Origin: Cyclobacterium plantarum
GTDB lineage: Bacteria; Bacteroidota; Bacteroidia; Cytophagales; Cyclobacteriaceae
DNA: 64,000 bases
Reading direction: 5' to 3'
Assembly (NCBI RefSeq): GCF_011290685.1
Contig: NZ_JAANYN010000001.1
Span: 727,325-791,324, forward strand
The position numbers were made by a program, and so were the translations under genes. A model generated the notes under the pieces. The model saw nothing but the letters and a program-made list of their open reading frames with translations, had not been told where the DNA came from and ran no database searches. Below are positions 1 through 64,000 of the stretch, in pieces (position 1 is the first letter of the stretch; each line of letters starts with the position of its first letter).

Positions 1-1
1 T

Positions 2-151
2 GAGGAGCTAAAAGAATTCAAGGAAACGATTGGTAAATATTTTGCAGACAGAGCGATACAATCGGCAAACAAGGTTTGGGATGAAAAAGGATGGACATAC
101 GAAGACGTTAACAGCATGCTTCAGACAAAAATGAGAAAATCGAAAAAATAA
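2..151 (+). CDS. 3' fragment of an unrecognised gene
   Basis: The window opens inside a reading frame that runs from base 2 to a TAA at 149-151, giving the last 49 residues of a protein. The tail is basic and ends in a lysine-rich stretch (KMRKSKK). The preceding part looks helical, with a WDEKGWTYED segment. I do not recognise the family. The only support is the open frame and the intrinsic terminator about 150 bases downstream. The N-terminus and function cannot be judged from this window. Confidence 0.5.
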   Translation, partial: EELKEFKETIGKYFADRAIQSANKVWDEKGWTYEDVNSMLQTKMRKSKK

Positions 152-173
152 TTCCGTTAAATACAGAGCCAAA

Positions 174-266
174 ATGAATGCTGCAGATGCCAAGGTAATC
201 TATGAGGACCTGAGGCAACGGTTTGAAAGGTCCGGTAACCCTTCAACAAACGGAACGGATGTTTAA
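174..266 (+). CDS. possible 30-residue small ORF
   Basis: An ATG at 174 opens 30 codons and stops at 264-266, 22 bases after the preceding fragment and just before the terminator at 303. The product is charged, with a helical-looking start (NAADAKVIYEDLRQRFE). It could be a small protein co-transcribed with the gene before it, or chance. There is no ribosome binding site or homology that I can point to. Confidence 0.2.
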   Translation: MNAADAKVIYEDLRQRFERSGNPSTNGTDV

Positions 267-302
267 AAAAAGAAAAGTTGCTTATGTCACCTGGAAATAA
301 CT

Positions 303-341
303 AAAGGGTGCAGGTGGATTTCTCCAGGCTGCACCCTTTTT
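303..341 (+). terminator. intrinsic terminator
   Basis: An 11-bp stem, AAAGGGTGCAG (303-313) with CTGCACCCTTT (329-339), encloses a 15-base loop and runs into a short T tract. It ends the transcript of the fragment at the left edge of the window. Confidence 0.75.
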
Positions 342-571
342 CAATTTTCGGGCAGTCCCCAAATTAAACTTCCTTATTTCGATTCCAGGCCTCCGTGTTA
401 AGCGTCCCAACTTCAAATCTGCAGTTCTCAATTGAAAACGTTCACTTTTTAACTTCAATCATGTGGCTTTTTGCTCGACTGATCTGCCAAAAAGACACCA
501 TTTTTCGCCTTTTAGCTGCACTGACCCACTTCCGAACTCCAAGCTTCCGGTTCAGAACCTGACAGGCCGAG

Positions 572-599
572 TTCCGAAGTACTCCCCCCCACTTCGGAA
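572..599. repeat. hairpin with TTCCGAAGT arms
   Basis: TTCCGAAGT (572-580) is matched by ACTTCGGAA (591-599) around a C-rich 10-base loop: a perfect 9-bp stem. It is one of the group of TTCCGAA-type palindromes in this gene-free stretch. Confidence 0.6.
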
Positions 600-766
600 G
601 TACCCCTTTCAAATCAAAACCCAAATCACTTTCGGTCAAAATGTCAGAAATTTAAATTTTTCTCCGGAAAGTTCCGATTTTTGGGTCAAAATCTGAGCTT
701 CCGAACCGCAAGGGGGAACTTCCGAACCGCAACGTTCGAGTTCCGAACCTCATGCTTGTCAGTTTG

Positions 767-805
767 AAGTCCCTCCCCCCACTTCGCAAGTAGGGGGAGG
801 GACTT
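767..805. repeat. long nested hairpin
   Basis: A perfect 13-bp stem (767-779 with 793-805, arm AAGTCCCTCCCCC) encloses a loop that contains its own small palindrome, ACTT-CGC-AAGT. No T tract follows, so it is not an obvious terminator. No gene ends immediately upstream. Confidence 0.65.
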
Positions 806-817
806 TATAAGTGGAGG

Positions 818-838
818 GGGGTACTTCGAAAGTACCCC
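818..838. repeat. GGGGTACTT hairpin
   Basis: GGGGTACTT (818-826), a three-base loop, then AAGTACCCC (830-838): a perfect 9-bp stem only 12 bases beyond the previous hairpin. The ACTT/AAGT ends are shared with the neighbouring palindromes. Confidence 0.6.
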
Positions 839-1690
839 TAGTGATTTCGGAAGTATGACTTTTTCAATTTTTCCTGTCGCGTATTACCTGTCCATCAGCT
901 TTTTTTGATGGCCGGATTGGATTTTTCGAAACCCACCCCTACCCATTCAAGAAAAATCTACTATACTGTTAATGTATCTTAGGTAGGTTTGAAACCTGAT
1001 TACAAGTCGTGGATTCCGAAGTACCGATTATTAAATTAAAAACGGAAATTTCCAGTAAAAATGGTAGGGGTTTAGTTATAGAAATTATAGAAATATAGTG
1101 TTGTCCCTTTTTATTAAAAATCTTCGGTTTTTTGCTTCGAAAGCCGACTTCCGAACCAAAACGTTCGATATATTATATTAAAGTCTGTCAGTTTTAAGTT
1201 CGGGACTCCATTTATAAAGCCTCGAGCTGCGATTTGAAGTATCCTTTGGGGGTTTTGGAAGTGCCTTTCTGCTAGGCGCATTTCTTTCATCCATAAAAAT
1301 TAATCCGTAAATTACTGCTATCGGCAGGCATTAATCGAAAAATGAAGAATCCTTCCTTTTTGGCAGCCAGGTTGGTCCAACAAAATGCTGTTGTTTTACT
1401 GAAAAATCCAGGAGATTGTGGGGTGAAAGTTTTTTTGGAGTGAAAGTTTTTTCTCAAGTCTGTAGCACTTTTCCGCCAGGGGTTTAGAGGATCGTTTTTT
1501 CGACCATTGAATTGATTTACGGTACTTTCAGAAGTTATTGTTGTAAGAAAGAACCAATCAGAAAAAAACTTCTTTTACTGGTCTTTAAAGAATTTTTTAG
1601 TATAATTAGACCTTGATAGAATGAAAAGTTTTTGAAGGATGTTCAGGCAGATTTTCTTAGGTACCCCTGACCTGTTAAAGGCAAGAAACT

Positions 1691-2632
1691 ATGGTTAAGA
1701 ATCCCAGGTATTTAATTATTGTAATTATAGCATTGTTTGTAGCTCTAGGAATGGATGTCTACAGGTCAACTTTAGGTTTAAAAACATTGTCGGTTCGGTC
1801 ATTTGCAGAGAATGGGGATGTAGTTGAGAAAGAGATATTGGATACCTCCGTGATGTATAAAACGTTAGGGTATTTAAGTACATTTTTTTATACAATTGCT
1901 CTTTCAGTGTTTATTGCGCTTGAAGTAACTGATAGAATAAACAAAAGAGAAATTGATACAAGGCAGAAAGAACTGAAAGAATTTCAAGAGAACATTAACG
2001 AAAATATATTTGGTGCGATCTTCCAGAATTTCATGCCAGAAGAATTATTTAAAGCTATAAAGCACGATATAATTGAATCAAAAAAAATTCGTAAAAATGC
2101 AGAATGGCACTATCGGTTTTCTGAATTAGATGGAAAAATTATATTAAACCAGACAATAAAATACACAGTTCAAAATGTAAGTCAGGGTATTATATCTAAT
2201 CCAATTTCTTTGGATATACAAAAAGAGGATAATAGTACCGTTAAATTAATTTCAGCAAAATGTTCTATAAGAGAACAGGAAGTTGCTTTTGCAAGTGTGG
2301 ATAAATCGAATCTTTTAAATTGCGAACATAAAGAGGAGAAGCATTTTGAGAAATTCAATTTCACCTGCCCACTTAATCCAAAAGATGAGATGGATTTTAT
2401 GGCTGTTCTTGAACATGAATATATCTCTGATAAAGTTGAAGATCAGTTTTTTACAAAAGATCCGATTATTGACGCTAAATTGAATGTAATATTTCCGGAT
2501 AATAGAGAGTTCTTTCTTTATTCCATAATGTCATCAGAATTTAAATTAAGAGTAAATGAAAAGGGAGATAAAAGATATGAAATGAAAGGAGCTGTGTTAC
2601 CAATGCAAGGTTTTATATTTAGGTTAACTTAA
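1691..2632 (+). CDS. unknown membrane protein with coiled coil and soluble C-terminal domain
   Basis: 313 residues from an ATG at 1691. Two hydrophobic helices are visible, about residues 7-24 and 58-79. A charged, probably coiled-coil segment follows (about 80-112), then a mostly beta-looking soluble domain to the end. The helices would place both termini on the same side of the inner membrane, probably cytoplasmic. I do not recognise the family. It lies 360 bases upstream of the restriction-modification/TIR operon in the same direction, so it may belong to the same defence island. The gap and lack of overlap argue that it is a separate transcription unit. Base use is AT-rich like that of the TIR genes. 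Confidence 0.75.
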   Translation: MVKNPRYLIIVIIALFVALGMDVYRSTLGLKTLSVRSFAENGDVVEKEILDTSVMYKTLGYLSTFFYTIALSVFIALEVTDRINKREIDTRQKELKEFQENINENIFGAIFQNFMPEELFKAIKHDIIESKKIRKNAEWHYRFSELDGKIILNQTIKYTVQNVSQGIISNPISLDIQKEDNSTVKLISAKCSIREQEVAFASVDKSNLLNCEHKEEKHFEKFNFTCPLNPKDEMDFMAVLEHEYISDKVEDQFFTKDPIIDAKLNVIFPDNREFFLYSIMSSEFKLRVNEKGDKRYEMKGAVLPMQGFIFRLT

Positions 2633-2992
2633 GGATAAAGCTACCATCCTCAATTTATTTTAGTATGTACTGGATCTCGTCCTAAATTAATACAAACTAG
2701 AGTATTTAAATGAAAATAATACTGATTAGCCATTAATTGAGAACCATTTAGCTTTAAATATGTCCGATAGAAAGGTAAGGTTTGATGGAAATTCAAATTA
2801 ATTTCCCCGTATTCCTTTGTTTTATATAAAAGTATGCCAAGTTGAAAGACCGAATACATAATTTTAAATTTGGCTTTTCTAGAACACAAGTGAAAATCAT
2901 AAATGCCTTTCCCAAGCTTAATTCGAGAATCCTGTTCTTTTGAAAATTTTCCTGAAAAATAATCAAGATTTAAAATAAAAAAATAGGTATAA
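2633..2992. other. intergenic region before the hsd operon
   Basis: 360 AT-rich bases that must carry the start of the seven-gene hsdM-to-hsdR transcript. I could not find a clean TAnnTTTG element. A frame on the opposite strand (2650-3171) overlaps the hsdM start and has no family features. No terminator for the upstream membrane-protein gene is obvious. Confidence 0.5.
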
Positions 2993-4561
2993 ATGGCCAA
3001 ACAGAAACTAAATGAAAAAGCGATTGAAGAAACCTTGTGGCAGTCTTGCGACAAGTTGAGGGGTTCGGTAGAGCCTGCTGAATACAAACACGTAGTACTC
3101 GGACTGATTTTCCTGAAATTCGCCAGCGATAAATTTGAACAACGAAGAAAAGAACTGCTTGCCGAAGGCAAAGAAAAATACGTGGAAATGAAAGATTTCT
3201 ATGCTATGAAAAATGTGTTCTACTTAGAAGAAAATTCACGTTGGAGCTACATCATCAAAAATGCCAAACAAAACGACATTTCCCTAAAAATTGATACGGC
3301 TCTCAACACGATTGAGAAAAACAACCCTGCTTTAAAAGGTGCTTTGCCCGACAATTATTTTTCTAGGTTGGCACTTGATAAAACAAAGCTCGCTTCCCTG
3401 CTCGACACCATCAACGATATTGATACAATCAAAGACAACGGACAAGATGTAATTGGACGTGTGTATGAATATTTTTTGGGCAAGTTTGCCTTGAAGGAAA
3501 GCAGTGGTAAAGGCAAAGGAGAGTTTTACACACCCAAAACCATTGTGAACTTGATGGCGGAATTGATAGAACCCTACAAAGGAATCATTTATGACCCTTG
3601 CTGTGGAACAGGCGGTATGTTTGTGCAGTCCATCAAATTTATTGAAAGCCACCAGGGAAGCAAAAAGGAAGTTTCTATTTACGGGCAAGAAAATACTCCA
3701 ACTACTTATAAATTGGCGAAAATGAATTTGGCTATTCGAGGTATTGCTGCCAACCTTGGAGACAAACACGCAGATACTTTTGCTAACGACCAACACAAAG
3801 ACCTGAAAGCCGATTACATTATGGCAAATCCGCCATTTAACCTGAAAGATTGGCGGGGCGAAAGCGAACTTTTGGACGACCCACGTTGGATGGGCTATGA
3901 AGTGCCACCCAAAAGCAACGCCAACTACGGTTGGATTTTGAATATGGTGAGCAAACTTTCTGAAAATGGAGTAGCAGGTTTCATTCTTGCCAATGGTGCA
4001 CTTTCGGGCGGTGGCGAAGAATACAAAATCCGTAGAAAGTTGATTGAGAACGATTTGGTGGAAGCCATTATTATCATTCCCAGAGATACATTTTATACAA
4101 CTGACATCAGCGTAACACTTTGGATTCTGAATAAAAACAAAAAGCAACGCACGGACAATACCAAAGACAAACCCAAAAACTATCGAGACCGGAAAGGCGA
4201 AATCCTTTTTATGGATTTAAGACGTTGGGGAAGCGAATACGAGAAAAAATACATTGAACTCACCGAAGATGATATAAAAGAAGTAGCTCTAAACTACCAC
4301 AATTGGCAACAAGTGGGCTACGAAGACACCTATAAGGACATTCCCGAGTTTTGCAAGTCTGCCCGTTTTGAAGACCTGAAAGCCAACGATTTTTCATTGG
4401 TGCCGAGCAAATACATTGAATTTGTTGACAAAGACAGTGGCATTGACTTTGACACCGAAATGAAACGCATTCAGCAAGATTTTAAAACCCTGCTACAAGA
4501 AGAAAAAGAATCACAAGCTCAATTGATTAATGCTTTTAAAACATTGGGTTATGAGTTATAA
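2993..4561 (+). CDS. hsdM: type I restriction-modification system DNA methyltransferase subunit
   Basis: 522 residues, a normal length for HsdM. It is the adenine-N6 methyltransferase subunit, which with HsdS forms the modification enzyme and with HsdR the restriction complex. An N-terminal helical HsdM domain covers about residues 6-140. The SAM-binding motif I is DPCCGTGGM at 201-209, and the catalytic motif IV NPPF is at 279-282. The GEFYTP segment just before motif I is also typical. It is the first gene of a seven-gene run and overlaps hsdS by 11 bases (4551-4561). All key residues are present, so the methylase should be active. Confidence 0.97.
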   Translation: MAKQKLNEKAIEETLWQSCDKLRGSVEPAEYKHVVLGLIFLKFASDKFEQRRKELLAEGKEKYVEMKDFYAMKNVFYLEENSRWSYIIKNAKQNDISLKIDTALNTIEKNNPALKGALPDNYFSRLALDKTKLASLLDTINDIDTIKDNGQDVIGRVYEYFLGKFALKESSGKGKGEFYTPKTIVNLMAELIEPYKGIIYDPCCGTGGMFVQSIKFIESHQGSKKEVSIYGQENTPTTYKLAKMNLAIRGIAANLGDKHADTFANDQHKDLKADYIMANPPFNLKDWRGESELLDDPRWMGYEVPPKSNANYGWILNMVSKLSENGVAGFILANGALSGGGEEYKIRRKLIENDLVEAIIIIPRDTFYTTDISVTLWILNKNKKQRTDNTKDKPKNYRDRKGEILFMDLRRWGSEYEKKYIELTEDDIKEVALNYHNWQQVGYEDTYKDIPEFCKSARFEDLKANDFSLVPSKYIEFVDKDSGIDFDTEMKRIQQDFKTLLQEEKESQAQLINAFKTLGYEL

Positions 4562-5705
4562 GCGTTTGGGCGATTACATACAATTGGTTGACAACCGCAA
4601 CAAGGATTTGAAAGTGACAAATCTCTTGGGCATTAACATTACCAAAAACTTTATGCCTTCGGTTGCTAATGTTTCAGGCACTGACTTGTCCAAATATAAA
4701 ATCATACAAAAAGGGCAATTTGCCTATTCTGCAATGCAAGTTGGCAGGGATGAAACCATCCGCCTAGCACTTTACACGGATGATGTGCCTGCGATTATCT
4801 CACCAGCCTATTTAGTCATTGAAAGCAAAGATGAAAACGAATTTATTCCTGAATATATGATGATGTGGTTTCAACGACCTGAATCTGACAGGTACGGATG
4901 GTTTATTAGTGACGGTAGCGTAAGAGCCAGCTTGGATTGGGAACGATTTTGTGAAATAGAAATCCCTATTCCAGACATTGACGAACAACGCAAATATGTA
5001 GCCCTTTTCAAAGGCTTACTCACCAATCAAAAAGTGTATGAGAACAGCTTGGCCGATTTGCAGCTGATTTGCGATACTTACATTGAAAATTTGATTAAAA
5101 AAGAACCCCTGAAACGATTAGGAGAATATATCGAGTTGAATGAACAGCGGAATAGGAATTTGAAATACGGTGTTGATGATGTACGTGGGGTTTCAAATAA
5201 CAAGCAGTTTATGCCAACAAAAGCCAATAATGCAGGAAGAAATCTCGAAAAGTTTTATGTGATATCACCAGGTGAATTCGTTTACAATAGTCGGACAACT
5301 CGGATGGGTGACAAAGTAGGCTTAAGTTACAACAACACTGAAGAAACATTCCTGACAAGTTGGAATAATACAGCATTTAGAGTGAAGAGAGACGCCTTGG
5401 ACTTGCTCAAGCCTGCGTATCTATACTTATTTTTTTATCGGTCTGAATTTGACCGATATGCTCGCTTTCATTCTTGGGGAAGTTCAACAGAGCAATTTAC
5501 TTGGGGTGATATGTGCAATGTGCATTTACCCATCCCAAGTATTGAAAAACAAGAAGCCATAGTAACCATTTACCACACGTTAGAAACCCGCAAACGCATC
5601 AATGAGCAGTTGAAAGAAAGTATTAAACCGCTTTGTCCTGTGCTGATGAAAGGGGTTGTGGAGAGTATGGAGATTAATGTAAAAGAAGCAAGCTATGAAA
5701 TATAA
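4551..5705 (+). CDS. hsdS: type I restriction-modification system specificity subunit
   Basis: 384 residues if started at the ATG at 4551, which overlaps the hsdM stop. An upstream in-frame ATG at 4530 would add seven residues of unlikely sequence. It shows the classical two-half design. The first target recognition domain covers about residues 3-150 and ends in an IPIPDIDEQ motif, followed by a helical conserved region. The second covers about 186-340 and ends in LPIPSIEKQ, followed by another helical region. The halves resemble each other, with KRLGDYI and KRLGEYI starts and NFMPS/QFMPT motifs. HsdS reads a bipartite DNA target. It overlaps the first TIR gene by 11 bases. Confidence 0.95.
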   Translation: MSYKRLGDYIQLVDNRNKDLKVTNLLGINITKNFMPSVANVSGTDLSKYKIIQKGQFAYSAMQVGRDETIRLALYTDDVPAIISPAYLVIESKDENEFIPEYMMMWFQRPESDRYGWFISDGSVRASLDWERFCEIEIPIPDIDEQRKYVALFKGLLTNQKVYENSLADLQLICDTYIENLIKKEPLKRLGEYIELNEQRNRNLKYGVDDVRGVSNNKQFMPTKANNAGRNLEKFYVISPGEFVYNSRTTRMGDKVGLSYNNTEETFLTSWNNTAFRVKRDALDLLKPAYLYLFFYRSEFDRYARFHSWGSSTEQFTWGDMCNVHLPIPSIEKQEAIVTIYHTLETRKRINEQLKESIKPLCPVLMKGVVESMEINVKEASYEI

Positions 5706-6867
5706 ATATCAGATAATAACTTTAGGTTCAGATGTTAAACAAAAGCAAGAAATACTGAACCAGATAAACATTGAAATAGAAAATCTAGATCTCCCAGAGG
5801 GTTTTGTTAAAGTCATTCAAGCATCTTCTATTGAAACAGAATATATAGGTAACCAACCTGCATTCGCACTTTATTTTGGTGATGTAAATGGAGATTTTAA
5901 AGATTTGAATGTTACGCAAAATCTTTTGAAAGATGGAACAATGATTCTCCCTATCTTCTATGATGAATTTAATTCTGAGATACCATCAATTCTTTCAAAT
6001 CAAAATGCTATTCAATACAAGAAAAGTGAGGTAAATAGAATTGCTAATATTGTGTTGGAAGCTTTTGAATTATTGCGAAGCACCAGAAAGGTGTTTATAA
6101 GTTATCGGAGAGCAGAATCAACATCTACTGCAATTCAGCTTTACGAAGCTATGGAGGCAAAGAATTTTGATGTTTTTCTTGATACTCACTCAATTCAAAA
6201 AGGAGAACCATTTCAAGACGAATTGTGGCACAGAATGACTGATTGTGATGTAATTGTTTTACTGAATACCCCTGGATTTCTTGAAAGTCATTGGTGTAAA
6301 GAAGAATTTGCGGAGGCCGGAGCGAAACAAATTGGTATTGTTCAATTGGTATGGCCAAATCATAAAATTAAAGAAATTGAGAGTTCATCTCAAATTAGTT
6401 ATCCTATTCAATTAACAGAAGATAACTTTGTCGATAAAGTAATTGATCATAAAGCAAAGCTTATTTTGCCCTTTCTAGAGAAAGTTATTCAAGAAGTCGA
6501 GTCTGTCCGAGCGAGGAATTTAGCCGCAAGACAAGATAACTTAATCACTGAGTTTAGAAATATTGCTATGAAATACAATAGAATTGTCACCGTTCAACCT
6601 GAAAAATTTCTAACTGAAGATCTGCCTAATGGCGAGCATATTATTTATGTACCCACTATAGGTGTTCCACAATCTTCAAGTTGTCAATCAGCTGAAATTA
6701 AAAAAGAATTAATGGGCTATAAAGATGTATCCATTCGATTAATTTATGATGATTTGAGAATTCGTGACAAATGGTTAAAGCATTTGGAATGGTTGAATGA
6801 CAATTTCAAAAAAGATATTAAGACGTTGAAAAAACAAGATTTTGAATCATGGTTACAGAAAGTATAA
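5695..6867 (+). CDS. TIR-domain protein with N- and C-terminal extensions
   Basis: 390 residues in three visible parts. Residues 1-128 form an alpha/beta-looking domain I do not recognise (FALYFG near 57-62, a helical end near 112-128). Residues 131-260 form a TIR domain: it starts RKVFISYRRAES, has FDVFLDTHSIQKGE near 158-171, and WCKEE at 200-204 places the NADase glutamate at E204. Residues 266-390 are a charged helical and mixed region of unknown role. TIR domains of this type cleave NAD, either to deplete it or to make a cyclic ADP-ribose signal. The gene sits inside a type I restriction operon, overlaps hsdS by 11 bases and the SLOG gene by 19, and is clearly more AT-rich than the hsd genes. 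The TIR call is firm; the defence role is inferred. Confidence 0.88.
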   Translation: MKYKYQIITLGSDVKQKQEILNQINIEIENLDLPEGFVKVIQASSIETEYIGNQPAFALYFGDVNGDFKDLNVTQNLLKDGTMILPIFYDEFNSEIPSILSNQNAIQYKKSEVNRIANIVLEAFELLRSTRKVFISYRRAESTSTAIQLYEAMEAKNFDVFLDTHSIQKGEPFQDELWHRMTDCDVIVLLNTPGFLESHWCKEEFAEAGAKQIGIVQLVWPNHKIKEIESSSQISYPIQLTEDNFVDKVIDHKAKLILPFLEKVIQEVESVRARNLAARQDNLITEFRNIAMKYNRIVTVQPEKFLTEDLPNGEHIIYVPTIGVPQSSSCQSAEIKKELMGYKDVSIRLIYDDLRIRDKWLKHLEWLNDNFKKDIKTLKKQDFESWLQKV

Positions 6868-7445
6868 AAAATATATTTCTATCTGCAAGTGTTCCATTAC
6901 CTGATAGGGATGCAAAGTATATTGAATCAGCTGACATAATAGCAATTAGAGATGCAGTAATAGCACTTACAACTGTTGTACTTCCATATCATCGAATTAT
7001 ATGGGGTGGTCATCCATCAATCACTCCATTAATTTATTATGTAATGCAAAAGCTGGGAATGAATATTCAAGATCACGTTAAACTTTATCAATCTCGGTGG
7101 TTTGAAAAAATGTTTCCTAAAGATAATAACAAGTTTGAAAACATAGTATTTACAGATAGTCAAGGAGATATCTCTTCAAGTATTAAGCATATGCGTGAAA
7201 GAATGTTATCTGAAAATGAATTTGCTGCTGCCATTTTTATTGGTGGAATGAATGGTATTGAAGATGAATTTAAAATGTTTGTAGAGTATCATCCCAATGC
7301 ATTGTTAATTCCTGTATCGAGTACAGGAGCTGCAACCAAAATTGTTTATGATAATTTACTTCCTGAAAACCTTAAAAATACAAGGCTTGAAAAGGATTAC
7401 GGATATATGTCTTTATTTCAAAAATTTTTAATGGATAAAATTTAA
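6849..7445 (+). CDS. stand-alone SLOG-superfamily (nucleotide-sensing) protein
   Basis: 198 residues. The fold signature is of the SLOG/LOG-DprA type: a first strand (NIFLSASVP), then GGHPSI at 53-58 after a strand, and the glycine-rich GGMNGIEDE at 132-140, matching the phosphate-binding GG..G..E motif of the superfamily, followed by a strand and STGAAT near 158-163. SLOG domains bind or process nucleotide ligands. In Thoeris ThsA a SLOG domain binds the cyclic ADP-ribose isomer made by the TIR protein ThsB. Here the domain stands alone with no fused effector. It overlaps the upstream TIR gene by 19 bases and is followed 4 bases later by a ThsB-like TIR gene. It is probably the ligand sensor of the module, or a ligand-processing enzyme. 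Confidence 0.75.
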   Translation: MVTESIKNIFLSASVPLPDRDAKYIESADIIAIRDAVIALTTVVLPYHRIIWGGHPSITPLIYYVMQKLGMNIQDHVKLYQSRWFEKMFPKDNNKFENIVFTDSQGDISSSIKHMRERMLSENEFAAAIFIGGMNGIEDEFKMFVEYHPNALLIPVSSTGAATKIVYDNLLPENLKNTRLEKDYGYMSLFQKFLMDKI

Positions 7446-7449
7446 GGTT

Positions 7450-8136
7450 ATGGCAAGAAAAATCTTTGTTTCCTATAAATATTCAGACACCTTAGTTCAA
7501 GACCTGAATTTATATGAAGATTTATTTTTCGGAAAATTCAAAATAAAAACTACTGCAAGACATTATGTAGATAAATTATCTGAGCACCTGTTGGAGGATG
7601 ACCATATCTACAAAGGTGAAGATGATGGTGAAAGTATGGCGAACCTTTCAGATTCTTCAATTAGCTCAAAATTAGGAGATAAGATATTTGACAGTAGCGT
7701 AACAATTGTACTGATTTCTAAAGGTATGAAAGAATCCTATACCTTGGAAAAGGACCAATGGATACCTTGGGAAATCTCCTACTCTCTGAAGAGGCAAACA
7801 AGGGTAGGCAAAACAAGTAGTACGAATGGCATAATTGCTGTCGTCCTTCCTGATGAATTCGCAAGTTATGAATACTACATAACTTGGAGTTTTGAGTGTG
7901 GTTGCCGGTGGTTAAATACTCCTTTTCTATTTCAAATACTTCGTAATAATATGTTTAACGTAAAGAAGCCAAATAGACGGCTTTGTGACGGAAAGTGGGT
8001 ATACACTGGCGATAACTCTTATATTCAGTCAGTTAAATGGGACGATTTTGTTTTAACTCCCTCAATCTACATTGATAAGGCAATAGAATTGAGAGATAGG
8101 AGGGATGATTTTATTATTGTAAAAACTATTATGTAA
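7450..8136 (+). CDS. ThsB/DUF1863-like TIR protein
   Basis: 228 residues. It begins directly with the TIR first strand (ARKIFVSYKYSDT), and the conserved DSSVTIVLIS strand is near 81-90. A WIPWEIS motif near 104-110 puts the presumed catalytic glutamate at E108, in the W..WEI setting typical of DUF1863/MTH538-type TIR proteins, the family of Thoeris ThsB. The C-terminal half (about 130-228) continues the family layout. Members of this type make cyclic ADP-ribose signals in Thoeris. The gene lies 4 bases after the SLOG gene and 3 bases before the third TIR gene. Assignment to the ThsB-like group is from motif pattern, not from an alignment. Confidence 0.8.
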   Translation: MARKIFVSYKYSDTLVQDLNLYEDLFFGKFKIKTTARHYVDKLSEHLLEDDHIYKGEDDGESMANLSDSSISSKLGDKIFDSSVTIVLISKGMKESYTLEKDQWIPWEISYSLKRQTRVGKTSSTNGIIAVVLPDEFASYEYYITWSFECGCRWLNTPFLFQILRNNMFNVKKPNRRLCDGKWVYTGDNSYIQSVKWDDFVLTPSIYIDKAIELRDRRDDFIIVKTIM

Positions 8137-8139
8137 TTT

Positions 8140-8715
8140 ATGAGTTTTATTACAGAATCAGAAATTAAGAACCAGAGTAGGTCAAAAAAAAGCTATATTA
8201 CTTTAAGTGATAGCCTAAGAAATTTTAAAAATGAAAGTACTTACCGTAAGACTAAAGTATTTCTTTCACATAAACACGATGAAAAGGAGTATCTGGAAGG
8301 TGCTATCTCATTTTTGAAATCATATGGTGTAGATATTTACGTAGATTGGCAAGATGATGGAATGCCAAAAATAACATCAGGTCGAACAGCGGTGAGGATC
8401 AAAGAGAGAATTAAAGAAAACCACAAGTTTATACTGCTTGCAACAGAAGGTGCTATAAATTCTAAATGGTGTAATTGGGAGTTAGGGCTTGGTGATGCTG
8501 CAAAATATATTGATAACATAGCCTTATTACCTATCAAAAGTGATTATAATGATTTTTCAGGAAGTGAATATTTAGAGGTATATCCTTATATATTCAATAT
8601 CGATTATTATCAGTTCTTCAAAGGTGATTATAGATCTCAAGGAACATATGTTGTATATCCATCTGTAAATGGTAAGGATAGAGTTATCCCAATAGCACAA
8701 TGGTTAAGGAACTGA
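8140..8715 (+). CDS. small TIR-domain protein
   Basis: 191 residues. A polar N-terminal stretch (1-36) is followed by a complete TIR domain: KTKVFLSHKHDEKEY starts near 37, VDIYVDWQDDGMP near 64-76, HKFILLAT near 95-102, and SKWCNWELG at 108-116 with the presumed NADase glutamate at E114. This is the TIR group with a KVFLSHKH opening, distinct from the ThsB-like neighbour. It could be a second signal producer or an NAD-depleting effector. The gene is 3 bases after the previous TIR gene and 4 bases before hsdR, so the three TIRs, the SLOG and the hsd genes should share one transcript. Confidence 0.85.
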   Translation: MSFITESEIKNQSRSKKSYITLSDSLRNFKNESTYRKTKVFLSHKHDEKEYLEGAISFLKSYGVDIYVDWQDDGMPKITSGRTAVRIKERIKENHKFILLATEGAINSKWCNWELGLGDAAKYIDNIALLPIKSDYNDFSGSEYLEVYPYIFNIDYYQFFKGDYRSQGTYVVYPSVNGKDRVIPIAQWLRN

Positions 8716-8719
8716 TGTA

Positions 8720-11700
8720 ATGAAGTTCACTGAGACGAAATTAGAGCAAGCATTTACAGAGCTTTTAGGAAATGAAGGCTATCCGCACTTTGTGGGAAGT
8801 AGTTTGTTGCGTTCTAGCGAAGACGAAGTTCTCATTGAAGAAGACCTGAAAGCTTATTTGCTCATTCGCTACGAAAAGACTAATCTCACCGAAACCGAAG
8901 CACAATCAATAATTCTGCAACTCAAAACGCTTTCTTCGGCTGACCTTTACGAAAGCAACAAGAAAATAATGCAATGGTGGGCAGATGGATTTATTCTTAA
9001 ACGAGAAGACAGAAGCCAAAAAGATATTCATATTTCACTCATTGATTATGCAGGTTTAGACCGTCAGCGAAAAAGTGAAAATTTAGACATCATTGCGGCA
9101 GAACCTCAAGTACAATATCCGCCAGACACCAATATTTACAAGTTCGTCAACCAGTTAGAAATTGTAGGCACAGAAAGACGAATTCCAGACGGCATATTGT
9201 ATATCAATGGACTACCTGTGGTGGTTTTTGAATTTAAAACTGCCATTCAGGAAGACACGACTATTCACAATGCGTATGTTCAATTAACCACACGCTACAA
9301 AAGAGACATTCCCGAACTGTTTAAGTACAATGCTTTTTGCATCATTAGTGATGGCGTAAACAACAAAGCAGGTTCGTTTTTTGCCCCTTATGAATTTTAC
9401 TACGCTTGGCGAAGAATTGCAGGTTTGGCAAAAGACGTGGACGGCATAGACAGTATGTTCACGTTGGTTCAGGGAATGTTGCACAAAAACCGCTTGCGGG
9501 ATATTATTCAGAACTTCATTTACATTCCCGATTCATCCAAAAAAGACGAGAAAATAGTTTGTCGTTATCCGCAATATTATGCAGCTCGCAGTTTATATGA
9601 GAACATTAAAATAGCAGAGAAACCAGACGGAGACGGAAAAGGCGGAACTTACTTTGGAGCAACAGGAAGCGGAAAGAGTTTCACAATGCTTTATCTCTCT
9701 CGCCTTTTGATGAAGAGCAAGCATTTTGAAAGTCCCACCATTGTACTCATTACCGATCGAACCGATTTAGATGACCAGCTTTCCGGTCAATTTACCAATG
9801 CCAAGCAATTTATTGGGGACAATGCCATAGAAAGCGTTGAAACCAGGGCGGATTTAAGAAGCAAACTGCAAGGCAGAAATAGTGGTGGTGTTTTTTTGAC
9901 CACCATTCACAAGTTTACAGAAGATACCGAATTGCTTACCGAAAGAACCAATGTGATTTGTATTTCGGATGAAGCCCACAGAAGCCAAACCAATCTTGAC
10001 CAAAAAGTAAAAGTAACTTCCGATGGCGTTAAGAAAACTTATGGTTTTGCAAAATACCTACATGATTCTTTGCCCAATGCTACCTTTGTGGGCTTTACAG
10101 GAACGCCCATTGATGCCACCTTGGATGTGTTTGGGAAAGTGGTGGATGCCTACACGATGACAGAATCTGTAAGAGATGAAATTACGGTGCGTATTGTTTA
10201 CGAAGGTAGAGCGGCGAAAGTCGCCCTACACAATAGCGAATTAGAGAAAATAGAAAAATACTACGAAGAAGCGGCCGAAGCAGGAGCCAACGAATACCAA
10301 ATAGAAAAAAGCAAAAAAGCAACGGCCACAATGAATGCCATCTTAGGCGACCCAGACCGTTTACTGAAGCTGGCAGAGGACTTTGTAAAGCATTATGAAA
10401 ACAGGGTAAATGAAGGGGCTACTGTAAAAGGCAAAGCAATGTTCGTTTGTAGTAACAGAGAAATTGGCTACGAGTTTTACAAAAATGTGGTTGCATTAAG
10501 ACCTGAATGGGCAGAAATAAGAGTAGCTGAAGAGGGGGCAGTTTTGACCGACAAGGACAAGAGGGAAATCAAACCAATGGAACGCATCAAAATGATAATG
10601 ACCAGAAATAAAGACGACCCGGATAAAATGTACCAATTGATCGGTACAAAAGAATATCGAAAGGAATTGGACAGGCAATTCAAAAACGAAAAATCCAATT
10701 TTAAAATTGCCATTGTGGTAGATATGTGGCTCACAGGTTTTGATGTGCCCTTTCTGGATTCTATTTACATTGACAAACCCATTAGACAGCACAACCTGAT
10801 TCAGACCATTTCGAGAGTAAACCGTAAGTTTGAAGGGAAGAATAAAGGCTTAGTAGTTGATTACATTGGCATAAAGAAAGCCATGAATATGGCTCTCGCT
10901 AATTACAACAAAGGTGAAAGAGAAAATTTTGAGGATATTCAGGAATCGTTGATCATAGTTAGAAATCATTTGGACCTACTGGCCAAAATTTTTCACAAGT
11001 TTGATAGCTCCAAATATTTTGCAGGAGAAGCCTTAGAGCAGTTGAATGCCTTGAATACGGCAGCTGAATATGTTCAGTTGACCAAAGAATTGGAAACCCG
11101 ATTTATGGGTTTGGTAAAACGCTTGAAAGCGGCATATGATATTTGTGCAGGAAGTGAACACCTAACTCAAGAAGAAAGAGATTATACCCACTTCTATTTA
11201 GCCGTTCGCTCTATAGTATTCAAACTTACTATTGGCGTTGCACCAGACACTGCTCAAATGAACGCCAAAGTGCGTGAAATGATAAAAGACGCATTGGAAA
11301 GTGACGGTGTTCAGGAGATTTTCAAACTTGGAGACGAAAACCAAAGCGAACAAGATCTTTTTGATGAAGATTATTTGGCGAAAATTGACAAAATCAAATT
11401 ACCACACACCAAGATCAAATTGCTTCAACAACTTTTGGCCAAAGCCATCGGAAAAATTAAGAAAGTCAACAAAGTAAAAGGAGTTGACTTCTCAAAGAAA
11501 ATGCAAACCTTGGTAGAACGCTACAATGAACGAAAAGAGGATGACGTCTTAAGAAGCGAAGTTTATGAAGAAATGGCTGAGCATTTGACCAATTTGATTT
11601 GGGAAGTTCAGAACGAATTTTCAGCTGGAGACGAGTTAGGAATTGACTTTGAAGAAAAAGCTTTTTATGATATTTTGAAAGATTTGTGCATTAAGTATGA

Positions 11701-11932
11701 CTTTAGATATCCCGAAGAAAAACTTATTGTTTTAGCCCAAAAGGTTAAAGAATTAGTGGATTCACAAGCTAGATATCCTGATTGGAGTAAACGGGAAGAT
11801 ATAAAATCTGCTTTAAAAGTAGGACTGATAATTCTATTGGATGAACACGGTTATCCGCCAGTAGAAAGAGATGAAGTTTATCAGGATATCTTCGAACAAG
11901 CGGAGAATTTTAAGAAGAATAGGGTAATTTAG
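8720..11932 (+). CDS. hsdR: type I restriction endonuclease subunit R
   Basis: 1070 residues, full length for HsdR, the subunit that translocates DNA with ATP and cuts it. The N-terminal PD-(D/E)xK nuclease shows D157 and the E-F-K triplet at 171-173. Walker A is GATGSGKS at 313-320 and the DEAH box is at 417-420. The later helicase motifs FVGFTGTP and QTISRVNR are present. The C-terminal third is helical and should contact the methylase. It is the last gene of the operon, separated from hsdM and hsdS by four TIR/SLOG genes, an unusual arrangement. All catalytic motifs are intact, so restriction should work. Confidence 0.96.
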   Translation: MKFTETKLEQAFTELLGNEGYPHFVGSSLLRSSEDEVLIEEDLKAYLLIRYEKTNLTETEAQSIILQLKTLSSADLYESNKKIMQWWADGFILKREDRSQKDIHISLIDYAGLDRQRKSENLDIIAAEPQVQYPPDTNIYKFVNQLEIVGTERRIPDGILYINGLPVVVFEFKTAIQEDTTIHNAYVQLTTRYKRDIPELFKYNAFCIISDGVNNKAGSFFAPYEFYYAWRRIAGLAKDVDGIDSMFTLVQGMLHKNRLRDIIQNFIYIPDSSKKDEKIVCRYPQYYAARSLYENIKIAEKPDGDGKGGTYFGATGSGKSFTMLYLSRLLMKSKHFESPTIVLITDRTDLDDQLSGQFTNAKQFIGDNAIESVETRADLRSKLQGRNSGGVFLTTIHKFTEDTELLTERTNVICISDEAHRSQTNLDQKVKVTSDGVKKTYGFAKYLHDSLPNATFVGFTGTPIDATLDVFGKVVDAYTMTESVRDEITVRIVYEGRAAKVALHNSELEKIEKYYEEAAEAGANEYQIEKSKKATATMNAILGDPDRLLKLAEDFVKHYENRVNEGATVKGKAMFVCSNREIGYEFYKNVVALRPEWAEIRVAEEGAVLTDKDKREIKPMERIKMIMTRNKDDPDKMYQLIGTKEYRKELDRQFKNEKSNFKIAIVVDMWLTGFDVPFLDSIYIDKPIRQHNLIQTISRVNRKFEGKNKGLVVDYIGIKKAMNMALANYNKGERENFEDIQESLIIVRNHLDLLAKIFHKFDSSKYFAGEALEQLNALNTAAEYVQLTKELETRFMGLVKRLKAAYDICAGSEHLTQEERDYTHFYLAVRSIVFKLTIGVAPDTAQMNAKVREMIKDALESDGVQEIFKLGDENQSEQDLFDEDYLAKIDKIKLPHTKIKLLQQLLAKAIGKIKKVNKVKGVDFSKKMQTLVERYNERKEDDVLRSEVYEEMAEHLTNLIWEVQNEFSAGDELGIDFEEKAFYDILKDLCIKYDFRYPEEKLIVLAQKVKELVDSQARYPDWSKREDIKSALKVGLIILLDEHGYPPVERDEVYQDIFEQAENFKKNRVI

Positions 11933-12078
11933 AAATAATTATCGACTGAAAGGATTTTTCCCAAAAATCTTACAAAAATCACAACGGAGTTTACTAGTTT
12001 AAGAAAGTTTCAAATCTTTTTCCCAATTCTTCCAAAAAATCCAGTAACTTATACATTTACTACTAATCCTTTTTACCC

Positions 12079-12966
12079 ATGAAACCAATCAACAAAAAAG
12101 ACCTGGACCAGGAAGTATTTGACCTGTATGATGATTATGCCCATAGCCGCATAGAGCGCCGGGATTTTGTACAGCGCCTGTCCAAATTTGCCGTAGGCGG
12201 GCTCACCGTATCGGCCATTATGGGCTACCTGATGCCCAATTATGCCGCTGCCCGGCGCTATACACAAGACGATCCCCGGCTGATCTCGGAATACATTACC
12301 TACGACTCGCCCAAAGGGGCAGGTACCATGAAGGGCTTGCTGACCCGTCCCAAAGACCAAAGCGGACCGCTGCCGGGCATACTGGTAGTACACGAAAACC
12401 GCGGGCTGAATCCCTATATTGAAGATACGGCCCATCAGGCGGCCCTGGATGGCTTTATCGCCTTTGCGCCGGATGCGCTGACCCCCTTTGGCGGATATCC
12501 GGGTTCGGATGATGAAGGCCGTACCATGCAGTCCAAACGGGATCGGGAAGACATGCTGCAGGATTTTATTGCCGGTTATGAAACCCTGAAAAACCACGAA
12601 CATTGTACCGGAAAAGCCGGTGTGGTGGGCTTCTGCTTTGGCGGCTGGATATCCAATATGATGGCCGTAAGGGTTCCCGACCTGGGTGCGGCTGTGCCCT
12701 TTTATGGCGGACAGCCCACGGCAGAAGAGGTGCCCCAGATCAAGGCGCCGCTCATGCTGCACTTTGCGGGACTGGACACCCGGGTAAATGCCGGCTGGCC
12801 GGATTACGAGAAGGAGCTGAAGGCCCATGACAAAGCATACCAGGCCTTTATGTACCCGGAGGTAAACCACGGCTTCCACAACCATTCCACGCCCCGCTAC
12901 GACGAAGCTGCTGCCAAGCTGGCCTGGGGACGGACCATCGCATTCTTTAAAGAGAAACTGGCCTGA
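12079..12966 (+). CDS. dienelactone hydrolase family protein with Tat-like signal
   Basis: 295 residues. An N-terminal arm with a twin-arginine-like [16 protein letters not shown] segment (26-41) and a hydrophobic stretch to about residue 58 suggests Tat export or membrane anchoring. The rest is a dienelactone-hydrolase-type alpha/beta hydrolase. The nucleophile is C186 in GFCFGG, with D233 in GLDTRV and H264 in NHGF completing the Cys-Asp-His triad. The natural substrate is unknown; the family hydrolyses lactones and esters. The GC content is visibly higher than in the preceding restriction operon, which marks the right edge of the defence island. A near-consensus promoter word TACATTTA lies just upstream. 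Confidence 0.92.
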
Positions 12967-12984
12967 TCAGAGACCTGTTCATTC

Positions 12985-13896
12985 CTACCAGTTAAAGGAA
13001 GCGACTACCGGGTAGTGATCGGATAGCCGGTCCGGGGTGCCGGTGTTGATCACCGCTGCCTGGCTGCAGCGAAATTCAAACCAGGGGCTTACCAGGATAT
13101 AATCGATGCGTTGCTTGTAGGCGGCACGTTGGTCGGGTGATAGTTCCGGTGTGATTAAGGGAGTAGGGAAGGAGGACTTCCGGTCTTCCGCTGTATGGGC
13201 CTGTACCACATCGATCAGTGGAAGGGACAGAAACCTGGACATCACGCTGTAATCAAAGCTCCCGCTGCGAAGGGTTTGGTAGGCAGCCTGGCCCTTCTCT
13301 GCATGGCGCAGGCTATCGCTTTCCTGGTTTCGTCTAAGGGTTTCCGGATGGGCCCGGTCAAATTCGGCATCAAAAGGGGAGTGGGAATTAAAATCCCCCA
13401 GCACCATAAACCGTTCCTGCCGGTTTTTGATCAGCACATTTTCGATATAAGTGGAAATAATTTCGGCTTCCGATCGCCTGAACTGCCAATCATGGGGACT
13501 GAGGTGGACGACCAGAAAGTCTATGTCGCGTGTTCTGGCATGCAGCATGCCGTGCCAAAATCCTCCCAGCATGCGGCTTTTGAGTTGCAGCGGTGTTTTC
13601 GAACTGATGCCTATGGGATAGCCCTCTTCTTTCAATAGCAGTGTATAGGGGTGTCCCCATTGACGGGCCAGGTTGGCAAATTTCTCCGGGCTAAAGGCAT
13701 TGAGTTCCTGAAAGCCGATGACATCGGCATCCTGTTCCTGCAGCCATCGGACCATGGCCGCTTGCCTTAGGGTATCCTTACCCCAGTCAAATCCATTCCA
13801 GATATTGTAGCTGATGACTTTGAGGGATTGGTTTTGGGCAGCTACTTCGGCTTGAAGCAATGCAAACAGGGTAAGCGTTAGAAAAAATCGATTCAT
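12985..13896 (-). CDS. secreted endonuclease/exonuclease/phosphatase family protein
   Basis: 303 residues starting with a clear signal peptide (hydrophobic 4-16, cleavage near AAQNQ). The EEP-fold motifs are in order: SYNIWNG near 29-35, FQEL with the metal-binding glutamate near 60, GDFNSH near 166-171, and the C-terminal SDHYPVV with the catalytic Asp-His pair. These enzymes cut phosphodiester or phosphomonoester bonds in nucleic acids, phosphoinositides or sphingomyelin. Substrate cannot be told. It converges on the dienelactone-hydrolase gene with 18 bases between stops. Confidence 0.92.
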   Translation of the reverse strand: MNRFFLTLTLFALLQAEVAAQNQSLKVISYNIWNGFDWGKDTLRQAAMVRWLQEQDADVIGFQELNAFSPEKFANLARQWGHPYTLLLKEEGYPIGISSKTPLQLKSRMLGGFWHGMLHARTRDIDFLVVHLSPHDWQFRRSEAEIISTYIENVLIKNRQERFMVLGDFNSHSPFDAEFDRAHPETLRRNQESDSLRHAEKGQAAYQTLRSGSFDYSVMSRFLSLPLIDVVQAHTAEDRKSSFPTPLITPELSPDQRAAYKQRIDYILVSPWFEFRCSQAAVINTGTPDRLSDHYPVVASFNW

Positions 13897-14048
13897 GGTA
13901 TTGGTATCAATAATTTTTTTGAAATAAAATTTTTTAGTACTAAGTAAAACTGAATCATGACCTGCACGATTAGGCGCTTTATGCAGCGCCTGCGTTGCCA
14001 GCAGCTTTACGTTAATTATTTTTTGGGTACGGGTACCGGTACAGTACC

Positions 14049-15182
14049 TTACTTTTCCTTGCCCGATACTGTCAGCCAGTCGGTCAGAAACTGCACCCCT
14101 TCCTCCACTATCGCCTCATGACCTCCTTCATGCAAGACCAAAGTTATCTTTTCGGGTATTTTTAGGAGCTTGTAGTGAATCGCTGCTTCTTCGTACTCCT
14201 CGACTACCTGTGGCCAATGGGCGATGTTATCGTTTTTTCCGTGTTGAATCATCAGTGGCCGGGGTGCTATCAGGGAAACAAGGTCGTCATCGGAAAATTC
14301 CGTCAGCCAGCCGTTGAAAAAGGCATGCTCTTCCCGGGGTGAAAAGCTCGAATAGCGCTCATCCGGCACTGCCATCTTATTTCTTCGTTGATTGAACCAG
14401 GCCGATACCACACCTGCTTTTATCCGGGGTTCAAGGGGCATCCAGAACATGGTAGCCATTCCTCCCAGGGAAACGCCCCACATCCCGACCCGGTCCGCAT
14501 CCACCCGCGGATCCGCGAGTACAACGTCCAACAGGTGCTGGACCCGAACCAACTCTATCCCCGGCAAACTGGTACCTGCGAGGCGGGCGAAACGCTCCAC
14601 ATTATTGCGCCTTTCCACGGAGCGTAAGTTCATCGGCAGGAGTACGGCAAATCCGGCATCGAGCAATCCCTTAGCGTACTCATGGTAGGCCCCGGTGGAA
14701 AAAGGTGTTTCCGGTGTGCTGCCGATGCCGTGCTGCACAATGATCAGCGGAACCGGCTGCTCTTTTCCTGCGCCTTCGGGGAAGGCAAGTACTGCTTCTG
14801 CTGTTAGCAGGCCCAGGGGAAGGGTAAGCCATTCGGCCTGTATTTCTCCCAGGGGATGCGGTTTGCTTTCCAGCGGTCCGGTCTTGGAGAGTATGGGAGG
14901 GCGCAGCACTTCTTCCCATCGCCTGCGATTGGGGCTGACGCTTCGTTCGAGGGCCGCAGGACTGCTGTAATCCCGGTTCCACTGCTTGGCTGCCCGGGCT
15001 TCATACTCCTCCACCAGAAAATGTTGCAGGTAATTTTTCAGTTGGCTTTCGTAGGCTTCGGTGCGGGCTGTTTCGACCTCCGGATCAATCAGATTAGCAT
15101 TTTGGGCAACAGATTTCCCCCTACCCGCCAATAACCCGAATGCGAGTAAACATACCACCGGAATAATCCTTTTTATTTTCAT
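14049..15182 (-). CDS. exported alpha/beta hydrolase
   Basis: 377 residues with a signal peptide (hydrophobic about 7-19, cleavage near VAQN). The hydrolase fold shows VQHGIGS near the oxyanion region, the nucleophile elbow GVSLGG with S238, an acid at D318 in HGKND, and H355 in EGGHE, a complete triad. It is similar in layout to prolyl-oligopeptidase-like or acetyl-xylan-esterase-like hydrolases of Bacteroidota. The real substrate is unknown. It lies on the same strand as the EEP-family gene but 152 bases away, so co-transcription is possible but not shown. Confidence 0.88.
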   Translation of the reverse strand: MKIKRIIPVVCLLAFGLLAGRGKSVAQNANLIDPEVETARTEAYESQLKNYLQHFLVEEYEARAAKQWNRDYSSPAALERSVSPNRRRWEEVLRPPILSKTGPLESKPHPLGEIQAEWLTLPLGLLTAEAVLAFPEGAGKEQPVPLIIVQHGIGSTPETPFSTGAYHEYAKGLLDAGFAVLLPMNLRSVERRNNVERFARLAGTSLPGIELVRVQHLLDVVLADPRVDADRVGMWGVSLGGMATMFWMPLEPRIKAGVVSAWFNQRRNKMAVPDERYSSFSPREEHAFFNGWLTEFSDDDLVSLIAPRPLMIQHGKNDNIAHWPQVVEEYEEAAIHYKLLKIPEKITLVLHEGGHEAIVEEGVQFLTDWLTVSGKEK

Positions 15183-15825
15183 TTGCTTGTCGTTGTATTA
15201 TGGCGGACTTGTGCCCCGCCCGGTTCATTTTGGGAAGCATCCCGCAGGTTATACATCATGCCTCCTCAGGTCATTTGTGCCATACGGGATTCATCTAGTT
15301 CATATATTTGTTTCTAAGTGATCAGATGCCTGCCTGTCTGCAGACAGGGAATCTTCACATGATTACTCCGATAGCTATCGGGGCATCCCTCCGTATGTCG
15401 CATGCGTCATGCTCGATTTCATGTGTTTAATGTAGTCAATTACTTGCTTTAATCGAATGAATCGGTAAAAAAAACGATGTGTCTATGCCTGTGATCGGCC
15501 AAAGGTGTCTGTATTGCGCCGGTAGGAAGGGTTGCCAACTATGTTCAGGAGGTAGTCAGCATATACTCTTGAACCCAATCAACGAATGAGCAGGGAGTAT
15601 ATGCCCCGTGGGATCATATAGGAAAAGTTTGCCCCCGTTTTACTTCGTTTTATCGGTCTCTTGAATAACTTCTAAAAGGCCATTAAAAGTTTAGCCATAC
15701 CTCTATAATAATCTCTTTAGGTCTACTAATCAGCATGTGAAATAATGGCTGAATATCAAACTGTTGAATCGGGATTTTATAGGATTAAATTTGTTTATTT
15801 GCTTTTTTAGTTCAAGATTAGGAAC
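15183..15825. other. intergenic region with two perfect palindromes
   Basis: 643 bases without a gene. It contains the perfect palindromes CCTGTCTGCAGACAGG (15333-15348) and CCGATAGCTATCGG (15368-15381), 19 bases apart. Both look like dispersed intergenic palindromes rather than terminators, since no T run follows. The right end carries the promoter of the DUF4221 gene. Confidence 0.55.
15764..15793 (+). promoter_or_regulatory. Bacteroidota-type promoter of the DUF4221 gene
   Basis: TAAATTTG at 15786-15793 matches the TAnnTTTG -7 element. A TTG at 15764-15766, 19 bases upstream, fits the -33 element. Transcription would start about 25-30 bases before the ATG at 15826. Confidence 0.6.
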
Positions 15826-16983
15826 ATGAAAAACCATTTCACTGTATTATTGATAATCGGGGTATTGAATGCCTGTAGTACTCCATCTTCAAGAACTGAT
15901 CAGGTGGAGGGAATAGATATATTCATTGATACGGTCCTGATTGATACCGGAGAGGATTTTATTAACCTCAAATCTGGAATTTATTTTTCGGGTCTCAGCA
16001 ACGATGGAAAGCACCTTTTTAATTCTGGTGGGACAAGTCCTTACCTGGAAAGAATAAACCTGGAAACGTTGAAGTTTGAAGAAAAGATGGATTTTGACGT
16101 GGATGGACCCAATGCATTTGGAGATTATGTGTATGGGGTAAGTTCGGATGTCAACAATAATTTGATCTTGACGAGTCATTTTTCCACAAGTATTTTCAAC
16201 ATTGAAAAGCAAAAACTGAAAGAGTATCTTTTAATAGGACGTAATTTTAAAGGGGATGAATTAGTAAAACGCGAACAATTCACCTCGAAAATTATCCCTA
16301 CTAGTGATTATAATATAATTTTTGGCCTGGTTGAGAATCATGATACCGGAGAAATATTTTTTGCGATCTTAAACGAGGAAACAGATGTTTTAAGAAAAGT
16401 AAAACTAAATGAATTTGAGAAGGCCATAGATTTTACGGTGAGGTACCAGCAAGGAAGAGGTGCATCCGTTTCTCCCCAAAATTCAGAAATTGTTCGATTG
16501 GGAAATAAACTCGTAATCACAAATCCGGTGTTTAGCAACATAGCAGTATATGATTTAGTGGAGGAAAACCTGAAGTATTATGCCTGCCTACCAACACTAA
16601 CGGCATCAGAAAAATCAGGTACCTATACCAGAGAGGTCAATTCAAGAGAGGAATTTAACATTCGGAAAATAGAGATAGGGAAAGAAGTCACATTTCTACC
16701 CTTGATGAGAGATTCAACCAATAACCAGTATGTTAGGATGTCAATAATAGGGCAACCAAAGATGAATGATAATGGCCTGCCAGAAATGAATGACCACAAA
16801 GTGTTTGTCAGTATTCTCAATGATTCTTTTGAAGTGACCAAAGAGGCAGAGGTAGCAGATGGTATTGGTAAACTTTTTTCGACTCCCATACCCCAAAAAC
16901 CTTTTATGAAAGACGGAAAAGTATGGCTTTATCTTAATGTCAATGACGAATTGGCTTTTGTGCGGTTGGACCTGGATGCATAG
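15826..16983 (+). CDS. DUF4221 family lipoprotein
   Basis: 385 residues. A lipoprotein signal ends in the lipobox LNAC with the lipid-carrying C17. The rest looks like a beta-rich, propeller-like repeat protein (SNDGKHLF, SSDVNNNLIL and similar strands) and fits the DUF4221 family of Bacteroidota lipoproteins, whose function is unknown. It is probably anchored in the outer or inner membrane facing the periplasm. It stands alone with its own promoter. Confidence 0.8.
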   Translation: MKNHFTVLLIIGVLNACSTPSSRTDQVEGIDIFIDTVLIDTGEDFINLKSGIYFSGLSNDGKHLFNSGGTSPYLERINLETLKFEEKMDFDVDGPNAFGDYVYGVSSDVNNNLILTSHFSTSIFNIEKQKLKEYLLIGRNFKGDELVKREQFTSKIIPTSDYNIIFGLVENHDTGEIFFAILNEETDVLRKVKLNEFEKAIDFTVRYQQGRGASVSPQNSEIVRLGNKLVITNPVFSNIAVYDLVEENLKYYACLPTLTASEKSGTYTREVNSREEFNIRKIEIGKEVTFLPLMRDSTNNQYVRMSIIGQPKMNDNGLPEMNDHKVFVSILNDSFEVTKEAEVADGIGKLFSTPIPQKPFMKDGKVWLYLNVNDELAFVRLDLDA

Positions 16984-17050
16984 CTGTTTTTTACGCCCCC
17001 ACCCTTCATGTTATCAATCAATTAAAAAAATGCCGTAATTTTAAAAAACC

Positions 17051-17503
17051 ATGGCGAAAGAAGCAGAAAACAACATATGGCCTTTACCCAGGTTTTTCTT
17101 TGAAGTAGACTTTGGAACCGGAGCAGCCGTTCCCTTTCAGGAGGTAAGCGGTTTGGATACAGAACCACAACGAATGGAATACAGACATGGCAATAATCCG
17201 GTATTTTCCCATATCAAAATGCCAGGAATGATTAAGTATGGCTGTGTGACTTTAAAGAAGGGCATTTTTAAGAGTGACCACCAATTTTGGGATTGGTTCA
17301 AAAAGGTCAAGATGAATACCATTGAACGCAAAACCCTAATCATCAAACTTTGTGATGGGAATGGTATTCCAACGATGACATGGACCCTTGACAAGGCTTT
17401 CCCTGTCAAAATTACTTCTTCTGATTTGAAATCAGATGCCGATGAAATAGCGGTGGAGGCAATTGAATTTTACCATGAGGGGCTTACCGTAAGCAATCAA
17501 TAA
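17051..17503 (+). CDS. phage tail tube (gp19-type) protein, orphan
   Basis: 150 residues, the usual length for the T4 gp19 / conserved phage-tail family that also forms the inner tube of extracellular contractile injection systems. The N-terminus WPLPRFFFEV, the FQEVSGLD motif near 32-39, the MPGMIKYG turn near 58-65 and the WTLDKAFPVKI segment near 114-124 are family hallmarks. No sheath, baseplate, spike or ATPase gene is near: the neighbours are a DUF4221 lipoprotein and an HPP protein. It may be a leftover, a recruited tube protein, or part of a system encoded elsewhere. The start at 17051 fits the family N-terminus. Confidence 0.85.
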   Translation: MAKEAENNIWPLPRFFFEVDFGTGAAVPFQEVSGLDTEPQRMEYRHGNNPVFSHIKMPGMIKYGCVTLKKGIFKSDHQFWDWFKKVKMNTIERKTLIIKLCDGNGIPTMTWTLDKAFPVKITSSDLKSDADEIAVEAIEFYHEGLTVSNQ

Positions 17504-17644
17504 ACACCGGGTTTATTTGGTGTTTTACCACTTATCCATTGTAGTTTTTTTAAAATGCCTATCATTTGAATGCTGATGAGCGCCGTTTGCTCTCCCAATC
17601 CTGACTTCATTTCAGATGAGGAGCGGAGTTTCTTCTGATTTTTT

Positions 17645-17652
17645 TAATTTTG
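17645..17652 (+). promoter_or_regulatory. -7 promoter element for the HPP gene
   Basis: TAATTTTG matches TAnnTTTG. It lies 20 bases before the ATG at 17673 but downstream of the ATG at 17616, which argues that 17673 is the true start of the HPP gene. No clear -33 element. Confidence 0.5.
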
Positions 17653-17672
17653 CATGCCAATTAATCCTACAT

Positions 17673-18314
17673 ATGTCTTCAAAAAAAATTAAAAAAAGAT
17701 TACGAAAAGCTCGTTATATTATTTACAAAGAAACCAGCCATAACCCGATAGACAATCTATGGGCTTTTTTTGGCTCTTTGCTTGCGCTAAGTGTTATTGG
17801 TCTATTACAAATCTTGTTCAAAAATGGTGATAGTCAGGATTTGCTATTTCTAATCGGTGCCTTTGGTGCAACTTCTGTACTGCTTTTTGGAGCTACCAAT
17901 AGTCCCCTGGCCCAGCCCAGAAACATGATCTTTGGAAGCCTTATCTCTGCAATTATAGGGGTGTCCATTTACAAGTTATTTAATTCAAGTGATTTCCTTT
18001 GGTTGTCCCCTGCTTTAGCAGTTTCCCTATCTATTTTGGCCATGCAATACACCAAAACATTACATCCCCCGGGAGGAGCAATAGCCTTGATAGCAAATAT
18101 AGGGTCATCAGAAATTAAGGGAATGAGCTTTTTTTATGTGATTTATCCGGTATTGTCCGGAGTGGTCATACTTTTTATTGTGGCATTAATTTTCAACAAT
18201 ATTTCCAGGAACAGAATTTATCCCTATAGAAATGTTAATATTCGAAAACTGGGTTATCTCCAAAAAATTCTTTTTTGGAGAGCAGTAAGCCTACCCATAA
18301 AGAAGATAAAGTGA
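17673..18314 (+). CDS. HPP family membrane protein
   Basis: 213 residues from the ATG at 17673 (an upstream ATG at 17616 would add 19 residues lying over the promoter). A basic N-terminus is followed by at least four hydrophobic helices and the defining LHPPGGA motif near residue 131. HPP proteins are inner-membrane proteins; some have been linked to nitrite transport in chloroplasts and cyanobacteria, but the role in this organism is unknown. It stands alone, with no CBS domain. Confidence 0.85.
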   Translation: MSSKKIKKRLRKARYIIYKETSHNPIDNLWAFFGSLLALSVIGLLQILFKNGDSQDLLFLIGAFGATSVLLFGATNSPLAQPRNMIFGSLISAIIGVSIYKLFNSSDFLWLSPALAVSLSILAMQYTKTLHPPGGAIALIANIGSSEIKGMSFFYVIYPVLSGVVILFIVALIFNNISRNRIYPYRNVNIRKLGYLQKILFWRAVSLPIKKIK

Positions 18315-18627
18315 AGTTCTTGTAATCAGCGTTATTTCATTATGGAGAACAAACCCCGGTTATGAACCATGATTCAGGCAAAGAGAGGAGCACCCATTTA
18401 CCCGCCAAGGATTTGCTATGCCCGTTCAAAAAAAAATGGGTTCCCAACAAGAAGCCTTCTATAATTTTGTTGTCAGGCCCCTGGCTTTAGTGTCTCTGCA
18501 GCTCCCGGAATATATGGAATGATAAATTTTCAAACCTTAAAACAGTAATTGTCAGGTCACATTTTGAAAATGGCAAAGGAACCCAGGTAAAGGAGCCAGG
18601 CATCCTGGCATCTCCAAAGGATTAAAG
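18315..18627. other. intergenic region, nothing recognised
   Basis: 313 bases between the convergent HPP and metallopeptidase genes. I see no gene, tRNA, convincing terminator or repeat. Confidence 0.5.
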
Positions 18628-20076
18628 CTATTGCAAGAAAATCGCCCGCGGCCGCTCGGGGGATTTATCCATCACTTTTTCACCGTTTAATGCGGTTCCG
18701 ATCGAGATGGTCTGTAACTTCAGGCCATTGGCAAATGAAAGATCAACTTGCCGGGTATCACTAAATCTCATCAATGCTTCCCGGGAAAGGTTGATCTCGA
18801 TTTCCTGAAATACCGGAACGCGTTGGCAGCCTTCAGCTGAAGAGGTGTACAGATCGCTGCTGACAAGCGTTGTGGTCAACAGCCCCGGTGCCAGTGACTG
18901 CGGCCGAAATGCGCTTGATCCGGCGGTATACAGTGTGGATTTGCTGCGCTTGCCGCTATCGCCTACTTCTACCTGTAGGGCCAGGTCTACGCCTTGCTGA
19001 TCGCTGCCGGGAACGATCCTCTCACCATGCAGTCCGGTTTGCACGTTATTGTCCAGGTCCAGCAGCACCCAATAGTCGTTTTTGCGCTCGGTAAACAGCC
19101 CATTCGTTCCGATAAGAAAGATCAACTCGCCCGCTTCGGACAGCCGGTTGAACACCATTGTTTTGTACAGGTCAACGGATTTATCGGCTGCGGCAAAGCG
19201 TTCCCCCCTTTCGTCCAACAGGGATACAATGCGGTTTTGCATATCGGCCAACGGAAAGAAAAGATGCGCATATCGGGTGCGGGCAATATCACATTGCTCA
19301 ACTTCCAGTGTTCGACTCGAGGCCGAACTACCGGCACCGGACATCAGGTTGCCAAAATCGTTAAAATCGAGAAAGCCGCTGTTGCAAGCTACCCCATTAT
19401 CTCCATTTGCATGGCAGAGTCCGAGAACGTGTCCCAGTTCGTGGGCCAGCACCCGTTCCGTATTTCTGTGAACGTCTCCAAGTGCGTTAGGAAAAAATTC
19501 AAGGTCGCCGATTGCGAAAAAAGGCCGGGTTCCGGAATTGGCAAATGCGATACCGTTGATCGGGCTGTCTGTGCCATCGGCATTCACAAAGGACCGAACA
19601 GCGAGACCAGTTACCCCGGTAGGCTGCATATTCCAGTGGTTGTCGCATAGGATGGCCAGTTCTTCAAGTTCCGGCGTTAGTGCGGTATTGTTCACCACGA
19701 CGTCCCCTGCTGCCCCAGCGGAGAGGTCCGGATCGTCGAACAATCCGAAATGAGCGGTCGAACCGATAACGGGTCCCAACAGGATCTTACACTGTGTCCA
19801 GTTGCAAAGGCCTGCCCTCAGGTGCCGGTTTAGCAGTACCTCGCCAAAGGTTTCCTCGCAAAGCAGCGAAGGATCATCAATGGAAGGGGCTCCATTCAGG
19901 GCATTCCATTTCACCTGTAGCACGCGGAAAGGGACTTCTTCCGGCAAGATGGACGGGAGCTGTAAATCATCAGAACAGTGGGGACAACCGGGCGGAGGGG
20001 TGTCGCAGTTGCTGTTGAGCAGGAAGGCCATGGCGCAAATCCAAAACCTGATAAACGGATAGGTATTTCGTGTCAT
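18628..20076 (-). CDS. matrixin-like zinc metallopeptidase, probable lipoprotein
   Basis: 482 residues if started at the ATG at 20076, which directly precedes a signal sequence (hydrophobic FWICAMAFLL, then C24). A start at 20154 would bury the signal under 26 extra residues. The metzincin zinc motif HELGHVLGLCH lies near residues 212-222, and a Met-turn-like NLMSGAG follows about 20 residues later. It should be a secreted or surface-anchored protease. The C-terminal half (about 290-482) has no recognised domain and looks beta-rich. Lipidation is likely but the lipobox is not canonical. No partner gene is adjacent. Confidence 0.8.
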   Translation of the reverse strand: MTRNTYPFIRFWICAMAFLLNSNCDTPPPGCPHCSDDLQLPSILPEEVPFRVLQVKWNALNGAPSIDDPSLLCEETFGEVLLNRHLRAGLCNWTQCKILLGPVIGSTAHFGLFDDPDLSAGAAGDVVVNNTALTPELEELAILCDNHWNMQPTGVTGLAVRSFVNADGTDSPINGIAFANSGTRPFFAIGDLEFFPNALGDVHRNTERVLAHELGHVLGLCHANGDNGVACNSGFLDFNDFGNLMSGAGSSASSRTLEVEQCDIARTRYAHLFFPLADMQNRIVSLLDERGERFAAADKSVDLYKTMVFNRLSEAGELIFLIGTNGLFTERKNDYWVLLDLDNNVQTGLHGERIVPGSDQQGVDLALQVEVGDSGKRSKSTLYTAGSSAFRPQSLAPGLLTTTLVSSDLYTSSAEGCQRVPVFQEIEINLSREALMRFSDTRQVDLSFANGLKLQTISIGTALNGEKVMDKSPERPRAIFLQ

Positions 20077-20529
20077 TATTTGCGTAATTTCAAATTGAAA
20101 TCTAATGCATTTGCAATCGTTTTTTAGTTGCCATGCCCAACTACCCTCCTGCAAGTGAAATCTTGCGTGCTAAATAGCCTTCGTTCTTTGTAAAGTTTTG
20201 GCAGTGCTAGATTTCATGGTTTCAACCAAAAAAAGAATTTCTTAATTTAATGATATTTTTAATAGGGAAAAAGATTTTTATTTGAAAATCTAGTAGTAAA
20301 TTGCTTTTAATCAGAGAGTTGGGTATTTACTTATCCGGTTCTAATAGATTTTGCCGATTGTGAGTTTCATCACAGGCGATAAATTGTGTGATCAAAATAG
20401 ACTGCTCATACGGTTTTCTCATCTGTCAAACTTCCTGATTATTTGCGATTTACAAATTCACTGCGAATCCAATTGAATAAATCCGGTTAAACTTTTGACC
20501 AAGACTTACAACTATCAAAAGATCAAAGA
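20077..20529. other. intergenic region, nothing recognised
   Basis: About 450 AT-rich bases between the metallopeptidase start and the end of the decarboxylase gene, both on the minus strand. It must contain the metallopeptidase promoter. No strong terminator hairpin or repeat was found. Confidence 0.45.
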
Positions 20530-22314
20530 CTAAAACTTAGATTCTGGTGGCCAATTGGGGTTTTCTGTCTCGTCTTCTCCGATTGCGCCAGTCAGATGGG
20601 GCCATAAGACCTCAGGAGTATCTTTGGAGGGGATGCTGACTTCTACGACAAAATTCTCATTGGGCGTCTTCCTGATCTCCTCAAGTACAGTCCGTAGCTC
20701 GTCTACTGTACCTGCTTTTCTGCCAATACCACCCATCGCATCGGGTATTTTACTGTAGTTCCATCGTGGAATTTCATTGTACTTATAATTGGTATCCAAT
20801 AACTTGTCGGAGTAATCGACCGGAGGCTTTCTAAACGGGTTAGGGTTAACCAGGTATTGTTCGATCCCATAAATCCCGTTTACCAATACGAACACAACGG
20901 TATTGTGACCGTTTGCATGGTGTTCTGCGACAGCCTGGCAGGTCTCATGAAAGGCACCATCTCCCACGGCTACCATCACGCGCTTGTTAGGTACGGCAAA
21001 CTTTATTCCTGTAGCCGCCGGTACGGAGTAGCCGATCGCCAACCAGGCAGCCTGGGCCACAAAGCCGTTTCTTTCAGGAATTTTTACACCTTGTGCTCCG
21101 ATCAGGGGAAATCCGGCATCTACGACAAGTACGGTGTCTTTTTCCTTTTTGATATAGCTCTCCAATTCTTTAAAAAACGGTGTATAGCCCATGCCCTTAT
21201 CGCTCGTCTCAACCAGGGCCAGCCGCTTTAGCGCCGGATGGATGCCCTTCAAATTCAGTTTATGCGCAGTTTTAAATGCCTCAGTGAGCTCTAGGATAAA
21301 CGTTTTTAAATCCACCATTGGGAAAAACTCTGACCCTACAAACACCCCATCGTGGGCTGCCATAATGGTTCTGTCACTCCTGATGTTTTGGTTTTCCGTG
21401 TCCTTGCCAACGGTCCAGGCACCGATGCCGATGATCACCCCGTCATCGCCGACTAATTCATTGATTTGATCCTTTGTTAAGGTAACACAGCCGTCAAAAA
21501 ACGGATTATCTTCCGCGATACATGACTTGCCTAGGGCTGAGGTGACAAAGTGAATCCGCTCATTAGGCTGGGCATGTTGATCGTTGGTTACCTGAAGAAG
21601 TTCAAGGAATTCTTCTTGCAAGCCCAGGCGTTGCAATTCAATTCCAGCCCAGAATATTGATTTTGGCCTGCACCTGATCAACTTCATTGCAGCTGCTATG
21701 GCGTTGCTCACTTCACTTACAGTCACGACACGTCCTTTTCCTGAGCTCAATGATCCTTCCGGTGCATTACACGGCGCACGCCACACGTCTTCCGTCACTT
21801 CCAGGTAAACGGGTCGGCCGTGCGTAAGCAATGCCGTTAGTACCGAGTCTATTTGAAAAGGTGCCTGGGCAGCGTTGGTGATGCGCTCCGCAGCCACAGT
21901 TATCGGTCTGAACATGTGAATGTCGATAAATTCGTAGCCGGTAGTATGTGAGTACAAAAGCCCCACATTTTTCTCATTACTGTCTTCCTTATTCGTAGGC
22001 GCTCCATTGATCATCAAGATTGGTACTTTTTCTACGAAGCTGCCTGCAATCGTATTGAGTCCAGTGAACGGACCTACGCTATAGGTAACATATAGAGCAC
22101 TTGGCTTTCCTTTTACACGCGCGTAGCCATCGGCAGCAAATCCTGCAGTAATTTCATTGGAGTTATTGATTATTTTGATTGGAGAATCGCTATCGGAAAG
22201 AATGGTGTCGAGTAATGGTGCGGTATAATTTCCTGCCACACCAAACATATACGCTATTCCAAGCTCTTCCATGCGGGATTTTAGGTAACCCGCCACTGTC
22301 ATTTCAGTTTTCAT
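20530..22314 (-). CDS. thiamine-diphosphate-dependent 2-keto-acid decarboxylase
   Basis: 594 residues with the three-domain layout of the pyruvate/indolepyruvate decarboxylase family. The N-terminal Pyr domain has the catalytic glutamate E54 in SNEITAGFAADGYAR. The C-terminal PP domain has the thiamine-binding GDG...N motif at 451-479. The His-His-Thr motif typical of pyruvate and indolepyruvate decarboxylases reads S122-H123-T124, so the first histidine is replaced. The protein should remove CO2 from a 2-keto acid to give an aldehyde. The upstream gene on the same strand is a flavin amine oxidase that could supply the keto acid. Substrate is not predictable, and the missing histidine could mean altered chemistry. 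Confidence 0.85.
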   Translation of the reverse strand: MKTEMTVAGYLKSRMEELGIAYMFGVAGNYTAPLLDTILSDSDSPIKIINNSNEITAGFAADGYARVKGKPSALYVTYSVGPFTGLNTIAGSFVEKVPILMINGAPTNKEDSNEKNVGLLYSHTTGYEFIDIHMFRPITVAAERITNAAQAPFQIDSVLTALLTHGRPVYLEVTEDVWRAPCNAPEGSLSSGKGRVVTVSEVSNAIAAAMKLIRCRPKSIFWAGIELQRLGLQEEFLELLQVTNDQHAQPNERIHFVTSALGKSCIAEDNPFFDGCVTLTKDQINELVGDDGVIIGIGAWTVGKDTENQNIRSDRTIMAAHDGVFVGSEFFPMVDLKTFILELTEAFKTAHKLNLKGIHPALKRLALVETSDKGMGYTPFFKELESYIKKEKDTVLVVDAGFPLIGAQGVKIPERNGFVAQAAWLAIGYSVPAATGIKFAVPNKRVMVAVGDGAFHETCQAVAEHHANGHNTVVFVLVNGIYGIEQYLVNPNPFRKPPVDYSDKLLDTNYKYNEIPRWNYSKIPDAMGGIGRKAGTVDELRTVLEEIRKTPNENFVVEVSIPSKDTPEVLWPHLTGAIGEDETENPNWPPESKF

Positions 22315-22345
22315 GTTGATGATTTGGTTATAAAGTGATAAAAAA

Positions 22346-22448
22346 TGATACGGTCCCAGGGACCCGCTATTGCTCCTGACCAGATGTCTGGTCGGCCAGC
22401 AGGAGCGTTCCGGTAATCAGTAAATGACCTATTGCCGAGACCGTATCA
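22346..22448 (-). promoter_or_regulatory. structured intercistronic element of nested inverted repeats
   Basis: The gap between the amine oxidase and decarboxylase genes folds almost completely. Outer arms are TGATACGGTC (22346-22355) with GACCGTATCA (22439-22448). Inside are GCTCCTG (22372-22378) with CAGGAGC (22400-22406), and within that GACCAGA (22378-22384) with TCTGGTC (22387-22393). GGTCCC-A-GGGACC lies at 22352-22364. It lacks a T run, so it is more likely an RNA processing, stabilising or attenuating structure, or a repeat insertion, than a plain terminator. Confidence 0.5.
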
Positions 22449-22454
22449 TGGTGC

Positions 22455-24485
22455 TTAAGGTAAGTCGTAATGCGTCAATGTAATGCCATGTGAAACGCCA
22501 TCTGATTTGAGCTTTTGCCGAATATTTTCGCGAGCTTTTGACGGAGCGATTTCTTCGAACTCTTGAAAATTCGGATCGATATACGTTTTTATTTGCTCAA
22601 GGCTGTTCTTTTTGTAGAACTTACTTACGGCTTCTTCTGGTGTCTTCCCTGTTTTATCCTGGAATACGTCGCTGTATGCATTCAATCCCCATTTATTCAG
22701 CATGAGGTTGGCCGAACGCAGCGAACCTTCTACCCAGCCCTGATAATCTGAATAGGCTTCATTGCAGGTATATAAGTTCGGTAATGGTTCAATGAGTATT
22801 TCCTGAGTTTTGTCGTCTTCTGCGTGCAAAGCCCATTGGTGAACACCGTATCCAAATCTTTCGCTGGCTTCTTTATCTATAACCGTACTTCCGGCCCAGA
22901 TACGGGCACTGGTCAAGATAGGCTGAGGTATGTAGGTCACATTGAATACTTTCTTGAAATACTCAGTCGCCTTTTCCACCACCTTCTGCGAAGCGGCAAA
23001 AACTACCTGATTCTCTTTATCGTTTTCTTTCTCCTGCAGATCCGAAGTGAAAAGTGGTCCATTTTTTTGTAATGCCAACCAGTAATTGATATTCAGATAA
23101 TCGCAGTAAATGGTCAGAGCTGCCGGTTTTTCAGATTTACTGTTATTGATTTCATCAACTTTTTTCTGAATATCTTCCGGAATTGGTTGATTGTGTTCGG
23201 TCATGTATTGCTGATATTCCAGGGCAGCAGCCAAGGCATCATTCACCGCATAGAATGGATAAATAGAACCAACTGGCAAATCGGCAAAATTAGGACCGAA
23301 GTCGATAGCTCCTTTTCCAACCAGCGTCTCATTACACCACCAGGCCTTTGGGTAATACAAATTGATCTTGAGTAAAGGTTGGTTAGAGGCTGTTTGAAGC
23401 GTATTCCACAATTTATCTGACTTGCTTTTATTCAGCACATTGAAAGCATCAGATCTGATGAATAGCGTCTCCAATGCCAGCCTGGGTAGCGCCAGGATCA
23501 CCTTTTCTCCATGTATTTGACCCCTTTTTTCCTCCTCACAGTGTTTATTGGTGATCGTGTAATTAAGCTCATAGCCCTCCTTTCCAGATTGGATCAGACT
23601 GGTAACGGTCGTATTCAGGAATATGGATTTTTTGCCTATTTGCGCTGCCAGGGCATTGGGTAATGTGCTGAAGCCTTCACTCAAGGTGCGAAATTGTGGA
23701 TCGGCCGGAAATTCTTTCAGCAATTGGTAGGCAACTCCGCCATTCATTTGAGAGAGGAATGTGCCATTGAATCCGGATGATTGATACACCATATTAATGG
23801 CTTCATTGCTATAGCCCATTTCAGCGAAAAGATTCCATAGTGACCAGTCTTTCATGGTCACTCCCTCCCATTGGCAGCCGATGCGGAAATCTTGCCAATA
23901 GTCCGGCCCCTTGCGATCTTCGGCTTTGGGGTATTTGGCTGTAAAATCGGGATTTGCAGCCAGTATCTGATTATAAACAATATTGATAATCTCTGAGGGG
24001 CTCAGGGCAATTTCCTGCTCGGTAAGATTGTATAGTTGTGGCCAGAGACTATTCGCTTCGTTTTGTTTAAAGGGAACCCCTCTGAAGTACAATTTATTGT
24101 TCCCCCCACTTTGCATGGGAAAAGGAACGATCTGTCTGGCGATAAGCTCCTCTCCCGGATTGGGTTTACCGCTCTCATCAGCTGTTGGCAATGTCATAAA
24201 CAGCGCCATCAGGTTATCCATACTGTCAAAAGTAAAGCGCATGCCGCCTTCCTCCTCTTTGACAGTGGCACCCTCAAACTTGATCAGGTCAGAGTCTAGT
24301 CTACCTCCGGTACGATTAAGTTTTTCAAGAATTACGATTTCGTCAGGTGAATAGCCTTTCTCGTTGATTAACCGCCATGCCGTATATAGACCCGCCATAC
24401 CGGCTCCTACAATTACCACGGGGGCTTTTTTTGGTACCTGGTGACCTTCAGGATGTTTTAGATGCTTAACTTTAAAGTGTGCCAT
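22455..24485 (-). CDS. FAD-dependent amine / L-amino-acid oxidase family protein
   Basis: 676 residues. The N-terminal dinucleotide-binding motif is GAGMAG at 27-32, with E54 at the end of the second strand and the amine-oxidase signature RTGGR at 58-62. A long substrate domain follows, and a C-terminal FAD segment (EAYSDYQGWVEGSL) closes the fold. Family members oxidise amines or amino acids, releasing ammonia and hydrogen peroxide; tryptophan monooxygenases are relatives. It begins 34 bases after the heme-binding-like gene and precedes the 2-keto-acid decarboxylase, so an amino acid to keto acid to aldehyde route is a reasonable inference. There is no signal peptide. Confidence 0.88.
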   Translation of the reverse strand: MAHFKVKHLKHPEGHQVPKKAPVVIVGAGMAGLYTAWRLINEKGYSPDEIVILEKLNRTGGRLDSDLIKFEGATVKEEEGGMRFTFDSMDNLMALFMTLPTADESGKPNPGEELIARQIVPFPMQSGGNNKLYFRGVPFKQNEANSLWPQLYNLTEQEIALSPSEIINIVYNQILAANPDFTAKYPKAEDRKGPDYWQDFRIGCQWEGVTMKDWSLWNLFAEMGYSNEAINMVYQSSGFNGTFLSQMNGGVAYQLLKEFPADPQFRTLSEGFSTLPNALAAQIGKKSIFLNTTVTSLIQSGKEGYELNYTITNKHCEEEKRGQIHGEKVILALPRLALETLFIRSDAFNVLNKSKSDKLWNTLQTASNQPLLKINLYYPKAWWCNETLVGKGAIDFGPNFADLPVGSIYPFYAVNDALAAALEYQQYMTEHNQPIPEDIQKKVDEINNSKSEKPAALTIYCDYLNINYWLALQKNGPLFTSDLQEKENDKENQVVFAASQKVVEKATEYFKKVFNVTYIPQPILTSARIWAGSTVIDKEASERFGYGVHQWALHAEDDKTQEILIEPLPNLYTCNEAYSDYQGWVEGSLRSANLMLNKWGLNAYSDVFQDKTGKTPEEAVSKFYKKNSLEQIKTYIDPNFQEFEEIAPSKARENIRQKLKSDGVSHGITLTHYDLP

Positions 24486-24519
24486 TTTTTATGATTTGGG
24501 TTTATAAAAATACTGGTGA

Positions 24520-25452
24520 TTATACTACCTTTTGTAAGGTATTGATGCTGACATGTGGCCATTCAATACCAAAGAAGTTGAGAATGACCCTCTGGGTATA
24601 CTGAAGCCTTAAAACCGGATCGCCGTTCGAATCCTTGTCGGCTAATTCCTGTATCCAAAACGTAGCATTCAACTTGGTGGCGTCTGCCTGCTTTTTAATA
24701 AAAGGAATACTGGAAATACCACCGGAGTCAATAGTGGAATCAAACATCAGCTCGGTGGTTTTTACAATAGTGACACCCTGATTGGCTTTGTTAAGCAAGT
24801 CGTTCGGAATGGTAGGGTCGAAAACTCCCTTAAAAAGATTTTCATGAAAATGCTTATACGGAGCCAGGTAAGGGTTATCGAGCTTTTTGAAACCTACCGG
24901 TAATCCGCTTTCCTGAGGAATTGTCGGGGCACCATCAATCGTTCGTGCCTTTCCCAAAGCCAACATTGAATTGCCATGTGGGATAGCACCAAGTCTTGCG
25001 ATGTCGTAACCAGTAGTAGCCAGGTTCGTCATGTGTAAAAATAAGCCGGGCTCATGGTGTATGGGTAGGTTAGGGGGGCCTGCTTCCCCACTTTCCGGAA
25101 AGTCCATAGCCGCGATTTGGGTGATAGACTGATCGTAATCCAGCGTGGCTACGAACTGATCCGTGTTTTCAGGTTCGTTGAGGTCTATGCCTCTATTTGG
25201 AACTCCCTTATCCACCAAACCAAACTGGTGTTTTTCATTGTATTGATTAAGCAGCAGCCTGTAGTTAAGCGAAGACCCATCCTTAATGAAGGGAAGCGCG
25301 ATCATGTTCCAACCATGACCGGGTAGATTTGGGACATTTGTCCAAACGCCTGTCAATTGTTTAAGAGGGCCGAGAGCGTCTTCGTCCTCCGGGGCATGCT
25401 TTAACGTTCTGCCTTGGTCGAGCATTTCCTTGAATTTTTTTGTGGTTAGCAT
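24520..25452 (-). CDS. heme-binding-protein-like beta-barrel protein
   Basis: 310 residues. The segment from about residue 28 (GPLKQLTGVWTN), the NRGIDL motif, HHEPGLFLHM near 138-147 and GAIPHGNS near 160-167 match a nitrobindin/lipocalin-like family often annotated as heme-binding. The family role is uncertain; histidines H138/H139 could be ligands but this is not shown. It is the first gene of a three-gene minus-strand cluster with the amine oxidase and the decarboxylase. A heme protein next to a peroxide-producing oxidase could deal with peroxide, but that is speculation. Confidence 0.6.
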   Translation of the reverse strand: MLTTKKFKEMLDQGRTLKHAPEDEDALGPLKQLTGVWTNVPNLPGHGWNMIALPFIKDGSSLNYRLLLNQYNEKHQFGLVDKGVPNRGIDLNEPENTDQFVATLDYDQSITQIAAMDFPESGEAGPPNLPIHHEPGLFLHMTNLATTGYDIARLGAIPHGNSMLALGKARTIDGAPTIPQESGLPVGFKKLDNPYLAPYKHFHENLFKGVFDPTIPNDLLNKANQGVTIVKTTELMFDSTIDSGGISSIPFIKKQADATKLNATFWIQELADKDSNGDPVLRLQYTQRVILNFFGIEWPHVSINTLQKVV

Positions 25453-26415
25453 TAAAGTGTACGTTTAAGTAAATGATGCATAGGGGGTACATAATTAGTT
25501 TTCCCAAGCTTCGAATAAAATTTAATTTTCCTACTCTGGTTCAAAATTGGCGTTTTGGATTCCGCCTATTTAATAATGTTTTTTATTTTCTACTTTTTGA
25601 AAATATCATTTGCCGCAATGAGTGGATAAACCATTAGCTTTCGCAGACTATTTGCGTAAGAATTATAATTGAACCCTGCCAAAAGCACCAAGCCAGGGTG
25701 CGGGAGGCGTTTGTGGAGTCCTTTTTTCCTGGTTTTTCCCAACCTTCTTTAAATGTACTCAATAATATTTATTTTGCATGATTTCCGACGGAAAAAAGCA
25801 TAGATTATACGGAGGGGGTGCCTTTTTTCAGATGTTTGTTCGTTGCGTTAGGAAACCACGTTGAAAGCAAATCCCATAATCCGATCGCTTACCAACACCT
25901 GATGCATGGCCTATCTTTCCCAGTCGTTAGCGTTCGACTTCTCGTGTGTTTCCGGCAGCATTCCTTGAGGCACACCGGGTCATTCAATATTTCGCCAAAT
26001 GCCATTTACATACAACGACTACAGGGCATATTTTTCCGGGAATCACTGCTATGCCTTAAGCTGGAATGGTGATATACGAGTGTGTGGAATTCTCTTTTGC
26101 CAGAATAGTAGGGGTTTAACGCATTTAGAGACAGTTTAACCTTCCTGCTAACGCATTATTCTGGGGTCCATTTCTTCCGGTATATCCAGTGAATTTATCC
26201 GAGACGATGGAGGACAAGGCAAGCGTTTTGGGCCGGGTAGGCGGGACTAGCCCGAGCGGAAGCGTAAACCTTGCCTACTGGCAGGCAAGTACCAGATTAG
26301 GTTGGGGTGGATTGGGATCGTGTCGATTCATGGGCCCGAGCGTTAAAAATTCGTCCCGAATGGAGTATTTTAGCGATTTACCAGGCTGCAAGGCGACTCC
26401 CGGCGACTCGAAATG
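25453..26415. other. gene-free region between the oxidase cluster and tRNA-Ser
   Basis: Nearly 1 kb with no convincing gene. Short frames at 25818-26072 and 26189-26416 have no family features. The part from about 26180 to 26410 is visibly GC-richer than its flanks and carries a hairpin, CTTGCCT (26270-26276) with AGGCAAG (26283-26289). The left part should contain the promoter of the oxidase cluster. Confidence 0.5.
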
Positions 26416-26447
26416 AAAATAGCCAAGCAATCAGCTTGGCTATTTTT
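26416..26447 (-). terminator. terminator of tRNA-Ser
   Basis: A 12-bp stem, AAAATAGCCAAG (26416-26427) with CTTGGCTATTTT (26435-26446), lies directly downstream of the tRNA on the minus strand and is followed by a T-rich tract. Confidence 0.8.
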
Positions 26448-26450
26448 GTG

Positions 26451-26535
26451 CAGAGGAGGAGGGATTCGAACCCCCGGTACCTCGCGGTACAACGGTTTTC
26501 AAGACCGCCGCAATCGACCACTCTGCCACTCCTCT
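26451..26535 (-). tRNA. tRNA-Ser (anticodon UGA)
   Basis: 85 bases that fold as a class II tRNA. The acceptor stem is AGAGGAG paired with CTCCTCT, with a G discriminator base. The D-arm contains GGCAGAGTGGT, the anticodon loop reads CTTGAAA (anticodon TGA), a long variable arm follows, and the T-arm has GTTCGAATC. CCA is not encoded. It is read from the minus strand. Confidence 0.95.
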
Positions 26536-26703
26536 TAATGGTTCTTTTTTTCTTTGTCGTTACAGTTAACAGATCAAGTCTTACTGATTTCCGACGTTCA
26601 ATAATCCCAAAACACTCATTTGATGTGTTTCGGTTTGCAAAGGTAGACCTATTTCCAAATTATTCAAATCTAATGCCAGTAAAATGTATGAAAAATGCCT
26701 AAT

Positions 26704-27654
26704 TTATTGGTTTTGAACCGCCTGCTTTTTTCGCATTTTTCTATCCCGTGCCTTGTCCAGACTTACGTTGATCTCAAAACCTACCAATACCAATATGGAG
26801 GTAATCCACAACCACAGCATTACCGCAATCATGGTTCCAATGGAACCATAAAGCTTGTTGTAAGTAGAGAAGTTATTTAAGTAAAAAGTAAACAGAAAAA
26901 ATCCCAGGGTAATCAATGCACCAGCGACAACCGAACCTGTTGAAAAAAACTTCCATTTGTCATGAACCGCTGGAGCAAAACGGAAGATATATGCTGTGGC
27001 TATTATAAAAAGTAGCAAAAGAACGAAAAACCTGAACGAAGCCAGCGAGTAATAATAAATGGAATTGCTCACAAATTCAAATTCCGAAAAGCGATACAAA
27101 AGATTGCTTCCTACCAACATCACCAGTACGGCCCCGCAAATACTCAGGACCAAAACCACAACGATACTGACCGCCACCATGCGGGTGCGGAAAAAGCCAC
27201 GGTTTTCCCGCGTTCTATATACCGCATTAAAAGCATTCATCATGGATATCACTCCATTGGTGGATAGGTAAAGTGCCAGAAAAAAACCCAAAGACAACAA
27301 ACTTTGCCGGGGCTTACTTACAATATCCATTATTGTGGGAGCAGCTTCATCGTAAATGTTATCTGGCAAAATATCCCTGACAAATATCAGGATATTGGCC
27401 GTGGTTACTTCAGGAATAAAAAATTGAATAAAGGGTATGGTGTTTAGTAGGAAAAGCAGCAAAGGAAACATGGCTACCGTAAAATTAAAAGCCATCGCAC
27501 TGGCCCTTTCAAATACATCATCTTTTTGAATGTGGTGCAGGAATATTTTCCCCACATCATAGAGGTTTTGATCCGGATTGCCAAAGTGAATTGGCTTTAA
27601 GCGCAAAGCCTGTTGGTGCAACCTGAGTTTAAGATGATTTATCCGCTTTTTCAC
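26704..27654 (-). CDS. YihY/BrkB family inner-membrane protein
   Basis: 316 residues from a GTG at 27654 that overlaps the TGA of the thioesterase gene by four bases (GTGA). Six hydrophobic helices and the family stretches AMAFNFTVAMFPLLLF and STNGVISMMNAFNAVYRT identify the YihY/BrkB family, once called ribonuclease BN. Members are membrane proteins of debated function, possibly transporters. It is the last gene of the mltG-thioesterase-yihY operon. Confidence 0.92.
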   Translation of the reverse strand: MKKRINHLKLRLHQQALRLKPIHFGNPDQNLYDVGKIFLHHIQKDDVFERASAMAFNFTVAMFPLLLFLLNTIPFIQFFIPEVTTANILIFVRDILPDNIYDEAAPTIMDIVSKPRQSLLSLGFFLALYLSTNGVISMMNAFNAVYRTRENRGFFRTRMVAVSIVVVLVLSICGAVLVMLVGSNLLYRFSEFEFVSNSIYYYSLASFRFFVLLLLFIIATAYIFRFAPAVHDKWKFFSTGSVVAGALITLGFFLFTFYLNNFSTYNKLYGSIGTMIAVMLWLWITSILVLVGFEINVSLDKARDRKMRKKQAVQNQ

Positions 27655-28079
27655 ATCGATGCCTTAGGAGAGGGTTCAAAATAGGGCCGGATAAGAGCCA
27701 TGAACTTTTGCGGAGGCCGGCAGGGTTTGTGATTGTCCGTTCGCAAAAAGGTAAGCAAGGTTTCTCCGGTATGAATAAGCACTCCCTGCTCAGAAAATAT
27801 TTCATAGTGAAAACGAATTCTCACTCCGGGCATTTCCCTGATGCTAACCCTGATGGTCAAAAGCTCGTCATACTTTCCCGGCAGCAAAAACCGGCTGTGG
27901 TTTTCCAGTACCGGCATCATGACGCCGGTAGCCTCCATTTCTTTGTAAGAAAACCCAACATTGCGCAGTGCCTCCACCCTGGCAACTTCGTAGTAGGCGG
28001 CATAGTTGCCATAGTACACATATCCCATTTGATCTGTTTCTGCATACCTTACCCTGAGTTGGTGTTCGTGTGTAAACAT
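27651..28079 (-). CDS. hotdog-fold acyl-CoA thioesterase (YbgC-like)
   Basis: 142 residues. The opening VRYAETDQMGYVYYGNYAAYYE has the 4-hydroxybenzoyl-CoA thioesterase signature with the catalytic aspartate in the ETDQMG loop. These small hotdog enzymes hydrolyse acyl-CoA thioesters. Its ATG overlaps the mltG stop (TAATG), and its own stop overlaps the YihY start, so the three genes are translationally linked. Confidence 0.92.
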   Translation of the reverse strand: MFTHEHQLRVRYAETDQMGYVYYGNYAAYYEVARVEALRNVGFSYKEMEATGVMMPVLENHSRFLLPGKYDELLTIRVSIREMPGVRIRFHYEIFSEQGVLIHTGETLLTFLRTDNHKPCRPPQKFMALIRPYFEPSPKASM

Positions 28080-29125
28080 TATCTATAGATTTTCGAGGCG
28101 TTTAAAGCATTTTGATATTTTCGGGCATTGATCATGTGATCCCGTAAATTGGTGGCAAAGGCATGGTAACCTGAAAAATCCGCTTTGGCGCAGAAATACA
28201 GGTAATTGTGGTCCGTGTAATTTAGAACAGCATCAAGGGATCTGATCTCCGGCAAATTGATCGGTCCGGGTGGGAGACCGGCATATTTATAGGTATTATA
28301 AGGGCTTTCTACTTCCTTATGTACGTTCAATACACGCCTGATACTGAAATCGCCCAAGGCAAACAGCAAGGTGGGGTCGGCTTGTAGGGGAATGTTTCTT
28401 TCCAGTCGGTTGATATATACACCAGCTACCAGCGGCCTTTCATCAGATTTGTTCGTTTCTGCCTGGACGATCGAGGCCAGCGTGGCTACTTCGGTTGGGC
28501 TCATTTGTAACTTTTCGGCCTTTTCCTTTCTTTCTTCAGTCCAGAATTTTTCGTATTCCCTGTACATCCGGTCAAATAAGTCTATGGGGTCCAGGTTCCA
28601 ATACACCTCATAGGTATTGGGAATGAACATGGTCATGACATTGGTGGTATCAAAGCCATATTTCTCAATGAATGTCTTGTCCTCCAGCAAGGCCAGAAAG
28701 GAAGCTTTGTCCATTTCCAGATTGGTAGTGATTTTCTCTGCCAGCTCCTCAGGAAGCCTGATATTGTTGAATGTGATATTGACCGGACTTTGTCGTCCTG
28801 AGCGAAGCAAAGTCACCAATTCGCGGTTGGACATTTTTGGCTGAATGGTATAACGGCCAGGTTTGACAGCTTCCTGATATTTCATTATTTTGGCAACAAA
28901 GCTGAAAGTCACCACCTCGTTGATGATGTCCCTGGCAATTAAACTATCAAGTACCTGACTGAAGGAACTGCCGGAATAAATCTCCAGCACCTCGGGCTCT
29001 TCCCTGTCCACCATCGTATTGGGAGAGAAAAAAGCCTGGTAAAAATAAAAGCTCAAAGAGGTTAATAAAACGGAAAACGCCACCAATCCCACCAATAAGT
29101 ATTTCTTTTTTTTATCCTTAAGCAT
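28079..29125 (-). CDS. mltG: endolytic peptidoglycan transglycosylase MltG
   Basis: 348 residues, a normal length. A single N-terminal membrane helix (about 8-30) anchors a periplasmic domain. The LysM-like part covers about 45-110. The YceG catalytic domain contains the glutamate of SIVQAETNKSDE near 216-227 and the later ADPTLLFALGD and YNTYKYAGLPPGPI motifs. MltG cleaves nascent glycan strands and helps set strand length. It is the first gene of the operon with the thioesterase and YihY genes. Confidence 0.95.
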   Translation of the reverse strand: MLKDKKKKYLLVGLVAFSVLLTSLSFYFYQAFFSPNTMVDREEPEVLEIYSGSSFSQVLDSLIARDIINEVVTFSFVAKIMKYQEAVKPGRYTIQPKMSNRELVTLLRSGRQSPVNITFNNIRLPEELAEKITTNLEMDKASFLALLEDKTFIEKYGFDTTNVMTMFIPNTYEVYWNLDPIDLFDRMYREYEKFWTEERKEKAEKLQMSPTEVATLASIVQAETNKSDERPLVAGVYINRLERNIPLQADPTLLFALGDFSIRRVLNVHKEVESPYNTYKYAGLPPGPINLPEIRSLDAVLNYTDHNYLYFCAKADFSGYHAFATNLRDHMINARKYQNALNASKIYR

Positions 29126-29194
29126 ATTTTTTTTTAAATTTCTGACTTATGATTATCAAATCATTGATTTGGTATAAGGAACCTGATTGTGCCA

Positions 29195-29202
29195 CAAATA
29201 TA
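29195..29202 (-). promoter_or_regulatory. -7 promoter element for the mltG operon
   Basis: On the minus strand this reads TATATTTG, a full TAnnTTTG match, about 70 bases before the mltG start. No clear -33 element was found. Confidence 0.45.
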
Positions 29203-29338
29203 CTATTAAATCAGGTACTTGGTTTTAGGAAAAACAAAATCCACTTAAAAAGGAGGGTCGGCTTTTATTTTGTCGATTAATTGATTTAATTTAAAACTAG
29301 TTAACCCAATAAATAGGATTTTCCGTTTTTAACATATT

Positions 29339-29968
29339 ATGGCAGCGGCATTTATTAAAATTTATCCTGAAAACCCCGATCCGAGAAGGATACAGCAGGT
29401 AGTCGATGTCCTGAGACAGGGTGGTGTGATCATTTATCCCACCGACACCATTTATGGAATGGGCTGCGATATTTTTAATCAAAAAGCCATAGAAAGAATA
29501 TGTTTGATCAAGGGAGTTAAACCCAAAAAGCAGAATTTTTCGTTTATATGTTACGATCTGAGTAATATTTCTGAATATACCCGGGCTTTAAGTACTCCTG
29601 TTTTCAAAATGATGAAGAAAGCCTTGCCCGGACCATTTACATTTATTTTGGATGCTAACAATAAAGTACCTAAAATACTGAATAACAAAAAGAAAACAAT
29701 AGGAATCAGGGTGCCCGACCACAGTATTCCACGCACATTGGTGAAGGAACTGGGACAGCCCATCCTGACGACTTCCATCAGGGATGAAGACGATGTAATA
29801 GAATATAGTACAGATCCGGAATTAATTTATGAGAAATTCAAAGATCTGGTGGACCTGGTCATTGATGGGGGCTATGGAAACAATGTGGCATCCACAGTCG
29901 TTGATTGTACAGCTGATCAAATAGAAGTATTGAGAGAGGGAATGGGTGAAATAAATGAATTTATTTGA
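29339..29968 (+). CDS. Sua5/YciO/YrdC family protein, YciO-like
   Basis: 209 residues with the YrdC fold: GGVIIYPTDTIYGMGCDI near 28-45, RICLIKG near 55-61, PGPFTFIL near 97-104, TIGIRVP near 120-126. The segment after the first helix (KKQNFSFICYDLSNISEY) resembles YciO more than TsaC, whose essential K-x-R motif is not clear here. Family members make threonylcarbamoyl-AMP for tRNA t6A; YciO-type proteins are weaker or of uncertain role. It is followed 63 bases later by the WbqC gene. Confidence 0.88.
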   Translation: MAAAFIKIYPENPDPRRIQQVVDVLRQGGVIIYPTDTIYGMGCDIFNQKAIERICLIKGVKPKKQNFSFICYDLSNISEYTRALSTPVFKMMKKALPGPFTFILDANNKVPKILNNKKKTIGIRVPDHSIPRTLVKELGQPILTTSIRDEDDVIEYSTDPELIYEKFKDLVDLVIDGGYGNNVASTVVDCTADQIEVLREGMGEINEFI

Positions 29969-30031
29969 GGAAAATCGTTTTTCCTTTGTCGGAATAGTTT
30001 CTTAGGCCTAACTTACAGCAAACGGAAGAAA

Positions 30032-30667
30032 ATGAATAAAGTCGTTCCGGTAGTTGTTTCTGATTCGCTCTATTTGCCGCCCTTATCCTATTTCATAGCG
30101 GTAAAAGCCAGTAAGGAAATAATCATTCCATCTGATGAGCCGATTTTAAGACAATCTTATGTAAATAAAGCGAAAGTATTGCTGGCAAATAAAACGGAAG
30201 TATTAAGTGTTCCGGTTTTTGGGATCAGAAAAAAACAGGAAATCAAGGATGTTAGAATCGATTACAATCAAAAATGGCTGAATGTCCATTTGAAAGGACT
30301 TCAAAGTGCTTATGGTAAGGCACCCTTTTTTGAGTATTTTTATTCTGACCTGGAGCATGTATATTTACAAAAGCATGCTTTTCTAATAGATTTGAATCGG
30401 GAACTACTGACACTTTGTCTTAAATTTCTGCGTTGGAATGTCAGGCTGATGGTGATTGAAAAAAAAGATTTCGTTGCGCCTGAAAGGGACATTAGGGGAC
30501 TAATTCACCCTAAAAGGCTGATGGACAGGGATAAAATTTACATTCCTCATAAATATCAGCAAATATTTGGCGCAAACTTTGTTCCTAATTTGTCCATCGT
30601 GGATTTGTTGTTCTGTGAAGGACCAATGGCGGAAACCATTTTAAACCGATCAGAAAAAACTAATTGA
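30032..30667 (+). CDS. WbqC family protein
   Basis: 211 residues. The start (LPPLSYFIAVKAS) and the QSYVNKAKVLLANKTEVLSVPVF segment fit the WbqC-like family common in Bacteroidota, in which the N-terminal part of O-antigen-type WbqC is conserved. The C-terminal HKYQQIFGANFVPNLSIVDLLF motif is also typical. Function is unproven. It lies between the YciO-like gene and clpC on the same strand. Confidence 0.85.
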   Translation: MNKVVPVVVSDSLYLPPLSYFIAVKASKEIIIPSDEPILRQSYVNKAKVLLANKTEVLSVPVFGIRKKQEIKDVRIDYNQKWLNVHLKGLQSAYGKAPFFEYFYSDLEHVYLQKHAFLIDLNRELLTLCLKFLRWNVRLMVIEKKDFVAPERDIRGLIHPKRLMDRDKIYIPHKYQQIFGANFVPNLSIVDLLFCEGPMAETILNRSEKTN

Positions 30668-30700
30668 ACAATATGTAAAAGTATTGTGTTTTTAAAACAA

Positions 30701-30721
30701 ATTTGATAACATTAATCAAAT
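30701..30721. promoter_or_regulatory. inverted repeat upstream of clpC
   Basis: ATTTGAT (30701-30707) and ATCAAAT (30715-30721) form a 7-bp dyad with a 7-base spacer, 30 bases before the clpC ATG. It could be an operator or a coincidence in AT-rich DNA. Confidence 0.3.
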
Positions 30722-30751
30722 ATTCGAAATAATACCATAACAAAGGATATA

Positions 30752-33277
30752 ATGGAAGCAAAATTTTCAAACAGAGTTAAAGAGGTGATCTCCCTCAGCC
30801 GCGAAGAAGCTTTGCGATTGGGACATGATTACATCGGTACAGAGCACCTCTTGTTAGGAATGATCCGTGAAGGTGAGGGAGTGGCTGTTTCCATTCTTAA
30901 GAAGCTTGGCGTTCCTTTGGATGAATTGAGAAATTCTGTAGAGAGGGCAGTAAAGGGTACTGCCAATCACAATGTGAAAAATCTGGCCAATATTCCGCTG
31001 ACCAGGCAGTCTGAGAAAGTATTGAAGATTACCTACCTGGAGGCTAAAATTTTCAAAAGCCAACTAATAGGCACCGAACATTTGCTGCTTTCTATATTGA
31101 GAGATGAGGACAACATAGCTACTCAGATATTACAAAAATTTGACGCTACCTATGACTCTGTCAAAGAAATGCTTGAATTTCAAACCGATCAATCCCCCAG
31201 GTCTGGTACAGAAGCCGATGATTCGGATGAAGAAGGATCTAAATTATTCGGAGCCTCTGGTGGGGCCTCCGGTACTTCCAAGGGTAGTGCTGAAAAATCC
31301 AGAACACCAGTCCTGGATAACTTCGGCCGTGACCTAACCCGCATGGCGGAAGAAGATAAACTCGACCCCATTATAGGTAGGGAAAAAGAAATCGAAAGGG
31401 TGGCGCAGATACTTTCCAGAAGAAAGAAAAACAATCCCATCCTTATCGGTGAACCAGGAGTGGGAAAGACTGCCATAGCGGAGGGGCTTGCCTTGCGGAT
31501 TATACAAAAGAAAGTTTCCAGAGTCCTTTTCAACAAAAGGGTGGTCACATTAGATCTGGCATCTTTGGTGGCAGGCACCAAATACCGTGGTCAGTTTGAA
31601 GAACGAATGAAAGCGGTGATGAACGAGTTGGAGAAATCTCCAAATGTCATCCTGTTTATCGATGAGCTGCATACCATTGTCGGTGCAGGAGGAGCAAGTG
31701 GTTCCCTTGATGCTTCCAATATGTTCAAACCGGCATTGGCCAGAGGGGAAATACAATGTATTGGTGCCACCACCTTGGATGAATACCGACAGTACATTGA
31801 AAAAGATGGGGCGCTTGCAAGGAGGTTTCAGATGGTGATGGTAGATGCTACCTCTCCTGAAGAAACAGTTCAAATCCTGGAGAATATTAAGGACAAGTAT
31901 GAGGATCATCACAATGTAAATTATACACCGGAGGCCATTCAGGCTTGTGTATACCTTTCCGATAGGTATATTTCTGACAGGTTTTTGCCGGACAAAGCAA
32001 TAGATATCCTGGATGAGGCCGGAGCAAGGGTTCATATCAATAATATCCATGTTCCTGAGAATATTCTCAAGCTGGAAGAAGAAGTAGAAAAGATCAAGGT
32101 GGAGAAAAACCGCGTTGTCAAAAGCCAGAAATACGAAGAAGCCGCCCAACTCAGGGACAAGGAGAAAAAACTCCTGGAGCAACTTGAGAATGCGAAAGCC
32201 AAGTGGGAAGAAGAAAGTAAGACCAAAAGATATACTGTAGAAGAAGACAACGTGGCTGAAGTGATAGCCATGATGACCGGTATACCTGCCAGGAGAATTG
32301 CCCAGAATGAAGGTGCAAAGCTGCTCAATATGGGCGAAGAGCTGAAAGGAAAAGTGGTAGGTCAGGAAGAGGCAATCAAAAAACTTACCAAAGCCATTCA
32401 AAGGACAAGGGTAGGTCTTAAAGATCCCAAAAAACCCATTGGTTCCTTTGTATTTCTTGGACCTACAGGGGTTGGTAAAACAGAGCTTGCCAAAATGCTG
32501 GCCATCTACCTGTTTGACAAAGAAGACTCCTTGATCCGAATAGATATGTCGGAATATATGGAGAAATTCTCCGTTTCCAGGCTGGTAGGAGCTCCTCCCG
32601 GTTATGTAGGATACGAAGAAGGAGGGCAGTTGACCGAAAAGGTAAGGAGAAAACCCTATTCAGTAGTATTGCTTGATGAGATAGAAAAAGCGCATCCAGA
32701 TGTTTTCAATATCCTGTTGCAGGTTTTGGATGATGGGGTACTCACAGACGGATTGGGACGTAGGGTTGACTTTAGAAATACGATCATCATCATGACTTCG
32801 AATATAGGTGTCAGAGACCTGAAAGATTTCGGTGCAGGTATCGGATTTGCGTCCAAAGCCAAGGAAGAGAACATGGATGAGGTGATGAAATCAACCATTC
32901 AGAATGCGCTTAAAAAAGCATTTAGTCCTGAGTTTCTAAACAGATTGGACGATGTGGTAATATTCAATTCCCTTACCAAGGAGCATATCCATCAGATCAT
33001 AGACATCAATCTTAAAAAATTGTTTGCCAGAATTACTGACCTTGGATATGTCATTGAATTGACAAATGAGGCCAAAGATTTCCTTTCCGAAAAAGGATAT
33101 GACAAGCAATATGGAGCCAGACCACTCAATCGAGCGATCCAAAAATACCTGGAGGACGCGCTGGCTGAGGAAATCCTGAAAGGCGAACTTTCAGACGGCG
33201 ATGTAATAATTGCCGATTACTCAGGAAGTGGAGATGCATTGGATATTCGGGTTACCAGGAAAGAGAAAGCTGATTGA
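30752..33277 (+). CDS. clpC: ATP-dependent Clp protease ATP-binding subunit ClpC
   Basis: 841 residues, full length. An N-terminal Clp-N double repeat covers about 3-145. AAA domain 1 has Walker A GEPGVGKT, with the acidic Walker B IDELHT. A UVR-type coiled middle region ([14 protein letters not shown], about 455-470) identifies ClpC rather than ClpA. AAA domain 2 has Walker [14 protein letters not shown] loop near 694 would dock on ClpP. It unfolds proteins and feeds them to ClpP. It ends in its own terminator and is probably monocistronic. Confidence 0.97.
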
Positions 33278-33307
33278 TAACAATCCAAATAAGTTTGATA
33301 AAATACC

Positions 33308-33346
33308 AATAAAAGGGTGGCAATTTTTGCCTCCCTTTTATTTTTT
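33308..33346 (+). terminator. terminator of clpC
   Basis: AATAAAAGGG-T-GGCAA and its complement TTGCC-T-CCCTTTTATT form a 15-bp stem with one T/T mismatch, followed by a TTTTTT tract. It starts 30 bases after the clpC stop. Confidence 0.85.
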
Positions 33347-33462
33347 AGGAACAAGATTTGTTATGTCTGTTTGAAAATAAAACCACAAGTAGCAATCCTT
33401 TGGGTCTTTGTCCTTTGAAAAATGAAGCTGCTTATTTTAAGAACATTATCTTGTATTCAAAA

Positions 33463-33482
33463 TACAAAAATGTATTTTTGTA
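33463..33482 (+). promoter_or_regulatory. palindrome overlapping a -7 element
   Basis: TACAAAAAT (33463-33471) and ATTTTTGTA (33474-33482) make a 20-base palindrome. TATTTTTG at 33473-33480 within it matches TAnnTTTG, so a regulator bound here would block the promoter of the beta-propeller gene at 33556. This is a prediction from pattern only. Confidence 0.4.
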
Positions 33483-33555
33483 AGCAGAAGTTGCACTTTA
33501 AAATGGTCGTTTGTAGTTGGTCTGATTGGGATGATTGCATTAAACTTATGCTGAT

Positions 33556-34491
33556 ATGAGTTTTTTTATTGAAATGCTTTTGAAGGTACTATTCCTTTTT
33601 TCCATAATACCCTTTTTGCTTTCTGAAAAGCTGCAGAAGAAATACGATGTGAGAATTAATCCGCAGGTGGAATACACCATTTTTTCAGGACCTCAGAAAA
33701 TCAGGCAAATCGAAGAAAGATTTATGGATGAAACCAGTGGTATGGCCATTTCACAAAAATATCCGGGACGTATTTTTGTTCACAATGATAGCAATGGTAC
33801 TCCGGAAATTTATGTGCTGGATACCTTGGGCCAATACCTGGGATCCATCAATCTTGAAGGAGTGCAAAACAGGGACTGGGAAGATATGGCTATCGGGCCA
33901 GGACCTGTACCTGGGAGATCCTATCTGTATATTGGTGATATTGGTGATAATTTCAGTAAGCATGAGGAATTGATCGTTTATAGGATTCCCGAGCCAAAAG
34001 ACCTGGACCTGAAGGAAAAACTCAGTATCGTTCCTGAAAAAATAATTTTGATCTATCCTGACGGAAGTAAAGATGCAGAAACCATGCTGGTAGATCCATT
34101 GTCAGGTGACCTGTATGTATTGTCCAAAAGGGATGCCAGCAATACCCTGTACAAAGTGGATGCGGACCAGCTGATCAATGGAGATACAGTGACCCTGGAA
34201 AAAGTGATGCAGCTTCCGATTACGCTTTCCGTAGGAGGTGACATTTCTGCTGATGGCACCCAGATAGTCATCAAAAACTATTGGGTGGTTTATTACTGGA
34301 CCCGGAATCCCGGTGAATCTCTGGCAGAAACTTTGCAGCGACAACCCAAATTACTCCCCTATGAACCTGAACCTCAAGGGGAAGCCATTGCTTTTACCCC
34401 TGACGGACAAGCTTATTATACCCTAAGTGAAAAAAAATTGCGGGTAGAACCGGTACTTTATCGTTATGACAAAGTCTTGAAAACAGATTGA
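33556..34491 (+). CDS. secreted beta-propeller-like protein
   Basis: 311 residues. A hydrophobic N-terminal helix (5-22) acts as a signal or anchor. Repeated strand patterns such as GRIFVHNDSNGTPEIYVLD, SYLYIGDIGDN and GDLYVLSKRD, with a DNS/GDIGDN-type acidic turn, suggest a beta-propeller of the kind annotated as PE-PGRS-like or SdiA-regulated in Bacteroidota. Enzyme activity is not evident. It stands alone, converging on the GH92 gene. Confidence 0.65.
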   Translation: MSFFIEMLLKVLFLFSIIPFLLSEKLQKKYDVRINPQVEYTIFSGPQKIRQIEERFMDETSGMAISQKYPGRIFVHNDSNGTPEIYVLDTLGQYLGSINLEGVQNRDWEDMAIGPGPVPGRSYLYIGDIGDNFSKHEELIVYRIPEPKDLDLKEKLSIVPEKIILIYPDGSKDAETMLVDPLSGDLYVLSKRDASNTLYKVDADQLINGDTVTLEKVMQLPITLSVGGDISADGTQIVIKNYWVVYYWTRNPGESLAETLQRQPKLLPYEPEPQGEAIAFTPDGQAYYTLSEKKLRVEPVLYRYDKVLKTD

Positions 34492-34674
34492 TTTACCCCG
34501 CCAATGACATGTTTGTTAAGTAGCTTTTATTCAATAGATGAGAAAAAATAGTATCATCCTGATAGCTGCTTTTTAACAATGGTTTATTTTTTCGGTGATG
34601 AAAGTCCCATTTTTAATAGGTGACTTAAATCCACACCGTAACCCTATATCCAACTCAACCCATTAAGAAAAGGT

Positions 34675-34700
34675 AAACCCTGTCAGGTCTTAGGGTTTTA
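34675..34700. terminator. weak hairpin between convergent genes
   Basis: AAACCCT (34675-34681) and AGGGTTT (34692-34698) form a 7-bp stem with a 10-base loop and a short T run. It could end transcripts from either side. Confidence 0.35.
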
Positions 34701-34726
34701 GAAGGTACTTTCCTTGATTTCGCGTT

Positions 34727-37006
34727 TTAGGGCTTACTGCCCATTTCTAATTTCAATATTCCCCCACTTACCAACGCATCATGGCGGATACCTATATCGT
34801 GTATTTCATTACCATTGAATATTTTACTTTGGATATAAAAATGGTCGGGCCGGATGTTTTCTGCCTGGATGGTAAAGGTATCCCCAGAATAATAATCCGG
34901 ATGTAAGTGAATCACTGCTTTATCAAAAATAGGGCTTCCCAATTCATAAATGGGGTTTTCTTCCGTTCCGGCATTCATTTGAAACAGGCCTAATTTCATC
35001 AATACCGCCAGTGAACCCATCAAGCCCTGATCTTCATCTCCATTGTATCCCAAATGCGGCGTCAGGGCGGAAAAGGCTTTATCCAGCACTTTTCTACTCC
35101 AATACTGGGTCAAATCCGGACGGTCCAGGTAATTGAATACATAAGCCATTTGCATGGAAGGTTGGTTTCCATAGTTCACCGGGATGCGCCTGTATTCCGG
35201 GTGAGTTTCTACGGCATGTGAAGTTCCGGAAGTGAAACCCAGCTTTTCTGCCTCTTCAAACTGCCAATTGAGTTTGGCTGCTGCTTTTTCCTTACCGCCC
35301 ATTAACTGGGCCAATCCGGAAATGTCATGAGGCACAAACCAGGTAAACTGGGCACCATTGGCTTCCACAAAACCCTTTCCATAGTCATAGGGATCGAAAG
35401 GTTCCATCCAATTCCCTTTTTCGTCTTTGGGGCGCATCCAGCCCGATTGAGCATCATATACGTTTTTATAATTTTGCGAGCGGCTCAAAAACAATGCTTC
35501 ATCTGCCCGTTTACCCAAGGCCCTGGACAGCTGCGCCAGTGTCCAGTCCTGATAGCTGTATTCCAGTGTCTGGCCGGCACCTTGTTCGTGCCCGCCAAAT
35601 CTTCCTCTGGAATTGGGGTAGGGGACATATCCTTTACTCATATAATCTTCCACATTGCCGCCCCTGGCCGTTTGATGTTCATACCCTGATTTACTCATCA
35701 TACCGCCGGGCAGGTGGTTTTTTTTCAATCCCTCGTAGGCAGTGGATATATCGAAGCCCCGGATACCTTTTTGGTATAAGCCTACAAAGAAGGGGGTAGA
35801 GGAGGCCCCTGTCATTACATAGGTATAATTGCCACCGGAAGGTCCTCTGGGTATTAGTCCCCCATCCTTGTAATATTGGACAAAACTGTTGGCAAACTCC
35901 TCGGCAATGTCCGGATAGACCAGTGCCCATAAAACAGCAATGGTCCATTGAGCTCCCCAGAAAGAATCTGAGTTAAAATGTCTGAATAAAGGCTTTCCTT
36001 CATCATCCACTGGTAGTTGCCCTATGCGGAACGTATCCCTGGTATGGTCCGGATAAGCCCCGTTGACATCACTGATGGTCCTGCGGCCTTGCAATGCTTT
36101 CCATAGATCAGTGTAAAATCTTTTTTGCTGGGTTTCGGTATTGCCTTCTATTTGAATTCTTCCCAATAACTCATTCCAAACTTCCCGGGTATCGGCCACT
36201 ACCTGGTCAAAATTCCAATGGGGAATTTCGGTCAATAAGTTTTCCATGGCATTATCCGGATGGGTATAGGAAAGGCCTACTTTCATTTGTACCGGATTTC
36301 CCTGGCTTTCACCAAAACCTACAATGATATGGGGTAAACTATCGTGGGCAGTCCAGCTCTCAATATCACGGTCAAATACCACCTGAAAATGAACTTTAAT
36401 GGGCTTGGGCCTTCGGGATGTGGGAGAATTGGTGATTTGTCCCTCTAATCTCCGTTTCCCTGTTTGTTTTAGTTGCCCATCCACCATGGAACTGGGACCC
36501 AAAATACCGCCCAGGTGAAACAATACCCCGGCTTGTTTCCCTTTGGGGTACTTGTAACGGTGCATGCCCACCCGATGGCTGGCTGTGAGTTCCACATCTA
36601 TTTCATACCGGTCTAAAAAAACTTTGTGGTAACCTGCCTTTACGGTTTCCTTTTCATGGCTGTAGGAAGTATAGTAGTCTGCAATCAGTTTTTCCGGAGC
36701 CTCGGTGTAGCTTACAGGCATCACTGAAACACCGGAAAGTTGCCAGGCATGGATATGGCTAAATCCTTTGATGGTATCGGCATCATAACGGTATCCGCTG
36801 TTCCATGCGCCGTCTATTTCATGATCGGGACTGAGATTGACCATACCAAATGGTCGGGTTGCCGAACTGAAATAAAACCACCGGGAATTGGCAGCATCCA
36901 GCATGGGGTAAACCAGGTCTACCGGCTGGGGATCAGGTTTGACCTGAAAAGAGAAAAGGGGGAGTAAGCAAAGTAGAAAGTATATCCGGAAAGTAAATGG
37001 TCGCAT
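34727..37006 (-). CDS. GH92 family glycosidase (alpha-mannosidase type)
   Basis: 759 residues from the ATG at 37006 (a TTG at 37015 would add three). A signal peptide covers about 1-21. The N-terminal beta-sandwich carries YPMLDAANSRWFYFSSATRPFGMVNLSPD, and the (alpha/alpha)6 region carries the SFWGAQWT, GHEQGAGQTLEYSYQDW and GNQPSMQMAY motifs, all typical of GH92. Members are calcium-dependent exo-alpha-mannosidases acting on mannans and N-glycans in the periplasm or at the cell surface. No SusC/SusD pair is adjacent, so it is not in a full polysaccharide utilisation locus. It lies 12 bases after galE on the same strand. Confidence 0.92.
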   Translation of the reverse strand: MRPFTFRIYFLLCLLPLFSFQVKPDPQPVDLVYPMLDAANSRWFYFSSATRPFGMVNLSPDHEIDGAWNSGYRYDADTIKGFSHIHAWQLSGVSVMPVSYTEAPEKLIADYYTSYSHEKETVKAGYHKVFLDRYEIDVELTASHRVGMHRYKYPKGKQAGVLFHLGGILGPSSMVDGQLKQTGKRRLEGQITNSPTSRRPKPIKVHFQVVFDRDIESWTAHDSLPHIIVGFGESQGNPVQMKVGLSYTHPDNAMENLLTEIPHWNFDQVVADTREVWNELLGRIQIEGNTETQQKRFYTDLWKALQGRRTISDVNGAYPDHTRDTFRIGQLPVDDEGKPLFRHFNSDSFWGAQWTIAVLWALVYPDIAEEFANSFVQYYKDGGLIPRGPSGGNYTYVMTGASSTPFFVGLYQKGIRGFDISTAYEGLKKNHLPGGMMSKSGYEHQTARGGNVEDYMSKGYVPYPNSRGRFGGHEQGAGQTLEYSYQDWTLAQLSRALGKRADEALFLSRSQNYKNVYDAQSGWMRPKDEKGNWMEPFDPYDYGKGFVEANGAQFTWFVPHDISGLAQLMGGKEKAAAKLNWQFEEAEKLGFTSGTSHAVETHPEYRRIPVNYGNQPSMQMAYVFNYLDRPDLTQYWSRKVLDKAFSALTPHLGYNGDEDQGLMGSLAVLMKLGLFQMNAGTEENPIYELGSPIFDKAVIHLHPDYYSGDTFTIQAENIRPDHFYIQSKIFNGNEIHDIGIRHDALVSGGILKLEMGSKP

Positions 37007-37018
37007 GTGGTTCAAATT

Positions 37019-38044
37019 TTATGATGAGGAATTGCCGGATAAATTCAACTGCCAGTTCCAGCTGTCTCTGAGGGCATCTTCCAGGCTGAAGCGGGCAGTC
37101 CAGCCCAATTCATGGTTGATTTTTTCAGTGTCTGCCCAGACCTTTACCACATCTCCGGGTCTTCTGGGGCCTACTGTGTAGGTTAGTGGTTTGCCACTTA
37201 CTTTCTCGAAGGTCTCGATCACTTCCAGAACGGTATTTCCTTTTCCTGTCCCTACATTAAACCAATCATAGAAAGGAGATTTTTTATCCTTAAGGTAAGT
37301 AATGGCCCTCACATGGGCCTCTGCCAGATCCATCACATGAATATAGTCCCGGACGCAGGTTCCATCAGGAGTATCATAATCATTTCCGAAAACAGTCAAT
37401 TCTTTCCGTATACCAGCTCCGGTTTGGGTGACGAAAGGAACCAGATTGGAAGGCACCCCAATGGGCAACTCCCCTATATGTGAAGATGCATGAGCTCCGA
37501 TGGGATTGAAATACCGTAAGGCAATGGCCGAAAGCCTGGCCTTACTTTTCACCTGGTCCGATAAAATATCCTCACAGATTTTTTTGGTATTGCCATAGGG
37601 GCTTTCCGCATCTTTTCTTGGAGTACTTTCCTTGACCGGGAGCTGGTCAGGTTGTCCATATACAGTGCATGACGATGAAAAAACCAGGTTTTCTACCCCA
37701 TGCTTTTCCATGGTCTCCAAAAGAACCAGCAAGGAATTGATGTTGTTTTTGTAATATTTTACGGGCAATTGGGTGCTTTCTCCCACGGCTTTAAAAGCGG
37801 CAAAATGGATTACACCGGATAACTGATTTTCGGTGAATATTTTGTCCATCAGGAAAACATCATTGCAATCCCCTTCATAGCAAGGAGTTTCTTTTCCTGT
37901 GATTTTTTTCAGGCCGTCCACGGCACTTTTTTCAGAATTTGAAAAATCATCAATGATGATGGGTTGGTATCCAGCCTCGTACAAGGCTACGGCGGTATGG
38001 GAACCGATATATCCTGCCCCCCCGGTAATTAAAATTTTTTCCAT
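37019..38044 (-). CDS. galE: UDP-glucose 4-epimerase
   Basis: 341 residues from the ATG at 38044 (a TTG at 38050 would add two). The Rossmann motif GGAGYIGSH is near 7-15. The catalytic SSSCTVYG with S and Y...K (YGNTKKICED) is present. Lengths and motifs are those of GalE, which interconverts UDP-glucose and UDP-galactose for surface polysaccharides. It probably shares a transcript with the GH92 gene. Confidence 0.95.
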   Translation of the reverse strand: MEKILITGGAGYIGSHTAVALYEAGYQPIIIDDFSNSEKSAVDGLKKITGKETPCYEGDCNDVFLMDKIFTENQLSGVIHFAAFKAVGESTQLPVKYYKNNINSLLVLLETMEKHGVENLVFSSSCTVYGQPDQLPVKESTPRKDAESPYGNTKKICEDILSDQVKSKARLSAIALRYFNPIGAHASSHIGELPIGVPSNLVPFVTQTGAGIRKELTVFGNDYDTPDGTCVRDYIHVMDLAEAHVRAITYLKDKKSPFYDWFNVGTGKGNTVLEVIETFEKVSGKPLTYTVGPRRPGDVVKVWADTEKINHELGWTARFSLEDALRDSWNWQLNLSGNSSS

Positions 38045-38168
38045 GACCAAAGATAAAGTTTAATCCATATGCTGGAAAATAAACGGAATGAAAAAATGGT
38101 AAATGTTATAGATCAAACGATGGAGGCTTATTGAGGCAGGAATCCTTTTTATTATCATTTACTTTATT

Positions 38169-38176
38169 TAACTTTG
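38169..38176 (+). promoter_or_regulatory. -7 promoter element of rpsU
   Basis: TAACTTTG, a full TAnnTTTG match. Transcription would begin about 38181-38183, leaving a leader of under 20 bases that consists mostly of the Shine-Dalgarno sequence. Confidence 0.7.
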
Positions 38177-38183
38177 CAGGCTG

Positions 38184-38193
38184 AAAGGAGGTG
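38184..38193 (+). promoter_or_regulatory. strong Shine-Dalgarno sequence of rpsU
   Basis: AAAGGAGGTG sits 6 bases before the ATG at 38200 and is almost fully complementary to the 16S rRNA 3' end. Bacteroidota genes rarely have such a site because bS21, bS18 and bS6 hide the anti-SD; rpsU is the known exception, giving autoregulation by bS21. It also decides the start: ATG 38200, not GTG 38191. Confidence 0.8.
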
Positions 38194-38199
38194 TATTAT

Positions 38200-38394
38200 A
38201 TGATCGTAGTAAACGTAAAAGAGAACGAATCAATCGAAAAGGCGCTAAAGCGTTTCAAGAAGAAGTTTGACAAGACCGGAGTCATCCGGGAATTGAGAAG
38301 CAGGCAGCATTTCGAAAAACCTTCTATTACCAGAAGAACAGAAGTGATAAAAGCCGCTTACAAACAAAGGATGCAGGAACAGGAAGGAAAATAA
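38200..38394 (+). CDS. rpsU: 30S ribosomal protein bS21
   Basis: 64 residues from ATG 38200. The sequence MIVVNVKENESIEKALKRFK and the basic RRTEVIKAAYKQR tail are typical of bS21, which binds the 30S platform near the 16S 3' end. It has its own promoter and strong ribosome binding site, and a terminator that overlaps the start of the next gene. Confidence 0.96.
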   Translation: MIVVNVKENESIEKALKRFKKKFDKTGVIRELRSRQHFEKPSITRRTEVIKAAYKQRMQEQEGK

Positions 38395-38423
38395 CAAATC
38401 CTTTCTTTTTCATAAAAGTAATG

Positions 38424-38460
38424 AGCATATTGGTGTATTAAATCACCGATATGCTTTTTT
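38424..38460 (+). terminator. rpsU terminator overlapping the recombinase start codon
   Basis: AGCATATTGGTG (38424-38435) pairs with CACCGATATGCT (38444-38455) through 12 bp with one U-G pair, around an 8-base loop, followed directly by six T. The right arm contains the ATG (38451) of the following recombinase gene. Confidence 0.8.
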
Positions 38461-39335
38461 CATTTATAAGCTTCCTGGAAAACGAAAAAAGAGCCAGTCC
38501 ACATACGGTACTGGCCTACAAAAGAGATCTGGAAACCTTTATGGATTTCCTCCACACTGCTTTTGAAATGGAACAGGCAGAGGAAGCCAGCCACGCTGAA
38601 ATAAGAGCCTGGATGATAGACCTGATTGAAGAAGGGCATTCGGTAGCCACCGTTAACCGTAAAATGGCCACATTGCGGTCTTTTTATAAATTTTTATTGA
38701 AATCCGAAATCATCAGCAGGGACCCGACTTTTAAGATCCAATCCCTGAAAAAGGGCAGGAAACTTCCAGCCTTTATACAGGAAAAGGAGATGCAGGATCT
38801 ACTCCGGGAAGCCAATTTCGAGCCCGATTTTGATGGGCAAAGAGACCGCATGGTCATGGAGATCCTTTACCTCACTGGAATGCGATTGTCAGAATTAATC
38901 GGTTTACGCTGGGCTGCTGTGGATCTGGGAAATGCCCAAATAAAAGTATTGGGAAAAGGGAAAAAATACCGAATCATTCCCATTTCAACAGGCCTTCAAA
39001 AAAATATTATTTTATATAAAAAAGTATTTGAGGAAACATTTTCATTAATAGACGGAAATGATTATTTTATCGTTAAATTAAACAGGGAAGCAGCTTATCC
39101 CATGATGATTTACCGGATTGTCAGGAAATACCTTGAAATTTTTGTTCAGACCACCAAAAAGAGTCCCCATTTAATGAGACATACTTTTGCTACCCATTTG
39201 CTTAATAAAGGAGCTGACCTCAATGCGGTCAAAGATCTTTTGGGTCATTCAAGTCTTGCCGCTACCCAGGTTTACACCCATAATTCTATAGAGAAACTTA
39301 AGGCTGTGTATGAACAGGCACATCCTAAAGCGTAA
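38451..39335 (+). CDS. XerC/XerD-type tyrosine recombinase
   Basis: 294 residues. The N-terminal SAM-like core-binding domain covers about 3-90. The catalytic domain shows TGMRLSEL with the first arginine near 145, the lysine in the GKGKKYR hairpin, HLMRHTF with the His-x-x-Arg pair, LLGHSS with the second histidine, and Y in TQVYTH as nucleophile. It resembles the chromosome-dimer-resolving Xer proteins of Bacteroidota rather than an integron or phage integrase. Its start codon lies inside the rpsU terminator stem, so expression probably depends on read-through or on unfolding of the stem. hpf follows 31 bases later. Confidence 0.93.
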   Translation: MLFSFISFLENEKRASPHTVLAYKRDLETFMDFLHTAFEMEQAEEASHAEIRAWMIDLIEEGHSVATVNRKMATLRSFYKFLLKSEIISRDPTFKIQSLKKGRKLPAFIQEKEMQDLLREANFEPDFDGQRDRMVMEILYLTGMRLSELIGLRWAAVDLGNAQIKVLGKGKKYRIIPISTGLQKNIILYKKVFEETFSLIDGNDYFIVKLNREAAYPMMIYRIVRKYLEIFVQTTKKSPHLMRHTFATHLLNKGADLNAVKDLLGHSSLAATQVYTHNSIEKLKAVYEQAHPKA

Positions 39336-39366
39336 ATAAAAGTCAAACTTTTAAACATTGATTACT

Positions 39367-39672
39367 ATGAAATTACAAATGCATTCAATTCATTTCGACG
39401 CCGATCAGAAATTGATCAACTTTATCCAGAAGAAGGCTGATAAACTGGATACCTACTATGATCAGATCATTGACGGAGAGGTTTTTATGAGGCTGGATAA
39501 AAATGACAGAAGTGAGAATAAAATCGTGGAAATCAAACTGAATGTACCCGGAAAACAACTTTTTGCGAAAAGTCAGAATGACTCCTTTGAAGCAGCTGCA
39601 GATGATTCCATAGAGGCACTGAGAAGGCAGATCAAAAAATACAAGGAAAAACTCGTGCTGGCCAAGCAATAG
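39367..39672 (+). CDS. hpf: ribosome hibernation-promoting factor, short form
   Basis: 101 residues from the ATG at 39367 (a TTG at 39358 would add three). Compact beta-alpha-beta-beta-beta-alpha HPF/YfiA fold with the family segments MHSIHFDAD and EVFMRLD and a helical basic C-terminus. Being short, it lacks the dimerising tail of long HPF. It binds idle ribosomes in slow growth. It sits with rpsU and the recombinase and ends at its own terminator. Confidence 0.9.
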   Translation: MKLQMHSIHFDADQKLINFIQKKADKLDTYYDQIIDGEVFMRLDKNDRSENKIVEIKLNVPGKQLFAKSQNDSFEAAADDSIEALRRQIKKYKEKLVLAKQ

Positions 39673-39694
39673 CAACAACCTTTTGCAATACCTT

Positions 39695-39721
39695 AAAAGC
39701 TGCCTCAGGGCAGCTTTTTTT
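39695..39721 (+). terminator. terminator after hpf
   Basis: AAAGCTGCC (39696-39704) and GGCAGCTTT (39709-39717) form a 9-bp stem with a 4-base loop and a T tract. The convergent glycosyltransferase gene ends 30 bases further on. Confidence 0.85.
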
Positions 39722-39750
39722 ATGTTCCATTCCTTAGTACAACCCTTGAC

Positions 39751-41415
39751 TCAGTTTATGGGCTGCTTTACCTTTTCTGCCCAATAATATTTTTTTCCCC
39801 ATCTTAATTTTTCTTCCTCAGTTTCACCGCTCAGAATAGCTGCAATCATTTCATCCACATATTTGGGATCCCAATTCAGGCTGGCGAGTTGAATGCGGTA
39901 GCCATCTGCCGGAAGCCTTTCTTTGTTCGGTTGGTCACAGATAATGTATAGATAGCTGTCGGGAATATCTTCCAGCCTGCTAAAGGTTTTCACTTCCAGC
40001 TCCTTGCCCAGTCCGATTCTTATTTTACTGCCATAGTGCACATGTCCCAAAAAGGCAATGTGACTTCCCTCAGGAATTGGATTTTTTTCCAGAAAAGCAC
40101 TGATTTGGCGTCCCTGGTGGGGGATAGACAAAGGATGAGAGACCAGAGATAGATTAAAGAAAATCAATAAAATGGATATCCCTTGCAGCACCAGTGGCTG
40201 ACTGCCTTTAAGCGCCCCTCTGACCAGCATCAAGCCTATCAGCAGCCCTGCCACCCATTGGCCAAAGATCCAGACAGGACTGCCAAGTCCAATGTTCGCA
40301 AACAATGCGACTAAAAGTACCAAAGCATTGAGACCTATAAACAACCAGGTCCAGGGGGCCCATCCCTTTGGGTAGCCATCAGGCCATTTCTTCAGTAATA
40401 TCCAGGCCAGGCCTATGGCTGCCAGAGGAGTTACCGGCAGCAAATACCTTTCATAAAACTTGGAAACCAGGGCTGTCATGAGTATGATGGACAATACCCA
40501 AACCAGGATAAACCCTATAAAGGCCCGATTTTCATGGAAGACAGCCAGGGAAGTAGCTTTGATTTTTTTAATTCCAAAAAGGAACCAGGGGAAAAATAAA
40601 ACCAACATCAGCACCAGGGCGAATACAAAGTGACGGGCAATCAGCCAAATCCTGCTACCTACCCGCATGCCAACCTGGTCTTCCAAAAATGAATTCAGGT
40701 AAACCGGGCCAAATTTAAGGTACATGGCCACGAACCAAAACAGGGCAATGAAAATGCCAGTCAGTATGGCAGGAATGTGCATTAAAGTTTTCAAAGGCAG
40801 CGGTTTCCAGGGATTGACCCATAAGTAACCTATGGCAATCAACCCCAGAGCTGCAGCGGGGAGTCCCTTAACTTCAAAAGCCAGACCTATCCCCAGATAA
40901 AGCATCCAGAGGTACTTTTTTGGGGCTTCCTTCCCATAGCGAATTAATCCAGCGACTCCCAAAGCGGCGAAGGTCATGAAAAGCGACAATAAGATATCCG
41001 GTATGGAGCGGGTACTGCTAAATATAACTACCGGATGGGTTGCGGCTATCCAGGCAGACCATAGTGGAAGGTTTTTATTCGAACTACTCAGACGGGCAAT
41101 CTGATAGACCAGGGGGATGATGGCTGCTCCGGCCAGAAGGAAAAATATCCGGGAGCCCAGAGCAGAAACCCCAAAGACATTGAAGCCGGCAAGCACAAAC
41201 CAATAGGTAAGAATGGGTTTCTTGAAGCGCAGCATCCCATCGCCCAGATAGGTGGTAAGGAAGTCTCCGTTTTGCATCATCCGGATGGCGGCATCCGTGT
41301 AGTACATTTCATCCGGGTAGTGCAGATGGAAGTCCAGGGCAAAAGGACCTATCAACAACAGGAAGGCTACTGTGGGCAATTGATAGCCCCGGATCCATTT
41401 TTGGAGTAAGGTCAT
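39751..41415 (-). CDS. GT39/ArnT-like membrane glycosyltransferase
   Basis: 554 residues with about eleven hydrophobic helices. The first periplasmic loop carries HYPDEMYYTDAAIRMMQNGDFLTTYLGDG, matching the conserved acidic loop of the PMT/ArnT family with its catalytic aspartate, and RFKKPILTYW follows. These enzymes move a sugar from a polyprenyl-phosphate donor to lipid A, protein or another acceptor on the periplasmic side. The acceptor is not predictable. It could use the polyprenyl-sugar made by a GT2 enzyme such as the one encoded 1.4 kb away on the other strand. Confidence 0.88.
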   Translation of the reverse strand: MTLLQKWIRGYQLPTVAFLLLIGPFALDFHLHYPDEMYYTDAAIRMMQNGDFLTTYLGDGMLRFKKPILTYWFVLAGFNVFGVSALGSRIFFLLAGAAIIPLVYQIARLSSSNKNLPLWSAWIAATHPVVIFSSTRSIPDILLSLFMTFAALGVAGLIRYGKEAPKKYLWMLYLGIGLAFEVKGLPAAALGLIAIGYLWVNPWKPLPLKTLMHIPAILTGIFIALFWFVAMYLKFGPVYLNSFLEDQVGMRVGSRIWLIARHFVFALVLMLVLFFPWFLFGIKKIKATSLAVFHENRAFIGFILVWVLSIILMTALVSKFYERYLLPVTPLAAIGLAWILLKKWPDGYPKGWAPWTWLFIGLNALVLLVALFANIGLGSPVWIFGQWVAGLLIGLMLVRGALKGSQPLVLQGISILLIFFNLSLVSHPLSIPHQGRQISAFLEKNPIPEGSHIAFLGHVHYGSKIRIGLGKELEVKTFSRLEDIPDSYLYIICDQPNKERLPADGYRIQLASLNWDPKYVDEMIAAILSGETEEEKLRWGKKYYWAEKVKQPIN

Positions 41416-41493
41416 GGAGTAAAAATTGGCATGCGCAAAATTAAAAAATTTAAACTTTTGGGAAGATTTTTCTTCCCAAAAGTAAATGACAAT

Positions 41494-42636
41494 TTAAATT
41501 TTCACCCTTTTGCCGGATTCTGCCGATTTCAAAATGGCTTCTACGACTTTTATGTCTCGTAGGCCCTCCTCTCCGGGTACCAGTGGTGGCTTGTTTTCAA
41601 GAATGGCCAGTGCATCGTCGTCCATTTGATTGGCCTGTTGCCAGGGCACCTGATAGGGGTGATTGATTTCTCCCAGTGGGCTTTCTCCCTTCACTCCCGC
41701 ATAGGCAGAGTAAGGTTTCATTTCTATGTTACCCTGCTCACATTTCACTGTCAGGTAATTGATATTCTCGGCAAAACTGGTTTTGATATCCGCATAAATT
41801 TTTCCGGGAAACTCCAGTTTGGCTTCTACCACATCCGCTAAACCATCCTTGTAAATTTCCGGCCGGGTAGAAATGGCTTTGGCGGATACTACCGCTATGG
41901 GCTCCATATCTGTTCCCATACGGGCTCCCTGTATGGAATAAACCCCCATATCATAAATTACACCACCGCCCATTTCTTTCTTTTGTTTCCAGTGATCGGT
42001 TCTGTTTTCTGTGTATCCGGCCGCACAATCCACATATTCCACCTTGCCCAACTTATTTTCCCGGATGATGGACCGGTATTCCTGGGTGTTTGGCTCATGC
42101 TGCAGCCGGTAGCCTATGGTCAGTTGTACCTTGTTTTTTTTGCAGGCATTGATCATGTCCTGGCATTCCCGGCTGGTGACGGCCATGGGTTTTTCGCACC
42201 AGACATGTTTTCCCGCTTCGGCAGCCCGGATGGTATACTCCGCATGCATGGACGGGGGCAATACCACATATACCACATCAATATCCGGATTGTCTGCAAT
42301 GCTGTCAAAGGTCTGGTAGTTGTAGATGTTTTTCTCCGGTATCTGGTACTTTTCCTTCCATGCTTCGGCTTTGGAGGGAGTGCCGGTAACGATACCTGCC
42401 AGATAACAATGTTCCGTTTGTTGAAGTGCCGGGGCCAGCAGGTCGGTGCTGTAATAGCCCAGTCCCACCAGGGCAACGCCGATTTTTTCTTTCTTGTTGC
42501 GGGCAAGCAACTCATAAGGATTTACCAGAGCAAGGCTGCTTCCCAGCGCCAAGGTTTTGAGGGCATTTCTTCGGGAATATAAGTTCATCAGGTTTATCTT
42601 TTTGGTTTGATCAAGTAATGACGTAGGTTTAATCAT
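41494..42636 (-). CDS. Gfo/Idh/MocA family oxidoreductase with Tat-like signal
   Basis: 380 residues from ATG 42636. An in-frame ATG at 42588 would start just before SRRNALKTLALGSSLAL, a twin-arginine-like signal, and may be the real start. The mature part begins with the Rossmann strand KIGVALVGLGYYS and carries the WCEKPMAVTS motif with the catalytic lysine near 140-149. These proteins oxidise or reduce sugars and related compounds with NAD(P). Tat-exported members carry their cofactor folded into the periplasm. Substrate unknown; no sugar operon around it. Confidence 0.88.
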   Translation of the reverse strand: MIKPTSLLDQTKKINLMNLYSRRNALKTLALGSSLALVNPYELLARNKKEKIGVALVGLGYYSTDLLAPALQQTEHCYLAGIVTGTPSKAEAWKEKYQIPEKNIYNYQTFDSIADNPDIDVVYVVLPPSMHAEYTIRAAEAGKHVWCEKPMAVTSRECQDMINACKKNKVQLTIGYRLQHEPNTQEYRSIIRENKLGKVEYVDCAAGYTENRTDHWKQKKEMGGGVIYDMGVYSIQGARMGTDMEPIAVVSAKAISTRPEIYKDGLADVVEAKLEFPGKIYADIKTSFAENINYLTVKCEQGNIEMKPYSAYAGVKGESPLGEINHPYQVPWQQANQMDDDALAILENKPPLVPGEEGLRDIKVVEAILKSAESGKRVKI

Positions 42637-42789
42637 TTTAAATTTGCAGTTAATATAGGTAATTTTAATGGCAGGACAAATATTGGAGGCGGTCGAAAGT
42701 AGGTCAGAAAACAGGAATGAAGTTCATGTTTTGCCTGTGCTATTTGTTGCAGCTTCCAAAAAAACGTATTTTCGCCTAAATTTTGAAGT

Positions 42790-43743
42790 ATGGCCCAACC
42801 TGAGATTTCTGTAGTTGTTACCATTTTTAACGAAGAAGGCAATATTGCCCCTTTGCTGGAAGCAATTTATCATTCACTGGAATCAATTGACTACGAATTG
42901 ATACTGGTAGACGATGGCTCCACGGATAGTTCCGTAGATAAAATGAAGGCCCTGACAAACGAAAGGAGCCAAATTTTGATTTTCAACAAAAATTACGGGC
43001 AGACAACGGCACTTGCTGCGGGCATTGACCATTCGAAGGGGCAGTATATCGTAACCATGGATGGGGATTTGCAGAACGATCCCAGTGATATTCCCATGAT
43101 GCTGGATATGGCCAAAAAGGAAGACTGGGACGTGGTGGCCGGGAGAAGGGCCAACAGACAGGATGGTTTTGTGCTTCGGAAATTGCCCAGTAAAATGGCC
43201 AATTGGCTGATCAGGCACACCACCAAGGTGTACCTTTCAGATTATGGCTGTAGCTTGAGGATTTACAAAGCACAAATTGCCCAAAACATGGGCTTGTATG
43301 GTGAACTGCACCGGTTTATTCCCGTTCTCGCCAAGCACGAAGGCGCCAGGATGACTGAGGTGGATGTCAAACACCATCCACGCATACATGGGGCATCAAA
43401 ATATGGGTTGAGCCGCACCTTTAAGGTAATTGCAGATCTTATCCTGATGCTTTTTTTTCAAAAGTATTTCCAGCGCCCCATCCATATCTTTGGAACTCTG
43501 GGTTTGCTTTCACTGGCCCTGGGGATTTTGGTTAATTTTTATTTATTGGTGGAAAAATTAATGGGGGAGGATATCTGGGGCAGGCCCATTTTATTGGTAG
43601 GTTCTATTCTGGTGCTTGGAGGAATACAATTGATCACCACGGGCATTGTTGCCGAAATCATTGTCAGGACCTATTTTGAGTCCCAAAATAAAAAAACCTA
43701 CACCGTGAAAGCAATCCATCAAGGTGGTAAAAAAGAGGATTAA
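42790..43743 (+). CDS. family 2 glycosyltransferase, polyprenyl-phosphate sugar synthase type
   Basis: 317 residues. The GT-A catalytic domain (about 1-230) has VVTIFNEEGNI, VDDGSTDSS and the DxD-like MDGDLQNDP near 84-92. Two C-terminal membrane helices (about 235-257 and 272-294) follow. This layout is that of DPM1/GtrB-like enzymes that load a sugar onto undecaprenyl phosphate. The next gene, a flippase-like membrane protein, overlaps it by 20 bases, so the two probably cooperate. A TATTTTCG promoter-like word lies about 25 bases before the start. Confidence 0.92.
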   Translation: MAQPEISVVVTIFNEEGNIAPLLEAIYHSLESIDYELILVDDGSTDSSVDKMKALTNERSQILIFNKNYGQTTALAAGIDHSKGQYIVTMDGDLQNDPSDIPMMLDMAKKEDWDVVAGRRANRQDGFVLRKLPSKMANWLIRHTTKVYLSDYGCSLRIYKAQIAQNMGLYGELHRFIPVLAKHEGARMTEVDVKHHPRIHGASKYGLSRTFKVIADLILMLFFQKYFQRPIHIFGTLGLLSLALGILVNFYLLVEKLMGEDIWGRPILLVGSILVLGGIQLITTGIVAEIIVRTYFESQNKKTYTVKAIHQGGKKED

Positions 43744-44572
43744 ACTTTTACTGAAGATTCTCCTAACGGGAGCTGCCTTGTATCTGGTTTTTAACAAAAT
43801 TGATACAAAAGCCACCTGGCGTGTCATCCAATCGGCCCATATGGGATGGCTGTTGCTTGCCTGGCTTTTCTTTATTGTCTCAAAAGTTTTTAGTGCCATC
43901 CGGCTCAATATTTATTTCAAAGACATAGGACTGCAAATAGCAGAAACAAAAAACCTAAAGCTCTATGCCATAGGTATGTTTTACAACCTGTTTCTGCCGG
44001 GTGGAATTGGCGGAGATGGCTACAAAGTATATTTGCTCAACAAGTTGCACCAAAAGCCAGTAAAGCAGTTAATCAATTGTGTTTTGCTGGACAGGGGGAA
44101 TGGCCTGGCAGTATTGTTATGGTTGATGTTTGCGTTGATGCTTTTTGTAAATATTCGATTGGACTTCTTCCTTTCGTTTTATTGGTTGGGATGGCTTGGC
44201 CTAGTATTGCTGCCATTTGGATTTTACCTGGTCATGTTTTTGTTTTTCAGGTCATTTATGGGATCTATTCCATCCAGCACCGGATATTCCTTTCTCAACC
44301 AGGTATTGCAACTCTTCAGTGCTTTTTTTATTCTAATGAGTTTAGGGGTGGGGCAGCAGTATATCCCTTACCTTTTTGTGTTTCTGGTGTCCAGCACCGT
44401 CTCTGTCCTGCCCCTGACAATAGGTGGGGTGGGAGCAAGGGAATTGGTATTTGTATTGGCACACGATTATGTGGGGATTAACGAAAATGTGGCGGTAGCC
44501 TTTAGTCTTTTGTTTTTTTTGGTGACCGTAATGACCTCAGTCAGTGGTGTTTTTTTTAAGTACAAGGAATAA
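43724..44572 (+). CDS. flippase-like / LPG-synthase-TM family membrane protein
   Basis: 282 residues from a GTG at 43724, overlapping the GT2 gene by 20 bases. About seven hydrophobic helices are present. The motifs LFLPGGIGGDGYKVYLL near 87-103 and SVLPLTIGGVGARELVF near 222-238 are those of the UPF0104/LPG_synthase_TM family. It lacks the soluble transferase domain of MprF, so a lipid-carrier-linked sugar flipping or synthase-accessory role beside the GT2 enzyme is likely but not proven. Confidence 0.88.
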   Translation: MVKKRIKLLLKILLTGAALYLVFNKIDTKATWRVIQSAHMGWLLLAWLFFIVSKVFSAIRLNIYFKDIGLQIAETKNLKLYAIGMFYNLFLPGGIGGDGYKVYLLNKLHQKPVKQLINCVLLDRGNGLAVLLWLMFALMLFVNIRLDFFLSFYWLGWLGLVLLPFGFYLVMFLFFRSFMGSIPSSTGYSFLNQVLQLFSAFFILMSLGVGQQYIPYLFVFLVSSTVSVLPLTIGGVGARELVFVLAHDYVGINENVAVAFSLLFFLVTVMTSVSGVFFKYKE

Positions 44573-44675
44573 AAAGAAATTTTTCGTGGTAGGGATGTAG
44601 CATTCCGGGACCTTGTCTCGTATGGAGGACAATGAGCGCTCATTTGTTTTAGTTAACCATAAAAAAATCAAGAAA

Positions 44676-45173
44676 ATGATTACTACGCTTAGAAAAATTA
44701 CGCTTTTATTAGGTTCGGGCTTGCTTATGATAAATTTGGTGGGTTGCAATGAGGATGAGGAACCCTGTACCGACCAAACCCTGGAACCATTGCGCTTGAT
44801 AGTTACCGATACGGATGATAATAACTTGCTTGATGAAGATTCAGATTACGAATTAGCAGATTTCAAGCTTTATTATCAGGACGGCTCCGATTGGGTTGAA
44901 CTTACTGTAGAGCTTGACGAAACCTCTGCAGAGCTGCCTTTTATTGAATCCATGGAAGCTGCCGAAGAAAGCCTGGAGGGCAATACGGAATTTCAATTGG
45001 TATTGGCCGAAGACGAGTCGGTAACCTTTGATTTTGTAGTTACCATGTCTGATACCAGCGGTTGTGATGTGTATTCCTATGAAGCGACTGATACGGATGG
45101 AGAAGACCTGGAACAGCCTGCTGATGGAACGCCAAAACCGTATATCATTAAGATTGATCTGGAAACAGCATAA
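44676..45173 (+). CDS. small acidic lipoprotein, unknown
   Basis: 165 residues from the ATG at 44676, which directly precedes a lipoprotein signal ending in LVGC (C24); the frame extends upstream to 44613 but that would add 21 polar residues. The mature part is strongly acidic, with many Asp and Glu residues, and looks beta-rich with an immunoglobulin-like feel. Two further cysteines near 31 and 136 might pair. No family recognised. A terminator follows. Confidence 0.75.
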   Translation: MITTLRKITLLLGSGLLMINLVGCNEDEEPCTDQTLEPLRLIVTDTDDNNLLDEDSDYELADFKLYYQDGSDWVELTVELDETSAELPFIESMEAAEESLEGNTEFQLVLAEDESVTFDFVVTMSDTSGCDVYSYEATDTDGEDLEQPADGTPKPYIIKIDLETA

Positions 45174-45192
45174 TAAAATTTTTGGAGTCAAG

Positions 45193-45228
45193 ACTACCTT
45201 TCCTTTTCAGGGAAAGGTAGTTTTAATC
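45193..45228 (+). terminator. terminator after the acidic lipoprotein gene
   Basis: ACTACCTTTCC (45193-45203) and GGAAAGGTAGT (45211-45221) form a perfect 11-bp stem with a 7-base loop, followed by TTTTAATCT. Confidence 0.8.
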
Positions 45229-45343
45229 TCGGGGAACGGTATTGAGGCCCGTGCTATTTTTGAGAAATCAAGGCATAATTTTTTTAGGTAAAAAAAATTG
45301 TGCGACTTTTGAGATATTAACCACCATATAAGCTGGCTTAAAA

Positions 45344-45760
45344 ATGTACCATTACGACTATCCCCGACCTGCCCTGAGTACCGATGCTGTCGTCCATGAT
45401 GTACGGGAAAACCGGATATTGTTGATTAGACGAAAAAATGAACCTTTTAAGGGTCAATGGGCCCTTCCCGGAGGTTTTGTGGAGGAGTACGAGTTGCCCG
45501 CTGATGCCTGCAGAAGAGAGATGAAGGAGGAAACCAACCTGGATTTGACCGGGGAGAAAATGCTGGGAGTTTTCGCCGAAAAGGGCAGGGATCCACGCGG
45601 CTGGATGGTAAGTGTGTCCTTTTACTTTTGCCTGAAGGAACAGCTTAGCCCAAGGGCAGGATCGGACAGCAGTGAGGCCCTTTGGTTTCCGCTTACAGAA
45701 CTACCGGACCTTGCCTTTGACCACCTCAAAATGGTTCAGGCAGCGGGATTGATTGAATAA
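45344..45760 (+). CDS. Nudix hydrolase
   Basis: 138 residues. The Nudix box is complete apart from its usual late glycine: G-G-F-V-E-E-Y-E ... R-R-E-M-K-E-E-T-N-L at about 45-68, with the REMKEE metal-binding glutamates. Substrates of this group are nucleoside diphosphates linked to another moiety. The start (YDYPRPALSTDAVV) resembles ADP-ribose or NAD-related Nudix proteins of Bacteroidota, but the substrate is open. Downstream lies a repeat array. Confidence 0.92.
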   Translation: MYHYDYPRPALSTDAVVHDVRENRILLIRRKNEPFKGQWALPGGFVEEYELPADACRREMKEETNLDLTGEKMLGVFAEKGRDPRGWMVSVSFYFCLKEQLSPRAGSDSSEALWFPLTELPDLAFDHLKMVQAAGLIE

Positions 45761-45789
45761 GGGTTCTTTTTTCAGAAAGAAAAAGGGAT

Positions 45790-46580
45790 AGTCACAAAGG
45801 ACACGAAGGGGGCACAAAGAGCCCAAAGGATTTTGGCAGTGGTTTGTAGCGGGCATTACAGCTATCGTTTCACCAAGGAAATAATCCGGCAATAACGCAA
45901 TTATATGAAATCAATCGAGGATGAATTCCCCCTTAAAAAGGGGGATTAAGGGGGATTTTTTTGTGCACATTTAGGACCACGGATTAAAATAATAGTCACA
46001 AAGCACACCAAGCAGGCACAAAGAGCGCAAAGAATTTTGGTAATGGTTGGAAATGGATACTTAAGCTAACCTCCAGCCATCGAAACCAGCAGGTAAGAGC
46101 ACACATCTAAAATCGATCCAGGATAAATCCCCCTTAATAAGGGGGCAGGGGGATTTTTATATACAATAAGGACAGCGGAGCGGGTAGAAAATAATGGTCA
46201 CAAAGCACACCAAGAAGGCACCAAGAAACCAAAGGATTTTGGCAGTGGTTTGTAGCGGGCGCTACAGCTATCGTCCCGCCAAGGAAATAATCAGGCAATA
46301 GCGCAATTATAGGAAATCAAGCGAGGATGAATTCCCCCTTAAAAAGGGGGATTAAGGGGGATTTTTTTGTACACATTAAGACCACGGATTAAAATAATAG
46401 TCACAAAGCACACCAAGCAGGCACAAAGAGCGCAAAGAATTTTGGTAATGGTTGGAAATGGATTCTTAAGCTAACCTCCAGCTACCAAAACCAGCAGGTA
46501 AGAGCGCACATATGAAATCGCACCAAGACAAAATCCCCCTTTTTAAGGGGGAGACAGGGGGATTTTATTTTGAAAACATG
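45790..46580. repeat. tandem duplicated palindrome-rich repeat array
   Basis: Two copies of a roughly 400-base unit lie in tandem (about 45790-46190 and 46195-46580). Each unit has two related halves. All four start with TCACAAAG-type sequence (near 45792, 45996, 46198, 46401) and end with a CCCCCTT...AAGGGGG palindrome plus a second GGGGG and a T run (near 45928, 46129, 46334, 46535). The first halves share GGCAGTGGTTTGTAGCGGGC and CAGCTATCGT; the second halves share TTTTGGTAATGGTTGGAAAT. The palindromes with T runs may also act as terminators. Confidence 0.85.
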
Positions 46581-46705
46581 CCCTAGTTTTGATTCCCTTC
46601 ATTAAATACCAAACACCTTTTTGAAGGAGGCTCACTTTTTTGCTAAAGCATCAGATTATTCCCACCATGTAGCCTGCCTCAAGAAATGGTCCTGAGAAAA
46701 ATGTC

Positions 46706-46740
46706 AAAAAAAAACCTGACCAATACGGGCCAGGTTTTTT
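46706..46740 (-). terminator. terminator of the ribosomal protein-tsf operon
   Basis: On the minus strand AACCTGGCC pairs with GGTCAGGTT (one G-U pair) and is followed by nine T. It starts about 27 bases after the tsf stop. Confidence 0.85.
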
Positions 46741-46766
46741 GATAGCATATATTTTTACAAGCTGAA

Positions 46767-47597
46767 TTAACCAATAGATACCCGCTTGAAATCGGATACA
46801 GTCAATCCTTTGCTAACGCTGTCCAGGTATTGCGCAATGGTTTGGCTGTTGTCCTTAACAAAAGCCTGGCTCAATAAAGTATTTTCCTTATAGAACTTGT
46901 TCAACTTGCCCATGGCAATTTTTTCCAGCATGGCTTCGGGCTTGCCTTCCTGCCTTGCCTGGTCCTTACCCACTTCAATTTCTCTTTCGATCACGGAAGC
47001 ATCCACACCGTCTTTGTCCACAGCTACAGGACTCATGGCAGCAATTTGCATGGCCACATCTTTAGCCGCTTCAGAAACGTCGGCACCTCCTGTATTGGTC
47101 AGGGCTACCAGTACGCCCAATTTGCCATTGGAGTGGATGTAGGGCTCTACTACTTCACCCGATACTTTTTCCAGATGGGAAACTTCAATCTTTTCGCCGA
47201 TTTTACCGGTCATTTCGGTGATTTTTTCACCAATGGTAATGCCCTCAAAGGGAAGGGCCATGACGGCATCAATGGAATCTGCATTGGCTTTCACTGCCGC
47301 ATCCAAAATGGCATTGGCAAAACCGCTGAACTCATCATTTTTGGCAACAAAGTCCGTTTCACAGGTTAGGGATATCAGTGTACCGGTTTTCCCATCGGCA
47401 CTGACATGTGTGGCTACCACACCTTCCTTGGTTTCTCTGTCTGCCCTGGAGGCGGATACTTTCTGCCCTTTTTTTCTCAGGATATCAATAGCTTTTTCAA
47501 AATCTCCTTCCGCTTCGGTGAGGGCTTTTTTACAGTCCATCATACCGGCGCCGGTCTTTTGTCTCAATTTATTTACCTCTTGTGCAGTAATCGCCAT
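46767..47597 (-). CDS. tsf: translation elongation factor Ts
   Basis: 276 residues, normal for the phylum. The N-terminal UBA-like domain has VNKLRQKTGAGMMDCKKAL (about 8-26), and the core has the CETDFVAKNDEF motif near 79-90, which contacts EF-Tu. EF-Ts exchanges GDP on EF-Tu. It is the last gene of the rplM-rpsI-rpsB-tsf operon. Confidence 0.98.
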   Translation of the reverse strand: MAITAQEVNKLRQKTGAGMMDCKKALTEAEGDFEKAIDILRKKGQKVSASRADRETKEGVVATHVSADGKTGTLISLTCETDFVAKNDEFSGFANAILDAAVKANADSIDAVMALPFEGITIGEKITEMTGKIGEKIEVSHLEKVSGEVVEPYIHSNGKLGVLVALTNTGGADVSEAAKDVAMQIAAMSPVAVDKDGVDASVIEREIEVGKDQARQEGKPEAMLEKIAMGKLNKFYKENTLLSQAFVKDNSQTIAQYLDSVSKGLTVSDFKRVSIG

Positions 47598-47709
47598 TGG
47601 TTTATTTATTTTAATGTTGATGTATCAATAGGTATTGACAGTAAAAACAAAAATTGAACAGCAGGCAAGGGCCAGTGTCCAATTTTTGTAAATAAAATGT
47701 CAATGTGAA

Positions 47710-48471
47710 TTATTCGTTGGTTTCAGCGTCGGCTGCTTTCTTGGCTTCCTCTTCTTCAGAGAGTTTGGCTTCGTCCTTGTCTTTCTTTCGTTCGGACAAG
47801 CCTTCTTCGATGGCAGCGCCAAATGCTTTCACCAGCAGTGAAATGGATTTAAAAGCATCATCATTGGCAGGTATGGGGAAATCCACCTCGTTGGGGTTGG
47901 AATTGGTATCCACCAATGCAAATACAGGAATACCTAGTTTTTTGGCTTCCGAAAGGGCAATGTGTTCCCTTTTGATATCTACAATAAAAAGGGCTGCCGG
48001 AAGACGGGTAAGATCGGATATACCGCCCAGTACGTTTTCAAGCTTTTCCCGCTGACGGCTGATCATCAACCGTTCTTTTTTCGCCAGGTTGCTGTAAGAA
48101 TCGTCTTTTGACAATTTGTCAATGGTAGACATTTTCTTCAGGGACTTTCGGATGGTGGCAAAATTGGTCATCATGCCGCCCAGCCACCTTTCAGTAACGT
48201 AAGGCATTTTCAGCCTTCTGGCTTCCTCTGCTACCAGGTCCTTGGCTTGTTTTTTTGTCGCTACAAACATTACTTTCTTGCCTGAGCGTACGATCTGCTT
48301 GATTGCGTTGGATGCTTCTTCAAGGCAAACGAGCGTTTTGTTTAGATCTATGATATGGATCCCATTCTTCTCCATGAAGATATAGGGCGCCATTCTAGGA
48401 TCCCACTTTCTTGTTAAGTGTCCGAAGTGAACACCAGCATCCAGTAAGTCTTTATATTCTATATTGGCCAT
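47710..48471 (-). CDS. rpsB: 30S ribosomal protein uS2
   Basis: 253 residues. [20 protein letters not shown] at the start, the [12 protein letters not shown] segment, and [13 protein letters not shown] near the RNA-binding region are all uS2 signatures. It has an acidic C-terminal tail ([11 protein letters not shown]). tsf follows 112 bases later on the same strand. Confidence 0.98.
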
Positions 48472-48517
48472 TTATAAATATTGATTTGATATTTCGTTTG
48501 GGAGAAAAATTCCAAAA

Positions 48518-48904
48518 TTATCGTTTGGAGAACTGGAATCTTCTTCTTGCTTTTCTACGACCAGCTTTCTTACGTTCCACCATTCTGGAGTCACGGGTAA
48601 GAAACCCTTCCTTTTTCAGGGGAGTTCTGTGCTCTTCGTTGATTTCACACAAAGCCCTGGATATGGCCATGCGAATCGCTTCTGCCTGACCACTGATGCC
48701 ACCACCATCAACATTGATGTTGATATCATAGGCGCCGTCTTCATTGACCAATGCCAAAGGCTGTTTCACCACTATCTGGTGCAACTCAAAGGGGAAATAG
48801 GTTTCCAGTGACCTTTTGTTTACGGTGATTTTCCCATTTCCGGCCTTGATGTAAATCCTGGCTACAGATTCTTTTCTTCTTCCGATTTTGTTAATTACTT
48901 CCAT
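48518..48904 (-). CDS. rpsI: 30S ribosomal protein uS9
   Basis: 128 residues. [22 protein letters not shown] at the start and the GLLTRDSR-like [27 protein letters not shown] end are diagnostic; the C-terminal arginine-lysine tail reaches the decoding centre. It lies 13 bases after rplM. Confidence 0.98.
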
Positions 48905-48917
48905 TTACGGGCTAGCA

Positions 48918-49361
48918 TTAAAGTTTTACTTCTTTTGGTTTCTGAGCACTGTGGGGATGTTCCGAACCGGCGTAAACATACAGGTTGGTATACATTTTTC
49001 TACCCAGCCTGCTTTTGGGCAACATGCCTTTCACTGCCTTTTCTACTAAAGTTCTTGGAGCTTTTTCCATCAGGATTTTGGGAGTAGCGATACGCTGTCC
49101 TCCGGGATAGCCCGTATGGCGCACATATACTTTTTCATTCCACTTCCTTCCGGTAAGTCTGATTTTTTCGGCATTGATGACAATCACGTTATCACCACAA
49201 TCCACATGAGGGGTAAAGTTTGGTTTGTGCTTCCCTCTCAACATTTTCGCCACTTCGCTCGCAAATCTACCCAGTATCTGAGATTGGGCATCCACTACCA
49301 CCCAATTTTTATCCACCGTGGCATCATTTGCTGATATGGTCTTATAGCTTAAAGTATTCAC
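48918..49361 (-). CDS. rplM: 50S ribosomal protein uL13
   Basis: 147 residues from a GTG start at 49361; no ATG fits the known N-terminus (NTLSYKTISAN). The WVVVDAQSQILGRFASEVAKMLRGK and GMLPKSRLGRKM motifs are uL13 hallmarks. First gene of the operon, with its own promoter about 60 bases upstream. Confidence 0.97.
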   Translation of the reverse strand: MNTLSYKTISANDATVDKNWVVVDAQSQILGRFASEVAKMLRGKHKPNFTPHVDCGDNVIVINAEKIRLTGRKWNEKVYVRHTGYPGGQRIATPKILMEKAPRTLVEKAVKGMLPKSRLGRKMYTNLYVYAGSEHPHSAQKPKEVKL

Positions 49362-49419
49362 TGTGTGTAAATGTTTAATTATTAGCTTGTTAAATACATT
49401 TCACCCTCAAAAAGGGACA

Positions 49420-49451
49420 CAAAGATAGAAGTAAATTCCATTAATTGCAAA
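49420..49451 (-). promoter_or_regulatory. promoter of the rplM-rpsI-rpsB-tsf operon
   Basis: Read on the minus strand: TTTG (49451-49448), 20 bases, then TATCTTTG (49427-49420), a full match to the Bacteroidota promoter. The leader to the rplM GTG is about 50 bases. Confidence 0.7.
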
Positions 49452-50136
49452 GGAATCTAAAGTTTACTGCCTTATTTTCACAAGAATACGCTTGCTGGAA
49501 GGGCTCCAATTGTCATTTCAGAGACTTGGCAGGCCTCAATGCCTAAAAGGAACATGGTCCTCGTTACTTCTGGTATTATCTGGTAGGCGGGCAATCACTG
49601 AAACGGTTTTTCGCCAATACCACTGCCTTTTTGATCCTTATGACAAATTGCTGCCCACTCTGGCTATCTTTATCCTAGGACTGAAGGTTTAATCTTTATA
49701 GTACCGCAAGTCCATATGTACTTTTGGCTTGATCCAAAAGAGTACCAAAAGATCAAGGCACAAAAATCCTTCTGCCCGCAGCCTGCCGCACCCTCCCGAA
49801 AAAAATCGGGACAGGCTCGGTTTTGTGCCGGCCCACCCGCTTTATCTATTCGTAGATGATTCTTCTAAGGGGTTGCTGATAAATAAAAATATCGGGGGAT
49901 GTAATTATTAAGCAACAATCTTCAAATCAATTATATTGTGTCCTTCAATCACTTAATTAGGCAAATTAAGAATTAAAATCCGATCTCTTGCAACCTGATT
50001 TCGCACCCTATAGGCAATACGGTAGCCACTTGAATGCTGATACAGTAGGTGCAGCCCCGGAGTCTTTGTAAACGGTTTTTCCTGGTATTAGGTATCCTGC
50101 GGTACACTGGACCCGGCGTTTCTGTTAATTCCGCTG
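49452..50136. other. gene-free region with a dispersed repeat
   Basis: About 680 bases. Contains a dispersed repeat of roughly 49716-49835 and AT-rich sequence. No gene recognised; short frames at 49492 and 49729 have no family features. Confidence 0.55.
49716..49835. repeat. dispersed repeat, copy 1
   Basis: Contains a hairpin, GTACTTTTGG with CCAAAAGAGTAC, then AAAAATCCTTCTG and a 39-base core (49782-49820) with an internal CCCGA...TCGGG hairpin. The core is repeated, inverted and identical, at 51880-51918. Confidence 0.75.
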
Positions 50137-50850
50137 CTACTTACTTGTCTTCTCTAATTGCTTGATCAATACGGCAAAATCTTTGGGGTAGGGGGCTTCC
50201 GCAGTGATGGGCTCACCGGCCAGGTCCTGAAAGCTGATGGATTGCGCATGCAGGGACACCCGCTGCATGATAGGCCTTTCCTCGGTGTCTTTTTTCAGGT
50301 TAAATTTGCGCTTGAGCTGGGACAGGTACAGCGGCTTTCCTCCGTAGAGCGTATCCCCGCAAATAGGCGCACCCAGGTAGGCCAGGTGTACCCGGATCTG
50401 GTGCAGCCTGCCGGTGATGGGCTTGCAGGCGATCAGGCTGTGGGAAAAATAGGTTTTCAGGGTTTTGAAGAGCGTTTGCGCCGGTTTTCCCTGCGCCGCA
50501 ATGCGGGCGATCCCCTTGTTGCTGGCCGTCAGGTTGCGGTCCACCAGTACCCCATCAAAATCGTGAATGCCCTCGGCTACGGCATGGTACACTTTATCAA
50601 CGGTTCGATTTTCGAATTGCAACGCAATATGCCGGTAAGCTTCGGGGTTTTTGGCAAAGACCAGGCAGCCGGAGGTTTCCTTATCCAGCCGGTGGCAGAC
50701 CTGCAAGTCCTCCCAATATTCCTTTCCCAGGGCAAGCATGTTTTGCGCCTCATGCCGGTCTTCAAGAGTGGCGAAGTAAGGTGGTTTGTTGACGATGATG
50801 TAGTCCTCCGTTTCCAGCAATATCAGTGATGTAAAGTCTATTTTTTTCAT
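50137..50850 (-). CDS. RluA-family RNA pseudouridine synthase
   Basis: 237 residues. The catalytic motif CHRLDKETSGCLVF near 52-65 contains the active-site aspartate D55, and GRLHQIRVHLAYLGAPICGDTLYGG near 150-174 is the second family hallmark. There is no S4 domain, so it is the shorter RluA/TruC-like form. It converts uridine to pseudouridine in rRNA or tRNA; the site is not predictable. Isolated gene, flanked by copies of a dispersed repeat. Confidence 0.93.
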   Translation of the reverse strand: MKKIDFTSLILLETEDYIIVNKPPYFATLEDRHEAQNMLALGKEYWEDLQVCHRLDKETSGCLVFAKNPEAYRHIALQFENRTVDKVYHAVAEGIHDFDGVLVDRNLTASNKGIARIAAQGKPAQTLFKTLKTYFSHSLIACKPITGRLHQIRVHLAYLGAPICGDTLYGGKPLYLSQLKRKFNLKKDTEERPIMQRVSLHAQSISFQDLAGEPITAEAPYPKDFAVLIKQLEKTSK

Positions 50851-51167
50851 GCTGCCTTATTTTCGGCCCGAAGTTCCGAAATTAGCGGGTATAAAAAAAT
50901 CAAAAGTAAATAAAGCGACAGGATTTTAGGTGCTTTTTTGGTGCAGAAATGGCTATTGACTAGAAAAAGGATAAGTCACGACGATTTAATTTTCCGGTGA
51001 AAACCAGGTAAAAGGGGTAGCTGCAGTTTGTTTCAACATCCGAAATGATTAATTTACCTGCGTCAATTTTGGGTTGAGTTATTGTTCAATGTAACAAATA
51101 GGTGCCACGAGATGGCTACAAATACCAACCGGATACCCATTTTAATTGCTACTGGCGAATTGTACCT
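50851..51167. other. intergenic region, nothing recognised
   Basis: 317 AT-rich bases between the pseudouridine synthase start and the HepT-like remnant. It must hold the synthase promoter; no clear element, hairpin or RNA gene seen. Confidence 0.45.
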
Positions 51168-51458
51168 ATGGATAATGATGTACGCTGGAAACAGCGGTTT
51201 TCAAATTACAGGAAAGCATTTAAACAACTTGAAGAATCAGTACGACTTTCCGATACACGAGACCTGAGTAAACTTGAAAAACAAGGGCTTATACAGTCCT
51301 TTGAATATACCCACGAGCTTGCCTGGCTAGTGATGAGAGATTTCTTTTTCTATCAGGGGAATCCCGAAATTCATGGATCAAGAGATGCCATCCGGGAAGC
51401 CTTCAAAAACGGGTTAATTGAAGATGGGGAGATTTGGATGGATATGATAAAAATTTAA
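51168..51458 (+). pseudogene. truncated HI0074/HepT-like nucleotidyltransferase substrate-binding protein
   Basis: 96 residues from the ATG at 51168. DNDVRWKQRFSNYRKAFKQL, THELAWLVMRDF and the final GLIEDGEIWMDMIK are typical of the HI0074 family (HEPN-like partner of MNT nucleotidyltransferases), but the usual C-terminal helix after the MIK segment, with the TSHTYNE-type motif, is missing: a stop comes right after it. The normal length is about 130-140, so this is a truncated, probably dead gene. Confidence 0.65.
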
Positions 51459-51518
51459 AATACCGACTTGCTGGATCATATTAATCGGGTAGGCAGGCTG
51501 TTTTATAAAAAGGAGTAG
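51459..51518 (+). pseudogene. C-terminal remnant of an MNT nucleotidyltransferase
   Basis: Directly after the stop, in the same frame, the sequence encodes NTDLLDHINRVGRLFYKKE and a stop. It resembles the last helix of HI0073/MntA-type nucleotidyltransferases (DHIxRVGxxxY). The pair order HI0074 then HI0073 is usual, so a deletion seems to have removed the end of the first gene and most of the second. Confidence 0.45.
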
Positions 51519-52206
51519 TGGTAGGAGAAGAAACTTCAAAAATCCTTTAACCTGAATTCGACCGAATTTCGAAAAAAACCGTCATTCCGAGACTTAGAGA
51601 GGGTTTTGAGCGGTGAAAGCCGTTGGGATATCTAGCCAGACGAGGCTGCCACACCCTTTACCAGCTCCTAAACCGACCTAAAAGGCTTACTGATGATGTG
51701 TTTTTTAAATACCTGTAAATCAACATATTGAAAATCCTCATCATCACCCTGTTTCCTGCGTTTTAAGAAATTTAGAGTCTACTGGTGACGTGAATAAAAC
51801 CACTTTTTAAAAAAGTAGAGCTAAATAAAAAATGAAGATTTACATTTAGATACGCAAAGAGCGCAGGCCCGACAAAAAACCGAGCCTGTCCCGATTTTTT
51901 TCGGGAGGGTGCGGCAGGTATGTGGGGGGAAGGATTTTTTTGTTCCCGATGAAAAATCGGGACAAAAAGTACAGAGAATAAAAGGAAAAAGGCTGATTTT
52001 AGGCCATAATCCTGGTAATACAAGCAAATTTATATTCTCAAATATTTAAAAATAACCTATCGACAGGCCAATTTCTGCATTTATAAAAACATTTAATTCT
52101 TGCAGTGACGGTTTAATCGGTTTTTTGATGATCTGAACACCAACTCATGTTTTGAAATAATAACGCAAACCAAAAGTATCCCGGTCTTTTCGGACTTGTT
52201 CAGGTT
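51519..52206. other. gene-free region with the inverted dispersed repeat
   Basis: About 690 bases without a gene, holding copy 2 of the dispersed repeat (51866-51975). Short minus-strand frames at 51772-52027 lie over the repeat and are not believable. Confidence 0.55.
51866..51975. repeat. dispersed repeat, copy 2 (inverted)
   Basis: The 39-base core at 51880-51918 is the exact reverse complement of 49782-49820. It continues with AAGGATTTTTTTG, CCCGAT-gaaaa-ATCGGG (51945-51961) and a GTAC end, matching the other copy with small differences. The copies are 2.1 kb apart in opposite orientation. Confidence 0.75.
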
Positions 52207-53271
52207 TCACTCCTTCTTGCCAGGCAATACCGCCCTTGTTCCTATCGGCAGGTCAAAGCTAAATACCGAACCTTTTCCTACAATGGAACTGACTGAAATT
52301 TTACTTTTGTGCCCTTCCAGTATATGTTTGACAATGGCCAGGCCCAGACCGGTGCCGCCCTTTTCCCTGGACCGGCTTTTTTCTACCCGGTAAAACCGCT
52401 CAAAGATGCGTTTCAAATCCTCCGGATGGATGCCTGGTCCCTGGTCCTTAATTTTGATGCTCAGGTGGTTTTTATTATGGTTCAATTGTATGGTTACTTT
52501 CCCCTCTTCTTTGTTGTATTTGATGGCATTGGATACTAGATTTTGTAGTACCCGGTAAATTTTATCCCTATCGGCGTAGGTGATATAAGTGCTGTCCGCT
52601 TCGTACTGGAAATCTATTTTGATACCCCGCTTATGGGCTTTTCCTTCCAGCTGTTCGATGACTTCCAGAATGGAATTCTTTACATCAAAATTTACCGGGT
52701 GGAAGCGGATAAAGCCACTTTCTATCTGGTTGATAGTGATCAGGTCCTGCACCAGGTTTTCCAGGTTGTTCAGGCTTTTGGCTGCCCGTTTCAGGAATTT
52801 ATCCCTGACGGTATGGTCTTCCACTGCTCCATCCAGAAGGGTATGGATATAGCCCTGAGCGGCAAAGATCGGGGTTTTCAATTCATGTGAAATATCTGCG
52901 ATAAACTCCTTCCTGAAGGTCTCGTTTTTTTGAAGGGTTTCTATCTCCCTGTTTTTGGCAGCTGCATAAGCGTTGATATTGGCCTGCAGGCTTTTCAGTG
53001 GTGGGAGGGAGGCTTTCATTTTTTTGGTGGCCTTGATGGCAACATCCTTTTTCTGGATTTTTTCCAGGACATTGTAGATATTGCTGATTTCCCTGAATAC
53101 CAAAAATTCCAGGCTGAGATGGATCAGCAGGTAGCTGATGGAAAAAGAAAGGGCTGCTGTAGCCAGCAACACCAGGCCTCTGCTATCCTCAATAAGGGAT
53201 AAAAATGCAACCAATAATACAGCGATCGAAAAAGATAAGATAAGAGCGATTCCCCTGGAGGTGCTAACCAT
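52207..53271 (-). CDS. sensor histidine kinase (PhoR-like)
   Basis: 354 residues. Two membrane helices (about 8-27 and 34-56) with almost no periplasmic loop suggest intramembrane or cytoplasmic sensing. The HisKA domain holds the phosphorylated histidine in FIADISHELKTP near 123-134. The ATPase domain has the N box LVSNAIKYN, G1 DQGPGI and G2 GGTGLGLAIVKHIL. It passes phosphate to the response regulator encoded 3 bases upstream. The stimulus is unknown; PhoR in this phylum often senses phosphate. Confidence 0.93.
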   Translation of the reverse strand: MVSTSRGIALILSFSIAVLLVAFLSLIEDSRGLVLLATAALSFSISYLLIHLSLEFLVFREISNIYNVLEKIQKKDVAIKATKKMKASLPPLKSLQANINAYAAAKNREIETLQKNETFRKEFIADISHELKTPIFAAQGYIHTLLDGAVEDHTVRDKFLKRAAKSLNNLENLVQDLITINQIESGFIRFHPVNFDVKNSILEVIEQLEGKAHKRGIKIDFQYEADSTYITYADRDKIYRVLQNLVSNAIKYNKEEGKVTIQLNHNKNHLSIKIKDQGPGIHPEDLKRIFERFYRVEKSRSREKGGTGLGLAIVKHILEGHKSKISVSSIVGKGSVFSFDLPIGTRAVLPGKKE

Positions 53272-53274
53272 GGA

Positions 53275-53964
53275 TCAAAGCAAATTAAATTTATAGCCCA
53301 CCCCTTTGACCGTAAAAATATAATCATCGCCAATTTTTTCCCGGACCTTTCTGATATGCACATCCACGGTTCTGGCCAGCACAAAAACATCCGCCCCCCA
53401 TATATTCTTCAACAATTCATCGCGGCTAAAGACCATATTGGGGTTTTTGGCCAGGAAGTAAAGCAGTTCAAATTCTTTTTTGGGCAAAATGATAATTTGA
53501 CCATCCTTGCTGATCGTGTAACTGCTCCTGTCAATGATCAGGTCCCTGACTGCGATTTGGTTGGAGTCCGTTTCCTTTTTGGTTTCCCGGCGAAACAAGG
53601 CCCCTATCCGGCTTATCAGTGCCCTGGGTTTGATGGGTTTGTGGATATAATCGTCTGCCCCTACATCGAAGGCGGCAACCTCCGAATACTCCTCGGACCT
53701 GGCCGTCAAAAATATGATAAAGGTATTTTTCAGCTCGGGGATTTCTCTTATTTGTCTACAGGTTTCCACCCCATCCTGATTGGGCATCATGATGTCCAGT
53801 AAAATAACGTCCGGTTTAAAGGAGATGGCATTTTTGACGGCTTTTACACCATTATTGGCAGTGCTCACTTCATAACCTTCTTTTTCCAGATTGTAAGTTA
53901 ATATTTCGATGATGTCTTCTTCATCATCTACTACCAAAACCTTTAATTTTTGTTTTTCACTCAT
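53275..53964 (-). CDS. OmpR/PhoB-type response regulator
   Basis: 229 residues from the ATG at 53964; the frame extends to a TTG at 54009, but that adds 15 hydrophobic residues not in the family. The receiver domain has VVDDEED, the phosphorylated aspartate in ILLDIMMP near 54 and K in IHKPIKP. The winged-helix DNA-binding domain has FELLYFLAKNPNMVFSRDELL and TVDVHIRKVREKI near the end. It controls transcription and pairs with the kinase 3 bases downstream. Confidence 0.95.
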   Translation of the reverse strand: MSEKQKLKVLVVDDEEDIIEILTYNLEKEGYEVSTANNGVKAVKNAISFKPDVILLDIMMPNQDGVETCRQIREIPELKNTFIIFLTARSEEYSEVAAFDVGADDYIHKPIKPRALISRIGALFRRETKKETDSNQIAVRDLIIDRSSYTISKDGQIIILPKKEFELLYFLAKNPNMVFSRDELLKNIWGADVFVLARTVDVHIRKVREKIGDDYIFTVKGVGYKFNLL

Positions 53965-54107
53965 TGCTTGGTTAGCTAAAAACAACAGGAATTTAAATTG
54001 CTGAACCAAAGGTAGGGATAATAAAAAAAATCAGACTTAAATCAGGGAAAGATTTGGGCCACACCCAAAGAAGATTTTGTAAAAAAATGGCAATTGTTAC
54101 TTTATCA

Positions 54108-54917
54108 TTAATTATTCGTCAAGCTATTGTTAAGCAGTCCCTTGGCCGATACAATATCCATATTGATGGAGCCCACCATCATGCTGGCCTTGATTTTTAC
54201 TGGAATGCGATTGGCATCTGCCGTTATCCATATTTTCACCGGTTTCTTGCCCCGAAATAATTTGTTGCTGGGCAGGGTGGGGCTAAATACATGAGTGTTG
54301 AAATCACCAATCTCGGTAGATACCTCATCCATTCCTTCGTATGTTAATTTTAGGTTATAATTTTTTTTGTCAAAAAAGCCTTTGATCGAGACCTCATCTC
54401 CTTTTTTCAATCCAGTAAGATCCATAGTTCTCAACAGGTAGTACCCGCTTACGATATCCTGTACATTATTGGGGATGTCAAAATGCTCAATTTTGGTCAG
54501 GTTTTTATTTTCCCTGTCGTACAATTTTACTTCAGCATTCTGGTTCTGGTGGTCAAAGTCGATCACTTCATGTTTCCGGTAGTTGCCCTCCTCAATGTGC
54601 CTGTAAGCACGAAAAGGGACAATCTGAGCCGTATCTATATAGCTTCCCCAATTGTCTTTGACATAAAATAATTTGAAAATACTCAAGGTACGACCAAACA
54701 CATCTATTTTGTAAGCGGGGCGGCCATCAATCCGGTGAATCTGATCCGAAATAACCATTTTGGCTTCTGCTGCATTGATGAAAAAATAGCTTACATTGAA
54801 GGTGAGCTCTTCTCCTGTGGTAAATGCCTGGTTTTTCCTCGGGGAAGGTACATCCTTTTCTGGTGCCTGCAAGAGCATCAGGACTGCAATAATTATGGAT
54901 TGTAGGTACAGGTTCAT
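54108..54917 (-). CDS. DUF3108 domain protein, probably periplasmic
   Basis: 269 residues with an N-terminal hydrophobic signal (about 2-17). The body matches the DUF3108 pattern: FTTGEELTFNVSYFFINAAEAKMVI near 31-55 and later FNTHVFSP and IWITADANRIPVKIKA. The family is beta-rich and of unknown function in the envelope. It follows the two-component genes on the same strand but its start is over 900 bases upstream of theirs, so regulation is separate or by read-through. Confidence 0.85.
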   Translation of the reverse strand: MNLYLQSIIIAVLMLLQAPEKDVPSPRKNQAFTTGEELTFNVSYFFINAAEAKMVISDQIHRIDGRPAYKIDVFGRTLSIFKLFYVKDNWGSYIDTAQIVPFRAYRHIEEGNYRKHEVIDFDHQNQNAEVKLYDRENKNLTKIEHFDIPNNVQDIVSGYYLLRTMDLTGLKKGDEVSIKGFFDKKNYNLKLTYEGMDEVSTEIGDFNTHVFSPTLPSNKLFRGKKPVKIWITADANRIPVKIKASMMVGSINMDIVSAKGLLNNSLTNN

Positions 54918-55090
54918 GTATTTTTTAATGGGCTATGATCAAAGTCTATACCATTTTGAATATCAACAGCCAGCGTTTAAATATCCAAAAGTAGTATAAC
55001 GAAATACAAAAACAATGGTTATCCACAGTTGGTAATGAAGCGGCTAATGTTTACTTTCACATTATCAATTGAAAGATTTGAATACATACC

Positions 55091-56155
55091 ATGAGTGCAA
55101 ATACTGAAAAACTTAAAGCCCTTCAGCTGACGCTGGACAAACTGGAGAAGACCTATGGCAAAGGTACGGTCATGAAATTGAGCGACAATGTTGTACTGGA
55201 CGTGCCTGCCATTTCGACGGGCTCTCTGGGCCTGGATATGGCCCTGGGAATAGGAGGGGTGCCACGTGGGAGGGTCATAGAAATATACGGACCTGAATCA
55301 TCCGGAAAAACCACGCTTTCCATGCACTGCATTGCGGAGGCACAAAAGGCCGGGGGCCTGGCGGCATTCATAGATGCAGAACATGCTTTTGACAAAACCT
55401 ATGCAGAAAAGTTAGGTATAGATATAGAAAACCTGCTGATTTCCCAGCCTGACAATGGGGAGCAGGCACTGGAGATTGCGGAACACCTGATTCGGTCCGG
55501 GGCCATCGATATCATTGTCATTGACTCTGTAGCTGCTCTGGTACCTAAGGGAGAGCTCGAAGGAGAAATGGGCGAATCAAAAATGGGGCTTCAGGCCAGG
55601 TTGATGTCTCAGGCTTTGAGAAAATTGACCGGAGCCATCAACAAAACGGGCTGTGCCTGTATTTTTATCAACCAGCTTCGTGAGAAGATTGGGGTCATGT
55701 TTGGCAATCCTGAAACAACCACCGGGGGAAACGCATTAAAGTTTTATGCATCCGTAAGGCTGGATATCCGCAGGATCGGACAAATAAAAGAAGGGGCAGA
55801 CAATATACTGGGCAACCGGACCAAGGTTAAAGTCGTCAAAAACAAGGTTTCTCCTCCATTTAAAGTAGTAGAATTTGACATCATGTATGGAGAAGGCATT
55901 TCCAAGGTAGGGGAAATCATAGATCTTGGAGTGGAATTTGAAATCGTTAAAAAAGCAGGTTCCTGGTTTTCTTATGACGGCAACAAATTGGGCCAGGGAA
56001 GGGATGCCGTCAAAACCCTGCTCCTGGACAATCCTGAATTGATGGATGAATTGGAATTGAAGATCAAGGAAAAGGCAGGTATTCTGAAAGAAAGTAAAGA
56101 CAAAGGCAAGTCTAACGGTAAAGGGAAAAAAGAAGTAAAAGAAGAGGAGAAATAA
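55091..56155 (+). CDS. recA: recombinase RecA
   Basis: 354 residues. Walker [10 protein letters not shown] near 65-73, the [16 protein letters not shown] segment, loop L2 ([17 protein letters not shown]) and a lysine- and glutamate-rich C-terminal tail are all RecA features. It binds single-stranded DNA for strand exchange and recombination repair. I see no LexA-type box upstream. It converges with the ABC permease gene. Confidence 0.98.
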
Positions 56156-56183
56156 GAAATTTCTATTCCGTTACTCCTCGATT

Positions 56184-57428
56184 TTAGGTAGTTCTGATGG
56201 CTTCTACCGGATCCATTTTTGCGGCCATGGAAGCTGGAATTATTCCTGAGGCAATGCCGATGGCTGAGGAAAGTCCTATGCCGAGCATTATGTTTTTAAA
56301 ACTCAGGATGATTTCCAGGTTTCCCAAGGAAATGAAGGTGGCACCAAACACGATCATCAAGCCGGCAAAGCCTCCTATCAGGCTCAGAAAGGTAGCTTCA
56401 AAAAGAAACTGGGTAAGGATGAAATAATTTTTCGCGCCCAATGATTTTTGAATGCCTATGATGCCGGTGCGCTCCTTGACGGAGACAAACATGATATTGG
56501 CTATACCGAAACCGCCGATCAAAATGGAAAAACCTCCGATCACCCAACCTGCCAGGGAAATAACGGCAAAGATCGAACCAACGGCATCTTGTATAAACTC
56601 TGATTTATTCAATGCGAAATTATTCTCTTCAGTCGGTTTCAGCCCTCTTTTGGCCCTCAAAAGACCGGTCATTTCATTTTCCAGGGCTACCAAACCGGGA
56701 TCATCGTCCCTGCCTTTGGCAGCAATGGTTGGTTCTATGCCGTTTTTTCCTACATAAAAAAGTTTGTTGAAGGCCCCATAGGGGACCATCAGTGCCTCGT
56801 CTTTGGAAGGAGTATCAAAAAGGCCCTCGCCTTCTTCCTCCAGTACCCCGATAACGATGAATTTCAAACCTTTGATCTTAAATTCCTTGCCTATGGGACT
56901 TTGTCCCGGAAATAGTGCATTGGCAATCTTCACACCGATAATGGAAACGTTTCGCGATGCCTTGATTTCCATTTCTGTAAAAAAACGACCCTCCTGTATG
57001 GGAATATCGTATACCTTAATGTGGTTGTAAACCACCCCATCCAAATTGGCCATTTCATAGGCATTGCTTCCTGCTTTTACGGTAGTACGGGTATTGGCAA
57101 AGATGGTGACTCCGGCAGCACTGCTCAGGCGTTCGTCGAGAAAGGTGAATTCGGAATAGCTGCCCGGTGGACGTCGGAAATACCGCCACCAGGGATACTC
57201 CTGAGGACCCGAAGAAAAGGGAAACCTGTCTACCCGGATCACATTGCTTCCCAAAAAAGTAAGGCTATCCTTGATGTTTCTTTCCAGGGAATCCACAAGG
57301 GTGAAAACTGCAATAATGGCAAATATGCCTACCGTGACTCCCAGAAGGGATAGAATGGTTCGGGTTAAATTGGATTTTAACGCCTGCATCGCAAAGCGAA
57401 AACTTTCCCAGAGAAGCCTTAGTATCAT
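56184..57428 (-). CDS. ABC transporter permease, MacB/FtsX type
   Basis: 414 residues from the ATG at 57428. One N-terminal membrane helix (about 22-46), a large periplasmic MacB-PCD domain (about 50-260), and three C-terminal helices of the FtsX domain (about 282-306, 333-361, 372-402). [17 protein letters not shown] near the middle is the coupling segment. It should work with an ABC ATPase, which is not in the window. Substrate unknown (peptides, lipoproteins or antibiotics in relatives). Confidence 0.92.
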
Positions 57429-57488
57429 CAAATATCAGAATATTTAAAACAATTTTACAATATAGATAGAATAAGGGTAATTTCTTAC

Positions 57489-57496
57489 TATCTTTG
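57489..57496 (+). promoter_or_regulatory. -7 promoter element of queA
   Basis: TATCTTTG, a full TAnnTTTG match, 49 bases before the queA ATG. No clear -33 element. Confidence 0.55.
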
Positions 57497-57545
57497 CATT
57501 TTTTACGATAATTACGTTTACGCTTTATTTCCAAAATATATACAC

Positions 57546-58595
57546 ATGAAGTTATCAGATTTCAAATTTGAAATTCCCAAAAAGCTTATTTCCTTGTACC
57601 CACCGGAAAACCGGGATGAATCCAGATTAATGGTGGTTCACAGGGATACGGGTAAAATAGAACATCGGGTTTTTAAAGATATCATCGAGTATTTTGGCGA
57701 AGGAGATGTATTCGTCACCAACAATACCAAGGTTTTCCCGGCCAGGCTTTACGGAAATAAGGAAAAGACAGGAGCCAAAATTGAGGTGTTTCTGTTGAGA
57801 GAGCTGAATCAGGAACTTCGGCTTTGGGATGTATTGGTGGACCCCGCCCGAAAGATAAGAGTGGGCAACAAGCTTTATTTTGGAGATAGCGACCTGGTTG
57901 CAGAGGTGATCGACAACACTACTTCCAGGGGACGTACGATCCGGTTTTTATTCGATGGCACGGATGAAGAATTCTACAAAACCATTGATACTTTGGGAGA
58001 GACGCCTATCTTGAAAGAATTTATAGAAAGGGACGTGGTTGATGCCGACAGGGAAAGGTACCAGACCATTTTTGCCCAGCATGTGGGAGCCGTTGCTGCC
58101 CCGACTGCAGGATTGCATTTTACGCAACACTTGTTAAAAAGACTTGAGATCAAAGGGGTAGAGGTATGTCCCATCACCCTGCACATAGGGCTGGGAACCT
58201 TCAGGCAGGTAGATGTGGAGGACCTGACCAAACACAAAATGGATTCTGAAAATTACGATATTCCTCAGGGAACAGTGGATTTGGTAAACAAGGCTTTGGA
58301 CACTAAGAAAAAAGTTGTTTCCGTAGGGACCACCTCCCTGAAAACGATTGAATCTTCAGTTACCGCCAATGGCCGGCTCAAGGCAAGCAGTGGCTGGACC
58401 GACAAATTTATCATTCCGCCGTATGAGTTTAAGATTGCCAATGCTCTGATCACCAATTTCCACCTGCCAGAGTCCACTTTGCTGATGACGGCTTCCGCAT
58501 TTGGAGGGTATGACCTGATCATGAAGGCTTACCAAGAGGGCATCAAAGAAAATTATAAATTCTTCAGCTATGGTGATGCCATGCTGATCCTTTAA
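57546..58595 (+). CDS. queA: S-adenosylmethionine:tRNA ribosyltransferase-isomerase
   Basis: 349 residues, standard for QueA, which moves the ribose of SAM onto the 7-aminomethyl base in queuosine synthesis of tRNA. Signatures: [29 protein letters not shown]-type start, [15 protein letters not shown] near 57-71, [14 protein letters not shown] near 178-191 and [19 protein letters not shown] near the end. It has its own promoter and terminator. Confidence 0.98.
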
Positions 58596-58907
58596 GATAT
58601 AACAACTTCCATTGAGCAACCCGTAGAGATTTTTTTCTACGGGTTTTTTTTGGCTTCAACCCGGATGATGTATTAAGAATCACAATGATAAAGCTAAAAA
58701 ATCCCCTCCTTAAAATCAGGACAAGCATTACCTTTTGAAAAGGAAGGGTTGTTTTTTCAAGGTTGGCAGGTACCTTTTGGTGTTGCATTTGGTTTGATCG
58801 TTTGAAAGATACTTATTTGGCCTCAAATTCTTTTTTTCGAAAAATAATAATGGGGGTTTTCTGAGCAAACACAATTAAAGCTCAGTAAGTATATCAATCG
58901 AAGGTCT
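58596..58907. other. intergenic region after queA
   Basis: 312 bases between convergent genes holding the queA terminator; the rest shows nothing recognisable. Confidence 0.6.
58618..58651 (+). terminator. terminator of queA
   Basis: AACCCGTAGA (58618-58627) and TCTACGGGTT (58636-58645) form a perfect 10-bp stem followed by a T run. It lies 23 bases after the queA stop. Confidence 0.9.
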
Positions 58908-60923
58908 TTAAATACTGACTTCCTTCTCAAACTTCTCTAGCGCTTCCGGCCGGCCCACTACATAGACGATATCCCCAAGTTTGATTTTGGTGTTGCCAGT
59001 GATGTCCGTTTTAGTTTTTCCATCTCGCTTGATGGCCACCATGTTGATGCCTACCTGCTCTCTCAGGTTGATGTCCTTTATAGGTTTTCCTATCAGGGAT
59101 CCGTGGTCTTTTTCTACCTTTACCCCCGCAAAGTTGATTTCCGGTACATCCAGCGTGATGGTATTGCCATTTTCACTGGTTAAAGTTCTAAATACTTCGT
59201 AGTTGTGAAACCTTACATCATGGGTGAAATCTTCAATTTCCCCTTTGGGCACCAGGTATTTGTTCAGGACCCTGGTAAAAATCTCGATGGAAGTTTCGAA
59301 TTCTTCAGGGATCACCTCATCAGCACCTAATTTTAGCATGGCCTCTATTTCGTTTACATATCGGGTACGTACAATAATAAAGGCATTTTGAGTGGCATCC
59401 CTGATATTGATAATGATCCCCTTGGTAGACTCATGGTTGGATATGGCGATCACCACCACCCTGGCTTTATGGACTTTTACATGTTCCAGAACCACGGCAT
59501 TTGCTGCATCGCCATACATGATGGGCTCACCCTTGGCAGCTTCCACTTTTACTGTTTCCGGATTCATTTCAATGATCGCATAGGGAATGTTTGCCCTTTT
59601 GGCCGCCTTGGCCAGGTTGCGTCCATTCAGGCCAAAACCTATGATGATAAGGTGGTCACTGAGCTGATCGGTTTCTATTTCGCCGGCAGGCAGGTCTAGT
59701 TTATCGCCAAACCGGGCTTTGAAATTTTTGGGCACCGGGATATTCAATACCCTGCAGGCCAGGTTTTCCCTACTTTTCAAGACAAAGGGAGTAATGATCA
59801 TGGTGATGATGGATATGGCCAGAAAATACTGGTAAGTGGTATTGTCCAATAGCTCGTATTTCAATCCCTCCTTGGCCAGTAACAAGGAGAATTCACCCAC
59901 CTGGAATATTGAAAATGCAACTATAAAAGATTCCTTAAAATTGCTGCCTATAGCTTTAACGGATAAGGAGACGACCAAAAATTTAACGACAAATGTCAAC
60001 AGGACCAGTGCCAGAATGATCAGGATGTGATCCACCAGAAAGCTGATATCGAAAAGCATGCCCACAGAGACAAAAAAGAAGCTGAGGAAAATCTCCCTGA
60101 AAGGCAAAATTTTACCGGTGGCATGGTGGCTGTATTCGGATTCACTGATGATCAAACCCGCCAAAAAAGCACCCAATCCAAGAGAAAGACCGAGTAAGGA
60201 GGTGATATAGGCTACGGCAAAACAAGTGACGATTATGCTCAGGAGAAATAGTTCTTCATTTTTGGATTTGGCCACCCGGTACAACAATTGGGGTATCAGG
60301 TATTTGGCACCCAGTATGGTCAAAATGATTACCAACCCGCCTTTCAAAGCCATGTAAAATAAGGAGAGCAGGATGTTGTCCGATTCGCCTGCCAGCATGG
60401 GGGTAAACAATACCAGGGGGACAATAATAATGTCCTGAAAAATCAATATGGCCAGGGTAGTGCGGCCGGATATGGTATTGATTTGTCCACTTTCCTGAAG
60501 GAGTTTGAGCACGATAGCCGTGCTACTTAAAGCAAAGAGAAACCCAAAAAACACGGCAATGTTCCAATCATATCCAAAAAAATACGTAATGATAGCCGTC
60601 ACAGCTATGGTCAGGGCTACTTGCAGACTACCTCCTATAAAAACCGCCTTTTTGATAGCCATCAGGCTTTTCAGGGAAAATTCCATGCCTATGACAAAAA
60701 GCAGTAGAATCACACCGATTTCAGAAAGCACTTCCACCGCTGTAGAAGCATCAACCAAGGAAAGGCCATAGGGTCCGGCTATGGCACCGGTAAGCAAATA
60801 CCCGATAATTGTGGGAAGCTTTAGCCGCATGAAAAGCAGGATCACCAGTGTGGCCAATCCAAAGATGACCACAATATCTGATAGGAGAGGTATTTCAGCT
60901 GCTGCTAATATTAGGGGGTTCAT
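58908..60923 (-). CDS. CPA2-family cation:proton antiporter with TrkA domains (KefB-like)
   Basis: 671 residues. About twelve hydrophobic helices fill the first 390 residues, including SSTAIVLKLL and LGLGAFLAGLIISES segments of the CPA2 family. A TrkA-N (RCK) domain follows (about 428-550, starting HLIIIGFGLNGRNLAKAA) and a TrkA-C domain closes the protein (about 580-671). It should exchange potassium or sodium for protons and be gated by a nucleotide bound to the RCK domain. Confidence 0.93.
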   Translation of the reverse strand: MNPLILAAAEIPLLSDIVVIFGLATLVILLFMRLKLPTIIGYLLTGAIAGPYGLSLVDASTAVEVLSEIGVILLLFVIGMEFSLKSLMAIKKAVFIGGSLQVALTIAVTAIITYFFGYDWNIAVFFGFLFALSSTAIVLKLLQESGQINTISGRTTLAILIFQDIIIVPLVLFTPMLAGESDNILLSLFYMALKGGLVIILTILGAKYLIPQLLYRVAKSKNEELFLLSIIVTCFAVAYITSLLGLSLGLGAFLAGLIISESEYSHHATGKILPFREIFLSFFFVSVGMLFDISFLVDHILIILALVLLTFVVKFLVVSLSVKAIGSNFKESFIVAFSIFQVGEFSLLLAKEGLKYELLDNTTYQYFLAISIITMIITPFVLKSRENLACRVLNIPVPKNFKARFGDKLDLPAGEIETDQLSDHLIIIGFGLNGRNLAKAAKRANIPYAIIEMNPETVKVEAAKGEPIMYGDAANAVVLEHVKVHKARVVVIAISNHESTKGIIINIRDATQNAFIIVRTRYVNEIEAMLKLGADEVIPEEFETSIEIFTRVLNKYLVPKGEIEDFTHDVRFHNYEVFRTLTSENGNTITLDVPEINFAGVKVEKDHGSLIGKPIKDINLREQVGINMVAIKRDGKTKTDITGNTKIKLGDIVYVVGRPEALEKFEKEVSI

Positions 60924-61034
60924 TTGATCGTTTATTTAAAAATTCACGATAACAAGTTAAACAAAATATAACAAAAATAGTAAAGGACCGGTAACTGGGA
61001 AGACGGTGGTGACGGGAGCTTTACTCTGTTAATA

Positions 61035-61514
61035 TCAATAGGAAAGCCCTAATCGTTTGTAAATGAAATGCATCAACCAGGCGGGACCTATAAGCAGAAA
61101 CTGAAGATCCTTGAAAAAAGAAGGTTTTTTGCCCTCAATTTTATGTCCGTAAAATTGAAGTATCCAGGCCAATAAAAAGATAAGTATACAAAACGACCAA
61201 AAAGGGAAAGGCAAAATCAGGTCCAAAAAGTTGGCAAGTGCCAGGCAGCTCGCAGAAAACAATAACATGCCCAAAGCCAGTGGAGGCGAGAGCGAATAGT
61301 AATAAAAGAAGACCAGCAATAAAATCAAAGTAGCCCAATTGGCGAAATCTCCTAAAATAGAACCAAATTCCAGCATGGGGCCGGCTGGTATACAGTAAAT
61401 CAGGCCTACTATACTAAAAAAAATAGCAGGCACACAAATCCAATGTATGATTTTATTGGTTGGATGCTGATGGCTGATGCCATATTCGGTTAGTAGATTA
61501 TCAATTCTCCTCAT
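61035..61514 (-). CDS. Mpo1-like (DUF962) membrane protein
   Basis: 159 residues with four hydrophobic helices. The start YGISHQHPTNKIIHWICVPAIFFS and the later GHKIEGKKPSFFKDLQFLLIGPAWLMHF have the histidines (H15, H17, H24, and H in GHKIEGKKP) that bind iron in yeast Mpo1, a dioxygenase in 2-hydroxy fatty acid alpha-oxidation. The bacterial substrate is unproven. Confidence 0.9.
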   Translation of the reverse strand: MRRIDNLLTEYGISHQHPTNKIIHWICVPAIFFSIVGLIYCIPAGPMLEFGSILGDFANWATLILLLVFFYYYSLSPPLALGMLLFSASCLALANFLDLILPFPFWSFCILIFLLAWILQFYGHKIEGKKPSFFKDLQFLLIGPAWLMHFIYKRLGLSY

Positions 61515-61712
61515 GCTCAGGATATTTGTTCATTTGATAATTCGTTTTAAGTTAGTAAAAAAAAATGATATCCATGCAAGTCCATTTAAATTTGAAATTA
61601 TATTTGGTCATTTGGTTTATTATTTCAAATTTAAAAAGAGTTCTGTAGGTAAAGAAAGTAAATTCATATTTTTTTTTAACTTTAAGCTTTTCTATGCCTA
61701 CAAATTTTATAA

Positions 61713-63197
61713 ATGGATAGATCTTCAAGAAAACCTTCCTTATGGGAAGCTTTATTTCCGATTATTTTCCTGATTGTACTTTTGGCGATCAATATCAATG
61801 TGTTTGGTACCGACGGACTTTTGGGTTCCAATCAGTTGGTGCTGGTTATTTCTTCCGGAATTGCCGGAATGATGGCCGTTTTCAGGTTGGGTGTTCATTG
61901 GGACAAGGTACAGGATGGCATAATCAGGAGTATTTCCTCGGCCATGTCTTCCATTTTGATATTGTTATTGATCGGTTCCCTGGCAGGAAGCTGGATGATT
62001 AGCGGCATTGTTCCAGCTATGATTTATTATGGACTTAAGGTATTGAATCCTACAATCTTTCTCCTTGCCGCCTGTGTGGTATGTGGGGTGGTTTCTGTTT
62101 CTACCGGGAGCAGTTGGACGACGGTAGCCACTGTAGGAGTTGCTTTGCTGGGGATAGGCAAGGCTTTAGGTTTTAGTGAAGGAATCATAGGAGGGGCGAT
62201 TATTTCCGGAGCCTATTTTGGTGATAAAATGTCACCCCTGTCCGACACGACCAACCTGGCCCCGGCCATGGCAGGCACAGACCTTTTTACCCATATCCGG
62301 CACATGGTCAAAACCACTGTCCCATCCATTTCCATCACCCTGCTCATATTTGGTATTATTGGGATTTGGGGGCAGCCGGCCGGCACGATAGGACAGGTAG
62401 AGGAAATATCCCGCGTAATATCAGGTACATTTACCATTAATGGTTGGCTTTTTATAGTCCCTGCATTGGTGCTTTTGCTTATTATGAAAAAAGTCCCTGC
62501 CATACCCACCTTGCTGGCAGGAGCGCTGCTGGGGGCATTATTTGCCGTAATTTTTCAGGCTGATGTGATCAGAAGCCTTGCCACCGGTATAGAAGGCGGC
62601 ACTGCCTTGCAGACTTTCCAAATCGTAATGGGATCACTTTTTGGTGATACCGCCATTGTAACTTCCAATGAAATTGTCAATGAATTATTGGTAACAGGTG
62701 GTATGGCGGGCATGTTATACACCGTTTGGCTGATTATTTGTGCGATGGTTTTTGGAGGAATCATGGAAGTAAGTGGAATGCTAAAAGTCATAGCGGAGGC
62801 TGTAATCAGCAAGGTGAACTCGGTAGGTTCCTTGATTGCTGCTACTGCCGGAACAGGCGTGTTTTTTAATGTCACTACCTCTGATCAGTACCTGGCCATA
62901 TTGGTGCCCGGCCGGATGTATTCGGATATTTACAAAAAGAGAGGACTGAAAGGAGAAAATCTCAGCAGGACCTTGGAAGATAGTGCCACTGTCACCTCCG
63001 TGCTCATTCCCTGGAATACCTGTGGTGCTACCCAGGCATCCGTATTGGGCGTGGCGACCCTGACTTATGCCCCATATTGTTTTTTCAATATTATCAGTCC
63101 TTTTATGACCATACTGTTTGGTTACCTGAATTGGGGGATAAATTATTATTCTAAGGAAGAAATGAAAACAATCAAGCAAGAAGAAATTTTGGCATGA
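61713..63197 (+). CDS. nhaC: Na+/H+ antiporter NhaC family
   Basis: 494 residues with about twelve helices. SSVSTGSSWTTVATVGVAL-type segment and GAIISGAYFGDKMSPLSDTTNLAPAMAGTDLF near 166-197 are typical of NhaC. It exports sodium in exchange for protons. Its TGA overlaps the ATG of the exonuclease gene (ATGA), so the two are translationally coupled. Confidence 0.94.
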   Translation: MDRSSRKPSLWEALFPIIFLIVLLAININVFGTDGLLGSNQLVLVISSGIAGMMAVFRLGVHWDKVQDGIIRSISSAMSSILILLLIGSLAGSWMISGIVPAMIYYGLKVLNPTIFLLAACVVCGVVSVSTGSSWTTVATVGVALLGIGKALGFSEGIIGGAIISGAYFGDKMSPLSDTTNLAPAMAGTDLFTHIRHMVKTTVPSISITLLIFGIIGIWGQPAGTIGQVEEISRVISGTFTINGWLFIVPALVLLLIMKKVPAIPTLLAGALLGALFAVIFQADVIRSLATGIEGGTALQTFQIVMGSLFGDTAIVTSNEIVNELLVTGGMAGMLYTVWLIICAMVFGGIMEVSGMLKVIAEAVISKVNSVGSLIAATAGTGVFFNVTTSDQYLAILVPGRMYSDIYKKRGLKGENLSRTLEDSATVTSVLIPWNTCGATQASVLGVATLTYAPYCFFNIISPFMTILFGYLNWGINYYSKEEMKTIKQEEILA

Positions 63198-63796
63198 TAC
63201 CATTAAAAATAAGCAAGCAGGAGGTAAATGAAATGGAATTAGGGGCTTTTGAAGGAGAGATCGTCCTTGTAGAAGACCAAAAAGCCCTAAGACATATGGA
63301 AACAGACCTGCTTTCTCAATCTTTTGTAGGGTTTGATACCGAGACCCGACCCGCATTCAGAAGGGGAGTAAGCCATGAGGTGGCCTTACTGCAATTGGCC
63401 ACCAAAGAAAGAGCTTATCTGATCCGGCTGAACGAGATAGGATTTCCCGATGAAGCCAAATCGGTTTTGGAAAGCTCCCGAATTGTTAAGGTGGGGGCTG
63501 CTGTAAGGGATGATATCAAGGCTTTAAAAAAGATTTCTCCCGGTTTTTCACCTGATGCCTTTTTTGACCTCAATGAAGAGCTGAAGCGAGTGGGTTTTTT
63601 GAATGTAGGTGTGAGGAACCTAAGCGCCATGGTTTTGGGTATCCGCATCTCTAAATCCGAGCAGGTTTCTAACTGGGAAGCACCTGCCCTGACCAACAAA
63701 CAGTTGCTTTATGCGGCAACAGATGCTTGGGCTTGCCTGGAAATATTTCTTAAACTTTACAAGCAGGGTTACCTGGACGAAATCTTTTCTATGTGA
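63194..63796 (+). CDS. DEDD-type 3'-5' exonuclease domain protein
   Basis: 200 residues. VGFDTETRPAF near 45-55 (first D and E), KVGAAVRDDIKAL near 98-110 (aspartate of the second motif) and the final LLYAATDAWACLEIF near 170-184 (last motif with Y and D) are the RNase D/WRN-type motifs. It is a stand-alone exonuclease module without HRDC or polymerase domains and should trim RNA or DNA. Its ATG overlaps the nhaC stop and it ends 8 bases inside the convergent IMPACT gene. Confidence 0.92.
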   Translation: MIPLKISKQEVNEMELGAFEGEIVLVEDQKALRHMETDLLSQSFVGFDTETRPAFRRGVSHEVALLQLATKERAYLIRLNEIGFPDEAKSVLESSRIVKVGAAVRDDIKALKKISPGFSPDAFFDLNEELKRVGFLNVGVRNLSAMVLGIRISKSEQVSNWEAPALTNKQLLYAATDAWACLEIFLKLYKQGYLDEIFSM

Positions 63797-64000
63797 GTAT
63801 TTTCAGTGAAGGAATGCCCTTAAACAGGGCTTTCAATTTCTCACGTAAATTTTCCCTGCATTCCAATTGAATCCGGCAGCTGTTACCAAAATCCTGATGA
63901 GCAATTTTCAGTTCATGGCGACTGATGGTATGCATCACCTGATCCATGGCTTCATAATCAAAAGTGATGTTCAGTGCAGTGGTAAGGGTTTTGGTAATGA
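63789..64000 (-). CDS. IMPACT/YigZ family protein, C-terminal part
   Basis: An open minus-strand frame from the window edge to a TAG at 63789-63791, 69 codons. The text ITFDYEAMDQVMHTI, KIAHQDFGNSCRIQL and KALFKGIP resembles the C-terminal DUF1949 domain of YigZ-type proteins. The N-terminal part lies outside the window. It overlaps the exonuclease gene by 8 bases in convergent orientation. Confidence 0.7.
   Translation of the reverse strand, partial: ITKTLTTALNITFDYEAMDQVMHTISRHELKIAHQDFGNSCRIQLECRENLREKLKALFKGIPSLKILT

Follow-up and report, generated by a model that had tools for sequence, protein, structure and literature searches.

Seven genes on the forward strand of the window (the whole 64,000-nucleotide stretch of DNA analysed) make up a type I restriction operon in which four TIR and SLOG genes lie between hsdS and hsdR. 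The operon opens with hsdM (2993..4561), encoding the N6-adenine methyltransferase subunit (Pfam N6_Mtase, 328 bits; HsdM_N, 89.5 bits), and hsdS, encoding the specificity subunit (4551..5705, alternative ATG at 4530; Methylase_S, 55.9 bits; PADLOC Specificity_I, E 1.1e-103). There follow TIR1, a 390-residue protein assigned to ThcB4 (5695..6867; NCBIfam NF058526, 447.8 bits against a cut-off of 220; TIR_2), and a stand-alone SLOG protein of 198 residues assigned to ThcA (6849..7445; NF058525, 263.8 bits, cut-off 110; LD_cluster3, 205 bits). Next come two ThsB-like TIR proteins, namely TIR2 (7450..8136; 228 residues, with E108; ThsB_TIR, 26.6 bits, cut-off 21.2; PADLOC ThsB1, E 4.5e-79) and TIR3 (8140..8715; 191 residues, with E114; TIR_2, 35.4 bits, cut-off 28; PADLOC ThsB1, E 1.1e-63). 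The restriction subunit gene hsdR (8720..11932) closes the operon and carries HSDR_N, SWI2_SNF2, T1R_D3-like and T1RH-like_C domains (PADLOC REase_I, 1274 bits).

All three hsd genes are present at full length by Pfam and PADLOC, predicting a type I restriction-modification system, and all seven reading frames are intact. With the hsdS start placed at ATG 4551, neighbouring genes overlap by 11, 11 and 19 bases and are then separated by gaps of 4, 3 and 4 bases; recomputation, domain scans and alignments reproduced the gene order, coordinates, spacing and catalytic glutamates of the first-pass annotation. Judging by this spacing, the four genes are probably carried on the hsd transcript. Promoter-like sites (31 versus 29.4 +/- 5.6 in shuffles) and terminator-like sites (9 versus 7.3 +/- 2.9) showed no excess. 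The GC content of the four-gene cargo is 33-34%, compared with 36-41% for the hsd genes and 51-56% for the right flank.

Family membership and conserved residues

By the family membership of TIR1 and the SLOG protein, the module is Thoeris type III. Both proteins score about twice the curated NCBIfam cut-offs for ThcB4 and ThcA, and thcB4 adjoins thcA with the 19-base overlap. The earlier proposal of a TIR/SLOG signalling defence module is thus borne out by the NCBIfam names and by PADLOC, in which TIR1, TIR2 and TIR3 all fall in ThsB models; the PADLOC ThsA match in the SLOG protein is weak (E 0.0044). For TIR2 and TIR3, no NCBIfam Thoeris or ThcB model was reached above cut-off. Pfam scans of eight window proteins found neither the SIR2 domain of the type I ThsA effector nor the macro or caspase families that mark Thoeris types II and IV, and no PrrC or AAA_13 protein was found among the window proteins scanned with Pfam and PADLOC. 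The window resembles Thoeris type III in its SLOG protein and TIR1; it differs in being nested in an hsd operon and in the lack of an NCBIfam Thoeris match for TIR2 and TIR3. It resembles Thoeris type I (a SIR2-SLOG ThsA plus ThsB) in its ThsB-like TIR2 and TIR3 and its SLOG domain, whereas it has no SIR2 and encodes its SLOG separately, next to a TIR protein with which it forms a pair. A description of Thoeris type III, or of Thoeris within an hsd operon, was not found in the open-licence literature searched; the excerpted part of one report names the phage gene TadIII in passing as 'protecting from Thoeris type III' (PMC12390725). The ThcB/ThsB type in which NCBI and PADLOC place TIR1 would suit a sensor better than an effector.

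The catalytic residues are conserved across the alignments. TIR1 comprises an N-terminal domain (about residues 1-125), a TIR domain (about 130-230) holding E204 and a C-terminal domain (about 258-390), as delimited by alignment and a low-confidence model. E204 is kept in 15/15 rows counted (17 were aligned, and the fragments L028 and L031 were left out) and in 16/16 rows of alignment A5, E108 of TIR2 in all 14 aligned TIR2-like rows, and E114 of TIR3 in all 19 TIR3-like rows. G132, G133, G136 and E140 of ThcA are kept in 16/16 rows, a pattern that we take to resemble the LOG catalytic motif. The SLOG profiles of ThcA and ThsA align collinearly (P 1.1e-4, hhalign probability 57%), and the invariant R116 and E140 of ThcA fall on two of the three ThsA ligand residues, while the counterpart of the third, K388, is not kept.

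Structural comparisons were less informative. The two AlphaFold models (mean pLDDT 58 and 62), which cover TIR1 and the SLOG protein, are weak. The best match of the ThcA profile in the PDB (7uxt, E 0.098) was not significant, and a fold search with the low-confidence SLOG model gave no match at E 0.001. For TIR1, the fold search returned mainly GTPases and sugar isomerases at low TM-scores besides SARM1, the sole fold match relied on, which was also obtained from sequence. The idea that the N- and C-terminal domains of TIR1 are extra TIR domains found no support (hhalign probability below 1%).

The hsdS-hsdR slot and the spread of ThcA loci

Comparison of the DNA with four relatives delimits an exchangeable cargo interval running on the forward strand from the hsdS end to the hsdR start codon (5672..8719). 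Similarity to these relatives, whose cargo differs, is lost at 4994-5703 and returns at 8719-8721; against a genome of the same genus it breaks off near the hsdS end and restarts a single base ahead of the hsdR ATG, and a Kiwa-like pair occupies the interval there. Among 35 loci of the same hsd lineage, 31 carry cargo in the hsdS-hsdR gap, of at least eight defence-gene kinds that include Kiwa-like, SIR2-HerA, argonaute, AbiE and type I Thoeris genes. Clustering placed AAA_13 proteins in the slot of four relatives; the two that were scanned with PADLOC match PrrC (E 1e-13 and 1e-10), and the candidate family PDC-S06 fits them far better. The Thoeris cassette seems to be one among many defence cassettes that can replace each other in a single slot, with the restriction operon serving as their docking site.

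The first-pass annotation knew of no described system with this layout, a statement that is not supported: the module belongs to a system that already has a name, and other defences have been described in this position. PrrC sits between hsdS and hsdR. According to excerpts of the respective sources, it lies within a type IC locus and becomes active when EcoPrrI is inhibited (PMC12707154), DarTG2 of EPEC lies between hsdS and hsdR of a type I operon at a site suggested as a potential recombination hotspot (PMC12255303), and type I operons also harbour tgvAB of the V. cholerae island VPI-2 and RloF (PMC11411939). The window shares with the EcoPrrI locus the insertion of defence genes among type I restriction genes and differs in having no anticodon nuclease; it is like DarTG2 and TgvAB in carrying a whole defence system there and differs from them in chemistry. 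Whereas those are single reports, slot occupancy is quantified here in one hsd lineage. Individual cases of defence genes within type I operons thereby become a pattern with numbers attached, in which exchanges begin at the hsdR start codon, and the slot is marked as a place to seek unknown defence systems.

Of the 29 ThcA loci examined, eight are nested in hsd operons, which supports a recurrent TIR/SLOG nesting. One further locus lies beside a divergent hsdR, and at 20 no hsd gene was found when the 21 non-nested loci were searched with 195 hsd queries (tblastn, E 1e-5), a search that distant hsd families could escape. A Pfam scan of ten large ORFs from five of the free loci left this count unchanged; the plasmid gene tables are incomplete. 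The single neighbouring case, L037 on a Rhizobium plasmid, has a ThcB4-ThcA pair beside a divergent, truncated-looking EcoR124-type hsdR; hence an independent link to type I restriction exists outside this hsd lineage.

The grammar of these loci is partly fixed. A SLOG gene is present in 29/29 (with two additional SLOG-like pieces in L043), TIR1 adjoins it in 28/29 (L006 stops at a contig edge), the 19-base overlap recurs in 11 of 17 loci having both genes within one set of loci compared, and TIR1 and SLOG hit the identical 29 of 72,556 plasmid records; ThcA occurred in 0 of 50,697 phage records. Further TIR genes, one to four per locus and from three families, accompany the pair in 27/29 loci, some by weak matches, and L029 and L037 have no extra TIR on the stretch. 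The idea of a four-gene block moving as a unit accordingly holds for TIR1 and SLOG, a constant pair, and fails for the other TIR genes, which are exchanged. Since identical gene order is seen in other genera, the arrangement is not due to chance, and a one-off insertion is ruled out. The lack of an extra TIR in L029 and L037, the hsdR beside the pair in L037, the hhalign probability of 57%, the missing K388 counterpart, the weak models, the SLOG fold search that gave no match and the sensor-like ThcB/ThsB label of TIR1 are observations that run against the cassette model set out below.

A single ancestral insertion was rejected: on the ThcB4+ThcA tree the eight nested rows do not group together (p-AU 1.2e-51 for one clade), and on the hsdR tree the same holds for the seven hsdR of Thoeris III loci (p-AU 4.6e-5). 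These tests do not distinguish gain from loss, involve long branches, and used groups named after the loci were seen. The nested or non-nested label switches several times on the trees.

Effector logic and the relation to restriction

A natural experiment is offered by L065, which belongs to the same hsd lineage and carries, in the same slot, a SIR2-SLOG ThsA (PADLOC, 593 bits; PDB NAD(+) hydrolase ThsA, E 1.7e-140) in place of ThcB4 and ThcA. Its slot also contains a TIR2-like gene 41% and a TIR3-like gene 76% identical to those of the window, and the two TIR3 proteins are sisters on the tree (92/88) within a starred clade; another sister pair joins L119, which has ThsA, with L027, which has ThcA (98/99). 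Because ThsA replaces ThcB4 and ThcA together beside so similar a TIR3, we infer that ThcA and ThcB4 act as receptor and effector and that TIR2 and TIR3 make the signal. Closely related TIR3 proteins thus accompany a SIR2-SLOG effector in L065 and a split TIR and SLOG pair in the window, so that the identity of the type III signal and the effector logic can be tested by part exchange.

The explanation that we favour, as probable though well short of certain, is that this Thoeris type III anti-phage system is an exchangeable hsdS-hsdR cassette working as an independent second layer by a split-ThsA mechanism. TIR2 and TIR3 would sense a phage product and turn NAD+ into an ADP-ribose-type signal, which would be bound by ThcA, whose R116 and E140 match ThsA ligand residues. 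ThcA would then activate ThcB4, whose TIR domain would destroy NAD+ and abort the infection, so that ThcA and ThcB4 together would amount to a split ThsA. The cassette would share the hsd transcript, function on its own and stand alongside restriction.

The roles within the pair could also be reversed, with ThcA as the effector enzyme, a LOG-like nucleotide hydrolase, and ThcB4 as a TIR that, in the manner of staphylococcal ThsB1, senses the phage or makes the signal, a reading that we hold to be somewhat improbable. It is consistent with the conserved, presumably LOG-like glycines and E140 of ThcA. Excerpts of two sources add that LOG-clade SLOG domains cleave N-glycosidic bonds (PMC9503650) and that S. 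aureus ThsB1 binds capsid while ThsB2 is the cyclase (PMC11312562). However, ThsA in L065 stands in for ThcB4 and ThcA together rather than for ThcA alone, and E204 of ThcB4 is kept throughout, whereas S. aureus ThsB1 tolerates a change of its glutamate, according to the same excerpt (PMC11312562).

The first-pass annotation had inferred that the module is coupled to DNA modification and restriction, which is not supported as worded. Functional coupling may exist; dependence on restriction is not implied, because 21/29 ThcA loci are not nested, the label changes on the trees and unrelated defences of many kinds occupy the slot. One form of coupling, which we consider unlikely, makes the slot a dedicated docking bay in which the restriction operon selects and expresses back-ups, with Thoeris III wired to the restriction complex and TIR2 and TIR3 triggered by restriction failure or products. 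If true, one operon would combine restriction with an NAD+-based suicide alarm in a single graded response, with an exchangeable effector half (ThsA or ThcA plus ThcB4).

A PrrC-like guard, silenced by or watching HsdMSR and firing once a phage disables restriction, also seems doubtful. Cell death or arrest is the presumed outcome of many of the slot's cargo types, which would suit such a guard, as would the AAA_13 proteins in the same slot and the L037 pair beside its EcoR124-type hsdR. PrrC itself provides the precedent, given its excerpted activation on EcoPrrI inhibition (PMC12707154). Against this, most ThcA loci (20/29) had no hsd gene found, the slot also carries Kiwa-like, RhuM and other cargo lacking a common sensor, and the embedded tgvAB genes protect alone, if less than the whole cluster, with HsdR activity not needed (PMC11411939, excerpt).

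Passive hitch-hiking, in which the slot does no more than permit recombination and its genes are silent or in decay, agrees with the many cargo types and the low GC of the cargo and is nonetheless very improbable in view of the seven intact frames, the retained catalytic residues and the recurrent 19-base overlap.

A Thoeris type III module within a type I restriction operon

Gene calls place hsdM, hsdS, TIR1, SLOG, TIR2, TIR3 and hsdR, in that order, on the + strand at 2993-11932, and the order, overlaps and gaps reported for the seven genes in the first-pass annotation match these coordinates. The hsd genes are recognised by Pfam, PADLOC and NCBIfam; TIR1 scores 447.8 bits against the NCBIfam model 'Thoeris type III ThcB4' (cut-off 220) and SLOG 263.8 bits against 'ThcA' (cut-off 110), and PADLOC ThsB models are matched by TIR2 (E 4.5e-79) and TIR3 (E 1.1e-63). 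Because these matches make the module a named system, Thoeris type III, the novelty that had been claimed for the four genes falls in part; what stands is the combination of the module with the interval between hsdS and hsdR (the slot), which, like the almost constant occupation of this slot and the exchange of ThsA (the SIR2-SLOG effector of Thoeris type I) for ThcB4 and ThcA, is undescribed in the literature as far as searched. The kind of place is itself known, as DarTG2, TgvAB and PrrC are likewise put inside type I operons in the source excerpts covered. Among such excerpts, no paper describing Thoeris type III was found; a phage protein protecting from it is named in an excerpt of PMC12390725. 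Upstream of hsdM, a 313-aa gene (1691-2632) has no Pfam or NCBIfam match above the curated cut-off and none in PADLOC.

The module was compared across 29 ThcA loci, comprising the window, 13 further whole-genome loci (all over the cut-off, two apparently identical with L006 and L007), L002-L005 from genome_contigs (picked up through their similarity to the SLOG of the window itself and hence biased towards close kin), 8 of 29 plasmid records and three viral contigs. The SLOG gene is present in 29/29, with two more SLOG-like pieces on the opposite strand in plasmid L043, and TIR1 adjoins it in 28, the exception being L006, where the stretch ends; the plasmid records bearing TIR1 and those bearing SLOG are the identical 29. 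The two genes overlap by 19 bases in 11 of 17 loci holding both, the remainder having other overlaps or short gaps. One to four further TIR genes, of three families, occur in 27/29 loci and none in L029 (a distant relative) or L037 (a Rhizobium plasmid), counts that are rough because a few matches are weak (down to E 2e-5), some lie several kilobases off or on the opposite strand, and the search missed at least one TIR-type protein, of 489 aa, in L034. In this locus a SEFIR/TIR protein immediately follows ThcA, and a Piwi-domain protein (13777-16158) lies ~3.5 kb downstream of the ThcA gene. Four proteobacterial plasmids (L038, L039, L042, L043) carry a gene annotated as a CBASS-type phospholipase, a partner or a neighbour, among the TIR genes upstream of ThcB4-ThcA.

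Nested and free ThcA loci

ThcA was found in 8/390 family genomes, 3/395 class genomes (one below cut-off) and 6/395 phylum genomes, the window's own genome being counted each time, and was absent from all 11 other same-genus genomes in the family search. Matches were obtained in 29/72,556 plasmid records (tblastn) and 0/50,697 phage records, and three loci were confirmed in IMG/VR. The nesting of a TIR/SLOG module in an hsd operon, as observed in the first-pass annotation, is real and recurrent: 8/29 ThcA loci are nested, namely the window, L003 (Arenibacter latericius), L004 (Euzebyella marina), L005 (Arenibacter sp.), L006, L007, L025 and L028. In L028, hsdS precedes TIR1 and the start of hsdR comes after TIR3; L006 starts at a contig edge, so nesting is seen on the hsdR side only. 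Counting the window, 14 whole-genome loci exceed the cut-off, and five of them are nested. With 195 hsd queries, no hsd genes were found in 20 of the 21 non-nested loci, of which L031 and L033 are less sure as free loci, their contig ends cutting one side. The remaining locus, L037, holds an unlisted 825-aa EcoR124-type hsdR frame (4264-6738, - strand), divergent and adjoining TIR1, with EcoR124_C, T1R_D3-like and SWI2_SNF2 domains and no HSDR_N match; the same queries found neither hsdM nor hsdS there. Here Thoeris III and type I restriction are neighbours in another way than by nesting.

A tree of ThcB4+ThcA was built for 25 loci, 8 nested and 17 free (L037 among the free), omitting L029 and the viral contigs. 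On it, the nested label requires four changes, three of them forced by starred branches, and the free loci L002 and L030 are placed among nested ones. In the hsdR tree (47 rows, quick method, L028 omitted), the seven Thoeris III loci require five changes, four forced. These label changes mean that gain, loss or exchange has been repeated, as both trees show.

Different cargo is found in the closest hsdR relatives of the window (94-95%). In a DNA comparison with the same-genus L057, similarity reaches 5671, 34 bases before the end of hsdS, and restarts at 8719, a single base ahead of the hsdR ATG; in L057 the Kiwa-like pair lies between. On the upstream side similarity ends at 4994 in L056, 5671 in L058 and 5703 in L059, with interruptions inside hsdS, and it resumes at 8720, 8719 and 8721, respectively. 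The free locus L002 matches the window at 5681-7481 only, that is, TIR1 and SLOG plus a few bases. Homologous recombination in the flanking hsd genes would be the simplest route of cargo exchange. Over most of the Thoeris genes the GC content is 33-34%; the hsd genes have 36-41% and the DNA at 12-15 kb has 51-56%. The chromosomal place itself is variable, because the same-genus genomes G238 and G195 hold SIR2-HerA and another type I operon beside their homologue of the window's dienelactone hydrolase gene (12079-12966); the operon beside that neighbour gene in L126 is unrelated to the window's and likewise has a foreign gene, a KAP NTPase, between hsdS and hsdR.

Filling of the hsdS-hsdR slot

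Slot filling was surveyed in 40 loci hand-picked from the family search, with hsdR 62-95% identical to the window's (blastp), a non-random sample of related genomes that omits fragments and loci already in the collection. hsdS was on the same stretch in 35, and the gap contained ORFs of ≥85 aa in 31 of these (1.3-8.1 kb, overestimated in L059 and L085 because the ORF caller starts hsdR late there) and none in four (L087, L088, L089, L091). For comparison, among 20 loci with hsdR 32-42% identical, 19 had hsdS, with gap ORFs in 13 and none in 6, judged by ORF length only. In these bacteria type I operons therefore often have a filled gap, and in the window's hsd lineage nearly all do.

The 184 cargo proteins formed 73 single-linkage clusters, from which 46 proteins were chosen; 40 were scanned with Pfam, and nine of these plus one more with PADLOC. 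Some of the loci listed here have no hsdS on the contig. Schlafen AlbA_2 proteins form the largest cluster (14 loci, some as short pieces), often right before hsdR (L004, L061, L065, L074 and others); in L002 one also stands after the free Thoeris set. RhuM occurs in 10 loci (several as short pieces), AbiEii in eight with a DUF6088 neighbour cluster, AAA_13 proteins in four, SIR2 with HerA in L064, L079, L083 and L094, argonaute in L056 and L069, Abi_C in L058 and L073, AbiH in L079, YhcG in L063 and ThsA in the gap of L065, together with KAP NTPases, YobI NTPases, HipA, and OLD-TOPRIM and other AAA_15 proteins. At the position of the window's Thoeris genes, L057, L058 and L060 (by clustering) have a KwaA/KwaB-like pair (172 and 272-276 aa), a distant Kiwa given PADLOC E-values of 6e-12 and 9e-16. 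In L067, GajB (Gabija) lies upstream of hsdR on a contig without hsdS. No Pfam family was found at E 0.001 for 9/40 cargo proteins, two of which, the Kiwa-like pair, were later named by PADLOC; one of the 40 was an hsdS. A Y1 protein lies in the gap of L072. The hsdR proteins of L092-L095 are about 1270-1294 aa long (in L093 divided between two frames) and have an additional ~210-aa stretch near residue 593, and the L092 piece matches a Y1 IS200-like transposase domain.

ThcA as a possible receptor and the partners of TIR3

3'cADPR is coordinated by R371, K388 and E403 of ThsA, according to an excerpt of PMC10022894, and the L065 ThsA has R376, K393 or K394, and E409 as counterparts, counted along a phmmer alignment with 6lhx. 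Profile comparison (hhalign) of ThcA with the ThsA SLOG domain aligned 160 columns (P 1.1e-4, probability only 57%), with R116 and E140 of ThcA opposite the first and last of the three ligand residues. Because these two are invariant in 16/16 rows and the lysine counterpart is not kept, the alignment suggests that ThcA may bind a ligand related to, but different from, that of ThsA.

In L065, a relative of the same hsd lineage, the slot contains genes for ThsA, a TIR2-like protein (41%), a TIR3-like protein (76%) and a Schlafen AlbA_2 protein. TIR3 matches were found in 13/380 family genomes. Among 19 TIR3-like proteins placed on a tree, the sister of the window's TIR3 is the one from L065 (92/88), and both belong to a starred clade that includes L003 and L004; separately, L119, which adjoins a ThsA, is sister to the ThcA-linked L027 (98/99, starred). 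A single clade of all ThcA-linked rows was rejected (p-AU 1.3e-4), some long branches meeting elsewhere in the tree, and the ThcA label showed no clustering beyond chance on this tree (101/500 shuffles as low). In the simplest reading, TIR3 would be an interchangeable sensor or signal maker, and ThcB4 with ThcA would play the same role as ThsA. Other neighbours of TIR3-like genes include a third ThsA (L122), a SLATT membrane protein (L120) and further partners (L118, L121, L124); in L123 and L124 the neighbour is a 323-aa gene, whose L123 copy has a caspase domain, as does Thoeris type IV.
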